Assembly (NCBI RefSeq): GCF_011319465.1
Contig: NZ_RCMB01000013.1
Location: 1 to 64,000 of the forward strand
Direction of reading: 5' to 3'
Length of the DNA: 64,000 nt
Origin: Candidatus Nitrosotalea sp. TS
GTDB taxonomy: Archaea; Thermoproteota; Nitrososphaeria; Nitrososphaerales; Nitrosopumilaceae
Shown here: positions 1 through 64,000 of the stretch, piece after piece
Position numbering within the stretch: the stretch's first letter is position 1
Layout of the letters: every line of letters begins with the position of its first letter
The notes under the pieces: model-generated
Told to the model about the DNA's origin: nothing
Seen by the model: the letters and a program-made list of their open reading frames with translations, nothing else
The model's database searches: none
Made by a program: the position numbers and the translations under genes

Positions 1-67
1 CATGATCAACCAAGATAAGTCGCAATGGACCTATTGTTACTTTAGAAGTCAGACCTTCACCATCATC

Positions 68-649
68 TCAATAATCTACAAAATAGTTTTTTGGTACACT
101 AAAATTCCACAGGTTGTCTGTTGCCTTTTTAATTCCAATCCTAGGTCTTGATTCAATTATAGATCTTTTTACACTTATGCCGTCAGCGATATACAACGCT
201 GATACTTTTGTCAAATCTTCACCATATTGCAGTTTTGTTATTTTGAGAGATTGGGTCAATTTTGCAGGACCGTTTGCAAGATTAGAGATTACATCCATTT
301 TACGTTGTTTTATCATAAATTCAATCCCATCCTTTGGAACAATGGCTCGTATCAATACTGCACCTGCATCATACTTTTCATCTTTTGCAACAGCATTTAC
401 ACAATAGTGCATTCCATATGTAAAGTAGACATATGCCCTTCCCACTTCACCAAACATTGCTTTGTTCCTTTCAGTCCTGCCTCCAAACGAATGACTGGCA
501 GGATCATCTTTGTACCTATAGGCTTCAGTTTCAGAAATAATTCCAGAAATTATCATTCCGTTAATTCTTCTAACTAGCAACTTACCCAATAGATTTTTAG
601 CTACATCAACGGTATCTTTTCCATAAAATGAGCGTGGGATAGTCTTCAT
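68..649 (-). CDS. 3-methyladenine DNA glycosylase (AAG/MPG family)
   Basis: A 193-residue protein of the AAG/MPG fold, which excises alkylated purines and hypoxanthine to start base-excision repair. The family signature is visible: SETEAY with the catalytic Glu at about residue 42, then DPASHSF and RNKAMFG near residues 49-67, and the VYFTYGMHYCVN block around 73-86 that lines the base pocket. The length is normal for the family. Its ATG overlaps the stop of the upstream uracil-DNA glycosylase gene by 4 bases (ATGA), so the two repair genes are probably translated as a pair. Family assignment is firm; exact substrate range is inferred. Confidence 0.93.
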   Translation of the reverse strand: MKTIPRSFYGKDTVDVAKNLLGKLLVRRINGMIISGIISETEAYRYKDDPASHSFGGRTERNKAMFGEVGRAYVYFTYGMHYCVNAVAKDEKYDAGAVLIRAIVPKDGIEFMIKQRKMDVISNLANGPAKLTQSLKITKLQYGEDLTKVSALYIADGISVKRSIIESRPRIGIKKATDNLWNFSVPKNYFVDY

Positions 650-1227
650 TCGTTAATGTCTATTGGGATTCCCTTTTTTATCTTGTCAAGAATATCAAAT
701 AAAGTCTTCAAATCATCTTTTAGGACTTGACGCAGATCCTGGTTGTATATTATAGCTGCTGGATGTATCGTGACAAAATATAGCTGATTATTTCTTTTAA
801 TTATTTTTCCCCTATTCTTTGTTATCTCATTTCCATTTAACAATGAACCAAAAGCAGTATTTCCCAATACACAGATGATTTTAGGTCGAATGATCTCAAT
901 CTCTTTTTGCAGATAACCATTACACGAATCCATTTCTTGTTTATTTGGCCTCCTGTTATCAGGAGGTCTGCATTTTACAATATTTGTAATGTAAACATCT
1001 TCGCGTGTAAATCCTGCATACAGCAGTGCTTCTGAAAGTATCTTGCCGGCAGTGCCTACAAAGGGCATACCTTGAATATCTTCTGTGCGGCCTGGAGCCT
1101 CTCCAATAAACACTACCCCCGTTTTAACACTACCAGAACCTGGCACCGCATTTGTTCTTGATTTAGACAATTCGCAAGAGATGCACGAAACAACAGTTTT
1201 TCTCAGATTAGCAATCTCATCAGACAT
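646..1227 (-). CDS. udg: Type 4 uracil-DNA glycosylase (Fe-S)
   Basis: A 193-residue family 4 UDG that removes uracil from DNA. Visible are GEAPGRTED (motif A, residues 42-50), the motif TIHPAA near residue 154, and four cysteines C15, C18, C86 and C102 with the spacing of the family's 4Fe-4S site. It starts with ATG just after the tldD stop and overlaps the downstream alkyl-purine glycosylase by 4 bases. The arrangement tldD-udg-mpg on one strand looks like one transcription unit. Function is well supported by motifs; the cluster ligands are inferred from family spacing. Confidence 0.95.
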   Translation of the reverse strand: MSDEIANLRKTVVSCISCELSKSRTNAVPGSGSVKTGVVFIGEAPGRTEDIQGMPFVGTAGKILSEALLYAGFTREDVYITNIVKCRPPDNRRPNKQEMDSCNGYLQKEIEIIRPKIICVLGNTAFGSLLNGNEITKNRGKIIKRNNQLYFVTIHPAAIIYNQDLRQVLKDDLKTLFDILDKIKKGIPIDINE

Positions 1228-1228
1228 T

Positions 1229-2644
1229 TTATGTCCCCACGCTCTTAACAGTGGCTACACCACGAATATGAGGTCCGCCATTTCCCATTCTCATTATTTG
1301 CATAGGATCACCTTTGCCGCAATTTATTATTGGTCGCACAGTAAAATCCTTACCGCGTGCATCAATTGAATTGAAAAAGTCAGGAGCATTTCCCATTACA
1401 ATAACATCTCTTAACAATTCTTTACATTCCCCATTCTCAATTTTTTGTGCATACTGACATGATATACTCCAGTTATACCGCATCATGTCTATAGATGGCA
1501 CCTTCATATCACAAATCAAATAACCAGACTTTACATCTTTTATCAACTCATCAGGATTCCAATTACCAGGACCAATACAAGTGCACGCCATTCGTATTAA
1601 TGGCATAAATGAATATCCCGTGGCGCGCATCGCAGAATTTGGCATGGTATCAAAAAGAGACGCAGTTTCCCTACTCTGCATATGACCAACAAGAACACCG
1701 TCTTTTACAAGAGATTTTCTAGATGCCATTACACCCTCATCATCATATTTGTACCATCCCAAGCTGGATTGTATCAGAGGATCATCTATTACATTAAGCT
1801 CGGTTGAACCTATTTTTGTTCCAAGATGTCCAGACCACCACGCACCACCGGCCCATGCCATTTCCTTTCCAAGTACTCTGTCAGCTTCTGATGGATGTCC
1901 CAAAATTTCATGTGCCAATAATGCAACAAAATCAGGATTCATAACAACAGTTGTTTTTTCTTCTTTTGCTGGTCTTGCATCTATTAGCTTGTCTGCCTTT
2001 TCAGATATAGAATCAGATTTTTTTAGTACGTTATCTTTTCCCGTAATTGTTTCCATTCCTCCACGACCTCCTTCTGTTGCACTCACAGTTTCTGAAAGGC
2101 CTGACTCATTAGCAGTAGCAGACAGGTTGACAATAGTATCATCGTTGTTTTGAGTTATTTTTGCACCTTCACTGTTTACAAAGTATTTATGAAGTTCATC
2201 ATGGTGCATATGAATTGATGATTTGTTTATTCTCTTTCTTGCTCGAATTATTTTATCGCATTCAAACGCCAGTTTTGTCATTTCTTCAATTGTAGGTTTT
2301 TCAATTACTGTATAATCCACAGTATCCACGTATGCACGAGTTTCAGCCAGCTTTACTTTTTGTTTCTTTGTTTGGGCGTAGTGGAATGCACTCTTTATTG
2401 CACTAATTACGCCTTCTTTTAATTCGTCCATTGATTTTGGATTTGATATGGAGTAAAACCCCCATGCACCATCTGCAAGTATGCGTATTCCTAACCCATT
2501 TTCAGACTTGGATGAAAAATGTTCAATCTGCCCATTTTCAAGCAAAAACCCATTACTTTTGGTCATCTCCGCCCTAACATCACAGTATTGTGCTCCACGA
2601 TTGAGTGCAAGTTGAACTGCTTTATCTGCAAAATCTTCCAGCAA
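1229..2644 (-). CDS. tldD: TldD-type metalloprotease subunit
   Basis: A 471-residue TldD/PmbA-family protein. The zinc motif HEILGHPSEAD starts at residue 245, matching the HExxxH-type motif that distinguishes catalytic TldD from its partner TldE. TldD and TldE form a heteromeric peptidase acting on small unfolded peptides (known in bacteria; role in archaea unclear). The C-terminal glycine-rich part (GPGNW, GNAPDFF, GKGDP) is typical. The uracil glycosylase gene follows 1 base downstream. The partner tldE is on the other strand at 61423-62778. No defects in the frame. Confidence 0.92.
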   Translation of the reverse strand: MLEDFADKAVQLALNRGAQYCDVRAEMTKSNGFLLENGQIEHFSSKSENGLGIRILADGAWGFYSISNPKSMDELKEGVISAIKSAFHYAQTKKQKVKLAETRAYVDTVDYTVIEKPTIEEMTKLAFECDKIIRARKRINKSSIHMHHDELHKYFVNSEGAKITQNNDDTIVNLSATANESGLSETVSATEGGRGGMETITGKDNVLKKSDSISEKADKLIDARPAKEEKTTVVMNPDFVALLAHEILGHPSEADRVLGKEMAWAGGAWWSGHLGTKIGSTELNVIDDPLIQSSLGWYKYDDEGVMASRKSLVKDGVLVGHMQSRETASLFDTMPNSAMRATGYSFMPLIRMACTCIGPGNWNPDELIKDVKSGYLICDMKVPSIDMMRYNWSISCQYAQKIENGECKELLRDVIVMGNAPDFFNSIDARGKDFTVRPIINCGKGDPMQIMRMGNGGPHIRGVATVKSVGT

Positions 2645-2676
2645 TACTTGAAAGATTAGTGTGCAGGTATTTTATC

Positions 2677-4552
2677 TTATAATGGTGTTTTTGAAAATTC
2701 ACTTTTCGGGATGGTAAATGAGAACATGGATCCTTCATTGACTTTGCTTTGTACCGATATTCTTCCACCATGTGCCTCGACAATTCCCTTGCATATAGAC
2801 AATCCCAAACCACTTCCTCCAGATTCACGGGTAGAAGAGGTATCCACCTGATAGAATTTCTTGAATACATTATCAATCGCTTCATTAGGAATTCCTCTCC
2901 CGTTATCTTTTACTGAAACTATGAATTCTTTTGGATTTTCTTCAACAGATATCTCAATTTTGCCAATCTTAGGCAGTGTTGCCTTTAAACTATTTTTAAT
3001 TAGATTTGTAAGTACTTGTATTATTCTTTCATCATCATAATTAGCATAAATTGTGCGGTTTAGATTGTGCGTCAGTTTTATTTGATCTGCAAGAGCTTGT
3101 GGCTGCATAGATACTACCGTAGTTTCAATTGTTTCTTTTAGATCATTATTTGATTTTTTTATTCTGAGCTGGCCTAGTTCTAGTTTTTGCGCGTCAAGTA
3201 GATCAGATATTAATTGTAATAGAGATACAGCACTTGATCGAATCACTTGCAGTCTATCTTTTTGATTCTTACTTAACGGTCCCAGATGTTCACCTAATAA
3301 CATGTCAGAATACCCTTGGATTGGAACCAATGGGGTTTTCAATTCGTGAGTTATCATAGCAAGAAATTCATCTTTTGCAAGTTCAATCTTTTTGGATTCT
3401 TCTTCTTTCTTTTGAATAGTGCTTGACATTGAGTTAACCGCTTCAGCAAGAATACCCTATCTCATCGTTAGAAGTATAATCAATTTTTTCACCATAGAAA
3501 CCTTCTCTTATTCTTACAATTGCAGTTGTAAGCTGCATGTAGAGGATTTAGTGATTTTCTAATCGAGAGTATTACAGTTACAAATACAGCAATGTCTGCA
3601 ATTATCAAACCTTGAACTATTATGACATTTTGTTTTAATTCCGAATCAATGAATTTATTCCAAGCATCCACAAATTGCGAAGTGTCACCAAGCAGGACTC
3701 CGCGTTGGGAATTAAGATTCATGAGTGCGGAACCAAATTCTTTTGAAATTAATGTATTATTTTCAACATACAATATTTTAGCTTGTTCTGCTTCCCACAA
3801 CGGATCAAGATTTCTCAACGAGTCAGAGTTTTCTCTTGGAATTTGTTGCAGGTTTTCTTGCTTTACACCATACTTTGCATAATCAGGACCATCCAAAGGT
3901 ATGCCCTCAAGAGTCTTAAGATCTCCATCAAATGTTATTGTGTCTTTTTTTATAGCATCAGTAGAGTTTCCTCCCTCACCAATAGAAATTAGCAGTGTTT
4001 TTTGTCCTATATCTTGTGCAATGCTTACCATTTCGGTTGCAATCATCTTATGGAGATTGTAATTCCTATCTAATGGCGCTAGATCATTTACAACTCCATT
4101 TGTTAGTGAAATCAAGTCACCATTTTTACCCAAGATATACGCCAACGCATTCTCCACTTTTGGATCAAAGACAGATTCTTGTCGGATTTTTTCAGCATCT
4201 TGTCTATAGATTTGCCATGAATTTCCAACTTGGTTATACATTGGTTGTAATTCAGATGGAGTGGCAACTATGGTGTACCCTGAAATGTTCCTCCAGTCCC
4301 TAGAATCTCATAAGTTTGATTAAAAGTATTAATTTCATCTGCTAATGTTTGTCTATCTGCTTCATTACCACTTGCAATAGAATTAGCTGTACCAGAGATG
4401 CCTTCAACTATAACCTTCAGATTGCTTGCATCACTGATGGAATGAAGTACATTGAGGTTCTCTTGAGAGATTGAAAATAGAAGAAATAGATTAATGGCAG
4501 AAACTCCAATTATTATCCCTAGTAACAGATATGTTTTCTGCGTAATCTTCAA
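2677..4552 (-). CDS. Membrane sensor histidine kinase (frame broken)
   Basis: One kinase of about 624 residues read in several pieces. In order: an N-terminal membrane segment (about residues 8-28), an extracytoplasmic sensor region of about 250 residues, a second membrane segment (VIIVQGLIIADIAVF), a HAMP-like linker (EKIDYTSNDEIG, read in the corrected frame), a HisKA domain with phospho-acceptor ITHELKTPL, and an HATPase with N, G1 and G2 boxes (DNGRGIP, GSGLGLSI). Breaks lie near 4270, 3535 and 3455-3457; the last is an extra C in CCC. No stop occurs in the domains themselves, so sequencing indels are more likely than decay. It diverges from the HPt gene at 4619 and probably phosphorylates that protein. 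Confidence 0.87.
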
Positions 4553-4578
4553 TTTGATAAGAAATCCAAGTGCAAGCC

Positions 4579-4599
4579 TATAAAAGCTTGTATAAAAGA
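4579..4599. promoter_or_regulatory. Bidirectional archaeal promoter region
   Basis: The 66-base gap between the divergent kinase (ATG at 4552, minus) and HPt gene (ATG at 4619, plus) contains two TATAAAAG-like elements around AAGCTT, giving a nearly symmetric A/T core. One lies about 25 bases before the plus start, the other about 30 before the minus start. This is the usual TATA position for short-leader or leaderless archaeal transcripts. Joint control of kinase and HPt is an inference. Confidence 0.6.
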
Positions 4600-4618
4600 G
4601 AGCTGGTAATTAGTTAAA

Positions 4619-5030
4619 ATGTCTGACGAGTTCCTAAAGGTTGCAAGACAAGAAATACAATTAGAATTGGATGAATTAGAACGAATTGTCTTGCATTGCG
4701 ATAGCGACGAACACATATTCAAGAACTCTCAGAATATCAAGGCACATCTCCATAAAATCAAGGGATTAGCACCCATGATGGGACAAGAAAAAATTGGAGA
4801 GTTGGCAAAAACCAGTGATTCCATTTTAGGATACATAGTAAGCAAAGGTCCGTTACCTGGACTCTTGCGAAGTCATAGTCAAAACAGTTGAAGATATGAA
4901 GAAGATCTTATGGCGGTTTGAATATTTACGATCTAGTCTGTTTTTAAGAAACAAGTACAGGATAAATTTCCCCAGATATCAGATTGGTAGGATACTTTTG
5001 AACTTAAATACCAAACATGAGGATATGTAA
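4619..5030 (+). CDS. HPt-domain phosphotransfer protein (frame broken near C-terminus)
   Basis: The first 90 residues are helical, with HLHKIKGLAPMMG at about residue 54; this resembles the H-x-x-K-G phospho-histidine motif of HPt and CheA P1 domains. The direct frame stops at 4891, but one base lost near 4860 continues as a helical segment (CEVIVKTVEDMKKIL) to TAA at 5028-5030. That gives 3n+1 bases, as in many broken genes here. The last residues are less certain because the TATA box of the next gene (TTAAATA, about 5004) lies inside. It sits between a kinase and a receiver, as expected for a phosphorelay intermediate. Confidence 0.68.
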
Positions 5031-5033
5031 TAA

Positions 5034-5400
5034 TTGGCCAGAATAATGATAGCTGACGATTCCGATGCCATAAGAATGGTGTTAAAGGATATTTTGATCA
5101 TAGGTAAGCATGAATTTGTGGCGGAAGCATCAAATGGCCTCGAAACATTTGAGCAGTTTAAAAAAACAAATCCAGACATTGTGCTTTTGGATGTTGCCAT
5201 GCCCAAAAAAGATGGCCTTACAGTATTGAAGGAGATAATCACGCATACAGACCAGATGCCAAAGGTGATCATGATTACTGCGAGCGACAACCAAGTAACA
5301 ATGAGAGAATGCATAAGAATTGGCGCGAGTAGCATATATCCTCAAGCCATTTAATTTTGAGGACGTGCTGCACAAAATATCAGAAATATTTCATTCGTAG
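5034..5400 (+). CDS. CheY-like receiver protein (one-base frameshift)
   Basis: A stand-alone receiver of about 121 residues. The acidic pocket (ADDSD), phospho-acceptor Asp in VLLDVAMP (about residue 52), and MITAS with the switch Thr/Ser are visible. The direct frame ends early in IYPQAI; removing one C at 5340-5341 restores the conserved KPF lysine motif (YLKPFNFEDV) and a normal last helix ending at TAG 5398-5400. The start is TTG at 5034, about 27 bases after a TTAAATA box, consistent with a leaderless mRNA. No output domain is present, so it acts through protein contacts. The upstream HPt protein is the likely phosphodonor. Confidence 0.88.
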
Positions 5401-5565
5401 ATCGAGTTTTAATCGAGTCCATCTTTTTTCGACATATAGGATATTGTGACAATCCTTTCCACATAGTAGTGACTTTAACTGCAACATTGCATGGTTGAAA
5501 AGGCATACTATCTGGACAAAATACAGGTATGATTAAAAGGTACTAAATATCCTGACTAGATAATA

Positions 5566-7371
5566 ATGGAAAAGATAGTAGTAGATACAAGTATCATAAT
5601 AGACGGAGAGATAACAAAACTAATCGAATCGGGAAATCTCAAGGATTGTGAAATAATTATTCCTGTTGCAGTTTTAGACGAACTTCAATCCCAAGCTTCA
5701 CAAAACAAAGACTATGGATTTGTTGGCTTGGAGGAGATAAAGAAGATTCGCGATTTGGTGCAAAAAAACAACATTGTGCTTCGATTTGAAGGCGAGCGCC
5801 CAAGCATGGATGATATCAAATTAGCAAGACATGGTAGAATTGATGCTATAATAAAAGACATTGCAAAGAAAAACAATGCCACATTTTATACAGCAGATTA
5901 CGTACAAGCTCTAGTTGCACAAGCAGAAGGAGTAAAAACTAGCTACTCAAAACCACAGGTCAAGATAGCAAATCTTGAATTTGAAAAATATTTTGATCCC
6001 CAAACTATGAGCATTCACCTCAAAGAGGGAGCAAAACCCATGGCTAAACGTGGAAGGCCTGGTGCATTTTCTTTAGTGGAGCTTGAAGACAAAAAGCTTG
6101 AAAAGGAATACCTTGAAGGAATTACTACTGAGATCCTAGAGGCTTCAAGAATCAACCAGACTGGAGTTATTGAAATTTCAAAATCCGGTGCACTTGTAGT
6201 ACAATTTCGCGATTTTAGAATAGTAATAACACATCGTCCATTTTCCAGCAGCTATGAAATTACAATCACTCATCCGCTTGTCAGACTATCACTTGATCAG
6301 TACAATGTATCCGAAAAACTGATGAACAGGCTGTCTGAGAGTGCAGAAGGAATACTCATTGCAGGGGCACCGGGCTCAGGCAAAAGTACACTAGCATCAG
6401 GCCTTGCAGACTTTTATTCTAAAAAAGGCAAAATTGTAAAAACGTTCGAGTCACCAAGAGATCTCCAGGTAGATGAAAAAATTACACAGTATACACATCT
6501 TGATGGGAGTTTTGAGAATGCGGCAGACATACTATTATTGGTACGACCAGACTATACCATATTTGACGAAGTGCGAAGATATCATGATTTTCGAGTCTTT
6601 GCAGATTTGAGATTAGCTGGAGTCGGCATGGTTGGTGTAGTACATGCAAATGCTCCCTTGGATGCAATCCAGCGATTCATAGGAAAGATAGAACTTGGAA
6701 TGATTCCACATGTTTTGGATACTGTCGTATATGTAAAAGCAGGTCAGATCTCAAAAGTATACGAATTAGAATTCAAGGTCAAAGTACCTACCGGGATGAC
6801 TGAACAAGATCTGGCAAGACCAGTGATTGAGGTTAAGAACTTTGAGAGTCATTCTTTGGAATATGAGATTTACACTTATGGAGAAGAAAATATAGTCATA
6901 CCAATATCAAAAGAGGCAAAAAGTGGCGGAATTGAAAGGCTTGCTGAATCAAAAATAAAGGATGTAATTAGGCGATTTGACTCCAACGCAGAAATTGAGA
7001 TTCTTTCAAACACTAGCATAAGAGTAAAAGTTGACAAAGACTCCATACCATCACTGATTGGTCGCGGTGGCTCAACAATCAATGAGCTTGAAAAAAACTT
7101 AGGCGTGCATATTGATGTAGAGCCAAAAACAGAAAGTAGCGAAAACAATGAATGGTTTGAAATGACAGAATCTGGAAACAACGTGATATTAGAAGTGGAT
7201 GATAACAAATCTGGAATGAGTGCAGATGTTTATGTCAGGGATAGACATTTGGTATCAACAAGAGTCGGAAAAAGAGGCAGAATTATCATAGCCAAAAGAT
7301 CTAGTGCTGGAAAGAGAATAATTAATGCAATAATGTCAAAAGATGACATCAAGGTAGTAACACGCGACTAG
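5566..7371 (+). CDS. PIN domain / PilT-type ATPase / KH domain protein
   Basis: A 601-residue protein of the archaeal COG1855 type. Residues 1-130 form a PIN nuclease-like domain with conserved acids (VVDTS, LDEL, RIDAIIKD, TADY). Residues about 240-400 are a secretion-type ATPase with Walker A GAPGSGKST (267-275) and Walker B-like YTIFDEVR. Residues about 475-600 hold a KH-type RNA-binding segment with the GxxG loop IGRGGS. The family is widespread in archaea and its role is unproven; RNA processing or ribosome-linked work is an inference. A TATA-like AAATATCC lies about 20 bases upstream. It ends exactly where the convergent regulator gene ends. Confidence 0.9.
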   Translation: MEKIVVDTSIIIDGEITKLIESGNLKDCEIIIPVAVLDELQSQASQNKDYGFVGLEEIKKIRDLVQKNNIVLRFEGERPSMDDIKLARHGRIDAIIKDIAKKNNATFYTADYVQALVAQAEGVKTSYSKPQVKIANLEFEKYFDPQTMSIHLKEGAKPMAKRGRPGAFSLVELEDKKLEKEYLEGITTEILEASRINQTGVIEISKSGALVVQFRDFRIVITHRPFSSSYEITITHPLVRLSLDQYNVSEKLMNRLSESAEGILIAGAPGSGKSTLASGLADFYSKKGKIVKTFESPRDLQVDEKITQYTHLDGSFENAADILLLVRPDYTIFDEVRRYHDFRVFADLRLAGVGMVGVVHANAPLDAIQRFIGKIELGMIPHVLDTVVYVKAGQISKVYELEFKVKVPTGMTEQDLARPVIEVKNFESHSLEYEIYTYGEENIVIPISKEAKSGGIERLAESKIKDVIRRFDSNAEIEILSNTSIRVKVDKDSIPSLIGRGGSTINELEKNLGVHIDVEPKTESSENNEWFEMTESGNNVILEVDDNKSGMSADVYVRDRHLVSTRVGKRGRIIIAKRSSAGKRIINAIMSKDDIKVVTRD

Positions 7372-7839
7372 TTACTGGAAATTTTCCAAGATTTTTGGGT
7401 TTTCCTTTAGAAACACGATGAATTTTCTGAGCTGCTTTATAGTTTGAGGATTTAGATGATGTTCAATTCCTTCAGTATCTTGATTTGCTATCTCGTGACT
7501 TATACCAAGCATCTTGAAAAACTCTAGCAAAATTCCATGTTTTTGTCGTATGGCAAATGCAACTGCGCTACCTTTTGCAGTCAGATTTATTCCCTTGTAT
7601 TTTTCATATTCTAGGTAACCATTTTCGTCAAGTCTTTGAAGCATCTTTGTAACAGACGGTGCACTGACATTTAGATACCTCGAAATATCAATTGTATTTG
7701 CATGTCCTTTTAGTTCAACAAGCTCCGATATTACTTCCAAGTAATCCTCCACCCTGGAATAGTCACCTTTGGTTGACTTGTGAGCCTCCTTGATAGATTC
7801 AAGTCTTTCACTTCTTTTCTCCTTCATAGTATAGGTCAT
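7372..7839 (-). CDS. DtxR/MntR-family metal-dependent repressor
   Basis: A 155-residue regulator with an N-terminal winged helix (SAPSVTKMLQRLDENGYL as recognition region) and a dimerisation/metal domain. Residues placed like MntR ligands are seen: D and E in the first helix (VEDYLEVI), H in RQKH, and EGIEHH. It probably senses Mn2+ or Fe2+ and represses transporter genes; the metal cannot be told from sequence. ATG at 7839 gives the full frame, but the internal ATG four codons later is also possible. It is divergent from the 7940 gene and convergent, with no gap, to the PIN-ATPase gene. Confidence 0.9.
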   Translation of the reverse strand: MTYTMKEKRSERLESIKEAHKSTKGDYSRVEDYLEVISELVELKGHANTIDISRYLNVSAPSVTKMLQRLDENGYLEYEKYKGINLTAKGSAVAFAIRQKHGILLEFFKMLGISHEIANQDTEGIEHHLNPQTIKQLRKFIVFLKENPKILENFQ

Positions 7840-7939
7840 GGATTATACTTGAAGCGATATAACCTAATCCTTTGATCAGAAATCTTTACCTTATTGTGAT
7901 TGATCTTTTGCATGGAATCTTAACTACAAATACCAAAAT

Positions 7940-8293
7940 GTGAGACAAATGGATGAGGGATTTAAAAGGCGTATTCATAAAATTAAGAAAATTAATGATT
8001 CCATCAAGAGACGAGCCGAGCTTTACTCCACATTAGGAACCTTGGATGACAGAGGCACTGCCAGAGCCTTGGGTTCTTTGCAACGTGCACCTGCACCGGG
8101 GAAGAAAATTCAGAAAATAGGATTCATCCTATTCTTGTCACCAGAGCCGTTCACCACTGTTGCAGGCATTCCGATGATCATCGCCGGTAAGTATCTAGAC
8201 AAAGTTTACAACGGCGCCACCATATCAGATATAGGTCACGAAACAAAGAACTTTGCAAGAAATGTATCAGACATCAAAGACAAAATGAGATAA
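7940..8293 (+). CDS. Conserved hypothetical protein, 117 aa
   Basis: I do not recognise a named family. The first 60 residues are strongly basic and helical (KRRIHKIKKINDSIKRR). A hydrophobic stretch around residues 60-82 (IGFILFLSPEPF...GIPMIIAG) looks like a membrane hairpin or buried core, and the tail is polar. The start is GTG at 7940 or ATG at 7949. A TATA-like ACTACAAATACC lies about 15-25 bases upstream. It is divergent from the metal regulator, so co-regulation is possible but unproven. Confidence 0.72.
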   Translation: MRQMDEGFKRRIHKIKKINDSIKRRAELYSTLGTLDDRGTARALGSLQRAPAPGKKIQKIGFILFLSPEPFTTVAGIPMIIAGKYLDKVYNGATISDIGHETKNFARNVSDIKDKMR

Positions 8294-8356
8294 CTCGAGT
8301 TTTTAATTAACATATTTTTTGCATTAGTTTTTAACTAGATATGCTTCATAATTTTT

Positions 8357-8851
8357 ATGGCAACAAGGGGCCAGGTATTAATTCCAATAGCTATTACAGC
8401 TGTGATAATAGGTATCGTTGGAGTATTAACAATTCCTGCAGACTCTAAACTTGCCGACGTTAAATTTCCAGAAGGCGTTGTAAAGATAGATAATGTGACT
8501 CTAAACGTGCAGGTGGCAGAAACCGATGCACAGAGGTCAAGGGGTTTGATGTTTCAAGATCAATTACCCTATGATCAAGGAATGATCTTTATGATGGACA
8601 GTGAACAGGTTATTCCAATATGGATGCCAAACATGCAATTTCCTTTAGATGTAATTTGGTTTGATAGCAACGGAAATGTGGTACATATTGCAAAATACGT
8701 ACAACCGTGCCAGTCAGCTCTTGAGACTGTAACATGCACTGTGGACAACGGAGGAGGTAAGCCAGCAAAGTATGTACTAGAAGTCACTGCAGGTTTTGTT
8801 AGCAAGTTCAACATAACAGCAAGCTCCAAACTACAGATAATCTCCATTTGA
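8357..8851 (+). CDS. DUF192 exported/membrane-anchored protein
   Basis: A 164-residue protein with an N-terminal hydrophobic anchor (residues about 8-27, IPIAITAVIIGIVGVLTIPA) followed by a DUF192 domain. Hallmarks are VQVAETDAQRSRGLMF, GMIFMMD, IWMPNMQFPLDVIWFD and the C-terminal VLEVTAGF. DUF192 proteins are small beta-rich extracytoplasmic proteins of unknown function. ATG at 8357 follows an A/T-rich promoter. The gene is convergent with acetyl-CoA synthetase, 1 base apart. Confidence 0.88.
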   Translation: MATRGQVLIPIAITAVIIGIVGVLTIPADSKLADVKFPEGVVKIDNVTLNVQVAETDAQRSRGLMFQDQLPYDQGMIFMMDSEQVIPIWMPNMQFPLDVIWFDSNGNVVHIAKYVQPCQSALETVTCTVDNGGGKPAKYVLEVTAGFVSKFNITASSKLQIISI

Positions 8852-8852
8852 T

Positions 8853-10766
8853 CTAGTTTCTTTGAATGTTTTTTCTTAATTCATCAAATGTAGTTTTAAT
8901 CTCATCTACTGCAGCTTCGTCTTCTAATGTACTTACGTCACCAATATTTTCATGGTTTGCCACAGCCTTTAGCAGTCTTCTCATTATCTTTCCACTTCTT
9001 GTCTTTGGCAGCTTGGAAACAATATACAGTTGATCAGGAGTCGCAATTGGTCCCACTACATTTCGTATGTGTCGGATGAGTTCATCCTCCAATTGTTTAC
9101 TTGGGATTACACCTTCCTTCAATACCAAAAATGAGATTATCGATTCGCCTTTTACTTTGTGTGGAATTCCACATACGGCCGCCTCTGCTACGGATTTATG
9201 AGATACAAATCCGCTTTCAATCTCAGCAGTCCCAAGCCTATGACCTGCCACTTTTAGAACATCATCTGCTCTACCTAACATCCAAAAATAGCCATCTTTG
9301 TCCTTAATTGCGTAATCTCCCGGATAGTACATGGTCTTGTATTTTGACCAGTATACAGATTTGTATTTCTCATCGTCTGTCCACAATGAAAGAAGCATTC
9401 CAGGCCAAGGATTTCTTACTACAAGATATCCTTTTGTTTCAGGTGGAAGGGTATTTCCGTTTTCATCAACTACATCAACATTGATTCCCGGTACCGGCAC
9501 GGTTGCAGAACCCGGTTTTAGTGACATTGTCTCCAATCCCGGAACTGGCGAGATCATTATCCCACCAGTTTCTGTCTGCCACCAAGTATCTACTATCGGA
9601 CAATTCACTTTACCAATTACTTGAAAATACCATTTCCATACCTCTGGATTTATTGGCTCTCCTACAGTACCAAGCAGTCTCAAACTAGACAGATCTTTTG
9701 AATTTGGAAGTGAATCCCCATACTTCATGAACATGCGCAGTGCAGTAGGAGTTGTGTATAGTATTGTGACCTTGTATCTTTCAATTAAATCCCAAATTCT
9801 GGTAGGCGTTGGGAATACTCAGCACCCCTTCATACATGACTTGAGTTGCACCATGCATTAATGGTCCATATGCAATATAGCTGTGGCCTGTAACCCATCC
9901 AATATCAGCAGTACAAAAATAAATGTCTGATTCGCGAATATCAAAAACCCACTTGAATGTGCTGTAAAGGTGCACCAAATATCCGCCTGTTCCGTGGAGA
10001 ACCCCTTTTGGTTTTCCCGTAGTTCCCGAAGTATATAGAATGTAAAGCGGATGAGCACTGTCAAGTTTTTCAGGTTCGCAATGTTCTGATGCGTTGTTTA
10101 TCAGATCGGCCCATATCTTGTCTTTTTTTCCTACTGTAATTGGATTTTAGCATGTTTGTATACCAGTACATTTTCCACAAAATCAAAACCAGATATTGCC
10201 TCATCTACGACTTGCTTTAGCTTTACTACAGTTCCCCGCCTGAATCCTCCATCTGCTGTAATTATGACCTTTGATTTTGAGTCATATACTCTATCTCTAA
10301 TAGATTGTGAGCTAAATCCAGAGAAGATGACGGTGTGAATTGCCCCTATTCTTGCACACGCAAGCAGAGAAACAACCAACTCTGGAATCATTGGCAGATA
10401 TATCGTAACGCGGTCTCCCTTTTTTACCCCTAGCGATTTGAGAGAGTTTGCCACTTTACATACATAGTTCAATAGTTCACCATATGTGAGAATTCGCGTC
10501 TCACCGTTTTCCCCTTCCCACAGTATAGCATTTTTCTGAGGATTCTTTTGTACTACCACGTCAAGCGCGTTATAAGACGCGTTAAGTTTACCATTTACAA
10601 ACCATTTCGCAAAAGGTGGATTCCATTCTAGTGTTTTATTCCATTTTTCAAACCAATGAAGTTTGTTTGCTTCTTCTTCCCAGAATTTCACATAATCGTG
10701 ATTTGCTCGAGTTCTTGTCAGAGTATCATTATTTCCAAGACCTATCGAATATTCTGCATCCAACAA
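8853..10766 (-). CDS. acs: Acetyl-CoA synthetase, AMP-forming (two frameshifts)
   Basis: A complete ACS of about 637 residues, read in three pieces. The adenylation motif [12 protein letters not shown], the WWQTETGG motif and the C-terminal lysine region TRSGKIMRR are intact. The first break (10142-10143) lacks a C that would restore KHAKIPITVGKK. The second (GGG at 9811-9813) has an extra base; correcting it restores [16 protein letters not shown]. Total length is an exact multiple of three once both are balanced. The enzyme makes acetyl-CoA from acetate, ATP and CoA. Two opposite indels without any internal stop argue against a true pseudogene. Confidence 0.93.
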
Positions 10767-10845
10767 GTGTGTGTTGTATTTATCTTAAAAAAAAGGTTCG
10801 CTTGAAAGGAGGCAGGAGCGAATCTTCCCATCCCGTCAGATATTC

Positions 10846-11667
10846 TCAAGAGGATGATATTCTCTTAAGCCAATCTGAGTCTTGAGGTTCTTCCTCGCCA
10901 TCGGCTCCAATAGCAACTGGTTTGGGGGTTGATGTTTGGGAATTCGTATTACCAACTACCATTTCAGTAGATATTGGCGTCTTTGGTTGAGGAGAGGGAG
11001 AAGTTTCCGCCTTACCAAGGTAGGAAACTGCAGCTGAATGAACGTCCTGTTTTGGACTTTCGGTTCGCTCCACAGTATCAACTGAAAGATCGTTGATGCG
11101 ACGTTGAATGTTTACTATCTCTGCCTTTTCGTGCTCGATGTGTTCGATGATTTCAACCGTGTGGGTCTTGACTGATTCATACTTGGCATCAGAAATTTCA
11201 CTACTTTTATTTTGTAATTTGGCATCAAATCTTAGCATTCTGATTGATTTGAGCTGACTGTCAAGATCTGCCAGCCTGTGCCCTAGTTTTTCTTTGATTT
11301 GTTTTTCGGTCTCATCCAGAGTTAGCAACTTCATTTTGTATTTCTCATGGATCAATTCAGCATCCTCCTTCATGTCGTCATTTTCAGATACGATGTCTAT
11401 CAACGCGCGAATTCGGCGCAATGTAAGACCCTTTTCTCTCAACAATCGCTGGGCGTCTAATCTCCATCTAGGAATGAAAATTACAAACTGTCCCTGAACG
11501 ACTAGTTGTTCAAATGGAACTTGCTTTAGCCCTTCGGAACCACAGTCGACACCTACGGTTTGTACACTTCCATCTATGTCGGTGATAGTTCCTATGACCT
11601 TACCAATGTAAGTGCCATACATGTCCTTAACTTGCTTGCCGATAAACTCGACATCTTCTTTGCTCAT
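10846..11667 (-). CDS. cdvA: CdvA-like cell division protein (PRC barrel + coiled coil)
   Basis: A 273-residue protein with an N-terminal PRC-barrel (residues about 8-70), then FIPRWRLDAQRLLREKGLT and a long coiled coil (about 75-200), a Pro/Ser/Thr-rich linker, and a short acidic C-terminal peptide ending SDWLKRISSS. This order matches thaumarchaeal CdvA, the membrane-associated scaffold that recruits ESCRT-III-like CdvB through its C-terminal peptide. No CdvB or CdvC gene is in the window, which fits the scattered cdv genes of this phylum. A TATA-like element lies about 20 bases upstream. Another PRC/coiled-coil protein is possible but less likely. Confidence 0.8.
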   Translation of the reverse strand: MSKEDVEFIGKQVKDMYGTYIGKVIGTITDIDGSVQTVGVDCGSEGLKQVPFEQLVVQGQFVIFIPRWRLDAQRLLREKGLTLRRIRALIDIVSENDDMKEDAELIHEKYKMKLLTLDETEKQIKEKLGHRLADLDSQLKSIRMLRFDAKLQNKSSEISDAKYESVKTHTVEIIEHIEHEKAEIVNIQRRINDLSVDTVERTESPKQDVHSAAVSYLGKAETSPSPQPKTPISTEMVVGNTNSQTSTPKPVAIGADGEEEPQDSDWLKRISSS

Positions 11668-11807
11668 TGGGCACTTGTCATATTTTTGATATAATCAACA
11701 AAGTGTTAACAAGGTTTTCAACTTTAGTAAGATCATTTTAGCTAAGTTTTCTTGTCTTTTTGAAAATTTAGTAATTTTAAAATCACGTGCATTGTAATGG
11801 TACAACA

Positions 11808-12107
11808 ATGATTACAAAGGAAGAATTAGACGAAGTCTTACATTTTGTTGCAAAACGGTGGATAGATATGAGCCGCGATCCAAACCACAAGGCCTTTGAA
11901 AACATGCCAACTAATTTTTGGATGAATTCAATGGGTGGAACTGCAGGAGAAGGAAAATGGGTTACAACTTTGATGTATACAGAAGATGCGTCAGAAGCAG
12001 AGTCATTTAAAGAAGTATTACTTAGATGGCAATCAAGACGTAATACATTGAAAACAGGATCTACAGATTTGATCCAAATCGGAAAAAAAGACAAGATAAC
12101 AAGATAG
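11808..12107 (+). CDS. Conserved hypothetical protein, 99 aa
   Basis: I do not recognise the family. The protein starts MITKEELDEVL and contains aromatic-rich FVAKRWIDMSRDP, NFWMNSMGG and a basic C-terminal half; it has no membrane segment or cysteine. ATG at 11808 is preferred over the upstream in-frame ATG at 11787 because TTTTAAAAT lies about 27 bases before it, the normal TATA distance in this window. It runs divergently from cdvA and 14 bases ahead of thyX, and may be co-transcribed with thyX. Confidence 0.72.
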   Translation: MITKEELDEVLHFVAKRWIDMSRDPNHKAFENMPTNFWMNSMGGTAGEGKWVTTLMYTEDASEAESFKEVLLRWQSRRNTLKTGSTDLIQIGKKDKITR

Positions 12108-12121
12108 TAGATTATTTATAA

Positions 12122-13754
12122 TTGAATCACTTTCGAATCGTGTTGTCAGAGTTTTCTGAATCTGAAAAAGAGATCCTGCTAAAACACTTTTCCAATACAG
12201 ACGACTCTGTTTTTGCAGTAATAACACCAAGACAAGTAGATCGCGGAGCTCTGATGTCAAGATACAGTAGAACTGACAAAAGTATGCGAAAGATATTTCT
12301 TGATGAATTTCTGCAAAATGAAAATCGCGGAGAAGAATTTTACAGCAAAGTCTTGCTAGAATATGGAGATGATTCTGTTGCGGAGCTTGGCGAGGCACAA
12401 ATTGCAATAGAAGGATTATCCAATATTGCAGTAAAGAAAATCGAAGACCGTAGAATCGGATTGTCTTATCTTGAAAAATCCTCTCGATATGTAGCTTGGG
12501 ATAAAAAAGTTAATGGGGAATACAAATTTTTTAGAGACTCTGACATAATGAATTCAAAATGTGCTGACCAGTATTTGGAATCTTGTAATTTAGATTTTGA
12601 CGTTTATTCTAAAAACATACAATCAATGATATCATATATTCAGGAAAGAGAGCCGATAGAAAATCAAAAATTCAAAAATGCATCAGGAGAAGATGTTTTA
12701 TTTTCACATCTCAGAGATGAAGTAGATATCAAATCTGCTACGCGTATTTACAATGCAACAATAAAAGCAAAGTCATTAGATGTTCTACGAGGAATATTAC
12801 CTGCCGTCAACTCTTACAAATGTTGGAATTACCGGCAATGGAAGAGCATTTGAGTATCTTCTCACAGTGCTGTATTCTTCCAATCTAAAAGAAGAAAGAG
12901 AGATTGCTGCAAAGATGCATCAAGAGTTAGATACAACTATCAAGTCATTTGTAAAAAGAGGCGATGACAAACATGGTAAGGCCTTGCAAAGCTACTTGTC
13001 TGATCTAAAAGATACTGCAGTCACATTCAACAAGAAATACCTCACGCCTAAAAAGCCAAAAGATTTCCTAGTGGAAATGATTGAATTCGAATCTGAAAAG
13101 AAAGCAGAGGACAAGATAATCTCTGCGTTGCTATACGAACAGTCTTCAGGTATGTCATACCATGAAATATTATCCCAGATACAAAAGATGAACCCTGCTG
13201 CAAGAAAGAAAATTATCAAAACTTTTTCTGACCTAAGGCAGAATAGACGTCATAGACCTCCTAGAGGGTTTGAAATGACAGAGTATACATTTGATCTGCT
13301 GACTAATTTTGGCATGTTTCGTGATTTTCACAGACATCGGGTATTAACTCTAGAGAGACAAATGTTAACAACAGATCATGGATTTTCTGTTCCAGAAGAA
13401 ATTTTATCACTTGGAATAAGAAAAGACTTTGAAGATTGCATGTACAAATCAAAGGAAGTTTTTAACTTGTTAAGACAAAAAACATCAGAACAGGCACAGT
13501 ATGTAGTGAACTTTGCTTACAAATATCCTTATTTTATGAAATTGAATCTTAGAGAAGCTACTCATTTAATAGAACTAAGAACGGTTCCACAAGGACATCA
13601 GGATTACCGCAAGGTTGCTCAGGAAATGTTCAAGTCAATTAAAAAAATCCATCCAAATCTTAGTCAGATAATCAGATATGTTGATCTTAAAAAATACAAT
13701 CTTGAAAGATTGGAATCTGAAAAAAGAATCGAAGAAAAACGAAAGCGATTATAA
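12122..13754 (+). CDS. Double-domain ThyX-type thymidylate synthase (one frameshift)
   Basis: One protein of about 543 residues with two ThyX-like halves. The first half has SRYSRTD and ends in [24 protein letters not shown] (after correction). The second half carries the flavin/dUMP signature [12 protein letters not shown] and [16 protein letters not shown]. ThyX methylates dUMP using FAD and methylene-tetrahydrofolate. The break is an extra C at 12804-12805; removing it joins the halves seamlessly. The start is TTG at 12122 after TTATAATTGAA. The two-domain form is typical of thaumarchaea; which half is catalytic is inferred to be the second. Confidence 0.85.
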
Positions 13755-13777
13755 AAAAATCCTTGTAGAGTAAACAT

Positions 13778-13868
13778 TCAATCAATCTTAATTGAACCAC
13801 CGGTGGGATCAAGTTCACACCTTTTTGGTTCCAATTTATGGCTTTCTATCAATTGAGAGAATTTTCAT
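13778..13868 (-). CDS. Possible microprotein overlapping upstream stop (frame broken)
   Basis: An ATG at 13868 overlaps the stop of the membrane-protein gene (ATGA). The direct frame stops after ten codons. Removing one A from the AAAA run right after the start yields 29 residues with no stop, beginning MKFSQLIESHKLEP and ending GGSIKID at TGA 13778-13780. The length of 91 bases fits the 3n+1 pattern of other indel-broken genes here. I do not recognise it. It is one unverified small frame, so confidence is low. Confidence 0.3.
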
Positions 13869-14347
13869 TGCAGTATTCTTCCTATGTTTTTTCGCAATAC
13901 TACCATGCCCCAAGTAATCGAGCTGATTAGTACTGCATCAGGTACAACCAACCACAATGGACTTCTGACTATATTGTGCATTATCATCTCAGTGTTTGTC
14001 ATCGGACGCATAATTCTAGAATTTGTTGCCAGTGTTACATCAAGAGAAAGTGTGTATACTGGGTATAATACAATATTTGATATATACAGACCTGCGAGGA
14101 CTAGAACAATTATTACACTTTTCTTGGGGGAATAAAATGCAGATATTACAACGATAGCTGCAATACCAATACTTGCAGCCATACTAAAGAGAAATGTTAT
14201 GCCCATCTGGTTTTCACAGATTGTATGAAGCATACTGTAATTCCTTGGTTGGTCACATGACAGGAAAAAATTAGATTGAATGAAAAGAAGATCAATTGCA
14301 CAAAAGCAAGAGATTGCAATGATTATGTATTTGGGTAAAGTTTTCAC
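13865..14347 (-). CDS. Four-TM membrane protein, unknown
   Basis: A 160-residue hydrophobic protein with four predicted membrane helices (about residues 7-25, 48-70, 78-98 and 130-150). Two cysteines (C31, C44) lie in the first loop and could form a disulfide. I do not recognise a family; it is not VKOR-like beyond the helix number. The start is GTG at 14345-14347, about 29 bases after TTTTTTAAACC, a good TATA box. That promoter is part of a 90 bp element repeated at 15232-15322, where a second frame beginning MKTL remains. Confidence 0.68.
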   Translation of the reverse strand: MKTLPKYIIIAISCFCAIDLLFIQSNFFLSCDQPRNYSMLHTICENQMGITFLFSMAASIGIAAIVVISAFYSPKKSVIIVLVLAGLYISNIVLYPVYTLSLDVTLATNSRIMRPMTNTEMIMHNIVRSPLWLVVPDAVLISSITWGMVVLRKNIGRILQ

Positions 14348-14429
14348 ACTTGACTAGTGCGGTACAAGCGTGGTTTAAAAAAGTGGCGTAACATTCTTCC
14401 AGTTTTTGCAACCAGTTGCAATCAGATTT
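14339..14429 (-). repeat. 90 bp promoter-containing direct repeat, copy 1
   Basis: This copy and 15232-15322 align without gaps over about 91 bases with roughly 13 differences. The shared parts include CTTGACTAGTGCGGTACAA, TTTAAAAAAGTGGCGTAACA and TTTTTGCAACCAGTTGCA. On the minus strand it supplies palindrome, TATA box and the first codons of the membrane-protein gene. Both copies have the same orientation. The conserved part spans promoter and start codon only, as expected from a duplicated gene whose second copy lost its coding part. Confidence 0.85.
14407..14420. promoter_or_regulatory. Palindrome TGCAACCAGTTGCA (probable operator)
   Basis: Perfect inverted repeat TGCAAC-CA-GTTGCA about 30 bases upstream of the TATA box of the membrane-protein gene. 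The identical palindrome recurs at 15300-15313 while the surrounding bases differ. A winged-helix regulator is encoded just beside it at 14475-14804, so binding by that protein is a reasonable guess. Confidence 0.55.
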
Positions 14430-14474
14430 TTAGCCAGCTCAAAAGTTTTGTTAATTTACTCATTTCTTAAGATT

Positions 14475-14804
14475 TTAGACTCTTATGGCTTTGGAATGTT
14501 TTTTTGATTCAGACATGCGCTCCATTATCATCTTGCCCAGTGCCGAGTCTAACGATATTACTTGTTTAACTATTACGTTATCTCTATTCAATTTGAATAA
14601 TGTCGTATTGCCGAATTTTCTTGCTGGAATGACTACCTTCAACTGTTCCATATCTGGCCATACCTTGTATAGAGTTGTTTTTGACATTCCGGTGCTCTCC
14701 AAGATCTCTTTTTTAGAATAGTCGCTTCTGTTATCTAGGAAAAAATCAATAATCCGAAGTTGCGGTGTATCTCCGAGATATCTTATCAGTAATGTTGTAT
14801 CCAT
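14475..14804 (-). CDS. Winged-helix transcriptional regulator, 109 aa
   Basis: A small single-domain winged-helix protein: IIDFFLDNRSDYSKKEI forms helices 1-2, GMSKTTLYKVWPDMEQL is the recognition helix region (about residues 39-55), and the wing follows (FGNTTLFKLN). Thaumarchaea carry many such one-domain regulators. No ligand domain is present. It lies between the two copies of the promoter/palindrome element and diverges from the 14864 gene across a shared 59-base A/T-rich promoter. Target is unknown. Confidence 0.82.
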   Translation of the reverse strand: MDTTLLIRYLGDTPQLRIIDFFLDNRSDYSKKEILESTGMSKTTLYKVWPDMEQLKVVIPARKFGNTTLFKLNRDNVIVKQVISLDSALGKMIMERMSESKKHSKAIRV

Positions 14805-14863
14805 ACATTATTTTGTGCGTATAAAGTATTTATTTGTGTCTACCAAAGGTACTATAACTGAAC

Positions 14864-15166
14864 TTGTCTGAATTTACTGATGAAGAAATAATGGCGCGCC
14901 TAGTTTACAAGCTTTACAGGAGAGGCAATTGGGGTGAGAGTCACACTAGTTTTGAGAACCTCAAAAAAGGATTTAATCAAAGAAATTTAGGAAAAAAGGG
15001 TTTTAAAAGAGTCGATAAAATCGGAGAAAAAATGATCAAAGATGGTCTACTACATCCAAAATCAACAAAATATGGTCTTGAGATTAGTTTGGAATATACA
15101 CGAAAAAACGAATTGATTGCATTGATTAAGAAAATTTTTCCAGATGAATATCACGATGACATTTAA
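14864..15166 (+). CDS. Hypothetical basic protein, 100 aa
   Basis: I do not recognise this protein. It is basic and mostly helical, with NLKKGFNQRNLGKKGFKRVD followed by MIKDGLLHPKST.YGLEISL, which resembles the recognition helix plus wing of a small winged-helix protein. The start is TTG at 14864. It diverges from the winged-helix gene and ends at the remnant beside promoter copy 2, so the pair sits as a cassette between the repeats. Confidence 0.62.
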   Translation: MSEFTDEEIMARLVYKLYRRGNWGESHTSFENLKKGFNQRNLGKKGFKRVDKIGEKMIKDGLLHPKSTKYGLEISLEYTRKNELIALIKKIFPDEYHDDI

Positions 15167-15240
15167 CCACCAGAGGTATTTCGAATGCAGAATTCTGGTC
15201 TGATGCATGAATTAGTTATTGCAAGATGTAGAGTTTTCAT
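15163..15240 (-). pseudogene. Remnant 5' end behind promoter copy 2
   Basis: Directly after repeat copy 2 a 25-codon frame starts MKTLH, matching the MKTLP start of the membrane protein behind copy 1, then loses all similarity and stops. It overlaps the 3' end of the convergent 14864 gene. The simplest reading is a duplicated gene reduced to its promoter and first codons. A short RNA or leader peptide from this promoter is the alternative. Confidence 0.5.
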
Positions 15241-15322
15241 GCTTGACTAGTGCGGTACAACCATGCTTTAAAAAAGTGGCGTAACAGTCTTCTGTTTTTT
15301 GCAACCAGTTGCAGCTAGATTT
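15232..15322 (-). repeat. 90 bp promoter-containing direct repeat, copy 2
   Basis: Second copy of the element at 14339-14429, same orientation, starting 4 bases downstream of the FEN-1 stop codon. The TATA run (TTTAAAAAAG), the CTTGACTAGTGCGGTAC block and the TGCAACCAGTTGCA palindrome (15300-15313) are all kept, although only a 25-codon remnant follows. The retained promoter parts suggest it may still be active. Confidence 0.85.
15300..15313. promoter_or_regulatory. Palindrome TGCAACCAGTTGCA, second site
   Basis: Identical to the palindrome at 14407-14420 and at the same distance from its TATA box. Flanking bases differ between copies, so the palindrome itself seems to be kept. Confidence 0.55.
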
Positions 15323-15325
15323 CAA

Positions 15326-16351
15326 TCAGTTCATCCACTGTTCTAGATTGTGACTTTTCTTTTCTACTGACTTTTTCAACCTGTTCAATGATGTCCCTAC
15401 TCTATCAATTGAAAAATTTCTCTCCCTTGTGAGATAATCTATTATGCCTTGATAGTCAACATTTCCAAATTTTAGCTCAGAAACGGTCGCGACTTTTGGA
15501 TTCAGAAATATATCCCTTATCTGCTTGTAGTCAATTTTGTCTAGTTTTTCTTGAATTTGCGGTATCTCCTCTAATCTGCCGTGTTGTTTTATGGCCTTCA
15601 GGGCAGTCTTTGGTCCCTACCCTCTCAAATCCATCAGGATTAAAGTCAGTGCCAATCAGTATTCCAACATCCACTAATTGCTCCCGTGTTATGCCAGGCT
15701 ATCCAAGGTTTTGACCAGATCTATAATTTCAGGTTCCACTTCTATTGTAGTATTTCGGTTAGGCAATTTTCTTTTGCCACTATTTGTAAAATTTCGTACA
15801 AGCTTCTTTGCGCCAAATAAGAGCGAGTCAAAATCCTGACTTGCAGATACGTGTGCCTGTCCAGTCATAGTCATGTGAGCTGCAGTAGCCTCTCCTTCCG
15901 AAGGGGCATTGACAGATGGGATTCCAAATAGGCTTAGCAGTCTTTTAGAATCCTCAACCATCTCATCCCTTAGAATTGATGTTTGTTGAGCATACTTTTT
16001 TGCATCTTCATATCTTCCTTGGCTAATCGCATTTTCATATTTTATAGTAGCTTCTTTTTTGATCTGCTTTCTTCGTTCAATCTCTGCCGATTTTAGAGAC
16101 GGGGGCTTTCCGTCAAACACATAAACTGGTTTTATCCCAAGAGACAGGAAATTGATATTTCTGTAAAATAAGCCAGTGATATGACTTGTTATTTTTCCAC
16201 TATAGTCAGTCAAAGGTAAGCCATCTGGTCCGCGAATAATTGACAGAAATTGATAAATTGCATTGTAGGCATCTATTGCGACAATTTTGGATGCAAAAGA
16301 TTCTAGGTTAGTCTTTTCTCTAACACATAGTGCTTTAAGATCTAAACCCAT
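15326..16351 (-). CDS. fen: Flap endonuclease FEN-1 (two frameshifts)
   Basis: A full-length FEN-1 of about 341 residues that cuts 5' flaps in replication and repair. The N-domain ([21 protein letters not shown]), the I-domain acids ([23 protein letters not shown]) and the H3TH region ([20 protein letters not shown], then [11 protein letters not shown]) are visible. Two breaks split it: a missing base at 15694-15695 and an extra C at 15615-15617. Correcting both gives an unbroken frame to TGA 15326-15328. The C-terminal tail (NLEQWMN) is a weak match to the PCNA-binding box. Opposite one-base errors point to sequencing, not decay. Confidence 0.92.
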
Positions 16352-16386
16352 AGTTCTAGTTTAGAGTATGGGGATTTTTGCTTTTC

Positions 16387-16570
16387 CTATTTTTTCTTGG
16401 CCCCGGATTTAGACTCCCAACCTCTTTCGATTATCTCTTCGTAAATGTTTGAGAGTTTAGGTATAGCTTCGCCTTTTTCTGCTGCCATCTTGACCTTTTC
16501 TCGATAATAAGTTTTCTATTGCCTTTGCGATGTCACCATCAATGGTAATTGATACACGAGTCTTTGTCAA
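16387..16570 (-). CDS. Ribbon-helix-helix protein, about 60 aa (frame broken)
   Basis: The frame from TTG at 16570 reads TKTRVSITIDGDIAKAIENLL, a clear RHH/CopG N-terminus (basic strand then helix). It breaks at the T4 run 16496-16499; removing one base continues through KVKMAAEKGEAIPKLSNIY to TAG 16387-16389. Total length is 3n+1. RHH proteins bind DNA as dimers and serve as repressors or antitoxins; no toxin gene is adjacent. A TTTTAATTA box about 27 bases upstream suggests its own promoter. Confidence 0.75.
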
Positions 16571-16649
16571 AATGCCTTACCTAGTGAGTAATTAAAAGTA
16601 TCAATAATAAACTATCTACTATCAATTATTTGAGGGTTGAGCATATTTT

Positions 16650-16830
16650 CTAGTCTAATTTTACATCAATTACCTCAGAAAATTCCGGTTCTTTCTGTTC
16701 CTCAACATATACGTCGATCCCCCCCCTTGATACTGTTAGTACAATTTGTGTCTCTCCGTCGATATTGGTTGTAAGCGAGTCGGCATAGAAACCATATGCG
16801 CGTACACGAAGGAGAAATAAATGGTATCAA
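16650..16830 (-). CDS. Possible 59-aa protein coupled to the giant gene (frame broken)
   Basis: Downstream of the giant gene a stop-free frame reads GFYADSLTTNIDGETQIVL, then VEEQKEPEFSEVIDV, ending at TAG 16650-16652. It looks coding: balanced charge and beta-strand pattern. It has no start in that frame. A TTG at 16830 overlaps the giant gene's TGA (TTGA); removing one base of the following CC restores a continuous 59-residue frame, and 181 bases is again 3n+1. I do not recognise the product. The G8 run inside could also be miscounted. Confidence 0.42.
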
Positions 16831-19800
16831 TATGGCTTGATTACACCGGTATCTACCAGATACTGTATTCCGCTGACAAAATCGCTGTCAGATATCTGAC
16901 CACTAGACCACCAGCCTGCATTGTTTTTAATCCATGCCGGAATGTGTTGCTGGACTTCCTGCGGGATGTTTGCATCAGATAATGCAGTTCCAGACTGCGA
17001 TGAGGGTGGAAGTTTGACTATTCCCTGCTGTACCATGTACTGTATACCATGTACAAATGTCATATCGTCTGTCTTTCCCTGGGACCACCAGCCTGCATTG
17101 TTTTTAATCCATGCCGGAACGGCAGTTTGTAGTTGTGGAGATGGCAAGGCCGAACTCTGTGTGGTATTAAGTATTTCCTGCGGCGCAGCTAGCGTGTTAT
17201 TTTTCTGCATATCTGCATTTCCTATAGCCGTTATAGCGTTCTGGAATATCATATCTGTGAACGCATTCTTCTTGTCTACCGCGCGTATTATGACATCCGT
17301 AGCCATTGGTTTCGCAATGGTAAAGTTGAAAACGGTCTGGAGATTCGACTGCACTGGTATGGAACTTACAGAGACCGATCCAAGTACAAAAAAGCCGTGA
17401 GGATCAGATATAATCACAGGTCCTGACGGTTCTTGATACGTTATGTATGTATCACTGTTCGATACAGAGTCCTCAGCTCCGCTCAGGTTCATGTACAGTG
17501 CAACATACGACAGGTATTGTGGCGAATGAAAAGGCGAGGTACTGAGCACCCCAAGTCTGATCTGACTGCCGGTCTGTGTCATTATTTGCTGACTCCCAGA
17601 TGCCATGATTCCTCCAAACCCACTAACCATAGTTTTACCTTGCATTGGGACTGCAACAACTCCAACGCCATTTATCGTGGGAGGAATGTCTACCACGTCG
17701 CTACCGCCACCAGTGACAGGTACAATTCCTCCAATTGCAAATGGCGAGTTGAAGGTTACTGTTGACGATGCATTATACGTATGTGGTCCGATCTGAAATA
17801 TGCTGGTTGGTATGGTCTCATTTGACTCGAAGATGCCGTCATTGTTTGCATCATGGAAGAGAGTTACATTGAGCGGTTTAAATCCTGCAGCTTCTGCCTG
17901 TGCATCCGTATAGACAAACGATATCAAGCAGCCTGATGCGCATGATGCACCATTGGATGTAGTGATATCAGTAGCGTTTCCAAGGAACTGGAATGAGGTC
18001 GAGCTTCCTATGACAGTCCTTGTGAATTGCACCTGTCCATCAACTCCGTTAGGCAGGTTAAGCGATGTAGTTATTCCTGATGGAAGTGTCGTAATGGCAG
18101 TAGCGTGATCTGACACGGACATGATATCGTCGAATATTCCAAAGGTACCTGACAGTAGAGGAGAGACTGACTGGGAACAGGCAGTAGTTCTATCTTGGTC
18201 CCTAATACACATATTATTTACTTGGACCGTTGTCTCACCAATTTGCGGACTGCCGTTTCCCGTGATATCATTTACGGTTATCTTGAATGTGGACGGATTT
18301 ATCCACTGTCCAGAATAATCACTTCCAAGGGAAGCCGAGAATGCAAACAGATTGTCTACTGCCGCCTTATCCAGTACTGAGTTTCCCGCTGTCTCGTTTG
18401 TCGGCTCATTGAACTGTACGGTTATAGTGTCACCGTCAATGTATCCCGAGCCGCTACCATCTGGATTATCTGCAACAAGTGCAGTTATGTACGGACCCTG
18501 TACAAGATCAAAGCTTCCACTCAAGGGTGGTGATGTGGAGTCTGACAAAAGTGATGTTCCCTGCACATTTTGCAGGTTTGCAGACTGGAGAACAGATATT
18601 GTGAGATATCCCACGGTCGGTGGCAGAGCCCCGGTAGTATCCGTTATTGTAATAAGAAATGTTGACGGATCTATCCACTGTCCGGTATAGGCATTGCCTA
18701 GGTTCTGTGAGAATGCAAACAGATTGTTGACTTGGTTGGTGCCAAGAATCAGCCTGCCTGTACCAGATGGCGGTTCGTTTGTCGGTTCGTTGAACTGTAC
18801 AGTTATGGTGTCACCGTCAGAGTATCCCGATGTTCCAGATGGGTTTGATGCAGTTATCTTTGATATGGATGGACCTGGCAGGTTACCAAAGCTTCCGGTG
18901 AGCAGCGGAGAAATAGATGCAGAGCAATCTGAGATCTCGGCTCGATCTTGGAGGCAGACAGGGTTTGTTTTTACCTTCAGTTGCAAGTGTCCTACCTCTA
19001 TGTTATCTGCCTTACTTGTGTCATCCAAGGTTATTACAAGCATAGATGGAGTTACCCAAGTACCGTGATATGCAATACCAAGTGATACGGGAGAACTATC
19101 CTGACTAAAAGTAAACAGGTTGTCAATATCTGCAGTGGTTTTCACTAGTGGTCTGTTTGTGTCGCTGTTAAACGCTACCGTTATGGTATCGCCTGCATCA
19201 TACCGACCGTTGTTTGATGGGTTTGAGGCGATTAGATTCGCTATGTAAGGACCTGGAGGACGAATACCAAGACTTCCAGTTATGACAGCAGAGGAACCAG
19301 AGGATATGGAATTGCCCTTGTCATTTTTGATATTGGCGGATGTCTCAGATGTTATTGTCGTACCAGATGTTGGGTCTGCTCCTCCTGCAGTATCTGTCAC
19401 GTTTATGAGAAATATCTTTGAGGTCATCCATTGTCCAGTATAAGATGTACCAATGGGCTGTGAAAAGGCAAAAAGATCATTTACGTGTGCGGTGTCAAGC
19501 ACAGTACTAGTAGAACCTGCGGTTGGTTTGTTTGTGCTGACCGAAAAGACGATGGTGAGGAGTGTGCCGTCATGGTAGCCATTATGACTTGGGTTTGATG
19601 CAGATGCATCGACGATAAATGGAGCATCCGGTGCGATAAATGAACCTGAAAGGGGTGGTGAGGTAGATGTGGAGCACATTGTATTCTCGGCCCTGTTTAA
19701 AAGGCATATCACGTCGGTATGCCTAACGGTAATGGTAGTAGAACCAACCACCGGTACGCTGCTGCCTGTGGTAGATGCTGTAATTACAAATGTTTTGGCA

Positions 19801-22800
19801 TCAGTCCACTGTCCTGTATATGTACCATCTATTTTTGGAGAGAAGGAAAAAAGATCATTTACGTGTGCGGTATCAAGCGTATTGGATGGATATGTGATGG
19901 AGCCATTTGTCGGCCTTGAAAAGATAACTGTCATCGTATCGGTTGACTGGTATCCTCCATGTAGTCCTCCAGGATTATCCGCAGAAAAGAGGGTTATTTC
20001 AGGTCCTACTCTTGCATCAAAGGAACCTGAAAGTGGCGGGGAGGTAGATGTGGAAAATGACGAAGTACCTGCAGCATTTGTCACCTGGTCTGGATTTACG
20101 GTTGCGACAAGGGCTCCAATGGATGGCGGAACAGCGTCGGGATCTGTAACCGTAATGACAAATATGCTCGGTTCTGTCCACATTCCTGTGTAGTCTGGTA
20201 CCCAGTGAATAGGGCTGACCGTTCTGGCTGAATGAGAACAATGCATCGACTCCGGCCTTGTCCTGAACTGTCGTACCTCCCGGTCTGTTTGTACCATCCG
20301 AGAATCTTATCGTAATGGTAACTCCGCTTGTATAACCGTTGGACGCGGTAGGATTGAATGCGGCCAGCGTCGTTATATATGGACCTGGGATTGTTCCAAA
20401 TGATCCTGAGAGTGGCGGGGAGGTAGATGTGGATGCAAGAGATGTACCGTCTGCACTCTTGAGGTTTGCAGCCCCGTTTACGGTTAGAGTCAGCCCATTA
20501 GCACCGGTCGTGGGCGCTGTCTGTACCGAAGTCTTTATTGTAATAAGTAATTCAGACGAGCTTAGCCATTGCCCAGTATAAGATGTACCAATGGGCTGTG
20601 AAAAGGCAAAGAGATTGTCCAAATCTCCTTTGGTAGCAACAGCTGGTTGGTTTGTCGGTTCGTTGAACTGTACATTTATCGTGGCTCCTGATGAATATCC
20701 TGCAGATGCAGGATTTCCTGCAACAAGCGATATTATTTGTGGGCCATTATTTTCAATAGAGAGCGTGTTTGATGCAAGGCCTTGAAGGCCTGTACCTAAT
20801 GCATTTGTAGCCTCGATACGGAACTGGTACAACGTACCGGATGTAAGACCTGATACTGTATATGATGTAGCGCTGCTAGCAGTGTTTGCAACAACAGGGC
20901 TCCATGTGGTACCGTCCGTAGAATAGTCTATTTCATACTGAATTATGGAATAGCCGTTTGAGATTGGGGCAATCCACGACAGGAACACACTTCCGCCAGG
21001 TTGTCCCATTATAGTAGGTGCTGTCGTTTGTGCAGGTACATCGCCTGCTGTCACTGCAAGTGATGACACTCCTGCAGAGCCCGTGCCAAGTTGGTTGATT
21101 GCCTCGATACGGAACTGGTACAACGTACCGGATGTAAGACCTGATACTGTATATGATGTAGCGCTGCTAGCAGTGTTTGCAACAACAGGGCTCCATGTGG
21201 TACCGCCGTCTGTCGAAGAATCAATCTCGTATCCAGTGATGCTGTAGCCATTTGAGATGGGGGCGTTCCATGATAGCGAGATCTTGTCCCCGGCAAGGGC
21301 GGATGCTGCAGGTGCTGTCGTTTGTGCAGGTACATCGCCTGCTACAGTACCGACTGTCGGACTTGATGCCAAACTAGTATCACCCGCATTGATGCTGCTA
21401 ATCTTGTAGAAATATTTGTCATTAATCGTGAGGCCTGAATCAACATAGGCTGTTGCGTTGGAAAATGTAAAGACTAGTGGTGTATTTGGCCAGTTGTTAC
21501 CGTCTGTACTTCTCTCTATCTTGTAACTTCTTATCTGTCCTGTACCTGAAGGAGGCGTCCAAGAGAGCAATATTTTTTCTCCAGCCTTAGCAGTAGTGGA
21601 AATGGGTGACGGTGGATCCGGGTATGTGTCAGTAGATGAGGTTCCAGAAGGAAGACTCTGTCCTCCAGAACTCAAGGCCGAAACACGGTATATGTACATG
21701 GTATTTGATAAAAGTCCGGTATCTGAATAAGATGTGGTGGCGGTGCCAGTGTTTGATGTCACGGCTGACCATGTACTGCCATCAATGCTTCGCTCTATCT
21801 CATATCCGGTGATGGTACCGGAGGGTGCAGCCCACGACAGATTGATCTGGGAAGTAGATATCGAGGTAGCAGACAATGATGATGGAGCAGTAGTTGTTGT
21901 TGTTGCGGAAGCAATAGATGAAGCGCTGCCTGTACCGCCATCCCCTATAGCAAAAATTCTGTAATAGTATGTCGTAGATGGGTTAAGTCCAGTATCTGAA
22001 TAAGATGTGGTGGCGGTGCCAGTGTTTGATGTCACGGCTGACCATGTACTGCCATCAATGCTTCGCTCTATCTTATATCCGGTGATGGTACCGGAGGGTG
22101 CAGCCCACGACAGATTGATCTTTGAATCAGATACGGTAGTTGCTGCTATATTTGGTGGAGATAGAGGTAATGTGGTTGTAGAAATTGGTGAAGATGGATT
22201 GCCTGTACCCAGTTCGTTTATTGCAGATACTCTGAAATAATACAACGTATTTGATGTAAGGCTGGATACAGTATATGATGTCAGCACAGGTTTAGCATTT
22301 GGTACCTCGGTCCATGTGTTTCCGTCCGTAGAATAATCTATTTCATACTGAATTATGGAATAGCTGTTTGAGATTGGGGCAATCCATGAGAGACTAGCAG
22401 ATGTTGTTGATGTCATAGATAATGTCAATCCTGTCGTTTGTGCAGGTACATCGCCTGCTGTCACTGCAAGTGATGACACTCCTGCAGAGCCCGTGCCAAG
22501 TTGGTTGATTGCCTCGATACGGAACTGGTACAACGTACCGGATGTAAGACCTGATACTGTATATGATGTAGCGCTGCTAGCAGTGTTTGCAACAACAGGG
22601 CTCCATGTGGTACCGCCGTCTGTCGAAGAATCAATCTCGTATCCAGTGATGCTGTAGCCATTTGAGATGGGGGCGTTCCATGATAGCGAGATCTTGTCCC
22701 CGGCAAGGGCGGATGCTGCAGGTGCTGTCGTTTGTGCAGGTACATCGCCTGCTGTCACTGCAAGTGATGACACTCCTGCAGAGCCCGTGCCAAGTTGGTT

Positions 22801-24429
22801 GATTGCCTCGATACGGAACTGGTACAACGTACCGGATGTAAGACCTGATACTGTATATGATGTAGCGCTGCTAGCAGTGTTTGCAACAACAGGGCTCCAT
22901 GTGGTACCGCCGTCTGTCGAAGAATCAATCTCGTATCCAGTGATGCTGTAGCCATTTGAGATGGGGGCGTTCCATGATAGCGAGATCTTGTCCCCGGCAA
23001 GGGCGGATGCTGCAGGTGCTGTCGTTTGTGCAGGTACATTGTCATAAACAAGCACACGATTATTGTTTGTATCTGCAATAGCTAGTTTTCCGCTCGAGTC
23101 AAATGCTATTCCGCCTGGATTGTTCAGTGTGCTGGCAGACAGGCAGTTATTATTGTCATCGTCATGATTGTCATTGCCGCAATCTCTGCCCTGGTCCCTA
23201 TTGTTGTTATTTGATACAAAGTCACTCTGGCCCAGTACTACGGTGGCGGCTTCGTCAGTTGTAAATCCGCTTCCCTTTGAATACATCAATACTCGGTTGT
23301 TCTGCGAGTCTGCCACCCAGAGGTTTCCTGCAGAATCAAATGCTATTCCGCCTGGATTGTTCAGTGTGCTGGCAGACAGGCAGTTATTATTGTCATCGTC
23401 ATGATTGTCATTGCCGCAATCTCTGCCCTGGTCCCTATTGTTGTTATTTGATACAAAGTCACTCTGGCCCAGTACTACGGTGGCGGCTTCGTCAGTTGTA
23501 AATCCGCTTCCCTTTGAATACATCAATACTCGGTTGTTCTGCGAGTCTGCCACCCAGAGGTTTCCTGCAGAATCAAATGCTATTCCGCCTGGATTGTTAA
23601 GCGAAGAGGCAGACAGCTGATCCTCGTCGTTGCTCTTTGATGTAAAGCTGTTCTGGCCAAGAACCATTGTTGCAGCAGCACCATTTGTACCAAGGTTTGT
23701 TTTTGAATACATCAATACTCGGTTGTTCTGCGAGTCTGCCACCCAGAGGTTTCCTGCAGAATCAAATGCTATTCCGCCTGGATTGTTCAGTGTGCTGGCA
23801 GACAGGCAGTTATTATTGTCATCGTCATGATTGTCATTGCCGCAATCTCTGCCCTGGTCCCTATTGTTGTTATTTGATACAAAGTCACTCTGGCCCAGTA
23901 CTACGGTGGCGGCTTCGTCAGTTGTAAATCCGCTTCCCTTTGAATACATCAATACTCGGTTGTTCTGCGAGTCTGCCACCCAGAGGTTTCCTGCAGAATC
24001 AAATGCTATTCCGCCTGGATTGTTAAGCGAAGAGGCAGACAGCTGATCCTCGTCGTTGCTCTTTGATGTAAAGCTGTTCTGGCCAAGAACCATTGTTGCA
24101 GCAGCACCATTTGTACCAAGGTTTGTTTTTGAATACATCAATACTCGGTTGTTCTGCGAGTCTGCCACCCAGAGGTTTCCGCTCGAGTCAAAAACATTTC
24201 CTTGTGGAGAGTTCAGGGTATTTTGTGCAGTGTCCTTTTCCCCTTTTGAAGTAAAATTTGGTTGTCCAAGAACTGTGGCGGCAGGCTGTCCATTGATGAT
24301 CGCCCATGATACTACAGGTATAATTTCTAATCCCGCCAAGAGAAGTATAAATGAAAAGACTAGAATGGACTTGCAGAAAGAATCAAAATGAAAGACAGTA
24401 GCAAGTCGTGTCATAGCATATTTTCCCAC
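16827..24429 (-). CDS. Giant exported NHL / fibronectin-III / Ig-like surface protein (one frameshift)
   Basis: About 2,533 residues after removing one base at 20197-20198, which restores YSLGTDYTGMWTEP. Order: N-terminal signal or anchor (about residues 14-42); NHL beta-propeller repeats with GNLWVADSQNNRVLMYS (about 50-460); eight fibronectin type III domains (about 460-1290); seven Ig-like modules of the form DNP..GY.DGDTITVQFNEPTN; a beta-rich non-repeated part; and two C-terminal WIKNNAGWW modules common in thaumarchaeal exported proteins. No catalytic site is seen; adhesion or cell-surface structure is inferred. GTG at 24429 or ATG at 24414 may start it. The DNA looks more G/C-rich than its neighbours and contains near-identical repeats. 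Confidence 0.87.
21031..21324 (-). repeat. 294 bp FN3-encoding repeat, copy A
   Basis: Encodes one 98-residue fibronectin III domain plus linker beginning VPAQTTAPAASALAGDKISL. It is nearly base-for-base identical to 22441-22734 and 22735-23028, while neighbouring FN3 domains differ strongly. Such identity at silent sites indicates recent duplication or gene conversion. Confidence 0.85.
22441..23028 (-). repeat. Two tandem 294 bp FN3-encoding repeats, copies B and C
   Basis: Copies at 22441-22734 and 22735-23028 lie head to tail and match the separate copy at 21031-21324. Each starts at TGCAGGTACA and encodes 98 residues, so gain or loss of a unit keeps the frame. Copy number may be wrong in an assembly. 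Confidence 0.87.
23101..24189 (-). repeat. NHL repeat array, 237 bp (A) and 189 bp (B) units in order A-A-B-A-B
   Basis: In plus-strand order the units are A 23101-23337, A 23338-23574, B 23575-23763, A 23764-24000, B 24001-24189, each beginning AAATGCTATTCCG (the last ends where the match fades). A encodes 79 residues including an Asp/Asn-rich insert (CGNDNHDDDNNNC) that could bind Ca2+; B encodes 63 residues with TSKSNDEDQLSASS instead. Copies are essentially identical at DNA level and all lengths are multiples of three. Confidence 0.87.
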
Positions 24430-24881
24430 ATTCTATTTTCGCAAACCCTCCAGTGCCAGATCTCCTGCACAATAATTAATTCCCAGTTACAGATAGATCT
24501 TCCTTTGGTAAAAGATAGGCAGGTAATTTTTGTAAACTCCGTCATCAAGTATCCTAGTTTCTTTCTTTTACTTGCTTGTCTATCATGTAAGATGAAGTTA
24601 TCATTCATGGGCTTAGTCCATCAATACAAGATACTGTCCAACTTTAATATTTCTTGCATGTTCAACACAACCAAATCGTTTGATTTGATCACAATACGCA
24701 AAATTTGGTGAATAGGTGCATAAAAAATCATAAAAAGAAGAATATTGTCAGTATTTGAGGGCGGAGTATATTTTCCAGTCTCCTGATAGTTTGCAAACTC
24801 GTGTGCCAGACGACTATGTCTTGGCATGTCACAAGCTTAACATTGACAATTGCCTTCAAATAAATTGTGCCCAATCCTCAG
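24430..24881. other. 452 bp stretch without a convincing gene
   Basis: This gap lies upstream of the giant gene. It holds A/T-rich boxes, including TTAATTAT about 40-50 bases before the giant gene's start, which is its likely promoter region. A 68-codon minus-strand frame at 24621-24827 exists but has no family features. No RNA structure was recognised. Confidence 0.5.
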
Positions 24882-25050
24882 TTATTTTAAAATCAGGACA
24901 AAACCATCATTTTTTGATTCTAGTCTTACAAGCCTGGTCTTTTGGCAATCTAAGATACATCAGGAAATCATCAATGGTGGAATCATCTTGAAGCGTATAT
25001 TTTTTTCCTTGAAACTCGATGGATACCGTTTTCTTAGTTATTGTTTCCAT
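24882..25050 (-). CDS. Small unknown protein, about 55 aa (frame broken)
   Basis: ATG at 25050 opens a frame reading KKTVSIEFQGKKYTLQDDST, then IDDFLMYLRLPKDQ; it stops at 24907 in the direct frame. Removing one G of the GG after the CAG codon continues as LVRLESKNDGFVLILK to TAA 24882-24884. The corrected version is 55 residues and 169 bases long (3n+1). The strand-strand-helix-strand-strand pattern looks like a real small fold. I do not recognise a family. An A/T box lies about 20 bases upstream. Confidence 0.55.
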
Positions 25051-25161
25051 GCGATGTTCTTATGATAAATTATCTACTTTATATCCTTTATTATGTATTT
25101 GATCATCTGATCACTTTATTCTCATTGTATTTATGTGCCCAAAACCGAGTCTTCACAGGTT

Positions 25162-25257
25162 GCCAGGTTAGCCAAGCGGTACGGCGACCGCCTCGAGATC
25201 ACATACAAGGTAGCGGTTGTGCTTCTGCACTCAGGGGTTCGAATCCCTTACCTGGCG
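25162..25257 (+). tRNA. tRNA-Ser(CGA) with a 14-nt intron
   Basis: Acceptor GCCAGGT pairs with ACCTGGC, followed by discriminator G as in archaeal tRNA-Ser. D stem is GCC/GGC. Anticodon stem ACCGC/GCGGT encloses 21 bases: CTCGAG, then 14 extra bases (25198-25211), then A. Removing those gives a normal loop with anticodon CGA at 25194-25196 and an intron at the canonical 37/38 position. A long variable arm (GTGC-TTCT-GCAC) and the T arm with GGTTCGAAT confirm a class II tRNA. A T7 run follows at about 25264 as likely terminator. Confidence 0.93.
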
Positions 25258-25391
25258 CTGACCTTTTTTTATTCATGGTCTTGATACAAGATGCGCGTTA
25301 TGAATCAATCAAAAGCAACATACAGAAAATATTACATGTGCAAAGTCAGTTTCGCCAAGACATGTGACATAATCAAAAAATCATTGTATTT

Positions 25392-25700
25392 TCAGTCATG
25401 TTTTGGACCAACCATTTCATCACTTTTTACATTCTGATCCCATCTGCCCTTAATACCTTTGAAGATAAGGTACACGCCTCCTCCAATGATACACAATGCA
25501 AGACCAAGATGCAGGAGCGCGTCTTGTTCTTGTTGTACGCAATTAACATGTATTGCCGTTCCAGAGGAATAATCATAACAATCATCAAACTGGTTTTTTT
25601 GTATAGAAATCTGATTATATTGTGAGCCTGCCATGCCAGCAATATAAAAGCCTGCGAAGATAATTAGAGATCCTATCAGTATTAGCCTGATATCGCTCAC
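25392..25700 (-). CDS. Small two-TM membrane protein, 102 aa
   Basis: Two hydrophobic segments (about residues 5-25 LILIGSLIIFAGFYIAG and 64-84 LGLALCIIGGGVYLIF) bracket a polar loop with two cysteines (C41, C54) that could pair outside the cell. The C-terminus is charged. I do not recognise a family. It is divergent from the coiled-coil gene across a 53-base promoter gap. Confidence 0.65.
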   Translation of the reverse strand: MSDIRLILIGSLIIFAGFYIAGMAGSQYNQISIQKNQFDDCYDYSSGTAIHVNCVQQEQDALLHLGLALCIIGGGVYLIFKGIKGRWDQNVKSDEMVGPKHD

Positions 25701-25753
25701 AGCGGTATTTTCTTATGCATAATATTTAACGTTGTGACATACTATCTTTAGTG

Positions 25754-27034
25754 ATGGTCTTCGGCTTTGGAAAGAAAAAAACAGTGGAAAATCCAGTCAG
25801 TCCAGTTCAGCACCAAAGAGAGGTTGCCTTACAAGAGATCCCAGCAATCATCAAAGAACTTGAGGTCCCTCGCATATCAAATATCCTTCAAGAAGCCAAA
25901 CGGCTAAAAACAGAGATCGAATTGAATCGAAAAGACATCCATGGCATAGTTTTGCATTTAGAATCAGACGACCTAAAACTTGATGATGTGGACAAGAATC
26001 TAAAGACAGTTGGAAAAAGAGGCAAAGATGCAGTAGTGGCAACCATCAAGAAAGAAACTAGCGGCAGACTAACCAATATCGAGAGATATGATGATGTGGT
26101 AGCAGTCAATAATGAAGTTAATCAGACACTCAAGAGAATCGGAGATATTTTAGGATTACATACAAGAGTGATGCATGTTTTTGCAAGAAAATATGCGGAT
26201 AAACTCAAAGAGGAGATTGCAAAGCTTGCTCAAAATAGAAACGCCCTGCAGATGTTAATAAATGGACAAGAGAATTTCAAATCCAATTCTGAATCCATAC
26301 TTGATCTCATCAAGAAAATGGATGAATTGAAAATCAAAGAAAGGCAAAAAAATCACAGGTTGACCGAGATTAGACATGAGAAAAGTGAGACGTTGCAAAC
26401 CATTACAAGACTTGAGCTAGAAATATCAGGATTGAAGGCAAAACCTGAGCATAGAGAATTCTTAGAAGTGCGAAAAAAAATAGATTTGTTATCTCAAGAA
26501 AAACAGGAAATAAAAGGGAAAATAGATGCTCAGTTTACCAAAATTTCAAGGCCGCTCAGCAAGTATAGTTATGTTTCTTCATTTGACAAACCAATGAAAA
26601 AATTGATGGAAGAACTTATTTCTGATCCCTATGAAGTCATTTCAGCTCACAACAAAGAACCAGTAATTGAGATTTTACAGGCAACTGCAAAGTCAGTGGT
26701 GGCAGGAAATGTTTCAGTAAAAGATTCAGACAAGTCAATAGAATTAATCGAAGAAACAATAGATAGACTGGATGAATTTTTAAAACTAAAAACTTCTTTT
26801 GCAAAAAAGATCTCAGAACTAGAAGCAAGTCTAAACGTATTTGACATAAAAACACTAGAAGGAAAGGAAAAAGAACTTGAAAAGACAAGATCAAACATAG
26901 TTGATTTGGAAGCATCCAGTGAAAAAATAGGAAAAGAGATCAAAGAAAACGAGTCAGAGCACAATGCCATAAAATTAGAGATAGAAGCAAAGACGACTCA
27001 ACTAAATAATGGAAAAGTCGTCATTAAAACATAG
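25754..27034 (+). CDS. Long coiled-coil protein, 426 aa
   Basis: Nearly the whole chain is charged helix with heptad patterning (KELEVPRISNILQEAKRLK and many similar blocks), broken near residues 100-170 by a more globular segment (LGLHTRVMHVFARKYADKL). There are no Walker motifs, so it is not an SMC ATPase despite the look. The basic N-terminus (FGFGKKK) has no membrane segment. GTG at 25751 is the longest start; ATG at 25754 follows at once. It heads a same-strand group with JAMM, zinc-ribbon and unknown genes. Structural or scaffold role is only a guess. Confidence 0.72.
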   Translation: MVFGFGKKKTVENPVSPVQHQREVALQEIPAIIKELEVPRISNILQEAKRLKTEIELNRKDIHGIVLHLESDDLKLDDVDKNLKTVGKRGKDAVVATIKKETSGRLTNIERYDDVVAVNNEVNQTLKRIGDILGLHTRVMHVFARKYADKLKEEIAKLAQNRNALQMLINGQENFKSNSESILDLIKKMDELKIKERQKNHRLTEIRHEKSETLQTITRLELEISGLKAKPEHREFLEVRKKIDLLSQEKQEIKGKIDAQFTKISRPLSKYSYVSSFDKPMKKLMEELISDPYEVISAHNKEPVIEILQATAKSVVAGNVSVKDSDKSIELIEETIDRLDEFLKLKTSFAKKISELEASLNVFDIKTLEGKEKELEKTRSNIVDLEASSEKIGKEIKENESEHNAIKLEIEAKTTQLNNGKVVIKT

Positions 27035-27087
27035 AATTGAAACCTCTATTTTCTAAGGTTAATTAGTTTCCACGTAAAGGTTATACT

Positions 27088-27495
27088 GTGATATTTAAGA
27101 GAACGCAACGAGTACGTAGAACCGTTACTATAACTAAACAAATCCGGGACGGAATTCTTACTTACTGCAAGATGAACCATCCAAATGAGGGAATTCTCAT
27201 TTTACGCGGCAAATACAAGAAAGGGCAGGTCTTAGTCGATGGTCTGGTCATACCTCCATTCTCACACACTGGACCTACATTTGCAGGTTTTCCACATTCA
27301 TTTCTACCTCTAGATGCCAGCTATGTTGGCACCGTTCATTCACATCCAAGCGGGGTAGCAAAGCCTTCTGTCACAGATCTGCACAATTTTTTTGGTTTTG
27401 TTTCAATAATTGTGCAGTCCCCGTATGATGATAATGACGTGTTTGCATATGATAGGGATGGAAATCTACTTGAAATCACAATAAGTTTGGATTAA
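27088..27495 (+). CDS. JAMM/MPN metalloprotease-like protein, 135 aa
   Basis: A compact JAB1/MPN domain. The metal motif HSHPSGVAKPSVTD is intact (two His and the Asp), and the upstream catalytic Glu lies in NEGILILRG (about residue 31). Such proteins cleave isopeptide bonds or release ubiquitin-like modifiers (SAMPs) in archaea. No SAMP-like beta-grasp gene ending in Gly-Gly is adjacent. The start is GTG at 27088. It lies between the coiled-coil gene and a zinc-ribbon membrane protein gene on the same strand. Confidence 0.88.
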   Translation: MIFKRTQRVRRTVTITKQIRDGILTYCKMNHPNEGILILRGKYKKGQVLVDGLVIPPFSHTGPTFAGFPHSFLPLDASYVGTVHSHPSGVAKPSVTDLHNFFGFVSIIVQSPYDDNDVFAYDRDGNLLEITISLD

Positions 27496-27534
27496 TCATG
27501 ACAAAAATTTATAAGCTTTTTGCTATAACAGGTA

Positions 27535-27846
27535 ATGTTGATAAATTACAAGACTTACCTCATTTTCCTTTTTGGATCACTTGCAGTTAGCATAGGGCTA
27601 CAGATGCTTTTGCCGTGGCCATTTGGCTTGATAGCAGCATTAGCGATTTTCATAGTATTTCCTCTCTTCTTGAGAAATAGAGCGCTCAAAAGAATGGGAG
27701 GGATGGGGACAGATACTGGTAGCGGTGGTGGAGGATTCTTCGGTCAAGGCCAAGGAGTCAAGTACATCTGTCTTGCATGCAACAATAGATTCAAGGGCGG
27801 TACCTGTCCAAGATGTGGCTCTAAGATGAAAAGAGCAGACTTTTAA
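27535..27846 (+). CDS. Membrane protein with C-terminal zinc ribbon, 103 aa
   Basis: Two close hydrophobic segments (residues about 7-24 and 27-45) form a membrane hairpin, followed by a basic patch (RNRALKRMGG), a glycine-rich linker, and a four-cysteine zinc ribbon (CLAC...CPRC). The arrangement is shared with the 82 aa protein at 47480-47728. Its role is unknown; a membrane-tethered nucleic-acid or protein-binding module is possible. ATG at 27535 follows an A/T-rich box, and the next gene starts 8 bases after its stop. Confidence 0.72.
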   Translation: MLINYKTYLIFLFGSLAVSIGLQMLLPWPFGLIAALAIFIVFPLFLRNRALKRMGGMGTDTGSGGGGFFGQGQGVKYICLACNNRFKGGTCPRCGSKMKRADF

Positions 27847-27854
27847 AATTTAAA

Positions 27855-28184
27855 ATGACTCTTGAAGATCTTAGAAAGAAAGCATTATTCCAGAATACAA
27901 TAGATACTTGGATAATGCTCTGTGAGGAGAAAAATGCGGATTGGTATTCTCCAGAAGATTACAAAAAATTCATGGCTCATCTTTTCCAAAATGGACTCAA
28001 ACTGCAAAAATTTCCCCTATGCATCAAAGAATCAGGCGGAATGTATCAGAGAGGAAAAGACAAGACGCAGTTTGCAGAATCACTTGCCCAGTCTACAGAT
28101 CCCAATGCTGCTGCATATACCATCAGGCTTAGTGACGAAACAATAAAGATAATTCGTCAGTTCAATTCTAACGTCGTAGCTTAG
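27855..28184 (+). CDS. Conserved hypothetical protein, 109 aa
   Basis: I do not recognise the family. It is a soluble helical protein with an aromatic-rich patch (IDTWIMLCEEKNADWYSPED) and a beta-like C-terminal half (AYTIRLSDETIKIIRQF). It starts 8 bases after the zinc-ribbon gene, so the two are probably co-transcribed. Its 3' end overlaps the convergent permease gene by 17 bases. Confidence 0.68.
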   Translation: MTLEDLRKKALFQNTIDTWIMLCEEKNADWYSPEDYKKFMAHLFQNGLKLQKFPLCIKESGGMYQRGKDKTQFAESLAQSTDPNAAAYTIRLSDETIKIIRQFNSNVVA

Positions 28185-29529
28185 GATTAACTATTGCGTC
28201 CATCGCATGACCGATAAAGACAAAGGCAAGACCAGTTATTGCAATCATGATTCCAGGAGGCAGTATCCACCACCAGAGCCCTCTTTCTGCAGCTCCGTAG
28301 ACACTAGCATCATGTAGTATCTGACCCCACGTAGGAAAAGTTGGATCGCCCAGTCCCAAGAAGCTAAGCCCTGCCTCTGTAGTTATTGCCGCTGGAACCG
28401 AGATTGCAATGCTTGCAAATGTGTAAGGAAGAAGCTGTGGCAGAACATGTTTGAATATTATCTTAAAATCTTTTTGTCCCATAAGTTTTGATGCCTCAAT
28501 GTATTGCAATGTCTTAATCTGCATAGCCATGCTTCTTGATACTTTGGCAATCCCTACCCAGCCAAATATTACCAAAAACCCCACTATGAGAAATATACTA
28601 TTTCCAATTGTAACTGCCAAAATGATCAAGAGTGGAAGTGCAGGCATTGCATATATGATATCATTGAAACGCATCAGTGCCTCATCAGTAGTCTTTCCCT
28701 TAAAGCCAGCAAACACACCATAAACCAGTCCCAGTATTACAGAACCTATTGAGACGGTAATTCCAATAAAGAGTGCCAATGGAGTCCCCCACAAAATCCC
28801 AACTGCCAAGTCACGCCTCAGTTCATCAGTGCCCATCAGTCCATACACTTTACCGCCGAGAACAAACGTTGATTGATCAGATGTAATGTTTCCATCTACA
28901 TCATAGATCTTTGCCTTGAAAACATAATGCCCCTGTAATGCCTTGTTTTGGTCAGGGTCTGAAAAAACAAGATTCTGTGAAGGAATTGAAGTAAGCAGGA
29001 AATGAGAACAAAATACTGTTTTCAAGGTTCTTTTTCATTGAATCATCCGTGGAAAACAGCATTCCGGTAAACATTGTTTCATTGTAAGAATAAGGCAGCG
29101 ATGTAGATGTCAGAACAGAGTTTAGACCATCAGGTCGTGTTACTGATAATTGTACCAATGGTGCACCGGTGTATCTAACAGAATACTGATAGACAAAATC
29201 GCTTGGAAATGAGTCATATTCATAATCCACTGTAAAAACTTCAGTTACAACAGATACGTTTCCAGATTTTTGATAGGATTCTTGAGGCTTCAAAATCATG
29301 TGTTCTGGAATCTTATGTGAAAGAAAATAGTTTCACCCAGACAGGAAGTGCAGATTTTGGATATGTAAGCCAACTTGCAGGATCATTCCATTCTTTAAAA
29401 GTCTCAGCAGGAATGGCAATGAAAGCAACTATTGACATGCAAAACAATACAACCAGAATCCCTATTCCCTACCAGACCTATACCGCTGCTTGAAAATTCT
29501 TTCCAAATTTCTTTTGTAGAAAAACTCAT
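28168..29529 (-). CDS. Oligopeptide ABC transporter permease, DppC type (three frameshifts)
   Basis: Second permease of an oligopeptide/nickel-type importer, about 452 residues when joined. The C-terminal half is intact: GTDELRRDLAVGILWGTPLA, five membrane helices and the ATPase-contact (EAA) loop IEASKLMGQKDFKIIFKHVL. The N-terminal part has the first membrane helix (VGIGILVVLFCMSIVAFIA) and an extracytoplasmic insert of about 190 residues. Breaks lie at about 29467-29470 (extra base), 29330 (extra base) and between 28952 and 29025. Its ATG overlaps the DppB stop (ATGA), so it is last in the operon. No ATP-binding subunit is in the window. Confidence 0.85.
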
Positions 29530-30580
29530 TGTCTTCTTACCCTCGGATCAAAATACCCGTACAAGACATCTGCCAAAAATATGCTAACAAGAAAGAACGC
29601 TGTTAAAACATACGTTGCACCAATTATAACAGGCAGATCAAGAACGCTTATTGCTTCATAATATAGCCTCCCCATTCCAGGCCAGTCAAATACCGCTTCT
29701 GTTATTATCGCTCCACCAAGTGATCCCGAAAGACTTAGAGCAAGAACAGTAACAATAGGAGGAGCGGCATTCTTCAATGCATGACGATACAAGATTTTTT
29801 TCTTATCAATTCCGACTGCTTTTTTTGCCATGATGAAATCTTCTTGCAAAACACCGACCAAAAAGTTTCTAACAAGATAGGCCCAAGACCCAAATCCAAT
29901 CAGAACAAGAGTGATTAACGGTAATGCCATATGATATAACAAAGATGCAATGTACCCAGGATCTGTCATAGAAATTTCTGGCGTTCGCTCTTGCAGGAAA
30001 TATAGGATAGACGAATGCAAACAAAAAGATCATAATAAGACCAACCCACCAAACAGGAAAACTGCTGCTTATTATAGCAAAACCTGATGTTATCTTGTCA
30101 ATTTTAGAATTTACTTTGCTTGCAGCAATTGCGCCCAACAATATGCCAAGCAGTGAGACTATTGCAGTGGCAGTTGTAAAGAGAAGAATTGTGTTTGGAA
30201 GCCTTTCAAGTATTATATCTTTGACATCAGAAGAGCCCGTATCGCTTGTAAGAAATTTTGCATGGCCAAAGTCTAGTGTTAAAATTTTGTACATGGCAAG
30301 GCCAAGTCCGTTGAGGAGTATACCAGGGTTGATCAAGACCAAGTGCCACCACTCGTTGGTTGATCTGATTTTGCACATACGAGTTCAATTGATCAGGGGT
30401 CTTGAAGCTTGAGACTAGACTTTTATTGTTTGTAATCTGCTGCCTAATCTCCAGTGCCACACTCTGCTTCAATATTGCATCCATGTTAGAACCGACTAGT
30501 GCAATGGTTATCAAAAGCGTGGCCATTAGCACACCAAACATAGTGATTGCACGTTTTGCAAGATATTTCTTGAATCCCAT
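29526..30580 (-). CDS. Oligopeptide ABC transporter permease, DppB type (two frameshifts)
   Basis: First permease, about 350 residues. It begins MGFKKYLAKRAITMFGVLM with a membrane helix, then a short extracytoplasmic loop (ALGLDQPWY motif common in DppB), then five helices, the loop AVGIDKKKILYRHALKNAAPP and the C-terminal FLADVLYGYFDPRVR, all typical. Breaks near 30320 and 29985 split the frame; single-base corrections rejoin it (FPARATPEISMTDPGY). The start overlaps the binding-protein stop (TGATG). It forms the transmembrane pore with the DppC-like protein. Confidence 0.87.
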
Positions 30581-33052
30581 CAGGCTACAACTCCTGAAGT
30601 TTGCCTTTTTCTCCTCTTTACATAGACAAAAGCAATTGCTGCACCTATCATTATCAAAGGAATAACTGCAACATAGCTCTGATCATTTACTGCATACTGT
30701 ATTGTGACTGCCAATGTTTTCAGATGGAATCTCATCTCCTTTTTCCACAGCAAGAAAACTAGTGCTAAATGTATCTGGTCTGTATGCAGAATCTGATATA
30801 GTAAAAATTTGCAAATCATTTGCGCCAACAGTGAAATTCATTGTAGTAGTAGCTGGAACGGCAATGCTGAAATTTCCGCTACTTGAATTTTGCATTCCGC
30901 TATAGACTAGATTACCTTGTGCGTTAATGAAATAATAATATACATCAGAACCAGGCGTAACTGAGATAGGAATATCCAAATCTTGTCCAATCGTTACAAC
31001 TGTTGGTACATTTACCTTTTCTATTTTTGGAAGTTGTACTTGTTCAAATTCCTTCCAATACCCAGCACCAAATGGATATGTTGGATCATCAAATGATTTT
31101 ATAGAGATAGTTCTTGCCTCTGGCAAATAGCTGTCAAGATAGAATGGGCCATTACTAATCATCGCGTTGTTGTGTTTATCTATCCACGATATCGAAGAAT
31201 TATACCTAAGATCGCAATAACTTGGGCTGGCAAGACCAACCAATGCCTTTGGCACGGTGTAATTTTTTTCAAATTCTTGAAGATTAGATTCTATAATCCG
31301 TGCATCTTTTGGAACAATTAACGATAACCAGTCGACATTTTTGTTTATTGCGTCTGATCTTGAAAACGCGAGTTTTCCTTCAGTGACTGACTTTTCCATT
31401 GCATACATTAACTCCCATGGCATATCAGGCCAGACCTGAGCAGAATCTGCTATCTCACGATCGTCAAAATGCCAATAATTTTGATATACCTCAATAGTAT
31501 CATTGTCAATAACTCTAACTCCTATCAGTGTCTTTGCAGCTTGATTTGCCTTTGGAGAATATTCAGAATCAAATGTCTCAGTTTGAGAGGCTTGATCCCA
31601 TCCCCACTGATAAAGAAAATAAATCCCATAAAGCACGTCATTCATGTCCATAGGACGGCCGTCATGCCAGTTGCTAAATTTCATGTGATATGTTATCTTA
31701 CTTGTGGATTTTATGCCAGGTCCGACTTGAATCCATTTTTGTTGTGCTGGATCCCAGCGAATTGCGTCACTTGGGACATCAAGTTTTCCCAGAGGACCTG
31801 CAGTAGTTACATTCCAGGTGGTTCGCACAGGAATTGTAATCCCAGTATATGGATTTTTAAAGTCGCCAGGATCCATTACAGGCGCCGACATTTCTTGACT
31901 GTATGAATCAGTAAACCCAGCTACTGGATTCCATGCACCTTGATAGATTTGGCCTACACCAATTTTTATCGTATCAGAGTCATCTCGTGAATTTATTGGA
32001 GTAAATCGACTTGTAATGCCGGCCCCAAAATCATCTATTATTCCTTGAACTTTCTTGTTAGCAACATATTGGTCTACCTGAGCTGCAAGAAAGATCCTAA
32101 CTGATTCTTGTATGCCGTCAACAACTCCATCATTTATCAATTTAGCTCGAGTCTCAGAAGAGGTGAAATTGCCTACAAAGATTGCTTTTGATATCGAATC
32201 CAAAGAACTGTTTTCATAATTCCAATATTCTGGATTATTAAATCCCGGCATGTTTGAAAACCAAGGAGAGTACATTTGAGCAACAGTTACAGAATCATAT
32301 CGCACAAATCCGCCAACAGTGTATGCTTCAGTGTATATGTTCCACTCCATGTCAGAAGGGTTTGACCCATATACAACCGAGAATGCCTTTGAGAGATCTC
32401 CATAATCTGGCTTTACTACAAATCCAAGTTTTTGTAGTTGTGATGAGAGAATTTCTCCTATAGACTTTCTTACTTGGTCGTCATTTCTGATAAATATCGT
32501 AATCTCAATTGGTTTTGAATCATAGTACCATTTTCCGTCTATTTTTTGGGCTCCTGCTTTTGTAAGTGCGTCTGAAATCATCTGGTCTGCAAGCGACGGA
32601 TTGTATCGAAAGTTAAACGCCTGAAGTTTTCCTAGAATTAAAAGATAATCCGGATCATATGGTTTGTATGCAGATATCATAGGAGAGCCGTGACCATTTA
32701 GGATTTCATCTACGATCATGTTTCTGTCTACTAGATAATTTAGCGCATAACGAGCTTCTCGTATTGAAAAAGGATTGAATTTTTCAGAAGGCGCAGGGTT
32801 TACAAGAAGACTATACTCGGTTCCCGTAGACTGGAATACGTTTAGATCCTGTCTTAGTTGTGGATCTATCCTGTCTGACGGTATTGATGAATAATAGATA
32901 TCCAAATTACCATTTTTTATTTCCTCTATTGCGGTGTTAGAGTCAGAATATTGTATGAACTCTACTTTGTCTACATAAGTTCCTTTTTCACCAAATGAAA
33001 CCTTCGATCCTAGAATAAAGAGTGCTAGTATAACAACTAGCATTAATTTCAT
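30580..33052 (-). CDS. Family 5 extracellular solute-binding protein, membrane-anchored (one frameshift)
   Basis: About 823 residues. An N-terminal signal (residues 3-17, LMLVVILALFILG) precedes a family 5 peptide-binding fold (YSSIPSDRI, REARYALNYLVDR, YHMKFSNWHDGRPM). The C-terminal part holds a beta-sandwich (PTVVTIGQDLDIPISV) and, after correcting one extra A near 30719, a C-terminal membrane helix and basic tail (IPLIMIGAAIAFVYVKRRKR). It thus stays at the outer membrane face and feeds the two permeases encoded behind it. Substrate is probably a peptide or other oligomer, not determinable here. Confidence 0.88.
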
Positions 33053-33205
33053 GATTTGTTTGGATTTGAACTGTATATAACCATCGCCTATTTATTTTAG
33101 AAAACAAATAATACAAAATAGAAATTTTTTAACATAATTCATTACTATACCCTGATCTTTATTTGTGGTGGATAATATTTCAAAAACAAGAGATGATGAA
33201 TTCTA

Positions 33206-33826
33206 ATGAATCTACAGACACTTGTTAAGGGGATTAAGGGAATAATACCGGGAGGGATATCAGTAAAGGATTTTGCAATGGCTACTAGTACTAGTGAAGA
33301 AATGGTAGTTGAGATATTGGACAACTTTATGCAAAATGGGATAGGAACGCTGGAGGACGGCGCAATACATTTTGAAGAAAATGACAGGTTAAAGACGGCT
33401 ATTTTGGCAATTAGCATGGGCGCTCCAATTGACGAAGTCTCTACGCTACTTGAATGGCAAGATTTTGAATCCCTTACTGCCGAGATACTTGAGAAGAGAG
33501 ATTTTGAGACTATGCGCAATGTCATGCTGACAAATCCCAGAATGCAAATTGATGTAATCGGCATAAAGTCAGGAATTGCAATTTTAATAGACTGCAAACA
33601 TTGGAATAAAATGAGTCAGTCGGCTCTTGAGAAGGCAGTAAAAAAACAAGTCGAGCGAACCAGACACTTTTTGTCAAAGGAAAAAATACAAGCTGCTGTA
33701 CCTGCCATAGTTACACTATACCAGCATGAAACAAGATTTATTGAAAGAGTTCCCATAATACCCATCCATCAGCTAGACTCGTTTTGTGATGAATTCTATG
33801 GCAATCTAGAAGAACTTCGTTCCTAA
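33206..33826 (+). CDS. PD-(D/E)XK (Mrr-like) nuclease-fold protein, 206 aa
   Basis: The N-terminal 60 residues resemble a winged helix (VKDFAMATSTSEEMVVEILD). The C-terminal two thirds carry a restriction-endonuclease-like core: DVIGIKSGIAILIDCKHW gives Asp and D-x-K, the usual PD-(D/E)XK catalytic set. Such archaeal proteins act on damaged or branched DNA, but this target is unknown. No methylase gene is nearby, so a restriction-modification role is unlikely. It is convergent with the DUF2070 gene, overlapping by 4 bases. Confidence 0.78.
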   Translation: MNLQTLVKGIKGIIPGGISVKDFAMATSTSEEMVVEILDNFMQNGIGTLEDGAIHFEENDRLKTAILAISMGAPIDEVSTLLEWQDFESLTAEILEKRDFETMRNVMLTNPRMQIDVIGIKSGIAILIDCKHWNKMSQSALEKAVKKQVERTRHFLSKEKIQAAVPAIVTLYQHETRFIERVPIIPIHQLDSFCDEFYGNLEELRS

Positions 33827-35556
33827 AACATGGTATAAAAGAAAAATGCGGTTGTTACAACAAGAAATCCTTGTGTTATACGCATTGCCCTGTCTAGAGA
33901 TTTTGAATAATCTTCAAACTGCTTGTCACCCATAACTTTTACAGTTGTTTCTTGTGCAAGTAATTCAAACGATGAAGAGGAGATATTTTGTTCTGCTTTT
34001 TTAGCAAGCTGCAAAAACCAGGATGATGCATCATCAGATTTTGACAAGCTACCAAACTCAAAATAGCCATGTTTGTTCCTGGCATTTCTTGACTTGTAAT
34101 GTGTGTCTGAAGTGCAGATCTCAAGTAGATTATACCCATTTTTTGAGAAGTGACTTGCAATTTCTTCTCTTAGTCCATTCTGCATATTGTTAGCATCTGC
34201 CCAACCTAAAAAGAATTTTTCATCACCTATTTTCATACACATTATAGCCACCTTTCCGGGACCAAGATCATCAGTCTCAATTTTGAGATTTTCGGCATTT
34301 GCAAATCCAATCTCCATTGGCATTGCCTCTTTTGTTATTAGAGTATCCAAGTTGGACTTGGATGCTTTTAGAAGATCATCTGCATCTAATTTTGATATTT
34401 CTTCACCCATAGCATTGTGGCTATCAACAATCAGCACTCGTTCAAACCCTCTATTTTTGCCGTATTGTTCAAGTTCTGTTTTTACATATGTTGGAACATC
34501 TTCCATCCCATGAGGGGAAAGTGACAGGATCAGAACTGCAGTTTTATCAAACAGCAATCCAACAGATCTGGCTTTGTTTACCTGAACTGTTACTGGTTTT
34601 GTGCAGCTGAATCCTTGTTGTATAGTTGAGCTCTTTTGTAGACTGGCAAGATACTGTTCGACTTGAGATTTGGAAGGAAGATTAAGAGAATGATTTGATA
34701 CGCTATGCATAACCATTGCAGATGAATTAAGATTCTTGTAAATTAGATAAGTTATGTTGCTTCCACCTATTGGATGAAATGGTCCTGGATGAACATCAGG
34801 TAAGACAAGCCTGCATTCATTATTTTTTGTTTTAAATAAAATTTGAAATGTTGAAACCTTTGAAGGTTGGGAACGTGCTTCCATCATTGTTTCCATATCG
34901 GATGCATCATTTCTTGTGGCTGCTGCAATGTATGCTTGCAGAAACTTGTGAGCATTTGAAACCTTTCCTGCAGCTCTATCGGTAAGTATTGTCCATGCAG
35001 TACCTAGGAAAATGAAAACTAGACCAAAAATAATGCCCCTAGGATCAGAAAGTATCTGGTACCATTGTTCAGGTGGTACAAACGACATGAACATTGCAAG
35101 CGGTTGTATCAGACACACTGCCAAGGCAGTCTTTACTTTTGCTCCAATTACTGATGTAAATAACCCTATTCTGAAACCTGCAAAGAGAAGCATGCCTTCA
35201 GCTATGTAAACTTGTGACAAGTGAGGTTTTGCAAAAACGTAAACAGAGAGCAACCCGCCAATTATTGTGACAAGCCAAAGAAGATTCCCAAAAGCAGACA
35301 TGTGTAAAGATTTAGAATGATTTGTTTTCAACAATTTAGAATCTATGAACTGAGTTGCAACTAATGCCGCTACAATTAGCAGCATATTGAAGACAAGGCT
35401 ATCGCTTGACTTGAAATAATAAAGATCAGATAAAGAAACTATCACACATGCAATAACAATTGAAATTGCAAGTGAAACATACGGTGAGGTAGGAGTAAAC
35501 GTTGTAAGCGTATACCTCTTGTGTATACGGGATACATTATCAGAACTTGCGGTCAT
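33823..35556 (-). CDS. DUF2070 membrane protein
   Basis: An archaeal DUF2070 protein: six or seven N-terminal membrane helices (to about residue 195) and a large soluble part with the signature LPDVHPGPFHPIGGSN, then LSPHGMEDVP and LIVDSHNAMG, which resembles a metal-dependent hydrolase pocket (several His and Asp). Function is unknown. The longest frame starts at 35583, but ATG at 35556 overlaps the Sec61 beta stop as ATGA and avoids a 31-base overlap, so I choose it (577 residues). It probably shares a transcript with Sec61 beta. Confidence 0.85.
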   Translation of the reverse strand: MTASSDNVSRIHKRYTLTTFTPTSPYVSLAISIVIACVIVSLSDLYYFKSSDSLVFNMLLIVAALVATQFIDSKLLKTNHSKSLHMSAFGNLLWLVTIIGGLLSVYVFAKPHLSQVYIAEGMLLFAGFRIGLFTSVIGAKVKTALAVCLIQPLAMFMSFVPPEQWYQILSDPRGIIFGLVFIFLGTAWTILTDRAAGKVSNAHKFLQAYIAAATRNDASDMETMMEARSQPSKVSTFQILFKTKNNECRLVLPDVHPGPFHPIGGSNITYLIYKNLNSSAMVMHSVSNHSLNLPSKSQVEQYLASLQKSSTIQQGFSCTKPVTVQVNKARSVGLLFDKTAVLILSLSPHGMEDVPTYVKTELEQYGKNRGFERVLIVDSHNAMGEEISKLDADDLLKASKSNLDTLITKEAMPMEIGFANAENLKIETDDLGPGKVAIMCMKIGDEKFFLGWADANNMQNGLREEIASHFSKNGYNLLEICTSDTHYKSRNARNKHGYFEFGSLSKSDDASSWFLQLAKKAEQNISSSSFELLAQETTVKVMGDKQFEDYSKSLDRAMRITQGFLVVTTAFFFYTMF

Positions 35557-35717
35557 GGTGAGAAGAAGATTTTCAAAATCCACGATATGCCAATGAGTGC
35601 ACTTGGAATGGCTATCACAACCTCTGGTTTCAACTTGTATCCCTTAGTTTCATCCTCAAAGAATCTTAGAAGACCCGCGCTTGATGCTGGAAGTGGTGCT
35701 GACTTCTTACTGCTCAT
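35553..35717 (-). CDS. Protein translocase subunit Sec61 beta (SecG)
   Basis: A 54-residue protein with the archaeal Sec61 beta layout: Ser/Ala-rich N-terminus, the motif GLLRFFEDETKGYKLKPEVV, and one C-terminal membrane helix (IAIPSALIGISWILKIFF). It is the small non-essential subunit of the SecYE translocon. ATG at 35717 lies about 25 bases after TTTATTTAAA. It is followed by the DUF2070 gene with an ATGA overlap. Confidence 0.92.
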   Translation of the reverse strand: MSSKKSAPLPASSAGLLRFFEDETKGYKLKPEVVIAIPSALIGISWILKIFFSP

Positions 35718-35755
35718 GCCATATCACACCCCTGTTTAAATAAATACTTTTGTGA

Positions 35756-36104
35756 CTAGATCTTCTCGAGTCGTTCCTTAATCGCGATAATATCATTGAT
35801 CGATTTGAGGATCTGCTGTTGCTTTGTATGATCCTTTTCATCCTTGTAGTTCATCAGTTAGATCTTTTAGTTTTTGATCAAGTTTCTCAAGTGTGGAAGA
35901 TTCCTTTACACCATCTTCTGGTTTTTCGTCTTTTGAGATGTTCCTATCTTTTGCTTCCCTCCCGCAGTTTACACAAAATGCATTACCTTCCTTTATGATT
36001 CTGACACCTTTACAGTATGGACATGGATCGCTTACCAATGTAGCTCCATTCAGAAGCATCTCCACAGCTTTTTTTGTAAGCTCTTTTGACACATCTTGAA
36101 TCAA
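35756..36104 (-). CDS. Autoantigen p27/SSA1-like zinc-ribbon protein (frame broken)
   Basis: The N-terminal part (DVSKELTKKAVEMLLNGATL, then CPYCKG and CVNCG) is the p27/Sjogren autoantigen zinc ribbon found in archaea and eukaryotes, of unknown function. The direct frame stops at 35838. One base removed near 35845 continues a charged helical tail (QQQILKSINDIIAIKERLEK) to TAG 35756-35758, giving about 115 residues and 3n+1 bases. It is divergent from aIF1 and lies upstream of Sec61 beta. Confidence 0.82.
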
Positions 36105-36171
36105 TCAAATCTACATAAAAAAGATACAGGTGAACAAGGCTTAATAGTAGGATTCCAGCTTTTTATTTTGA

Positions 36172-36480
36172 ATGGCGGTAATCTGCAATACTTGCGGACT
36201 TCCCAACGATTTATGTGCCTGCGGTGAACTCGAAAAAGATCAAACCCAAATCGTGGTTAGAATTGAAGAGCGACGTTTTAGAAAGAAGGGTACTATGATT
36301 GAAGGGGTCAATCCAAAGATGAATGATCTTGGAAAAGTGGTTAGAGAGTTAAAGGCAAGGTATGCTTGCGGTGGAACAGTTAAAGACGGATATATTTTCC
36401 TCCAAGGAGATCATCGCGATACAATAAAAGGCACATTAGTAAAACTTGGATTTCTTGAATCTAGCATAGAAGTTCATTGA
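36172..36480 (+). CDS. Translation initiation factor aIF1 (SUI1)
   Basis: A 102-residue SUI1-domain protein. The N-terminal CNTCGLPNDLCACGE has a zinc-like knuckle, followed by the SUI1 core RIEERRFRKKGTMIEGVNPK and the conserved YACGGTVKDGYIFLQGDHRD. It binds the small ribosomal subunit and checks start-codon choice. ATG at 36172 is preceded by TTTATTTTG. It starts 7 bases before the CPBP gene and may be co-transcribed with it. Confidence 0.95.
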   Translation: MAVICNTCGLPNDLCACGELEKDQTQIVVRIEERRFRKKGTMIEGVNPKMNDLGKVVRELKARYACGGTVKDGYIFLQGDHRDTIKGTLVKLGFLESSIEVH

Positions 36481-36487
36481 ATTCAAC

Positions 36488-37487
36488 TTGCTACACATAG
36501 ATAAGATAAGCAGAGTTCTTTCCATTCCTTATTCTGCATTAATATCTGTGATTTTTGGAATAATGATCTTATCATTTCCCATAGGAGCCTACATTGTCTT
36601 CAACTCAAATATTGGAAATGAGATAAATTTCCAGTATCCAACGGACGGACTTAATTTCTTCATAGGTGGAATTAGTTACAAGTTACCAATTTTGTTTCAG
36701 CTCGGAGATGTTTTCATAATAGCATGGTCAATTTACTTGATACTTTTTTCTATTTCATTTGTTGGTCCTCGTGGAAGTTTGACAAATACATTATCTAGCG
36801 TTATGGCAGAAGGCTGGCGAGGTCTAAAAGACAATGGACTTACAAACATGATAACATGGTTTACGATACTCATATTATTTTCAGTTGCAATAGATTTTGT
36901 TCAAGAAGGTTTTGGAGTAAAGATAGAATCGCCACCGTCTCAGAATAACCTGATTCAATTTTTCCAGATTACAGTCGCACCCTTGACAGAAGAGTTGGGT
37001 TTTCAGAGTATTGCTAATAGGAATTCCTCTATTTCTCATCTTCTCATACCGTCCATCATGGAAACTTTTCTTCAAATCGTTATGGAGGCCATCTGCACAC
37101 CTTCACATCACAGACTATAGAAAAACCATGGCGTTGATAATCACCATTGGAATATTTTTCGGGGCAGCTCACATAATTTCTGGCACCCCTTGGAGTCCAG
37201 GAAAATTCACCCAAGCTGCAATAGCAGGAATAATAATTGGATGGGTCTATGTGAGATATGGATTGGGTCCTGCCATTCTTATTCACTGGAGCACAAACTA
37301 TTTCATTTATTCATATTTGTTTTTCATATCAGCCATAGGTCAAGTTCCCATTTCAAATGAAACGGTGAATCCCTTTTCCAATACGCTTGAACAATTACTA
37401 ATAGTCACAGGCGCGATAGCAATATCCATCAAGATTCTCAATTACGTAAGATCTAGGCAAGAATCAACCACGATTAATCAACTCTGA
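36488..37487 (+). CDS. CPBP intramembrane metalloprotease (one frameshift)
   Basis: About 332 residues with eight or so membrane helices. The CPBP/Abi motif TEELGFR appears only after removing one T from the TTTT run at 37000-37003; the direct frame reads FQSI and soon stops. The second motif FGAAHI and third motif HWSTNY are downstream, as in prenyl-protease Rce1-like enzymes. Substrate unknown. The start is TTG at 36488, 7 bases after aIF1. The intact motifs after correction argue for a working gene. Confidence 0.87.
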
Positions 37488-37515
37488 AAATTTGCTCTAA
37501 ATAGATAAAAAACTA

Positions 37516-38154
37516 TCAAAGTATGGCATCGCTAAGAGATTTTGATACTGGTAAATCATAACTCATTATCAAATTTAGATCAGACTGATCGTCTACATCT
37601 AACATGATTCTTCTAATAAGTATAAGAGATGAGATAGCATTTCTTTTCTCCGCAGTATCTAGATGTATTTTATAACTGTCCTCATCATAATGGGTTTCCA
37701 TAACATCAAGCGGTAGTCTAAACAATGCATTTGTTCCATCAAACTTTCTTGATGGAACAACAAGTACACATCGATTTTTAATTCTAAAATTCAATAATGC
37801 GTCAATATCTTCTACTTGAATTAGCGGAATGTCTTGTGGAAAAACCATTGTAGAATCAAAGCTCTCCCTTAACAGATAATCATCTGCAAGTTTTACCGCA
37901 CTATTAACTCCCAGCTCTTCATGATCATAGATTTGTACCGCGTCAAATGTTTTTCCAATTCCAAGAGCAGTTTCATCCTTACTTACAATAACAACTCTAT
38001 CAATAATTTCAGATTGTGAAAGTGTTCCTAGTACTGACTCGAGCATTATTTTACATATTTTTTCTGTCTTTTCAGAAGACATGCCAAGACGCGTCTTTGC
38101 TCTTGAAAATGTCTTTACAGGCACTATCGCGCCTACGCGTTGTTTAGACGACAT
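37516..38154 (-). CDS. cofC: 2-phospho-L-lactate guanylyltransferase CofC
   Basis: A 212-residue nucleotidyltransferase starting with VGAIVPVKTFSRAKTRL, the CofC form of the GT-A nucleotide-binding loop, followed by FPQDIPLI (metal-binding Asp) and SRKFDGTNALF. CofC activates 2-phospholactate (or a related phospho-acid) with GTP for coenzyme F420 synthesis. Its start lies 11 bases inside the cofD 3' end, so the pair is translated together. Frame intact. Confidence 0.93.
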   Translation of the reverse strand: MSSKQRVGAIVPVKTFSRAKTRLGMSSEKTEKICKIMLESVLGTLSQSEIIDRVVIVSKDETALGIGKTFDAVQIYDHEELGVNSAVKLADDYLLRESFDSTMVFPQDIPLIQVEDIDALLNFRIKNRCVLVVPSRKFDGTNALFRLPLDVMETHYDEDSYKIHLDTAEKRNAISSLILIRRIMLDVDDQSDLNLIMSYDLPVSKSLSDAIL

Positions 38155-39068
38155 GCATTTGCTTTAGAATGAAAGATGCAAGTGCTTCTTCGTCTTTCTT
38201 TTCCTTCATCTTTATCTTTGTTTCATACACTTTCATGTCTAAATTTTCAATCTTTCTTGTGTGCAGTCTATCGGCAGAGTCTATTATCATGTGTGATGCT
38301 ACCTCAGAATACATCTTGGCAAGGCCATATACAGAAACTTCGATGCCTGCAGCTTCCAAGTACTTTGCAGCAGGTCCGCTTATTGCGGCATTTCCTATGA
38401 GTGGACTTACCACTACAACTTTTTTCTTGGATTTTGCCAATTCTTTTCTTATTCCTTTAATGGAAAGTATCGGACCTATGCTAGTTAATGGGTTAGCCCG
38501 GGGCAATTATCACCAGTTTTGAATCATGAATGGCGTTTACTGCAGCGGGATTTGCTCGTGCTTTGTCTGCACCCAGATATTTTATTCCCTCTACCTTGTC
38601 TTGACCTTTGTATTTTACCCAAAATTCTTGTAGATGAAGCTCTCCTTTGTTTGTCACAATTCTCGTTTCAACGCTATTGTCAGTCACTGGAATTATTTTT
38701 GTGTCAACAGCAAATTTTTGACACATCCATTCAGTGATATCAGATAAATTTTTCCCGTTCTTGAGCATGTTAGTTCTCAGGAGATGTATTGCTGCATCCC
38801 TATCCCCTATTTTGAACCAAGTTTCTTCCCCAAGCATTTCCATCTGGCGCAAAAATCCAAATGTGTCTTTCTTTATTCCCCATCCTTTATCAGTATCAAG
38901 AATATCTCCAAGCCCGTAAAGCATTGTATCAATATCAGGACAGATGTAAAGACCGTATAACCAGTAATTATCACCAACGTTAGAGATTACAGAGAGATCA
39001 CGTGTTTGAGAGGCTATTCCTCGCACAAGTTTTACAGAACCAGTTCCCCCCGCAAGAATCGTTATCAT
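38144..39068 (-). CDS. cofD: 2-phospho-L-lactate transferase CofD (one frameshift)
   Basis: About 307 residues. ITILAGGTGSVKLVRGI is the CofD nucleotide-binding start; NVGDNYWLYGLYICPD and LGEETWFKIGDRD follow. The frame breaks at 38497-38499; dropping one base of the GGG run (minus strand) gives IIAPANPLTSIGPILSI and the rest of the enzyme. CofD joins the activated phospho-acid to 7,8-didemethyl-8-hydroxy-5-deazariboflavin (Fo) to make F420-0. Followed by cofC with overlap. The Fo synthase genes are at 58993-61422. Confidence 0.93.
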
Positions 39069-39199
39069 TTTTTCAGCATCCCTACGAAGATACTAGGAGA
39101 TGCCAATACAATATTACTCTTGCCAATAAAAATTCACGGATAATTATTGGAAAAAATTAATGCTAAGATTTATTACTGACTTGGGAGGTCATTTGGAAC

Positions 39200-40426
39200 G
39201 TGACTAGGAGACTTTTAATTGTCCCAGTGATAACAGGCTTATTACTTTTTGGTGCAATCGCTCCAGTTTTTGCAACAGTTAACTTTAGTGCAACTTTACC
39301 TCTTGCAGGAAACCCCATCAATCCCACTTATGACTTTGAAAAAAGTTTCTACATAAATTATCCTGCAGGCAGTAAGCTGCAGAGTATACTTCAGGGCAAA
39401 AACATGACAGTAGTCATTTACTGACAACTCAACCAGCGACCCTGCGCTCAAAACATTCATGCAACAAATCAATACAGATATTGTGTCAAATGAACACAGT
39501 TCGGCCGTTTTGACTAATTTAGATGTCAGTTATCAATTAGCTATAAACGGATATTCTGATCATGCATCTTTTGATTACAAAATAGTACTGACTCCTACAG
39601 TTACAGGCTATGTCTTGAAATACAGCTAGTGGAGACATACCGGAAACATTTGATGCATCATGGATGGCATTCAATGCCAATGTACCTATCACCATAACCA
39701 CCAACCAGTATGGACCAATAGAAATCAACTATCCTATAGATTCAATCCAAAGTCAACTGCCTGACCTTTACAACGCACTCAAAGGCACCGACGCCTATAC
39801 AGTATTCCAACAGCCAAACTTGATGGATGCAACTGGACTATTCAGCCAACAGCCAGTAAACAAATGGGATAGTCTTTTCGATCCAGCATATACGCTAAGT
39901 GATGCAGCTGGATACGGGTACAAAGGACAAAAGGTAGCAGTAACCACATTTTCCTCAGGAGAGAGCGAACTTAGCGCAGGCGCATTGAAAATAAATAACA
40001 TCGATGAGGACTTTACAGGTTCTGATGGTATCAAGTATCACATTTCAACAACAGAACAAGCAAATGCAGGAACCATTACGGTACAAGGCCACGCAAATCC
40101 AAATCAAATTCAAGGAGGATGGACTTTTACAGCAACCGCCCAAGCAGTTGCCGGAATTTCAAACACCACAGCAGGTGGAACAGTCAACTATGATGGTATA
40201 TGGAATGGCAGGCTTTGCAGGAGTCATAGCTGTAGGAATATTCTGGTGGAGTAACAGAATGATGAAACAGGAAAAAAATAGAAAACCAGAAGAATCATGG
40301 GGGCCGGTACAATACGAGGAAAGGCATCACTGGGTGGACAAATTTGACGGAGCCGTTAGCGATACAACAAGTACTGGTAGTCAGCCAAGCAATCCAGATG
40401 ACAGGTCAAAAAGATCAGCCATCTAA
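39200..40426 (+). CDS. Exported membrane-anchored protein, unknown (three frameshifts)
   Basis: About 407 residues when joined. It has an N-terminal signal (LLIVPVITGLLLFGAIAPVFA), a long extracytoplasmic beta-rich region with many Asn/Thr, a C-terminal membrane helix (MAGFAGVIAVGIFWW) and a charged cytoplasmic tail (RMMKQEKNRKPEE). Breaks lie near 39415, 39628 and 40200. The start is GTG at 39200 after GGGAGGT, a good ribosome-binding site. Thaumarchaea have paralogues of this layout, but I cannot name a function. Confidence 0.68.
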
Positions 40427-40462
40427 ACATCGACAACAAATTTTATCATTTAAAAAAATAAA

Positions 40463-40742
40463 GTGCGTGCCAGCTGTAACCCTCCTTCTGTTTTACGAGA
40501 TTTCGCTATGCGGCCTACCTAAACAAAGTGCAGCGCTTATAGTTTGATTTGGCCTTGCTCCATACGGGACAGCTCTTTCATTCCTTGCTGGGAATCTCAG
40601 GTATCACCATCACAGTACCCCAGATAGGATAATTTTCTGTTCTGTTGCCAACCATCTCTGGTTATCCGTCTCCGGATCGCATTTGCTGCATGGAGGGAGG
40701 AGTTTCCTCTGCCGTAGCAGTGCCTCATTCACCGGCTCGCAC
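40463..40742 (-). ncRNA. rnpB: RNase P RNA
   Basis: On the minus strand the conserved core GGAGCAAGGCCAAAT matches the universal RNase P CR-IV region. Upstream are GCAGAGGAAACTCCTCC (CR-I) and CAACAGAACAGAAAA (the ACAGA region); downstream is AAAACAGAAGGAGGGTTACAG (CR-V). The ends pair as helix P1: GTGCGAGCC at 40742 with GGCACGCAC at 40463. The RNA trims tRNA 5' leaders with protein partners. Ends are set from P1 and could be off by a few bases. Confidence 0.92.
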
Positions 40743-40786
40743 CCTATCTAAGATTAGGAAGGATTCTATTTTAGCATTGGCAAGAA

Positions 40787-43118
40787 CTACATTTTAGGTG
40801 CAAAATAGTCTTCCTGAGAAGTTGCTTCTTTTCTTGATTTTACAAGGCCATATACAATACGATACAACCTGTAGATGAATCTGTTTTCCCTAAGTCTTGG
40901 AGCAATCACATGCCAAAAGTATCTTGCCCGTATCTCTGAAAATCTAGAATCGCGTACTACAAACACACTGTACTTTGATTTTTCAACAATTTCCATAGTC
41001 TTTGGACTAAATGCCTGTTCAGGTTGATTTCCAGCCCCGACAATCACTATTTCAGGATCCTGGTTTAGATTCTGCAGTAGATCTTTGGTAACATCCATGT
41101 TTGTAGGATAAATTCTTTCTACTGGGACTTTTTTCAGATCAAGATCGAACATTTTTTCATTGATTCTGCTCAAGATATCACGTTCCTCTTCAGGAGATTC
41201 CACTACTCCTCTTACAATTCGTATCTTGCTGTTCATTGAATTTGAAAATGATGTGGCAATTTCAAGACCAAGATCAGAATGTCTTCCTTTATCATATGCT
41301 ACCACTATGTGAGAAAGTTCTTTTTCAAAATCTCTCTTTATGCTTACTCCTATGATATCACATGTCGTAAGAGTAAGTAATTTTCTATTATTACGAAGAT
41401 CATAGAAATCCATTACAAGTAAATTTACTCCTTGTTCTTCTGCAGTAGCAAGAATTGCTTCTGGTGGTATCATGAGATAATCTAACAAGATACCTATATT
41501 CTGAAAAACCAGGTTTCTTCTTCAAGTCGTCAAAGGATTTCATGACGGGTTCGGCAAATCCATGCGCCATAGAAAGAGGTATCTGAATTGGGATTGCGGC
41601 TACATTTAGAAGTGAAATTTCCCCATCTTTGTCCTTTGCAATAGATGAAGCAATAGTTACGAGTTTTTCAACTGTTTTTTTGTTGAATACAACCATAATA
41701 CGATAATCTTTTCTTTGTTGCGGTCCAATGTTTGCAATTAGAGGGGCATAGTGCTCTATCTCTTTTTTTGAAATATACAGTTTATAGATTGAAAAGCCAA
41801 TCAATATCCAGACAACCGCTATTGCCCAACTTAGTGGATTATATATCAAAAGAAACACTGCAAGACCTGCCTTGGCAAAGATTCCTATCAGCGGCATAAG
41901 AGGAAAGAGCGGAATCTTAAATCCATAGTCTAGTTTGTGACCATAAAGTCGTCTGATGTTTATCCCTGCCCAGTTAACCTGAGTAAAAAGAAAGAGGAAC
42001 AACACGCCTGCGGCAAGTGCAATTTGTTCTAGTGGAAGCCACGCTGCCATTATCAACATGATAAATCCCGATGCAATTATTGCAAAATGTGGTGTGTGAA
42101 ATTTAGGGTGAATTGAGCTGAAAATATACGGCAGATTGTATTGTCTTCCCATGGCAAAAGATACCCTGCTTGAAGAAAACGTAGTTGCACTCAAAGCTGC
42201 AATGCTTGACACTAGTCCACCGACAAAAACCAAAATTGTCCCATACGGTATCAAGTACTGGGCAGCTTTTCCAATTCCCAGGTCTTGATAACCTCCAATG
42301 TATTTCCATACCTCCTGTCCAACTACATTAGATTGAAGGCCACCAACAAAAGCAAATGTGAATACAATGTAGAGTGCGGTTACAACCCCAAGTGCAATGA
42401 AGATTGCTCGTGGAATATTCTTCTTTGGGTTTTTTACTTCCTCTCCTGTTTGTACAATTATTTCATATCCTTCAAAAGCTATGTAGGTAATGCCCATAGC
42501 TAAAATGAATCCAGTCATACCATGCGGTACAAAATTGTGAAAGTTATCTGCCCAACTATGATTAACAAAACCCACTGCAAAAAGCGCGGATGTTATAAGA
42601 ACTACAATTATCACAAGCTGTGCAATTGTAAGCCCGTTACCAACTCTGCCAGTAAGTGATACGCCCCGGTAATTCACGTATGTGAATAAGATTATTGAAA
42701 TTACTGCAATGATTTTACTTAGTGGTATCCCACCATACTCTGGCGCAACTCCCAAACTTGTAAGTAAGCTTCCAAAGAAATCTCCAATCGAAACAGCATA
42801 CAGACTGCCTGCTATCATATGTGCAAACCAAGCAATCCATCCACTGATGAACGCGTTAGGTCTAGGAAGACCTTCTTTTACCCATCTATATCCCCCACCA
42901 GCCTCTGGAAAGGCAGAACCTAGTTCGGCATATGTCAAAGCAGTAAAGAAGCTTACTACTCCGCTAACTGCAAATACAATTGGAAGAGAAGGTCCAGACT
43001 CATTCATTGCAGGACCTACCAAGTTAAAGATGGCACCGCCTATCATGGCGGCAATTCCTATCATTGTGATGTCTAGCAGAGAAAGACTGCGAACAAGTCC
43101 TGTATGATCAGATGTCAT
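40787..43118 (-). CDS. APC-family permease fused to universal-stress domains (one frameshift)
   Basis: About 776 residues. The first 420 form an amino-acid/polyamine permease with 12 membrane helices (MIGIAAMIGGAIFNLVGPA, EAGGGYRWVKEGLPRPNAF). The rest is a tandem UspA-like cytoplasmic part (RIMVVFNKKTVEKLVTIASS; VIVGAGNQPEQAFSPKTMEI). A break at about 41484, an extra base after YRYLV, splits it; the corrected junction is YRYLVDYLMIPPEAI. The Usp part may gate transport by nucleotide binding. Substrate unknown. Confidence 0.89.
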
Positions 43119-43249
43119 GCAACCCTACCGTGTGGAAAAAACGCTCGCATAAATCTTTACCCACATGAAAAAGCCATCACGAATAAAGTATGATATCTTG
43201 GAAAGACGTATAACTTGGACTTCTTTTCTGCCAAAATTACACAAGTTGC

Positions 43250-43759
43250 TTATTCCAGAGTTGTTTTAGGCACTACGCCATACTCGTTTGATATCTCAAC
43301 TATTTTTTCTTGTGTATCTGCGTGTGAATAGTCCCTTAAGAGATCTTGATTGAGATCAAAAAAAGTGTGTCCCCATTTGAATTTGTTCAGTACTGCATGA
43401 GCCTGATCGTCAAATCCCATAATGAAAAGAGTTGCCGCGATGGCTTCTGCTGTGGTAAGCTTTCCTATTTTAGCATAATTTACAGGATTTCCAGCAAGTA
43501 ATGGTGGTAGTTTTCGAGAAATGCCCGAGAAGTTTGTGAAGAATGTTTTTTGCACCAACTCCCAAGAACAATCAACAGCTGTAATAGAGTCTACAGTGTG
43601 CACATCAGTCTTTAAAACCACTTTTGGCGCGAAAGGATCTAAAATCATTGTAGCTCGTACTGTTCTTCTTATTTGCTTTGCCAACCCAAATTTTACCAAT
43701 TTTGCAGCAGTGCATTTTGTTGGATCATCTTGTTTTAACATAAAAATTTGAACTTTCAT
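43250..43759 (-). CDS. tsr3: rRNA aminocarboxypropyltransferase Tsr3 (DUF367)
   Basis: A Tsr3 enzyme, which adds the acp group from S-adenosylmethionine to a hypermodified uridine of small-subunit rRNA. Signatures: KCTAAKLVKFG, LDPFAPKVVL, AVDCSWE and RKLPPLLAGNPVNYAKIGKL. The longest frame begins at 43777, but ATG at 43759 (MKVQIFMLKQDDP) fits the family start, so I use it (169 residues). No neighbour on its strand is clearly linked. Confidence 0.93.
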   Translation of the reverse strand: MKVQIFMLKQDDPTKCTAAKLVKFGLAKQIRRTVRATMILDPFAPKVVLKTDVHTVDSITAVDCSWELVQKTFFTNFSGISRKLPPLLAGNPVNYAKIGKLTTAEAIAATLFIMGFDDQAHAVLNKFKWGHTFFDLNQDLLRDYSHADTQEKIVEISNEYGVVPKTTLE

Positions 43760-43824
43760 TTTATTACTACAATCCATTGAAAAATAAATTATGCGATATT
43801 TTGGATATGGTTTTCATCAAATAA

Positions 43825-46800
43825 TTATTTTGTCAAATAAGTTACCTGGTAATAAAATCTAGAAACTTGATCATTTTTTACTATCTGTATGTTCCACTGA
43901 CCAACTTGGAGACTATCATTTGTTCCAGATGGAAGAAGACTGAATTGTTGTATTCGCTGATCCGAGCCAGAAAATCCCACCAAAAGGGTCTCATTTCCAA
44001 TTTTCACAGTCTGGTAAAGTGAACTTCCTTGAAATGTTGATTGATATACATCACAGTCCGCACTAGAGCCAATGATGCAAGTGCCGCTGGGTGAGATTAC
44101 CTTAAAGCTAACCGCATTTTCGTCACCTGGATTTACACGAAGTAGTCCATCTATCTCTCTTGGATAATAAGTTTGACTGGCATTGATCTTTTCATTCAGA
44201 TTTATTGGAATGAGAGAACTTGATATCATATTCTCCTTGTCTACAATCATAGATTGAGTGGTTCGCTTTTGTGTGGGTCCCACACTTGTCGGAATTACAG
44301 TCGTTTCTTGCGTGTTATTTGTGGATGGGGGGTGGTTTGAGTAACGTTCGAAGGAGGAGTCACTTGTGTGGCATTTGTTTGCGAGGTGATGTTTACTTGA
44401 GGTAATTGATTAACTACTTGATATGTCGCATTAAAGAATCCAAACGGTGCCTGGGCTATTACAATATAATTTCCAAGAGATGTTGATTTTGGAATTGTGT
44501 AATTATAGTCAAAGTAACCATTCGGATCAAAAGATACTGTGAGCATGTTTCAATGTGTAACCCTTTTGCGATGCAACTTGTCCTTCACTAATTACAGTAT
44601 CATTTGTCAAGCCAAATGTAAGATATGCGTTGTTAATCGAGATGATAGAGCTGGTTCTGCCTGTAATCAAAACTGCCTGACCAGGAAGATACTGGACATG
44701 ATCTGTGCCCATGAAAAGTTGTGGCTTTCCTGAGCTAACTGTAAATGAGTCTGTCACCTGGAATGTTGTTCGAGCATTGTTAGTAAGATATTGTGCATAA
44801 ACTCTGTAATTTCCTGTTGTCCACACACCAGGCTGCATTGGTACTAATACATTGAACTGGCCACCTTGGTTTAGATTGGCAAAACCGCTGTAGATTTGTT
44901 CTCCAGTCTGAGTGTAAATTGATACTTGAACTTGGTTGTTAATGGCCTGAGATGCAGCGTTTGGTTGCGGTAGCGCTTGTCCAAAAATGTTCAATACGTC
45001 AGTACTCATGTATGCTGTCTTGTCAGTCTCTATAGTAAATGGAGAGATGGTAGTTTGATTTTGTGGATTTGGCGACACTTGGAAGAACAATTGTGAATTC
45101 CCATTGGCAGAGTTGATAGTTATGCTATAGATTCCATACAGGCTGGTCTGCGAGGTTCCACTAGATGATGCTGCTCTATTAGTGGTGATTGTAGAGGCAG
45201 TGTTAAATGTCGCTTGACTTGGGACGGTATAATTCCATGAGAAAAGTCCATTATTCAATGCTAAATTAGTGGTGATTACTTTCCCATCAGGTTGTAAGAG
45301 ATTTAGCGTATATGCAGAAGTTCCCGTTCGGCTTGATATTTTTCCAGTTAGATGAACAATGTCGCCAACCCCATACACTTGTTTATCAATACTAGCACAA
45401 TAGGACCTTGACTGCCAGTATCAAGCGGGTTATACGTTGAAAAAGTGGTCGACGTCTGAAGATTACCGTATGAAGCCTTTAGGGTGTACGTGCCAGCAGT
45501 AAATATACTAGGGATAAGAGATTGCGTGACAACAAAATTTCCACTGCTGTCAGGATATGCAAAGAAGCCAAGGTGTTGATTGGCTAATGGCTGAGCCGCT
45601 GGCTAGATTTGAACTTTGAGAATACAATAGGCTTCCCTGTGGAATTGATAACTGAGATCTGGATTTGAGATCCCTGAATCAACATGCTGGGTTGCACTCT
45701 GCCTGAAATAACGATTGAATCTCCATATGCATATAGTGTCTTGTCAGTGGCCATAGTGAGTGGACCTGTCTGTGTTGTTGTAGGCTGGTAGGTGCTAGGA
45801 TTAGCCGCAACTACAAAATCAGCTTCAGCTGTTGATGAAGAGATAGATATTATTGCTCTGTAATTTCCAAGTCTGTTCGGATCACTTGGATACGTAAAAT
45901 TGTAAGCAAATGTGTTAGACGGAGTTATGTTGACAAATGTTTTAATGTCTAAAGTTTGTCGGCACACCTCCCCGAGTTGCAGTTGCTGTAGATGATTGTA
46001 TTATTTCTAAAGATGGAGAAAGTCCAGAATTTTGTAGACCTGCCAGTTGAGTACGTCCGCTTATCTGTACAGTATTCCCAAGGCCATACACCTGTTTGTC
46101 AGTTGATATCAATAATGGCGTAGTTTGTGCTTGTTGAGACACTAGTGTAAAGGAAACAGTAGTTTTTGCAGTTCCATAACTTGCAGTAATGGTATACTTT
46201 CCATAAATTGGATTGATGCTATTTATCACAATTCCAGATGCGCTTGAGTGAGATTGGTACTGACTATAAGTTGTAAAATGACCTTGTGTGTCAGGAAAGA
46301 GATTTCCTTGATATATCATGGTGCCATTTGGAGTATAGACTTTGTAAACCACTGGAGTTAGTGGAATAACTTGAGAAACAGTTCCATCGAGTGTAATTGG
46401 TTGTGATAATGTGTAACTTGACTGGTCTGTTGACATTGACATGGTGGCATGAAGCAGACTGGGTTGGAGGAACAAATGGCGTAGAACCAAGCATGAAAGC
46501 AGATGATGCTACAAGATTTCCATATGATGCAGATATGGTGTAATTGCCTTCTGGAAATCCCAATACCTGGCTTGTTGTCATCGACGTGCTAAATTGACAG
46601 ACTAGTGTTTGGATATAGAGTAAACGTTTTTTGAAACCCAGATGGCCCCGATACTATCAAATTAACTGATAGAGGATATCCCAGGACAGGATCATTTAGA
46701 AGCGTTGAAACTTTACCACTTATTGTTACAGTGTCTCCGAAAGATATAGCTTGGTTTGTCAGTGGCAACAGACATGACATTTTGAGCAGTAGTAGTAGGT

Positions 46801-47323
46801 TGTAGTGAGTTGACCGTTAGAGGAACCCGGGGTGGCCGCTTTGTAAATCCAGTCACTTGAAGAACCCGTTTCATAGCCATCTGTCCAGTCTCTGCCATGA
46901 ACCACCTCCTCCTTGAAGATCTGACAGAGACGGAGTTTGATCAATTATTGTATTACTAGTGCTTTTTAATTGGATAACTGCGCCTGCATGTGGAAACCAC
47001 AATGGTCCATATGTGACAAGTAAGAACTGTTTGCTCTGAAGCATGGTGCCGCTTGGCATCGTGTAGGTTTGTCGTAGCCCTGTTGTTGCACCAATGGTCC
47101 ACCCACCAACATTTACAGGACTAGCAGTAGGATTGTAGAGTTCTACCCAGTCTATTGGATATTTGGTGTCATCCCCAACTGGATTGATATCGGCTTCATT
47201 TATCACCACATGATTTGCTATAGGAGCAGCCTGACCTAGAGCAGAATAAGTTTGTCCAATTAAAATTAGAATTAAAAAGCTGACAATAGTGTAGGATCTC
47301 AAATGTCTCATCTGTGCTACCAT
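43825..47323 (-). CDS. Exported lamin-tail / repeated Ig-like surface protein (about ten frameshifts)
   Basis: Fragments in order form one chain of about 1,160 residues: signal peptide (IVSFLILILIGQTYSALGQ), a lamin-tail domain (HVVINEADINPVGDD..WVELYNPTASPVNVGGW), then six or more Ig-like modules with the phrase MSVATDKPSY..GDTVTISGKV, and a C-terminal beta domain. About ten frame changes are needed; joins such as PSYIFGDTVTISGKV are seamless and none removes a stop inside a domain. Breaks are far denser here than elsewhere, so a true pseudogene cannot be excluded. Surface structure or adhesion is inferred. Confidence 0.72.
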
Positions 47324-47479
47324 ATCATCATGGAGATTACAATTTTAGGTGTTGATTGTGGAAAAGTTGAGCTGATTGTTAATCCCCAATATGCCTTTAA
47401 CCGCATTAGATAAACTTAGCCTAGAATTCATTATAAGTTGTTCGTAGAATTTGTCGTCTTGTGAGATGAAATTTGAGTA

Positions 47480-47728
47480 TTACCCGGTCTTTGTTTCATC
47501 ACAGGTTGGGCACTTGTTCTGAATTATCCTGGCGCCGCAGATTGCACATATTCCTTCGCCTATTGCCTTTTGGATCTGTTTCTTTCGCCGTCCAACAAAT
47601 ACGTGAATCCCAAAGTATGCCACAATCGCAATTATTATTGCATATACAGGAGCCATGAATGGCAACAATCCTATCATAAGAAACAAAATTCCTAGGATCA
47701 GCAAGATTTCGCGCTTTTCAAATCCCAA
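47480..47728 (-). CDS. Membrane hairpin + zinc-ribbon protein, 82 aa
   Basis: Two hydrophobic stretches (residues about 8-25 and 27-45), a basic segment (GRRKKQIQKAI) and a four-cysteine ribbon (CAICG...CPTC). The layout copies the 103 aa protein at 27535-27846, though the sequences differ. Function is unknown. An upstream A/T-rich stretch could be the promoter. Confidence 0.72.
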   Translation of the reverse strand: MGFEKREILLILGILFLMIGLLPFMAPVYAIIIAIVAYFGIHVFVGRRKKQIQKAIGEGICAICGARIIQNKCPTCDETKTG

Positions 47729-47913
47729 GATATTCTTTGAGTAAAAAATTTCAATAAATAGGTATGCCAGTACTCAGAGTCACTGAATTCACATTCATCT
47801 CTTTATCATGTCTCTAACTCTTCTTCATCGCCTGACCCATCATGGTTTGTCAAAGTCAGATAATAACTAATTGAAATGGTACGGAACTATTCTACCAATA
47901 TAAAATACAAAAA

Positions 47914-47987
47914 TGGGATCGGCCGGATTTGAACCGACGACCTCAGGTACCCAAAACCCGAATCATACCAAGCTAGACCACGATCCC
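47914..47987 (-). tRNA. tRNA-Pro(UGG)
   Basis: On the minus strand the acceptor GGGATCG pairs with CGATCCC, discriminator A. D stem GTC/GAT (one wobble), anticodon stem CGGGT/ACCTG with a 7-base loop TTTGGGT, giving anticodon TGG. T arm GTCGG-TTCAAAT-CCGGC. No intron. Class I, 74 nt. It lies in the gap before methionine aminopeptidase. Confidence 0.95.
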
Positions 47988-48074
47988 GATGTTGAATGCA
48001 CAAAAAAGTCCCCAATTTAAGCTTCCCATATGAGATGATGATTTTAAATAACAAATCCATTCAACGCTAAACTA

Positions 48075-48965
48075 ATGCAGGTTCAAGATTACATTAATGC
48101 AGGCAAAATTGCAGCCGAAGTTAGAGAAAACGCTAGGAAAAAATATCATGTAGGCTCAACACTGCTAGAAATTTGCGAATCAATTGAAAAGGAGATAGAA
48201 CGAAAAGGAGGCAAATGTGCTTTTCCTGTAAATGCCAGTCTAAATGAGATCGCCGCTCATTATACTGCAGAGCCAAATGATAGTACTGTTATCAAAGAAA
48301 ATGATCTGCTTAAAATTGACTTGGGTGTGCAGATAAACGGATACATTGCAGATACTGCGGTAACAGTTTGCTATGATCCAAATTATGATTATCTCGTACA
48401 AGCTGCAGAAGCTGCCCTAAGAGAAGCAATCTCGATCATACATGTCGGTACAAAATCAAGCGATGTTGGAAAAATTATAGAGAATACAGCAAAGCAAATG
48501 GGAGGTATGCCAATTGCAAACCTTAGTGGTCATTCGTTAGAACAATTCACAATCCACGCCGGAAAATCTGTGCCAAACATATGGTCTATAGGATCATTTT
48601 CTTTCCAGTCAACAGAAGCATATGCATGTGAGCCATTTGTTACAACACCTGATGGTCTTGGATTTGTGCGAGAAGGTAAGACAAGAAATATTTTTTCTCT
48701 GGTTACAAGAAAACGTGCAAAAGATGACGATGCAAACAAGCTCGTCGATTTTATTTGGCAAAAATTCAATATGTTGCCATTTGCATTAAGATGGCTCATA
48801 CCTGAATGGGATGAAAAAACTGCTAGAACGCTTTTAGACAAATTAGTTCAGAATAAAATTGTCAGATCATATCCTATTTTGGTAGAAGCAAATAACCAAA
48901 GAGTTGCTCAAGCAGAACATACCTTCATACCACAAGAAAATGGCGTCACTGTAACGACTATTTGA
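48075..48965 (+). CDS. map: Methionine aminopeptidase, type II archaeal
   Basis: A 296-residue type II enzyme that removes the initiator Met. Metal ligands are seen in order: Asp in KIDLGVQINGYIADTAVT (two), His in NLSGHSLEQFTIH, Glu in AYACEPF, and Glu in FIPQENG. The insert of about 60 residues before the C-terminal strands marks type II. ATG at 48075 follows an A/T box about 30 bases upstream. Its 3' end overlaps the convergent zinc-protein gene by 8 bases. Confidence 0.96.
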   Translation: MQVQDYINAGKIAAEVRENARKKYHVGSTLLEICESIEKEIERKGGKCAFPVNASLNEIAAHYTAEPNDSTVIKENDLLKIDLGVQINGYIADTAVTVCYDPNYDYLVQAAEAALREAISIIHVGTKSSDVGKIIENTAKQMGGMPIANLSGHSLEQFTIHAGKSVPNIWSIGSFSFQSTEAYACEPFVTTPDGLGFVREGKTRNIFSLVTRKRAKDDDANKLVDFIWQKFNMLPFALRWLIPEWDEKTARTLLDKLVQNKIVRSYPILVEANNQRVAQAEHTFIPQENGVTVTTI

Positions 48966-49146
48966 CGACTTCGCCGAAGATTTTCGATATCGATATCTGA
49001 CCATTGTTACATGAGGAACATTTGTCAATTATCTTAAAGACGTAATCACCTTCTACAAATTTTCTTTTTTTAGCAATATTGCACGAGTCACACTGTTCTA
49101 CGGTATATGGATCTATGATCTCTTGTTTCTTCCTAAAAAATATCAT
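48958..49146 (-). CDS. Small four-cysteine zinc protein, 62 aa
   Basis: Two CxxC knuckles (CDSC at about residue 19 and CSSC at about residue 43) around a basic/aromatic middle suggest one zinc site. I do not recognise a family. The ATG overlaps the stop of the DUF1512 gene (ATGA), so both are probably translated together. Function unknown. Confidence 0.7.
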   Translation of the reverse strand: MIFFRKKQEIIDPYTVEQCDSCNIAKKRKFVEGDYVFKIIDKCSSCNNGQISISKIFGEVVK

Positions 49147-50264
49147 TGTGATACACCTATTGTATTTCCAACGCCAATTATCAAGACAGCCTGACCTGTT
49201 TTCGTGTTTTCTTTTATCATGTCATAGATTTGAGACGTCGCTTTCTCTGAGGCATCCGCAATCTCTTTTTTCATCAATGTGATAGCTTCTTTGATTGATT
49301 GTTTTATTACGACTGCATAGATTGGAATCTCATGTTTGGTGGCTACTTCTTCGATTTGGAATTTTTCAGTACCAATACCGCCAATTGCAGCTCCGAATCC
49401 CTGAGATACAGATCCCGTTGTTTCCCCTTCTAGTTTTAGAGCAGCATCTACCATTATAATGATATCAGGCTTTACCTTTGAGATAATTTTTTCAGTTGCT
49501 TCTCCGGGTCTTCCCACAGTACCAGACGGGCCTTCTGCTTTCATCAGCAAGAGTTTTCGTCCCTCGAATTCTTTTTCACTCCAAACTGTCTCATATGCAG
49601 CTTCCATCTTCTTTGTATCAACCATCATCTTGCCTACGATCATTGGACCTATACCATCACCAATTGGTTGGCCCTGTTTGAATGCAGGTACCGCAGTTCT
49701 AAGAGCTTCAGCTTCTTCCATGATAAATGGTATCATCATTTGTAAAGGTAAGATCAAAGGAAAATTATTTTGTTTTTTTGCAGTCAGAAATAGATGCCGT
49801 ACACTCTTGTAAAGCAGATGTATTGTTGTAACCACTTCAAGAATATTTGCTATCTTGCTTGCTTCAAGTGAATTCAATTCTGTGGCCAGTGTTCTGACCT
49901 GTTCTCTTGTAAAGTTTTCACGAGTCCTCATGATATGCCTAATTTTAGAAACAATTCCGTTTGGATCCATATCTACTGGCATTATCGTAAAGTACTCAAT
50001 ATACCTGTCAAGTCTAGGCGAGATATCCCAATTTGGTTTCAGAGTATTTTTGATATAGTCTATCAATTCTTTCCTAGTGTCATCTCGGTATGTTTTCAGT
50101 TTTTCAAGTGATTTGTTAATTTCGGAAGAAGTTATCTGCAATTGGATCTTTTGCCCATAAAGCATGAAGACAAAGATTGGAACAATCCACACCAGCCACA
50201 TCAAGGGATTGGAATTATCATTAGTGTTGAGAAGATTGCTTGCGTTAATTCCTAGAAAATCCAA
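49143..50264 (-). CDS. DUF1512 archaeal protein
   Basis: A 373-residue protein with one N-terminal membrane helix (LMWLVWIVPIFVFMLYGQ, about 20-37) and a large soluble domain with EGPSGTVGRPGEATE, PDIIIMVDAALKLEGE and GFGAAIGGIGTEKFQIEE. This matches the archaeal DUF1512 family, whose function is unknown. The glycine-rich loops suggest ligand binding. It heads a two-gene operon with the four-cysteine protein and diverges from the FAD oxidase gene. Confidence 0.85.
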   Translation of the reverse strand: MDFLGINASNLLNTNDNSNPLMWLVWIVPIFVFMLYGQKIQLQITSSEINKSLEKLKTYRDDTRKELIDYIKNTLKPNWDISPRLDRYIEYFTIMPVDMDPNGIVSKIRHIMRTRENFTREQVRTLATELNSLEASKIANILEVVTTIHLLYKSVRHLFLTAKKQNNFPLILPLQMMIPFIMEEAEALRTAVPAFKQGQPIGDGIGPMIVGKMMVDTKKMEAAYETVWSEKEFEGRKLLLMKAEGPSGTVGRPGEATEKIISKVKPDIIIMVDAALKLEGETTGSVSQGFGAAIGGIGTEKFQIEEVATKHEIPIYAVVIKQSIKEAITLMKKEIADASEKATSQIYDMIKENTKTGQAVLIIGVGNTIGVSQ

Positions 50265-50345
50265 TATGAAAAAAGCTTATGCAATCTAAATTAAATCTTT
50301 GTGGAAAATTAAAATTGTTTTTAACTCAAGATAACAAGGTACAGC

Positions 50346-51767
50346 ATGTTGTCAAGCCAGATAGGTAAAAAACTTGCAAAAATAGCGACCTGCAAGATAT
50401 TGTTTGATAAACAAGCACTAGATCTTTACTCAGTCGATGCCAGCTCTTACGTTGTAAGACCGTCTGCAATAGCTTTTCCAAAGAATGAAAAAGACATTAT
50501 CAAGATTGTCAAGTTTGCCTCACGTCACAAAATTTCTGTTACACCACGAGGTGCTGGCACGGGTCTTGTTGGAGGAGATCTTGGAACTGGGATTATTTTA
50601 GACATGAGACATTTTGATAAAATTAAGATTGGACGGGGATTTGTGCAGACCGGAAGTGGTCTTTCCAAGGGAGAACTAGACGATACATTAAGAAAACACG
50701 GGAGATTTTTTGGTCCAAATCCATCAATTGGTCCATTTTGCACTGTCGGCGGAATGATAGGAACCAATGCGAGTGGAAGTCATTCGTTAAAGTATGGCAG
50801 TACTATAGATAATTTGCTTCAGGTAAGAATTGTTACATCCAAGGGAAATATAGTAACTTTACCCAAGAAAGACAATACAACAAAAAAAATTCTCAGAGTT
50901 ATGAAACTACAAAGCCAAAAACAATTTCCATGTGTATCAAAAAACTCCTGCGGTTACAGAATTGACAAGGTTACAGCACATTCAAACGTGCAAAAAATCA
51001 TGGCAGGTTCTGAGGGAACTCTTGGAATAATTACATCAGCCAAGCTCAAAACACTCTTGCTTCCAAAACAAAATGTTCTCATAATAATTGCATACAAGAC
51101 GCTAAAAGATGCAGTCATAGACGTGCCAGAAATTCTAAAACTTGGACCGTCTGCTGTAGAGATAATCGATCACAATATCATTCAACATATTGTATACAAG
51201 ATTCCAAACGGTACAAAATGCCTGCTCTTTGTAGAGTTTGATAACAGGATATCAAAAAAGAGAATCAAAGTTCAACAGATATCATCAGGTAAAATAATTT
51301 TGTCCACAACAAAATACAGTCAGATATCTCAGTGGTGGACTTATCGAAACTCTGCATTATCATATAGTTTGAAAAGCATTTCAAAACAAGAAATAGTCTC
51401 GTCCATAATAGAAGATGCCACAGTACCAGTACACAGATTGCCTCTTTTGCTTGATCTAGTCAAATATTTAACATCTCAATACCCCATGAGAGTTATCATC
51501 TACGGTCATGCTGGAAATGGCAATTTACACATTAGACCGATTTTAAAGAAGAAAGACGAGAGACTAATCAAGAAGATTGCGCTGGAATTTTTCTCTGCTG
51601 TAATAAGCATAGGAGGTACCATAACAGGCGAGCATGGAGACGGACTTGCAAGATCAGGATTTGTAAAACTACAATACGGAAGTGATACCTACTCAGTTTT
51701 TAAAAAGGTAAAACAGTTCTTTGACCCTGCCAATACCCTAAACCCAGGCAAGAAAGTTATTCTATAG
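50346..51767 (+). CDS. FAD-linked oxidase (GlcD/D-lactate dehydrogenase type)
   Basis: A 473-residue flavoprotein. The FAD-binding type 4 domain has TPRGAGTGLVGGDLGTGI and GGMIGTNASGSHSLKYGS; the C-terminal domain has VIIYGHAGNGNLHIRP and GEHGDGLARSGF, which hold the substrate histidines. It likely oxidises a 2-hydroxy acid such as glycolate or D-lactate; substrate not resolvable. No partner Fe-S subunit is next to it. ATG at 50346 follows an A/T-rich leader. Confidence 0.92.
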   Translation: MLSSQIGKKLAKIATCKILFDKQALDLYSVDASSYVVRPSAIAFPKNEKDIIKIVKFASRHKISVTPRGAGTGLVGGDLGTGIILDMRHFDKIKIGRGFVQTGSGLSKGELDDTLRKHGRFFGPNPSIGPFCTVGGMIGTNASGSHSLKYGSTIDNLLQVRIVTSKGNIVTLPKKDNTTKKILRVMKLQSQKQFPCVSKNSCGYRIDKVTAHSNVQKIMAGSEGTLGIITSAKLKTLLLPKQNVLIIIAYKTLKDAVIDVPEILKLGPSAVEIIDHNIIQHIVYKIPNGTKCLLFVEFDNRISKKRIKVQQISSGKIILSTTKYSQISQWWTYRNSALSYSLKSISKQEIVSSIIEDATVPVHRLPLLLDLVKYLTSQYPMRVIIYGHAGNGNLHIRPILKKKDERLIKKIALEFFSAVISIGGTITGEHGDGLARSGFVKLQYGSDTYSVFKKVKQFFDPANTLNPGKKVIL

Positions 51768-51786
51768 GATTCGACTAGAGACAGGT

Positions 51787-52107
51787 CTACTTTATCTTTG
51801 TTCCAAGTGGAACGTCTTCATTCACAGTAAGCCAAAAAGGCCTATCGTTGAGATCTGCAGCCAAAAGCATTGCATTAGATTCTACGCCTGCAATCTTTCT
51901 GGGTTCCAAATTTGATATTACTATGACTTTACGGTTTACCAGTTCTTCTGGTTGATAATATTCTGCACCGCCAATTATTACTTGTCTTTTTTCTTCGCCT
52001 AAATCTATAATTCCCTTTATGATTTTGGACTTGCCAGGGATCTTCTCTACCTCAATTATTTTTGCCACACGGATGTCTAATTTAGCAAAATCGTCATAAG
52101 TTACCAT
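51787..52107 (-). CDS. tRNA-binding domain protein (MetG C-terminal type)
   Basis: A 106-residue OB-fold of the EMAP/Trbp111 type, starting FAKLDIRVAKIIEVEKIPG and containing VIIGGAEYY and NLEPRKIAGVESNAMLL. Free-standing forms bind tRNA elbows and in archaea often serve as the separate C-terminal domain of methionyl-tRNA synthetase. Partner gene is not in this window. Confidence 0.92.
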   Translation of the reverse strand: MVTYDDFAKLDIRVAKIIEVEKIPGKSKIIKGIIDLGEEKRQVIIGGAEYYQPEELVNRKVIVISNLEPRKIAGVESNAMLLAADLNDRPFWLTVNEDVPLGTKIK

Positions 52108-52259
52108 ATCTACAGAAAACCTTTTCCTGTCTCATTAAAATTGATTTCGAAGCATACCTAAGCATGTTAGGCTTGCGTGTAATGAAAGATACCAAAACAG
52201 TAGTTGTTCTACATGACTTGAACCAATGATTTAGATGATTGCATAGCATATGATTAATC

Positions 52260-52475
52260 ATGGATAGAATACGAATCAAATCCAATGATCTAAAATCGGT
52301 TGGCTATGATGAATCAATGCAAACATTAGAAATAGAATTTCATCATGGTGGAGTCTACCAGTACTTTGGAGTTCCAAAAAAGATCTATGATGGATTAATG
52401 AAATCAGTTTTATCACATGGACAATATCATACTAGATACATCAAAAACAGATATCGACATGAGAAGAGTCTCTGA
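52260..52475 (+). CDS. KTSC-domain protein, 71 aa
   Basis: A single KTSC domain: SVGYDESMQTLEIEFHHGG, VYQYFGVPKKIYDGLM and the basic HGQYHTRYIKNRY end. KTSC domains are found beside lysyl-tRNA synthetases and as stand-alone proteins; RNA binding is proposed but not proven. ATG at 52260. Confidence 0.87.
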   Translation: MDRIRIKSNDLKSVGYDESMQTLEIEFHHGGVYQYFGVPKKIYDGLMKSVLSHGQYHTRYIKNRYRHEKSL

Positions 52476-52537
52476 TTGTCATATCACAAATGATGTCTTT
52501 TACATACCATTATTAGTGATCAACACGTATACAATAG

Positions 52538-53338
52538 ATGTCAGAATCCACTCTGTTACCAGATGACCTTGGAAAAAAATTAGCAAAACGTGTTGATAAT
52601 CATCTTTTAAAAAATGAAAGACGTGGAACATCAGAGAAAGATATCTTTGACAAGAAAAAGGTCATGGACGACGTCTTGGACAGGACCTCAATAATGACCT
52701 TGTCCAAGTTGATAAATTCAGGAACCATAGCATATGTCAATGGTGTAGTCGGCTCTGGCAAGGAAGCCAAAATGTATTGGGCAGTAGACCGAGATGGAAA
52801 GGATGTTGCCCTCAAGATATACCTAGTAACGGCTTCAAATTTTAAAAAAAGAAAACCCTACCTTGTGGATGATCCAAGATTTACTCGCATAAAAAAAGGC
52901 ACAAGAAACATGGTCGAGCTTTGGGCACAAAAGGAATTCCGCAATCTGACCCAGTGTGTTAAACATGATATTCCCTCAATCAAGCCAATTCGTATTCTAA
53001 AAAATGTCTTGGTACTAGAATTTGTAGGGAAGAATGGCACTCCAGCAAAAACTCTGGTAGAATCAGAAATTGATGAAAATGACTATAAAAATGCAATTTC
53101 GATCATTTCCCAGCTTTATAAAAAAGCTGAACTTGTACATGCAGATTTCTCAGAATACAACATTTTCAAAACAGAAAGTGGTTTGATTCTTTTCGATCTA
53201 GGATCAGCTATTGATATACGACACAGAAATGCAAAAGAATTTCTTCAAAGAGATATCACAAATATTTCAAGATTCTTTGTCAAAAGAGGCCTGACTGTTG
53301 AACATCCATCAGATGTAATGGCAAGGATAACAAATTGA
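52538..53338 (+). CDS. Rio1-type serine kinase
   Basis: A 266-residue atypical kinase involved in small ribosomal subunit maturation. The P-loop variant GVVGSGKEAKMYWAVD, catalytic loop HADFSEYNIF and metal-binding LFDLGSAID are all present, with the Rio1-type N-terminus. Length is normal. ATG at 52538. The KTSC gene lies just upstream on the same strand. Confidence 0.94.
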   Translation: MSESTLLPDDLGKKLAKRVDNHLLKNERRGTSEKDIFDKKKVMDDVLDRTSIMTLSKLINSGTIAYVNGVVGSGKEAKMYWAVDRDGKDVALKIYLVTASNFKKRKPYLVDDPRFTRIKKGTRNMVELWAQKEFRNLTQCVKHDIPSIKPIRILKNVLVLEFVGKNGTPAKTLVESEIDENDYKNAISIISQLYKKAELVHADFSEYNIFKTESGLILFDLGSAIDIRHRNAKEFLQRDITNISRFFVKRGLTVEHPSDVMARITN

Positions 53339-53390
53339 GTTTTTTCTGTCGCTTCAACTGTCTTAAGTAGTATCATCACGTATGAATATC

Positions 53391-53397
53391 AGATATA
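53391..53397 (+). promoter_or_regulatory. TATA box of the 53420 microprotein
   Basis: ATATAAA lies about 25 bases before the ATG at 53420, the usual archaeal spacing for a leaderless transcript. Confidence 0.5.
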
Positions 53398-53419
53398 AAT
53401 GAAGAATTTTTTCAAATCA

Positions 53420-53558
53420 ATGTGGAACCCTAAACACAGAGGAACCTAGAGAAATACGTCAAATCGATAGTGAAGAAATGAAGGAAGAGACACATGAGTT
53501 AGAGCAAGTCGAGCAAGATGCGCAAGAAGACATCAGGGAAACAGAAGATGAAGAATAA
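53420..53558 (+). CDS. Acidic microprotein, about 45 aa (frame broken)
   Basis: A frame rich in Glu, Asp and Gln (EEPREIRQIDSEEMKEE, then HELEQVEQDAQEDIRE) runs to TAA 53556-53558 without a start. An ATG at 53420, 25 bases after ATATAAA, joins it if one C of CCC (53428-53430) is removed; 139 bases is 3n+1. The product would be a very acidic single helix. I do not recognise it. Confidence 0.52.
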
Positions 53559-53606
53559 TTCTGCAATAATATCAAAAATCCATGCCTAATTCTAGGAGCT
53601 AATTTC

Positions 53607-53711
53607 ATGGAAAGAGACAATTTTTCGAGACAAAACATGTGTTCTGATTGTAAAAGAACGAAATGTAAAGATGGATGCAATTGCGATTGTCATTGGGATA
53701 AGAATCGATGA
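53607..53711 (+). CDS. Cysteine-rich microprotein, 34 aa
   Basis: An unbroken frame from ATG 53607 to TGA 53711. It reads MERDNFSRQNMCSDCKRTKC, then KDGCNCDCHWDKNR: six cysteines (C12, C15, C20, C24, C26, C28) and one histidine among 34 residues, plus many Lys and Asp. This spacing suits a metal-binding (zinc or copper) or redox peptide, similar in style to tiny metallothionein-like proteins; that role is inferred. It follows the acidic microprotein on the same strand, 48 bases later. Confidence 0.55.
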   Translation: MERDNFSRQNMCSDCKRTKCKDGCNCDCHWDKNR

Positions 53712-53797
53712 GCCAAGGATCAATTATCAAAACTATTCCCAATCATCAAGTAATTCTAGACAATAATTACATGCTGGATAGCCATTGTCATCTCGAA

Positions 53798-53944
53798 CTA
53801 GATCACTTTGTCTATTGCTTTTCTTATGATGTCCTTTAGCTCCTCACATGTCATACTTTCTACATTTCTACCCAAACTTTCCTCAATCTGGCAAGTAAGT
53901 TCCTTCTTGATATCGCTGAAAATCTTTTGTTGAAGGTTGATCAT
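53798..53944 (-). CDS. Small helical protein, 48 aa, divergent from TFB
   Basis: From ATG 53944 the frame reads MINLQQKIFSDIKKELTCQI, then EESLGRNVESMTCEELKDII and ends KAIDKVI. It is amphipathic and helical with two cysteines and looks coding, unlike the non-coding extension upstream in the same frame. A TTTATTTTT stretch lies about 15-25 bases upstream. It shares a short promoter gap with TFB. Family not recognised. Confidence 0.6.
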   Translation of the reverse strand: MINLQQKIFSDIKKELTCQIEESLGRNVESMTCEELKDIIRKAIDKVI

Positions 53945-54011
53945 GGAATTCCAAAAATAAAGAATACCACCGTTCTTATTGCTTGACAGATATACAATAA
54001 GTGATAACATT

Positions 54012-55022
54012 ATGCTTTCTCTTGATTCTGATGCATACATGAAATGTGCTCGCTGTGGAAAGAGTGCCATGGTAACTGACGGTTCCACAGGAGAGAGGTT
54101 TTGTGGAGTATGCGGTTTTGTTGTCAATGAGCGAATAGAAGACTCTGGTCCTGAGAGACGTTCATTTTCAAAAGACGAACATGAGGACAGGTCAAGAACA
54201 GGCGGACCATCATCTCTTGCAATCCATGACATGGGTCTTGCAACAATGATAGGACATGACAATAAGGATGCGACCGGAAAGCCACTTTCAACTTCAATGA
54301 AGAGCACCATAACACGCCTTAGAACATGGGATAGCAGAAGTCAAGTTCACGAGTCCCAAGAGAGAAACTTTAGACAGGCATTCAGCGAGCTTAGCAGAAT
54401 GAAAGACAAACTTGCACTCTCTGATTCAGTGGTTGAAAAGACTGCATACATTTACAGAAAAGCATTAGAGAAAAATCTTGCAAGAGGCAGATCAATTCCA
54501 GGACTAATTGCCGCAGCAATGTACTTGGCATGTAGAGATACTGGCACTCCAAGAACATTGAATGAAGTAGCACGTCAAATTAACATAAAAAGAAAAGATG
54601 TGTCAAGATGTTACAGATTACTTTTAAAAGAACTTGATCTGAAAATGCCAGTATTAGATCCTATAAAATGCATGTCACGGATAGCAAGTCAAGCAGGTCT
54701 AAATGAAAAAGTAAAACGACAAGCTCTTACAATTTTAGAAGGCGCGAACAGGATGGAAATTACAGCAGGAAAGGATCCTATGGGACTAGCTGCCGCCGCA
54801 TTGTATCTTTCATGTGTCATAAATAAAGAAGATACAACGCAGAAAGTTATCGCTTTAGCAGCTGGGGTTACAGAGGTCACAATAAGAAACAGGTGTAAAG
54901 GATTACGAGAATTACTAGATATAAAAATGCCAGATAAATTGAATTCAAAGCTTGGTCGCCCTGAAAAATTCATGAGCTCAACGATCCAAATGATAGCACC
55001 TACCAAGTCAAATGAGATATAA
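54012..55022 (+). CDS. tfb: Transcription initiation factor TFB
   Basis: Archaeal TFIIB homologue. The N-terminal zinc ribbon (CARCG...CGVCG, about residues 12-36 from this start), the B-finger region (GPERRSFSKDE) and two cyclin folds (ESQERNFRQAFSELSRM to KMPVLDP; IASQAGLNEKVKRQ to the end) are complete. It recruits RNA polymerase to TBP-bound promoters and binds the BRE. A longer frame starts with TTG at 53979, but ATG 54012 lies about 24 bases after ATATACAA, so it is preferred (336 residues). Thaumarchaea carry several TFB copies. Confidence 0.94.
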   Translation: MLSLDSDAYMKCARCGKSAMVTDGSTGERFCGVCGFVVNERIEDSGPERRSFSKDEHEDRSRTGGPSSLAIHDMGLATMIGHDNKDATGKPLSTSMKSTITRLRTWDSRSQVHESQERNFRQAFSELSRMKDKLALSDSVVEKTAYIYRKALEKNLARGRSIPGLIAAAMYLACRDTGTPRTLNEVARQINIKRKDVSRCYRLLLKELDLKMPVLDPIKCMSRIASQAGLNEKVKRQALTILEGANRMEITAGKDPMGLAAAALYLSCVINKEDTTQKVIALAAGVTEVTIRNRCKGLRELLDIKMPDKLNSKLGRPEKFMSSTIQMIAPTKSNEI

Positions 55023-55057
55023 AATATAATAAATAGGAAGATATGACTTGTCAAGAC

Positions 55058-55474
55058 ATGGCCGAGATTCAAGCTTCAATTGAGATTAATGCGCCACTTG
55101 ATAAAGTCTGGAATACTGTATCAGATCTTGATTCAGAGCCAAAATTCTGGAAGGGAACCAAGGAAATACGAAACATATCAAAAGAGAGCAATACCGTAAA
55201 TCGAGAAGTCACTATTGCCTTCAAGGATTCAAAATGTATGCAGACTGTCACTATTTATCCCAAGGAAAAGATCCATGTACAATTTACAAAGGGAATCATC
55301 CAGGGAACAAAAACAGTATCAATATCTACACAAGGAGAAAAGACAAAGATTGATGCTGTTTGGGACATCAAGCTTTCAGGCATGATGGGAATGTTTACCG
55401 GCATGATCACAAAACACATCCAGAGTGGAACGGAACAAGCTCTTCAGAGCATCAAAGAAGAAATCGAGAGATAA
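55058..55474 (+). CDS. SRPBCC/START-like ligand-binding protein
   Basis: A 138-residue SRPBCC fold beginning AEIQASIEINAPLDKVWNTV, the usual first strand and helix, with a hydrophobic pocket-forming C-terminal helix (FTGMITKHIQSGTEQALQSI). Such proteins bind lipids or polyketides; the ligand is unknown. ATG at 55058 matches the domain start better than the upstream one at 55043. The glycosyltransferase gene follows 7 bases later, so a joint role in lipid or surface chemistry is possible. Confidence 0.85.
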   Translation: MAEIQASIEINAPLDKVWNTVSDLDSEPKFWKGTKEIRNISKESNTVNREVTIAFKDSKCMQTVTIYPKEKIHVQFTKGIIQGTKTVSISTQGEKTKIDAVWDIKLSGMMGMFTGMITKHIQSGTEQALQSIKEEIER

Positions 55475-55481
55475 TCCCCTG

Positions 55482-56690
55482 ATGAATATTGCCATAGATG
55501 TGCTCAATTATACCCTAGCTGCAGTACTTACAGGAGTCTCTCTGACATGGATACTTTTAATCAGATCTATGTGGATTACCTTTCGCGACTCGCCATTTTT
55601 AGACAAGTTTGACCCAAAACCACATGGTACCCCAAAAGTTTCGGTTATTTTGCCTGCAAGAAATGAGGAGGGCTTTATTGACAAATGCCTAAACTCACTA
55701 ATTGATCAAGACTATGAAAATTATGAGATAATTGCAATAGACGACAGATCAGATGACAAAACAGGCGAGATAATCAAAAAGATTTCTCAGAGCAATCCAA
55801 AAATAAAGTATGTTCTTGCAGCGCCCAAGCCTGAGAAGTGGATGGGAAAGAATTGGGCTTGTGTAGAAGGATTCAAGAATGCTGCAGGCGAATTGTTACT
55901 TTTCACAGATGCAGATACGACACATTCACGAAATATCATCTCTCTTTCTGTGTCACACCTTCTAAGCTATAGATTGGATGCTTTGACGGTGATTCCAAAG
56001 ATGCTATGTCTTGACATATGGACAAAGATCACCTTGCCTGTACTATCAACATTTTTGCATACAAGATTTTCTGCTCTTCGTGTAAATGACTCATCTAAAA
56101 AAACTGGTTATTTTTTTGGTAGTTTCTTCATCATAAGAAGAGATACGTATGAAAAAGTAGGAACACATGAGGGTGTGAAAAGTGAGTTAGTTGAAGATGG
56201 TGCACTTGGCAAAAAAGTAAAGGAATCAGGGTTTAGGATGAAGATGGTTCGCGGCGAACATCTAGTCAAGGCAGTGTGGGCAAGAGACTGGTCTACGCTA
56301 TGGCATGCGCTAAAACGACTAATGACTCCATTATACCTTCAAACAAGCGGCATTGCTGTTGGAATCTTTGTTGCAGTACTGTTTTTGCTGTTCATGCCAT
56401 TTCCAATTCTTGCATATTCTGCAATCTTTGAGCCTCTGTCCTTGTCATTTACCATATTGTTTGCAGTATCTTTGATTACAGTAGGGCTTGTTTATCTTGC
56501 AAGCATTATGGACGCAACAAAGGGGCTTGGACTTTCTGTCAAGTATGCCATGTGTACACCTCTTGGAAGTTCGATAATTGTAGGAGGGTTTGCAAGCGGG
56601 ATCCTAAATGCAAAAAGTAACAAAGCTGTAACCTGGAGAGGTAGAACATATTCAATGATAGACACTGCTCAAAACTCTATTAGTTTGTAA
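55482..56690 (+). CDS. Membrane glycosyltransferase, family 2
   Basis: About 402 residues. N-terminal helix (LNYTLAAVLTGVSLTWILLI), GT2 domain (KVSVILPARNEEGFIDKCLN, IIAIDDRSDD, FTDADTTHS as DxD, VEDGALGKKV as acceptor-side acid) and three C-terminal membrane helices. It resembles enzymes that transfer sugars to lipid carriers. The open frame extends upstream into the SRPBCC gene; ATG 55482 is the sensible start. Confidence 0.89.
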   Translation: MNIAIDVLNYTLAAVLTGVSLTWILLIRSMWITFRDSPFLDKFDPKPHGTPKVSVILPARNEEGFIDKCLNSLIDQDYENYEIIAIDDRSDDKTGEIIKKISQSNPKIKYVLAAPKPEKWMGKNWACVEGFKNAAGELLLFTDADTTHSRNIISLSVSHLLSYRLDALTVIPKMLCLDIWTKITLPVLSTFLHTRFSALRVNDSSKKTGYFFGSFFIIRRDTYEKVGTHEGVKSELVEDGALGKKVKESGFRMKMVRGEHLVKAVWARDWSTLWHALKRLMTPLYLQTSGIAVGIFVAVLFLLFMPFPILAYSAIFEPLSLSFTILFAVSLITVGLVYLASIMDATKGLGLSVKYAMCTPLGSSIIVGGFASGILNAKSNKAVTWRGRTYSMIDTAQNSISL

Positions 56691-56787
56691 GTTAACCAGC
56701 GCAATGAAATAAGAATTTAAAAAAATTAATTTTGTCTTGACCTATAAGAAAGAAGTTTAGATAACGTCTAGATCTCGTAAACCTATC

Positions 56788-57700
56788 GTGGCTCAATCAA
56801 ACATCAAGTCCACCAGAATAGGATACTGCATCAGCTGTTCTGTGCGCAGTTCTAGTAGGATCTATTTCTACTGCTTCCAAACCTGTACTTGCAAATACAA
56901 ATCCTTTGATGTACGCAGCATTAGTATACTTGCTGGCTTCACTTGTTTCTACACCTTTATCATACAAGGTGAAAGGGTTTCAGGTAAGATCAAAAGATTG
57001 GCCACTCATACTTGCAATAACCATATCAGGTGCAGTATTGGCACCAAGTTTATTTTTCATCGGGCTTGAACAAACAACTGCTTCAGATACCGCAATACTG
57101 TCCAATTCAGAGACAATATTTACAGTTCTTTTTGCATTAATATTTTTCAAAGAAAAATTCAGACCACGTGGTTACCTAGCAGTGGCATTAGTTCTAATTG
57201 GTGTGGTTATTGTTACAACAAATCTCCAGTTCACAGATTTTCTTTCAAATCTAAAAAAAGAAGGCAATCTGTTGATAATAGCATCAATGGCACTATGGGC
57301 ATTGGATAACAACATAAGCAAGATAGCAGCACAGCGTATTGATATTTCAAGACTAGTACAACTCAAGGGCCTCATCGGAGGCGGAATACTTTTGGTTTTT
57401 GCTCTATCCATCAAGATCCCAGTAAACATCATGCCCACGGAAATTCCAAACATACTTCTAGTCGGAATAGTAGGTTTTGGCATCTCACTCTACCTATTTT
57501 TACACAGCCTCAGAAGAATAGGAACTGTAAAAACCATGTTAATCTATTCTACAGGCACAGTATTTGGTTTGTTGTTTGCGTCAATATTTCTACATGAAAA
57601 AATTGGTGGGTATCAGATTTTGGCCATTGCATTAATGTTAACAGGCATCTACCTTGTCACAAAAGAAAGCCATAATGTTGAAAAAATCCATCAAAATTAG
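56788..57700 (+). CDS. EamA/DMT-family transporter (one frameshift)
   Basis: About 303 residues with ten membrane helices in two EamA halves (ITISGAVLAPSLFFIGLEQ; LLVGIVGFGISLYLFLHSL). The first helix (SAVLCAVLVGSISTASKPVL) is in another frame; one base removed near 56825 joins it to the GTG start at 56788. Members export metabolites or amino acids; substrate unknown. Overall 3n+1 bases. Confidence 0.85.
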
Positions 57701-57826
57701 ACGCCAATTAAATTTCATTGTTCAAACTATGTCACTACAATCTGGCAAAATTCTGCAATTTCAATATTTTTCGAGTTTTGCGGTATGAAACAAAATATTA
57801 TATGACTACCAACTATAATTCAATCC

Positions 57827-58952
57827 TTGGATAAGACTAGTATTGTTTTAGGCGGAACGTATTGTGCAGTAGTACTAGTTTTGATATCTATTTTCATTGT
57901 ATCTCCATTCAAACTGGGCGGTTCATACCAAATAGCTCAGACCAATCCATTTGATCAAACCGGGAAAGATTCTCAGCTGAGTTTGGCTGACCTTTTTGCC
58001 CAGTCGGATCAAGGCGTAGTTCAGATAATAGTTGACAAATCAAACGATTCATCAACTGACAGAGATCTTGGTTCAGGAATTGTTTACGATACAGGTGGTC
58101 ACATTATAACAAACAATCACGTAGTACAAGACGGCACTAAAATTCGAGTTGTTTTCCACGATGGCAAATCATTGCCAGCCACAATAGTTGGAACTGATCC
58201 ATATGCAGATCTTGCAGTTGTCAAAGTGATACCAGATACATATGCTTTACATCCTTTACCGCTTGGAAATTCATCTAATCTTAGAATTGGAGACCAAGTA
58301 GCTGCAATCGGAAATCCTTTTGGTCTTAGTGGTTCAATAACATCTGGAATAGTAAGTCAGCTAGGTAGACTGCTTGATCCTCCAAATAGTTCCTTTTCCA
58401 TACCAAATGTAATTCAGACAGATACGCCAATAAATCCAGGCAACTTCTGGAGGTCCGCTTCTTAACATGCAGGGAGAGGTAATTGGCATAAATACAGCAA
58501 TCCAGTCTGAGACGGGCGAATTTTCTGGCGTAGGCTTTTCCATCCCATCAAATACCATGAAGAGAATAGTTCCTGTCCTCATACAAACAGGTCATTATGA
58601 ACATCCATGGCTTGGCATAACTGGAATAACTGTAGACCCAGACTTGGCAAGCATTTTACAATTGCCAGTATCGTCTGGTTTTATGGTAAATACAGTGGTA
58701 CCAAATAGTTCAGCTGCAAAAGCAGGACTTCACGGATACAAGGAAACAAAAACCATCAATGGTACAAAATATCAAGTTGGTGGTGACATTATCGTAGCAG
58801 TTGACGGTTATCCCATTCAAAAAATTGAAGATTTACTCAACTATCTGCAGGATCAAAAGTCAGTAGGTGACAATATGGCTCTGACAATAATTCGCGATGG
58901 TAAAACCATGCAGATTACTCTCACCCTTCAGGAAAGACCAAATCAGTTCTAG
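57827..58952 (+). CDS. HtrA/DegP-type serine protease (one frameshift)
   Basis: About 374 residues: N-terminal membrane anchor (IVLGGTYCAVVLVLISIFIV), trypsin-like domain with His in IITNNHVVQDG, Asp in DPYADLAVVKV and Ser in GNSGGP, and a C-terminal PDZ domain (GFMVNTVVPNSSAAKAGL). The active-site serine is hidden by an extra T at 58445-58446: the direct frame gives NPGNFWRSAS and stops, while the corrected one reads NPGNSGGPLLN. It degrades or refolds damaged extracytoplasmic proteins. The start is TTG at 57827. Confidence 0.93.
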
Positions 58953-58992
58953 TACAAGAATAAATACAACCCCTCCTAAGCTACAAAATTAG

Positions 58993-60163
58993 TTGAGCAA
59001 GATAGTTCTAAATTCTGAATTATTAAACAAAGTATTTGAAGGAAAAGAAATTACAAGTACAGACGCATATCAGATTTACCAAGAATCAGAAAATAATCCA
59101 TTTGAAATTTACAAAGCATCACAAATTCTCAGAAATAAAAACAAGCGGAGAATTGTCACGTACTCAAGAAAAGTCTTTTTCAATTTGATCAACCTCTGTC
59201 GGGACACTTGTTCTTATTGCACCTACAAATCAGAGCCGGGTGAATCCAAGACATCCATGATGTCAAAGCAAGATATCTCAAGTCTTGCTTCAGTTGGAAG
59301 TAAACACAAGTGTACAGAGGCACTATTTGTCACAGGTGAAAGACCAGAGCAGAAATATGATGAGGCAAGACTCTGGCTTAAAGAAAATGGATTTACAAGT
59401 ACAGCAGAATATCTTGTTCATGCATCAGAAATAGCGTTGAATGCAGGACTGTTCCCACACACAAATGCTGGAAATCTAACAAAATCTGAGATGAGTCAAC
59501 TAAAGAAGACAAATCCAAGCCTTGGAGTGATGCTTGAAAATTCAAGCGAGAGACTTGGAGAAAAAGGCATGCCTCATGAATTTGCACCAAGCAAGAATCC
59601 AAGAGCTAGAATTCACGTATTAGAAAACGCCGGTGAGCTATCAATACCAATGACAACTGGTCTTTTGATAGGAATTGGGGAGAGTCCTTTTGAAATAATT
59701 GATTCCATCTTTGCCATAAAATCGATTCATCAGAAATATGGACACATTCAAGAAATAATATTGCAAAACTTTCAGCCAAAACAAGACACTGCGATGCGAG
59801 ACGTATCTGGACCAGAAGAAAGATATTTCAAGACAATGGTTGCCTTGACTAGATTGATCATGCCAGAAATGAATATACAAATTCCGCCAAACCTGTCTCC
59901 TAATTCTTATCCAGATTTTCTTCAAACAGGCATAAATGATTGGGGGGGGGATATCTCCAATAACTCCTGATTATGTAAATCCAGAGTTCTCCTGGCCTTC
60001 AATTGATACGGTACAGAAAAATTGCAAAACTGCAGGATTTGAGCTTAGGGCGCGGTTTCCAGTCTATCCAGAATTCTTTCATATGGTTGATTCAGGTTTG
60101 AGGTCTAAGATGCTAGAGATTGCCGACTCGGATCGTCTTGTAAGTAAGGAGTACCTGAAATGA
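58993..60163 (+). CDS. cofG: Fo synthase subunit CofG (frameshift at a G9 run)
   Basis: Radical SAM enzyme, about 389 residues, which with CofH makes the deazaflavin Fo from tyrosine and a flavin precursor. The CxxxCxxC cluster motif is CRDTCSYC (about residue 76), followed by ALFVTGERPE and PHTNAGNLTKSEM. The frame breaks in the run of nine G at 59942-59950; eight G give NDWGGISPITPDYVNPEFSW and the proper end. The start is TTG at 58993. cofH overlaps by 4 bases (ATGA). Confidence 0.94.
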
Positions 60164-61422
60164 AAATACAGACAGCTCTCTTTGACTCGCTTCTCAGACA
60201 TGCCGATCCTTTCATTGCAGAGACGCTAAACAGAGCTCTTGCAGAAAAAGAAATAACCGTGCCAGAAGCTACAAGACTGTTTTCTGCAAATGGAATAGAC
60301 CTTCATCTTGTTGTAATGGTAGCCGATGAGCTTCGCAAGAGACGTGTTGGGGATGTAGTAACTTATGTTGTGAATAGAAACATCAACTTTACCAATGTCT
60401 GCATCAAGCAATGCGGATTTTGTGCGTTTAGCAGAGACTTTCGTGAAGAGGAAGGATACTTTTTACCAATAGAGGAGATAGTAAAGAGAGCAAAAGAGGC
60501 AAGCGCGCTTGGTGCAACGGAGGTATGTGTACAAGCAGGACTTCCCCCCGATATGGATGGAGGTACCTATGAGAATATCTGCAAGTCAATAAAAAAAGAA
60601 ATTGGCGACATTCACATACATGGTTTTTCACCAGAAGAAGTTCTCTACGGCGCAACTAGATCAAATCTTCCGATTCATGAATACTTGCAAAGGTTAAAGG
60701 ATGCAGGAGTAAACTCACTTCCCGGTACTGCTGCAGAGATCTTGGACCAGTCGCTGCGCGACAAAATTTCACCTGGAAGAATCAGCGTAAAAAAATGGAT
60801 TGAGGTAATAAAGACAGCTCACAAGATAGGAATTCCATCCACATCTACAATGATGTTCGGACACCTTGAAACACCTGAAGACAGAGTGAAACACATGAGT
60901 GTGCTTCGAGAAATACAAAAGGAAACTGGCGGTTTTACTGAATTTGTTCCGTTGAATTTTATCCATACCGAGGCTCCCATGTTTAAGGAAAAACTGCATG
61001 ACGGGATAAAGAGTGGGGCTGATGGGAGAGATGTCATATTGACACATGCGATTTCACGCATCATGTTAAACAACCATATCAACAACATTCAGACATCGTG
61101 GGTCAAGGAAGGTGCAAACATGTCACAGCTACTGCTAACATGTGGAGCCAATGATTTTGGCGGAACTCTAATCAACGAAAGCATTTCAACTGCCGCAGGA
61201 GCAGGGCACGGTCAGCTCATAAGGCCTCGCGAAATAAGGCGCCTTGTAAGAGAGATAGGAAGAATCCCTGCCCAGAGAACAACAAGATACAAAATAATCA
61301 AGAAATTCAATTCAGATGATGAAGAAGACATGCTTGACAAAGTAGATGCCAACAGATTTGGCTCGTATCAAGAATTAATAAAACTGGATAGATACAGGTA
61401 CAAAAATAACAGGCGAATCTAG
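60160..61422 (+). CDS. cofH: Fo synthase subunit CofH
   Basis: A 420-residue radical SAM enzyme. The cluster motif CIKQCGFC (about residue 80) and the downstream FTEFVPLNFIHTEAP and GANDFGGTLINE blocks are typical. CofH links tyrosine to the 5-amino-6-ribitylaminouracil intermediate to give the substrate for CofG. ATGA overlap with cofG; the TTG start of tldE follows its stop without any spacer, so the three genes form one transcript. Confidence 0.95.
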   Translation: MKIQTALFDSLLRHADPFIAETLNRALAEKEITVPEATRLFSANGIDLHLVVMVADELRKRRVGDVVTYVVNRNINFTNVCIKQCGFCAFSRDFREEEGYFLPIEEIVKRAKEASALGATEVCVQAGLPPDMDGGTYENICKSIKKEIGDIHIHGFSPEEVLYGATRSNLPIHEYLQRLKDAGVNSLPGTAAEILDQSLRDKISPGRISVKKWIEVIKTAHKIGIPSTSTMMFGHLETPEDRVKHMSVLREIQKETGGFTEFVPLNFIHTEAPMFKEKLHDGIKSGADGRDVILTHAISRIMLNNHINNIQTSWVKEGANMSQLLLTCGANDFGGTLINESISTAAGAGHGQLIRPREIRRLVREIGRIPAQRTTRYKIIKKFNSDDEEDMLDKVDANRFGSYQELIKLDRYRYKNNRRI

Positions 61423-62778
61423 TTGTCAAATTGCGAATCTATTCTTCGCAAAGCAACAAGACTGCATGTTGATGAATGTGAAGTAGTACATGTCAAAAAA
61501 AAGATCATCACGGTCAGAATAACTGACTCTGAAATAGCAGAGGTAAAACAAAATGATGATCAAGAAATAGGAATAAGAGCAATACATGAAAAAAAGATCC
61601 TCTCTGCCTTTACTAATGACATAGAAGAGACAGATTTGGTTGAAAGAGCTTTGCAGACAAAATCTTTCATGCAGTCCAAAAGTTTCTGGAAGTCACTTGC
61701 CCACCCTGCAACGTTTGCAAGTGTTGAAAAGACGTTTGACAAAAAACTAGAGAGCATAACAGGGCTTGAAGCAATAGAGATAGCAAATCTCATGATAAAT
61801 TCTGCATCACATGAAAAAATAACAAGAATTTCAGGATCATTGAATATTGTATCTGAGGAATTTGAGATAGAAAATACCAATGGTTTGAGATGCTCAGACA
61901 AGGCCACATACATAGCTGGAACCATTAATGCCGAATCAGATCATGGAAATTCGCCAGTAAGTGGAATTGGTGCGTCATCTTCTAGAACCATGAATTCATT
62001 TTCTCCACAGCGAGTTGGAAGTGATGCAAGAGAGATGTGTGTAAATTCGATTAATCCACAGAGTTGCAACCAAGATACGTATTCTATAATTTTTGAGCCA
62101 TATGCAATTGGAGAAATGCTCGCGTTTGTTTTTGCCTCAAATTTCAATCTAAAGACATATTCTGAAAAAAGAAGTTGTTTTTCAGAAAAAATTGGCAAAA
62201 ATATTGCAGTGGACAAGTTTAGCTTGATTGACGACCCTCATTTTCCAAATGGCATAGGAAGCAAAGCCTTTGATGACGAGGGCATTTCGACAAAAACAAG
62301 ATACCTAATAGAGTCAGGAATTTTTTCAGATACGTATTCGGATTCTTACCATGCATTCAAAGAGAACATGCAGCCAACAGGCAATGCAGGCAGAATAGGA
62401 TCTCCCATGGGAAGAGCTGCAAACCCCATCCCAAATCCAATCCCCCACAATCTGAGAATAAAAGAAGGTAAGACAAGCAGAGATGAGATGATAAAAGAGA
62501 CTAGAAAGGGCCTGCTTGTAGGAAGGCTCTGGTATACATATGCAGTGAATCCAGAGCGTGGCGATTTTTCATGTACTGCAAGAAGCGGCATCAGGATAAT
62601 AGAAGACGGCAAAATAGTAAGCCCTGGCAAGTCCGTAAGAATAGTACACAACTTGCCAGTGTTGCTCCAGAACATATCTGACGTGGGAGACGATCCTCAA
62701 AATGTACTTCAGTGGAGTGCTCTTCCCTGCGTTACGCCTTCTGTCAAAGCGGATGGAATCAAAGTAGTTCCCATTTAA
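61423..62778 (+). CDS. tldE: TldE/PmbA-type protease partner
   Basis: A 451-residue TldD/PmbA-family protein lacking the HExxxH zinc motif found in TldD, so it is the non-catalytic TldE-type partner. Typical features are SNCESILRKATRLHVDECEV at the start, GIGASSSRTMNSFSPQRV and GNAGRIGSPMG. It starts with TTG at 61423, directly after the cofH stop. Partner tldD lies at 1229-2644. Joining with F420 genes may be an accident of operon formation or may mark a shared substrate; the sequence cannot decide. Confidence 0.9.
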   Translation: MSNCESILRKATRLHVDECEVVHVKKKIITVRITDSEIAEVKQNDDQEIGIRAIHEKKILSAFTNDIEETDLVERALQTKSFMQSKSFWKSLAHPATFASVEKTFDKKLESITGLEAIEIANLMINSASHEKITRISGSLNIVSEEFEIENTNGLRCSDKATYIAGTINAESDHGNSPVSGIGASSSRTMNSFSPQRVGSDAREMCVNSINPQSCNQDTYSIIFEPYAIGEMLAFVFASNFNLKTYSEKRSCFSEKIGKNIAVDKFSLIDDPHFPNGIGSKAFDDEGISTKTRYLIESGIFSDTYSDSYHAFKENMQPTGNAGRIGSPMGRAANPIPNPIPHNLRIKEGKTSRDEMIKETRKGLLVGRLWYTYAVNPERGDFSCTARSGIRIIEDGKIVSPGKSVRIVHNLPVLLQNISDVGDDPQNVLQWSALPCVTPSVKADGIKVVPI

Positions 62779-63780
62779 TGACTAGAAAGGACAAATTGAA
62801 ATCCTATTCCAACTGCATAGAGTGCCAACAATAGCACACCTGAGCGCAGACCTAGCTTGTTTCTGAACATTGGTATCAGCGCAATGATTGTTATGACGGT
62901 GACAAGTATCATCTGGTTTTCTAAAAGAGGTGTGTTTGGAATCTTTGCGCTCAATCCTTTGTAACTTATTGCTGCAAATATAGCTACAGAGAGCAACAAT
63001 GTATTATTGACTATCTTGGAACCAAGTACGTTTGCAACTGCAATTGACGCACCTTTGTTTCCCTTTCGTGCCAAAAGAATCATAGATATCTTCTCAGGCA
63101 TCTCTCCTGCTATTGGACTTATGATTACAGCAAGCACTACAACTGATATTCCCAAGTCAGATGATGATCCTTGCAAACTAGTAACAAAGGGTCCAGCTCC
63201 GACAAAGATTCCTGCGGTACCTGCAATGAAGAAAATCATAGAACGGCCAAAATGCTTTTTTGAGTTTTTCGAGTCAAGATTGTGAAATTCATTCTCAAGC
63301 CGTTCTTGTTCTTTCTCTTTTTTCATTTCTCGGTAAGCAAGATAGAGATATGTTCCAAAGAGTCCAGAAAATAATATTCCATCATGCTATATCATATCCA
63401 TTTACAAATGCTACAGCACCGATAACTGCGGTGATGACAAGAAGTATTTTGTCCATCTTAAACTCCCTGACGTCAATGAATTTCTGCGGTGATTTCGAGA
63501 GGCGAGTAGTTGCTATTATCAGCATAACCGACAAACCCAGCGTCATCATGAACAAATTGCTTCCAAGGGCTGACCCCAGTGCCACATCATAAGATCCATT
63601 CTTTGCGGCAGCCACTACAATGCCAATTTCAGGCAAGGTAGTTGCAACACTGAGTAGAGTTCTGCCAACAAATCTTCCTCCCCATCGTTCTGAGAGATGT
63701 TCAGCCCCTTCTGAGAGAAGCCAGCTTGACACGAGCAGTTCTCCCAACCATGCTAGAAGCATGATAAAGTTGTTAGTCAA
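62775..63780 (-). CDS. Ca2+/cation antiporter (CaCA family; one frameshift)
   Basis: About 334 residues with ten membrane helices. Both alpha repeats are visible: SVATTLPEIGIVVAAAKNGS with ALGSALGSNLFMMTLGLS, and VVLAVIISPIAGEMPEKISM with ANVLGSKIVNNTLLLS. The frame breaks near 63385 between the halves; one base removed rejoins through HDGILFSGLFGTYLYLAY. It exchanges Ca2+ or another cation for Na+ or H+. Convergent with tldE, overlapping by 4 bases. Confidence 0.87.
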
Positions 63781-63834
63781 TATACCATATCCTGTTGGAA
63801 TAACTTCTATTAAATGATAGAAAACAAGTACGCG

Positions 63835-64000
63835 TTATTGATCCTTAACAATTATCATAGTGAGAGTTGATTTTATGCCATCCAATTTTCTCACCTTAGA
63901 GGTTATAGTTTCACGCAAGAGTTCCATAGAGTCTGACTCTATTATCATCAAAACATCATAAACTCCATAAACTGGATAGACCTCCTTTACATTTGCAATT
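63835..64000 (-). CDS. Lrp/AsnC ligand-binding (RAM) domain protein, partial
   Basis: The visible 54 residues (NVKEVYPVYGVYDVLMIIES, then LRETITSKVRKLDGIKSTLT) form the alpha-beta RAM domain of Lrp-type proteins; the N-terminus lies beyond the window edge. In thaumarchaea stand-alone RAM proteins lacking a DNA-binding half are common, so it may be a short effector-binding protein or the end of a full regulator. Confidence 0.82.
   Translation of the reverse strand, partial: IANVKEVYPVYGVYDVLMIIESDSMELLRETITSKVRKLDGIKSTLTMIIVKDQ

Follow-up and report, generated by a model that had tools for sequence, protein, structure and literature searches.

Organization of the FEN-1/ThyX junction

The window, meaning the whole 64-kb stretch of DNA that was analysed, lies on contig 6 of a 1.54-Mb draft genome (MAG, 71% complete). 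CdvA, archaeal RNase P, and the relatives of the genome assign it to the ammonia-oxidising-type Nitrososphaeria. An Rfam search of the window returned RNase P and two tRNAs only, with no curated RNA at the two repeats, W1 and W2, that lie between the convergent ThyX and FEN-1 genes. The features of this interval are as follows.

12122-13754, plus strand: ThyX, left neighbour (PF02511; two overlapping ORFs; stop codon at 13752-13754)
13755-15325: inserted block of 1,571 bp, missing at the same FEN-1/ThyX junction of close relatives (6-13 bp)
13865-14347, minus strand: 160-aa membrane-type protein (MKTLPKYIIIAISCFCAIDLLF...), GTG start 43 nt after the W1 promoter core
14335-14429, minus strand: W1 promoter-leader module, core TACGCCACTTTTTTAAA at 14374-14390, start codon at 14345-14347
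14475-14804, minus strand: HTH, 109-aa predicted winged-helix protein with a long C-terminal helix
14824-14869, plus strand: predicted bidirectional promoter/operator AAGTATTTATTTGTGTCTACCAAAGGTACTATAACTGAACTTGTCT between HTH and p100, conserved
14864-15166, plus strand: p100, 100-aa predicted winged-helix protein
15163-15240, minus strand: 25-codon ORF MKTLHLAITNSCIRPEFCIRNTSGG, headed by W2 and ending against the 3' end of p100
15228-15322, minus strand: W2 promoter-leader module, core at 15267-15283, start codon at 15238-15240
15324-15340, minus strand: 17-mer CAGTGGATGAACTGATT, the last FEN-1 codons here (..QWMN, stop)
15326-16351, minus strand: FEN-1, right neighbour, C-terminus LEQWMN

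HTH and p100 are divergent, and both lie inside the W1-W2 interval. The direct repeats that a first-pass annotation had placed around this pair are real, at 95 bp rather than 90 bp (14335-14429 and 15228-15322). Its assignment of one copy to a membrane protein and the other to a 25-codon remnant agrees with the arrangement of the sequence, in which W1 leads into the 160-aa gene and W2 into the ORF at 15163-15240. The 160-aa protein is hydrophobic, and among 101 genomes it has homologues in G026 (49%) and G001 (35%) only; the G001 homologue sits in a row of module genes on contig 144.

The stop-to-stop gap between FEN-1 and ThyX is 10, 6, 11, 13, and 6 bp in G020, G026, G034, G029, and G030, and 99, 215, and 25 bp in G008, G001, and G062; in the window it is 1,571 bp. 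The first-pass annotation had asked whether relatives keep one repeat at this site, and none does: the 6-13-bp junctions of five close relatives, all of those in which both genes are visible, contain neither a module nor a leftover repeat. The end of ThyX also differs, reading KRL here and KRLR in the relatives. From the short junctions and the altered ThyX end we conclude, by sequence comparison, that the 1.57-kb block as a whole, beyond its repeat-to-repeat part, is new at this FEN-1/ThyX junction.

ThyX contains one frame break, near 12780-12853, and FEN-1 contains two, near 15615 and 15690. Because FEN-1 is single-copy here, consensus indel errors in the assembly are the likely source of these breaks, which may instead be real lesions. 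In a 71% complete MAG with frame breaks in both genes, small ORFs need cautious reading.

A promoter-leader module dispersed through the genus

W1 and W2, 893 bp apart, align without gaps over 95 bp with 82 identities (86%; E = 1.4e-26 in a search within the genome), a match far beyond chance. The 95-bp sequence was matched in 23 of 101 related genomes, every one of the same genus. The element had been taken for a two-copy boundary of a cassette, a description that does not hold: the exact core TACGCCACTTTTTTAAA occurs six times in the genome, each time with an ORF start shortly downstream. Alignment of 28 copies gave the consensus AAAACTAGAAGAATTCTACGCCACTTTTTTAAACCATGCTTGTACCGTAC...ATGAAAACTCTACA.CTT.CAATAATTGTA. 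R1, a sequence-only model of the module made from an alignment of copies, matches 36 of the 37 genus genomes, with copy numbers from 2 to at least 69 per genome, which are lower bounds because 71 candidates were scored in each. In 24 genomes of other families it yielded a single marginal match (E 0.008). The genome search for the repeat that had been suggested at the outset thus uncovered a genus-wide family essentially missing from 24 genomes outside the genus.

The module consists, in order, of an upstream tract, a BRE-like TACGCCAC, and the TATA box TTTTTTAAA, followed by a conserved spacer (GTACCGTAC...); its start codon, about 43 nt past the core, leads directly into signal-peptide codons (MKTLHLAII...). 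At 46 of the 50 core sites read, an in-frame start lies 40-46 nt past the core, at exactly 43 nt in 31 cases, and 41 of these 46 sites continue into a hydrophobic N-terminus. Many genes of a single class therefore have this element upstream at a constant distance, the pattern of a co-regulated promoter family, and the earlier reading of the repeat as a promoter element is borne out. As judged from these alignments, W1 and W2 are members of a dispersed promoter, start-codon, and signal-peptide module of the genus that stands before genes for secreted or membrane proteins. Given the usual archaeal spacing between TATA box and start site, the distances suggest that module mRNAs are nearly leaderless. 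The start-codon segment also recurs without the promoter inside operons (G001 contig 144). The proteins that follow the module are not claimed to be mutually unrelated, since blastp places 35 of the 41 mature parts together in a single loose cluster.

Islands of module-driven secreted-protein genes, with many promoter copies in tens of kilobases, were observed in several genomes (G001:C144:1-17000; G003:C91; G025:C295; G035:C1:528000-572000). A thioredoxin-domain (YyaL-like) gene with three secreted-protein genes forms a near-identical block at C4:120500-129500 and C5:20400-25400, which may be a duplication or strain variants binned together. A literature search of open-licence texts found no description of the module or of the HTH/p100 pair.

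Within its own genome, W2 best matches a third copy, located on contig 4 (126722-126852; 130 aligned columns), with a score of 132, above the 125 of W2 with W1. By these scores W1 and W2 do not form a closest pair. The match between W2 and the contig-4 copy extends 5' into CAGTGGATGAACTGATT; this sequence ends FEN-1 in the window, and on contig 4 it lies 5' of the module (C4:126722-126738). This 17-mer was considered as a widespread element and rejected, the 37 genomes containing it exactly at these two places only, both in this genome. The FEN-1 C-terminus reads LEQWMN here and LEQWFK or similar in relatives; the altered residue falls in what we take to be the sliding-clamp-binding tail. On the simplest reading of these sequences, the FEN-1 junction and contig 4 share a copied 5' segment, the arrival of which replaced the last FEN-1 codons; copying may also have gone in the opposite direction. 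The 25-codon ORF after W2 begins with the module's codons and continues into sequence that matches nothing, and is probably the stump of a lost secreted-protein gene.

These relationships bear on the earlier suggestion of a gene duplication, in which one module gene would have been duplicated locally in tandem to give W1 and W2, and the two copies separated later by HTH/p100. Their common orientation, their shared TTGCAACTGGTTGCA tract, and the same-strand rows of module genes elsewhere (G001 contig 144) fit such an origin. Against it, W2 has the longer and higher-scoring match to the contig-4 copy, a similar upstream tract is also present in another species (G018), and there are no recognisable remains of the W1 gene after W2. 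We regard tandem duplication at the junction as possible, though unlikely.

The HTH/p100 pair and its predicted operator

Both proteins of the pair are predicted to adopt winged-helix folds (pLDDT 90.0 for p100; 89.4 for HTH, with a long C-terminal helix), and Foldseek returned only generic winged-helix matches for either (best E 1e-3 to 1e-2). The HTH of the window had no family match above curated cut-offs; its sequence matches were weak and mixed, including one to HTH_7 that covers the DNA-binding part only, and agreement with MarR/ArsR is by fold alone. The 100-aa protein, listed as unknown in the first-pass annotation, now has a confident winged-helix model and is still without a convincing match in Pfam, NCBIfam, PADLOC, or PHROGs. 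A known defence or phage family for p100 was considered and is not supported by PADLOC or PHROGs, and a viral origin was likewise set aside, with no relative on a viral contig and only weak matches in a BFVD fold search.

MAGs with the labels Nitrososphaeria/Thaumarchaeota, Bathyarchaeota, Altiarchaeales, Euryarchaeota, Brockarchaeota, and Diapherotrites carry homologues of p100; among the genomes sampled from the phylum 38 of 300 have one, and in the genus 14 of 37. HTH is head-to-head with p100 at 25/25 named loci, 28/30 loci of the phylum sample, and 25/26 loci of relatives, a total of 78/81 in three sets that overlap in some genomes. Two predicted DNA-binding proteins are thus encoded head-to-head in a layout kept across archaeal phyla. 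The genes around the pair vary, the commonest neighbour family being present at 5 of 79 loci, which ruled out a constant neighbour as a clue to function. Within the genus the pair is usually found without a module nearby; among the loci tested, a module lies within ~500 bp only at G000, G004, and G005. From this distribution of sequences, the pair is not a recent invention, though its position here is new. The earlier idea of a recent mobile or duplicated cassette is accordingly retained for the position and abandoned for the pair itself, whose conservation across archaeal phyla was what the first-pass annotation had said would speak against it.

Among individual loci, L183 (G079:C28) has an HTH with a strong operator match and no detected p100, possibly as a decayed pair or a lone regulator. 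L204, where a 3.1-kb contig carries the pair, comes from a MAG with the label Chloroflexota and is likely misbinned. VapBC-, RelE-, or AbiE-like genes at times adjoin HTH/p100 loci (L149, L152, L153, L154, L181, and L182, by eye from sequence starts).

The 46-bp intergenic promoter/operator predicted between HTH and p100 is conserved at most pair loci, across lineages, with the consensus AGTATTTAAATnTnAACTTnYAAAGGTAYYATAAGTGAACTTATG. A first operator matrix contained the window's own copy and was dropped as a held-out test. The matrix used was trained on 35 sites from outside the genus, included no genus pair, and drew no site from 19 of the 54 non-genus pairs; with it, the window site scored 29.7 bits, versus 4.0 for the next best of ~128,000 positions in the 64 kb. 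In a search of 101 genomes with the operator model R2, 18 matches were obtained at E <= 1e-7, and coordinate comparison placed all 18 at HTH/p100 loci; matches weaker than 1e-4 were taken as background. Because all strong operator matches are at pairs, the pair appears to be autoregulated without a detected wider regulon, among the candidates scored and under strict filters that a weaker or differently built regulon would escape. We infer that HTH/p100 is a self-regulating unit, with no other target detected. The self-regulation proposed in the first-pass annotation is thus very likely, as judged by an operator that is conserved and private to the pair.

The operator motif repeats at a spacing of 22-24 bp (mean self-identity 0.52 at shift 23 vs 0.29 shuffled), and inverted-repeat arms surround its second copy (0.64 vs 0.30 mean). 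The window's own tandem-repeat signal is weaker, at 0.35-0.40 for shifts 22-23. Part of the intergenic conservation could reflect the core promoter alone. A second HTH subfamily (PLESVFPGSTSKILDF; L057, L058, L071, L073, L075, and L076) has a different palindrome, ~TTATGTAAnTnATTACATAA, in the same intergenic place, a pattern that co-evolution of operator and protein would produce.

An addiction (toxin-antitoxin-like) or selfish module, in which one protein is harmful and the other restrains it, would account for a conserved two-gene unit that is patchy (38/300 phylum genomes), has several copies in some genomes, changes its neighbours (5/79 loci for the commonest family), and occasionally has RelE-, VapBC-, or AbiE-like genes alongside (by eye). 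The head-to-head layout is nevertheless unlike the operon in which such genes usually lie, each protein has the look of a plain DNA-binding domain, and p100 has no PADLOC match. As to type II toxin-antitoxin systems in particular, p100 belongs to no Pfam, NCBIfam, or PADLOC family, and the genes are divergent, not co-directional. We therefore consider an addiction module doubtful. We regard as possible, though unlikely, a description of HTH/p100 as a stand-alone two-protein switch, selfish or addiction-like, that would have spread through Archaea with its own operator as sole DNA target and with subfamily-specific operators.

Two probably independent elements at one locus

The reading we prefer, and consider probable, is that two independent things meet at the junction: promoter-leader modules of the genus and an old archaeal HTH/p100 switch pair. 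As many near-identical module copies exist, 5' ends could be exchanged or duplicated between loci, and the FEN-1 and contig-4 copies share what may be such a segment. Within the pair, one TATA element would be placed to serve both genes, with one of two tandem operator-like repeats, 22-24 bp apart, lying over it and the other over the expected p100 start site. Binding at these intergenic repeats by HTH, p100, or both probably represses the pair, which would create a closed autoregulatory or mutually repressing switch. The pair would move as a unit, and in this lineage it lies between two module genes, within the block that the FEN-1/ThyX junction has newly acquired. W2 is now directed antisense through p100 and then sense into HTH; speculatively, its transcription could feed HTH expression and would couple the pair to a secreted-protein promoter.

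The block might instead be one mobile or recombination cassette ended by the two 95-bp repeats and capable of excision or circularisation. The pair does have direct repeats, 86% identical, on both sides, and the block is missing from the junction in relatives, but no relative with an empty junction retains one repeat. Moreover, the repeats are present at many unrelated genes and are not unique to the ends, the pair is found at many loci that lack them (a module within ~500 bp only in G000, G004, and G005 among the genus loci tested), the inserted block reaches past them to take in the 160-aa gene, no integrase or transposase match was found among the block ORFs, and no viral relatives of p100 were found. 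Excision at the repeats is thus improbable. What persists of the recombination-prone cassette in the first-pass annotation is a shuffling of promoter modules; as cassette ends the repeats do not serve, being a genus-wide family. It is equally improbable that HTH/p100 regulates a promoter-leader regulon and sits beside two of its targets: the pair adjoins a module in G000, G005, and G004, above the expectation from module density by a rough post hoc estimate, but modules occur in 36 of 37 genus genomes versus 14 for p100, p100 occurs in many families without the module, and the pair operator is unlike the module core TACGCCACTTTTTTAAA, with no strong operator match at modules.

Each of the two elements has a wider bearing. 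Promoters normally diverge fast, which makes it unusual that a 46-bp control region is recognisable from Nitrososphaeria to Bathyarchaeota and Altiarchaeales together with the same two proteins. The pair is proposed as an archaeal regulatory switch that is compact and open to testing, with proteins that have no family name in the libraries searched. A promoter-plus-signal-peptide module present in tens of copies per genome suggests that this one genus controls its surface proteins in a coordinated way, and the module family illustrates how copies of gene 5' ends can pass from one locus to another.

In switches of the phage CI/Cro type, two divergent DNA-binding proteins are encoded around shared operators. 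The layout of HTH/p100 is alike; the folds differ, there is no prophage context here, and mutual repression of the pair is a proposal only. In Foldseek comparisons the pair resembles by fold the small archaeal winged-helix proteins SSV1 F-93, Sso10a-2, and pNOB8 AspA, with a MarR/SmtB fold for HTH, yet the matches are weak (E 1e-3 to 1e-2) and define no common sequence family. In Pyrococcus furiosus, a near-symmetric TATA fires both ways from start sites 49 bp apart (PMC6640164), and the HTH and p100 start codons are likewise ~60 bp apart around one TATA. The second product in P. furiosus is mostly antisense RNA (PMC6640164), whereas HTH and p100 are both protein genes with operator-like repeats. 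The closest described arrangement is that of C68 and orf60 in a Sulfolobus plasmid-virus, where the gene of a small DNA-binding protein is divergent from that of a second one and C68 binds between its own gene and orf60 at two sites, one overlapping the BRE (PMC5569661). That pair belongs to a plasmid-virus, whereas no viral relative was found here; and C68 is of the swapped-hairpin type and orf60 is homologous to CopG, whereas HTH and p100 are both predicted winged-helix proteins, encoded on the chromosome, and conserved together with their operator across phyla.

Follow-up and report, generated by a model that had tools for sequence, protein, structure and literature searches.

The window analysed here, a stretch of 64,000 nucleotides from Candidatus Nitrosotalea sp. 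TS (contig NZ_RCMB01000013.1), carries between a RIO-domain kinase gene and a TFB gene a short frame whose translation is MERDNFSRQNMCSDCKRTKCKDGCNCDCHWDKNR, followed by TGA, with a core of six cysteines and one histidine (Table 1). The earlier note had pointed to an intact 34-residue, six-cysteine frame at 53607-53711 of the plus strand, and reading the translation confirmed it at exactly that position.

Table 1. Features around the microprotein gene (window positions) and the subfamilies of its protein family
Feature	Position	Strand	Remarks
RIO-domain kinase, upstream neighbour	52538..53338	+	Pfam RIO1, E=1.1e-49
Acidic gene, 5' part, MKNFFKSMWNPKHRGT then stop	53399..53449	+	Reading frame differs from that of the open remainder, as the window has one base more than L004
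Acidic gene, open remainder, MKEETHELEQVEQDAQEDIRETEDEE	53478..53558	+	Precedes the microprotein; also in 10 related loci plus L006
Upstream region, expected promoter elements	53567..53606	+	Putative; TTAATTAGG box of subfamily II missing
Cys6His microprotein gene (subfamily I)	53607..53711	+	34 aa, ATG start, TGA stop; homologues and selection
Transcription initiation factor TFB, downstream neighbour	53979..55022	+	Pfam TFIIB, E=2.8e-37; start codon may be further in
Subfamily I			The window's own; ending CHWDxNR-like
Subfamily II			MNTxxSWxQKICSDCKRxHCQKGCNCDCHWEP-like
Subfamily III			MNTAPYWNKKxCSDCKRMKCQKGC[LIN]CDCHxLRDR-like
Subfamily IV			MSYYRxKxCEDCxRxxCxKGCNCDCHYEPRG-like
Subfamily V			GRSKRCLDCKKHRCxxxSCxCxCH-like

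The small acidic gene (consensus ...EEMKEETHELEQVxQDAQEEIRETEDEE) is found upstream of the peptide in much of the window's genus. It was read in 12 of 17 loci (the window, L001, and L002, L004-L009, L016, L019, L020 and L055, L006 being nearly a copy of L005), with a gap to the peptide of 44-68 bases where measured, and was not seen within 330 bases upstream of the peptide in L003, L010, L011, L012 and L021. The frameshift in the window's copy (53399-53558) may be a real lesion or an assembly error. An inverted repeat (CCTAnnnnTAGG and variants) ahead of the window's start codon was inconsistent among the 23 copies compared and was dropped. On the minus strand, a frame of about 48 residues at 53798-53944, beginning NLQQKIFSDIKKELTCQIEESLGRNVESM, has counterparts in several relatives when these are inspected by eye, and had no match in Pfam.

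The earlier note had also held that the composition of the frame is far from chance. Shuffling agreed with this only in part: among 40 dinucleotide-shuffled versions of the window, short frames with at least six cysteines in 20 residues appeared 0.33 times per shuffle, and twice at most, but five are present in the unshuffled sequence, the one at 53607-53711 included, so that cysteine density alone is weak evidence for a gene. Two of the four other frames fall within copies of one tandem repeat. This direct repeat of 300 bases, present in four copies at 22954-23916 (71-100% identity; spacing 237, 237 and 189), yields the two cysteine-rich frames out of context.

Gene status is shown instead by the conservation of the frame in relatives and by purifying selection in that frame. 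Over a 27-codon core, pN/pS was 0.110 in subfamily I (23 sequences), 0.233 in subfamily II (36 sequences) and 0.138 in subfamily III (27 sequences); members were gathered by their cysteine pattern, and change at the cysteine codons is therefore under-counted in these ratios. When the five other frames were read in subfamilies I-III, the ratio lay between 1.09 and 2.61 in three of them, and the remaining two were open in few sequences. For subfamily I, the three ranged from 1.26 to 1.57 and were open in 19, 7 and 20 of the 23 sequences; one antisense frame gave 0.20 and was open in 4 of 23 (0.28 and 7 of 36 in subfamily II), and another was open in a single sequence. A spurious frame, preserved accidentally or owing to an RNA or antisense gene that overlaps it, would be in keeping with the four equally cysteine-rich short frames elsewhere in the window, but among frames open in most members a low pN/pS was confined to the 53607-53711 frame, an Rfam scan of window positions 53000-54200 returned no family at its gathering score, and homologues occur across many species. 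That reading is already contradicted by these data and has next to no chance of being right. The frame at 53607-53711 is a real, conserved gene whose protein is under purifying selection.

Homologues were sought with the peptide in 101 genomes (relatives and its own) and with a 26-row profile in 400 genomes of the class. A lack of homologues in any relative had been named by the earlier note as grounds for discarding the gene; that objection fails decisively, since matches at E<=1e-4 were obtained in 120 of the 400 genomes (hand count), all of them within the window's own family, Nitrosopumilaceae. Only weaker matches were found in 33 further genomes of that family and in 59 others, and none at E<=1 in 188. 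The best match outside the family had E=0.0039, and the matches in other thaumarchaeal families (E 0.004-1), mostly short and partial, were not accepted as relatives. Named records with members include Candidatus Nitrosotalea, Nitrosopumilus, Nitrosarchaeum and Nitrosotenuis. The records L085 and L091 are titled Nitrososphaeraceae and carry typical subfamily II copies; the title of L091 may be wrong, as this genome is placed in the window's family.

The member set comprised 115 distinct members from 111 loci, with start codons ATG in 97, TTG in 10 and GTG in 7, one member being without a start; the start-codon rule favoured about 11 residues ahead of the first cysteine. Lengths ranged from 26 to 60 residues (median 34; 114 members with an assigned start). 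Copy number varies by genome, with up to 7 matches in one, and genomes often have several copies. Conversely, the profile found no peptide in the near-complete genomes G136, G155 and G164 of the same family, and in G163 a single match (E=5.8e-6) had a stop inside and was not accepted.

Stops reported within matches were considered as signs of recoding or pseudogenes, a reading that was set aside once 18 such loci (L113-L130) had been inspected. In 14 of them the stop precedes the true start codon; it follows H29 directly in L128 and L130, and the core is truly broken in L127 and L129, both excluded from the family count. These two, together with L039, L052 and L072, form a group of degenerate, cut or broken copies with lost cysteines or stops in the core, which suggests gene loss.

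A pattern scan that reached beyond the class gave 81 stretches. Sixteen were bacterial, shared only the CNCDCH letters without the upstream CxxC and were taken as chance, and 3 were thaumarchaeal but degenerate or cut (L039, L052 and L072). Viral contigs gave no match to the GCNCDCH pattern and, with a second pattern, two phage frames that appear unrelated. The latter (L173:5309-5332 and L174:4649-4672) are a short cysteine-rich frame with KCKGCFCDCHC and no upstream CxxC. The open-licence literature yielded nothing on the peptide's family or on thaumarchaeal zinc microproteins, and neither did the accessible parts of papers on copper transcriptomics, Nitrosotalea expression and Nitrosopumilus TFBs and promoters on the family.

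The family core can be written C-x2-C-[KRN]-[RK]-x2-C-x(3,4)-C-x-C-x-C-H, usually followed by W, and in the window it reads C12-x2-C15-KRxx-C20-x3-C24-N-C26-D-C28-H29-W. In a 26-row alignment (A1), whose retrieval itself demanded part of the cysteine pattern, C12, C15, C26, C28 and H29 were invariant, C20 was replaced once by W and C24 once by S. A second alignment of 28 chosen rows (A2), covering all five subfamilies, had C12, D14, C15, C20, C24, C26, C28 and H29 invariant. The window member also aligned through the core with 41 others, with 12 invariant columns; this conservation of cysteines is partly built in, because the pattern behind the member set requires most cysteine positions. In a wider member, L122, Tyr replaces H29. 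The family splits into five recognisable subfamilies, labelled I-V here (Table 1), and the seven candidate ligands keep the same spacing throughout except for one added residue in subfamily V. Members of subfamily V were seen about 0.6 kb or less from a subfamily IV or III member in L105, L106, L170 and L172.

Searches of domain and structure libraries returned no significant relative. Pfam gave no match for the window protein at E<=10 or for 42 members at E<=1, a test that is weakened by such short queries; PHROG gave no family, NCBIfam nothing beyond weak matches to unrelated entries (best E 0.68), and a sequence search of the PDB no significant relative. An AlphaFold2 model built on 42 rows had low confidence (mean pLDDT 57, pTM 0.24), and for this reason no fold is established. 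The family is thus not in the libraries searched, and in this survey it is found solely in Nitrosopumilaceae.

By its way of working, the closest known kind would appear to be the one-domain zinc-finger μ-proteins of Haloferax volcanii. In the accessible parts of the reports, these are described as proteins of fewer than 70 residues with a C(P)XCG motif, many per genome (PMC6562870, PMC11241148, PMC10716476), which mostly bind zinc and whose deletion leads to stress, biofilm and swarming phenotypes (PMC6562870, PMC11241148). The microprotein is likewise archaeal, single-domain, with clustered cysteines and, at 34 residues, within that size range. Unlike them, it lacks C(P)XCG, its sole CxxC (C12-S-D-C15) having no following G and the rest being CX4CX3CXCXCH; its whole array, CX2CX4CX3CXCXCH, occupies 18 residues, it belongs to another archaeal phylum, and the two are set apart by their descriptions. 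Because of the missing motif it was not filed as a member of that group. A resemblance to the fungal Zn2Cys6 binuclear cluster lies in the six cysteines and the basic KR turn past the first CxxC. The fungal spacing, however, is CX2CX6CX5-12CX2CX6-8C, and that of the microprotein is CX2CX4CX3CXCXC plus His, without a match in Pfam.

Gene contexts across the 111 loci were very diverse and shifted even inside one genus. Within 1.2 kb of the peptide, a TFB gene was found in 15 loci, Usp in 18, CBS in 20, Lrp-like in 5 and TBP in 2; 40 loci had at least one of these and 71 none. From gene densities in 20 genomes (per 1.7 Mb, 11.8 Usp genes and 8.2 TFB genes, the latter counted as one for every two TFIIB-repeat matches), chance would place TFB within this distance in about 1.6% of loci and Usp in about 1.9%. 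However, the loci share ancestry, and grouping them by shared neighbours for independent counts merged 93 of the 111 into one group, so that these statistics are only suggestive, a lead rather than a test. The Usp and CBS counts are dominated by a single syntenic block of subfamily III. In this subfamily, a gene of 73-74 residues ends a few bases from the start codon in 14 of 28 loci; a CBS gene lies within 1.2 kb in all 14 and a Usp gene in 12 of them. TFB is directly upstream in L024 (3 nt) and L012 (42 nt), and Usp in L163 (31 nt) and L164 (34 nt).

A second Cys/His microprotein gene (TQDTCPHDAKVKMAGYxxMYECTRCHKF) was found immediately downstream in 20 of 111 loci, namely in 17 of 41 of subfamily II and 3 of 13 unassigned, and in none of 23, 28 and 6 of subfamilies I, III and IV, respectively. 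This partner was found in 12 of 22 genomes, and not in the window's genome and the peptide-carrying G006, G037, G057 and G152, nor in G120, G136, G155, G163 and G164, which have no accepted peptide copy. Its members form a second family (L023, L025, L027, L032 and 16 more loci), the one scanned having no match in Pfam. A separate 45-residue protein, MILTNQLIIEEKLNDGCRCDCHYGGAISCPSCKENHGKHECPHCK, lies at L031:1471-1608 (G000:C13), and hits on one short stretch recur in open frames of about 46 residues in many congeners. In a good part of the loci, the neighbours of the peptide gene include TFB, Usp, CBS or Lrp-like genes or the second Cys/His microprotein.

Subfamily II copies share a promoter-like element. 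Of 41 copies, 33 have a TTAANTA box at a fixed place, -31 to -28 relative to the start; the box also occurs in this interval in 2 of 28 copies of subfamily III, 1 of 12 unassigned, 0 of 23 of subfamily I and 0 of 6 of subfamily IV; this position fits the TATA box of a leaderless transcript. A search of 13 genomes for a longer form, GTTAATTAGGNTGAA, gave matches in 9 of them. Each of the 7 exact matches is located 30-35 nt ahead of a family copy; of 9 matches with one mismatch, 2 are so placed and 7 are away from listed copies. The total of 16 matches compares with 58 for the reversed control pattern, so the longer form is not otherwise enriched. This extended specificity suggests a dedicated control of subfamily II.

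The function of the microprotein was weighed against several readings of the same data. Six thiols and a histidine could hold a Cu(I), Zn or Cd cluster with which the protein would store, deliver or detoxify metal instead of acting in regulation, and a buffer or chaperone of this metallothionein-like kind would fit the short, cysteine-rich protein, the packing of all seven residues, with C-x-C motifs and C-x-C-x-C-H among them, into 18 positions, the copy number that differs between genomes, and the copper dependence of the ammonia-oxidising hosts. A cupredoxin-domain gene of plastocyanin type (Pfam Copper-bind, E=4e-11) was also found, among the neighbours that were annotated, within 1.2 kb in 3 of 111 loci (L140, L151 and L167, two of which represent one shared context). 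Typical metallothioneins, however, have a higher cysteine content, no metallothionein profile was hit in the Pfam searches, and the conserved spacing, KR turn, tryptophan and other aromatic and basic positions would exceed the needs of a floppy thiolate scaffold. The other families of the class, which are in part also ammonia oxidisers, gave no match better than the E=0.0039 mentioned above. We therefore consider a metal buffer unlikely. The link to copper and ammonia oxidation drawn by the earlier note is not specifically supported, given that same value, the failure to detect the peptide in G136, G155 and G164, and the copy number of up to 7 per genome.

Still less probable is a redox or disulphide switch or a small Fe-S carrier, in which the cysteines would serve as thiols or cluster ligands instead of holding structural zinc. 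The even number of cysteines and the top PDB sequence matches, to 7Fe ferredoxin I over residues 10-31, agree with it, but these similarities are weak and local, with E-values (0.31 and 0.071) that fall short of significance, and the sequence has no CxxCxxCxxxCP motif of ferredoxin clusters. If small mobile modules carried the gene as a passenger or accessory, and its function were independent of its neighbours, this would account for the contexts that change within a genus, for the multiple copies and for the box that subfamily II brings along; an integrase-like frame was moreover read by eye in a cluster of three loci, at distances from the peptide of 1.8 kb (L035) and 2.2 kb (L063). Against it, the viral contigs yielded only the two seemingly unrelated frames, and the neighbours read were mostly ordinary chromosomal genes, so this reading is highly improbable.

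We favour, with moderate confidence, a functional gene at 53607-53711 whose product would be a zinc-thiolate microprotein with an adaptor role, both the metal and the partner being inferred. The core cysteines and His29 would bind one or two Zn2+ through their thiolates and the histidine, and the conserved basic KR turn and the aromatic residues would make up a compact, rigid surface for docking on a partner, which might be a regulator, TFB or nucleic acid. The protein would then be no enzyme but an adaptor in the cytosol that takes part in stress-responsive gene regulation. Against a zinc site, Haloferax proteins of similar size that are predicted to be zinc fingers may hold no metal or another metal, according to the accessible part of the report (PMC11241148). 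The suggestion of the earlier note that the frame encodes a tiny zinc or copper peptide is accordingly upheld for the small gene with conserved cysteines and histidine, which is well supported, and in a plausible metal chemistry, but copper is not specifically supported. A bolder and rather doubtful extension would make the family a portable regulatory cassette, that is, a short promoter-operator plus the Cys6His microprotein, repeatedly set beside Usp, CBS, multiple TFB, Lrp-like and TBP genes, in which a zinc- or redox-sensing adaptor might tune which TFB or stress regulator acts and either the peptide itself or a single dedicated TFB might recognise the subfamily II box.

In sea and soil, ammonia-oxidising archaea rank with the most abundant microbes, and much of their gene regulation is poorly known; about 8 TFB and 12 Usp genes per genome were counted in 20 genomes. 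The family would offer a handle of about 100 bases on gene regulation in these archaea. Short-frame filters in annotation tend to miss genes of this size, of which the microprotein family is an example.
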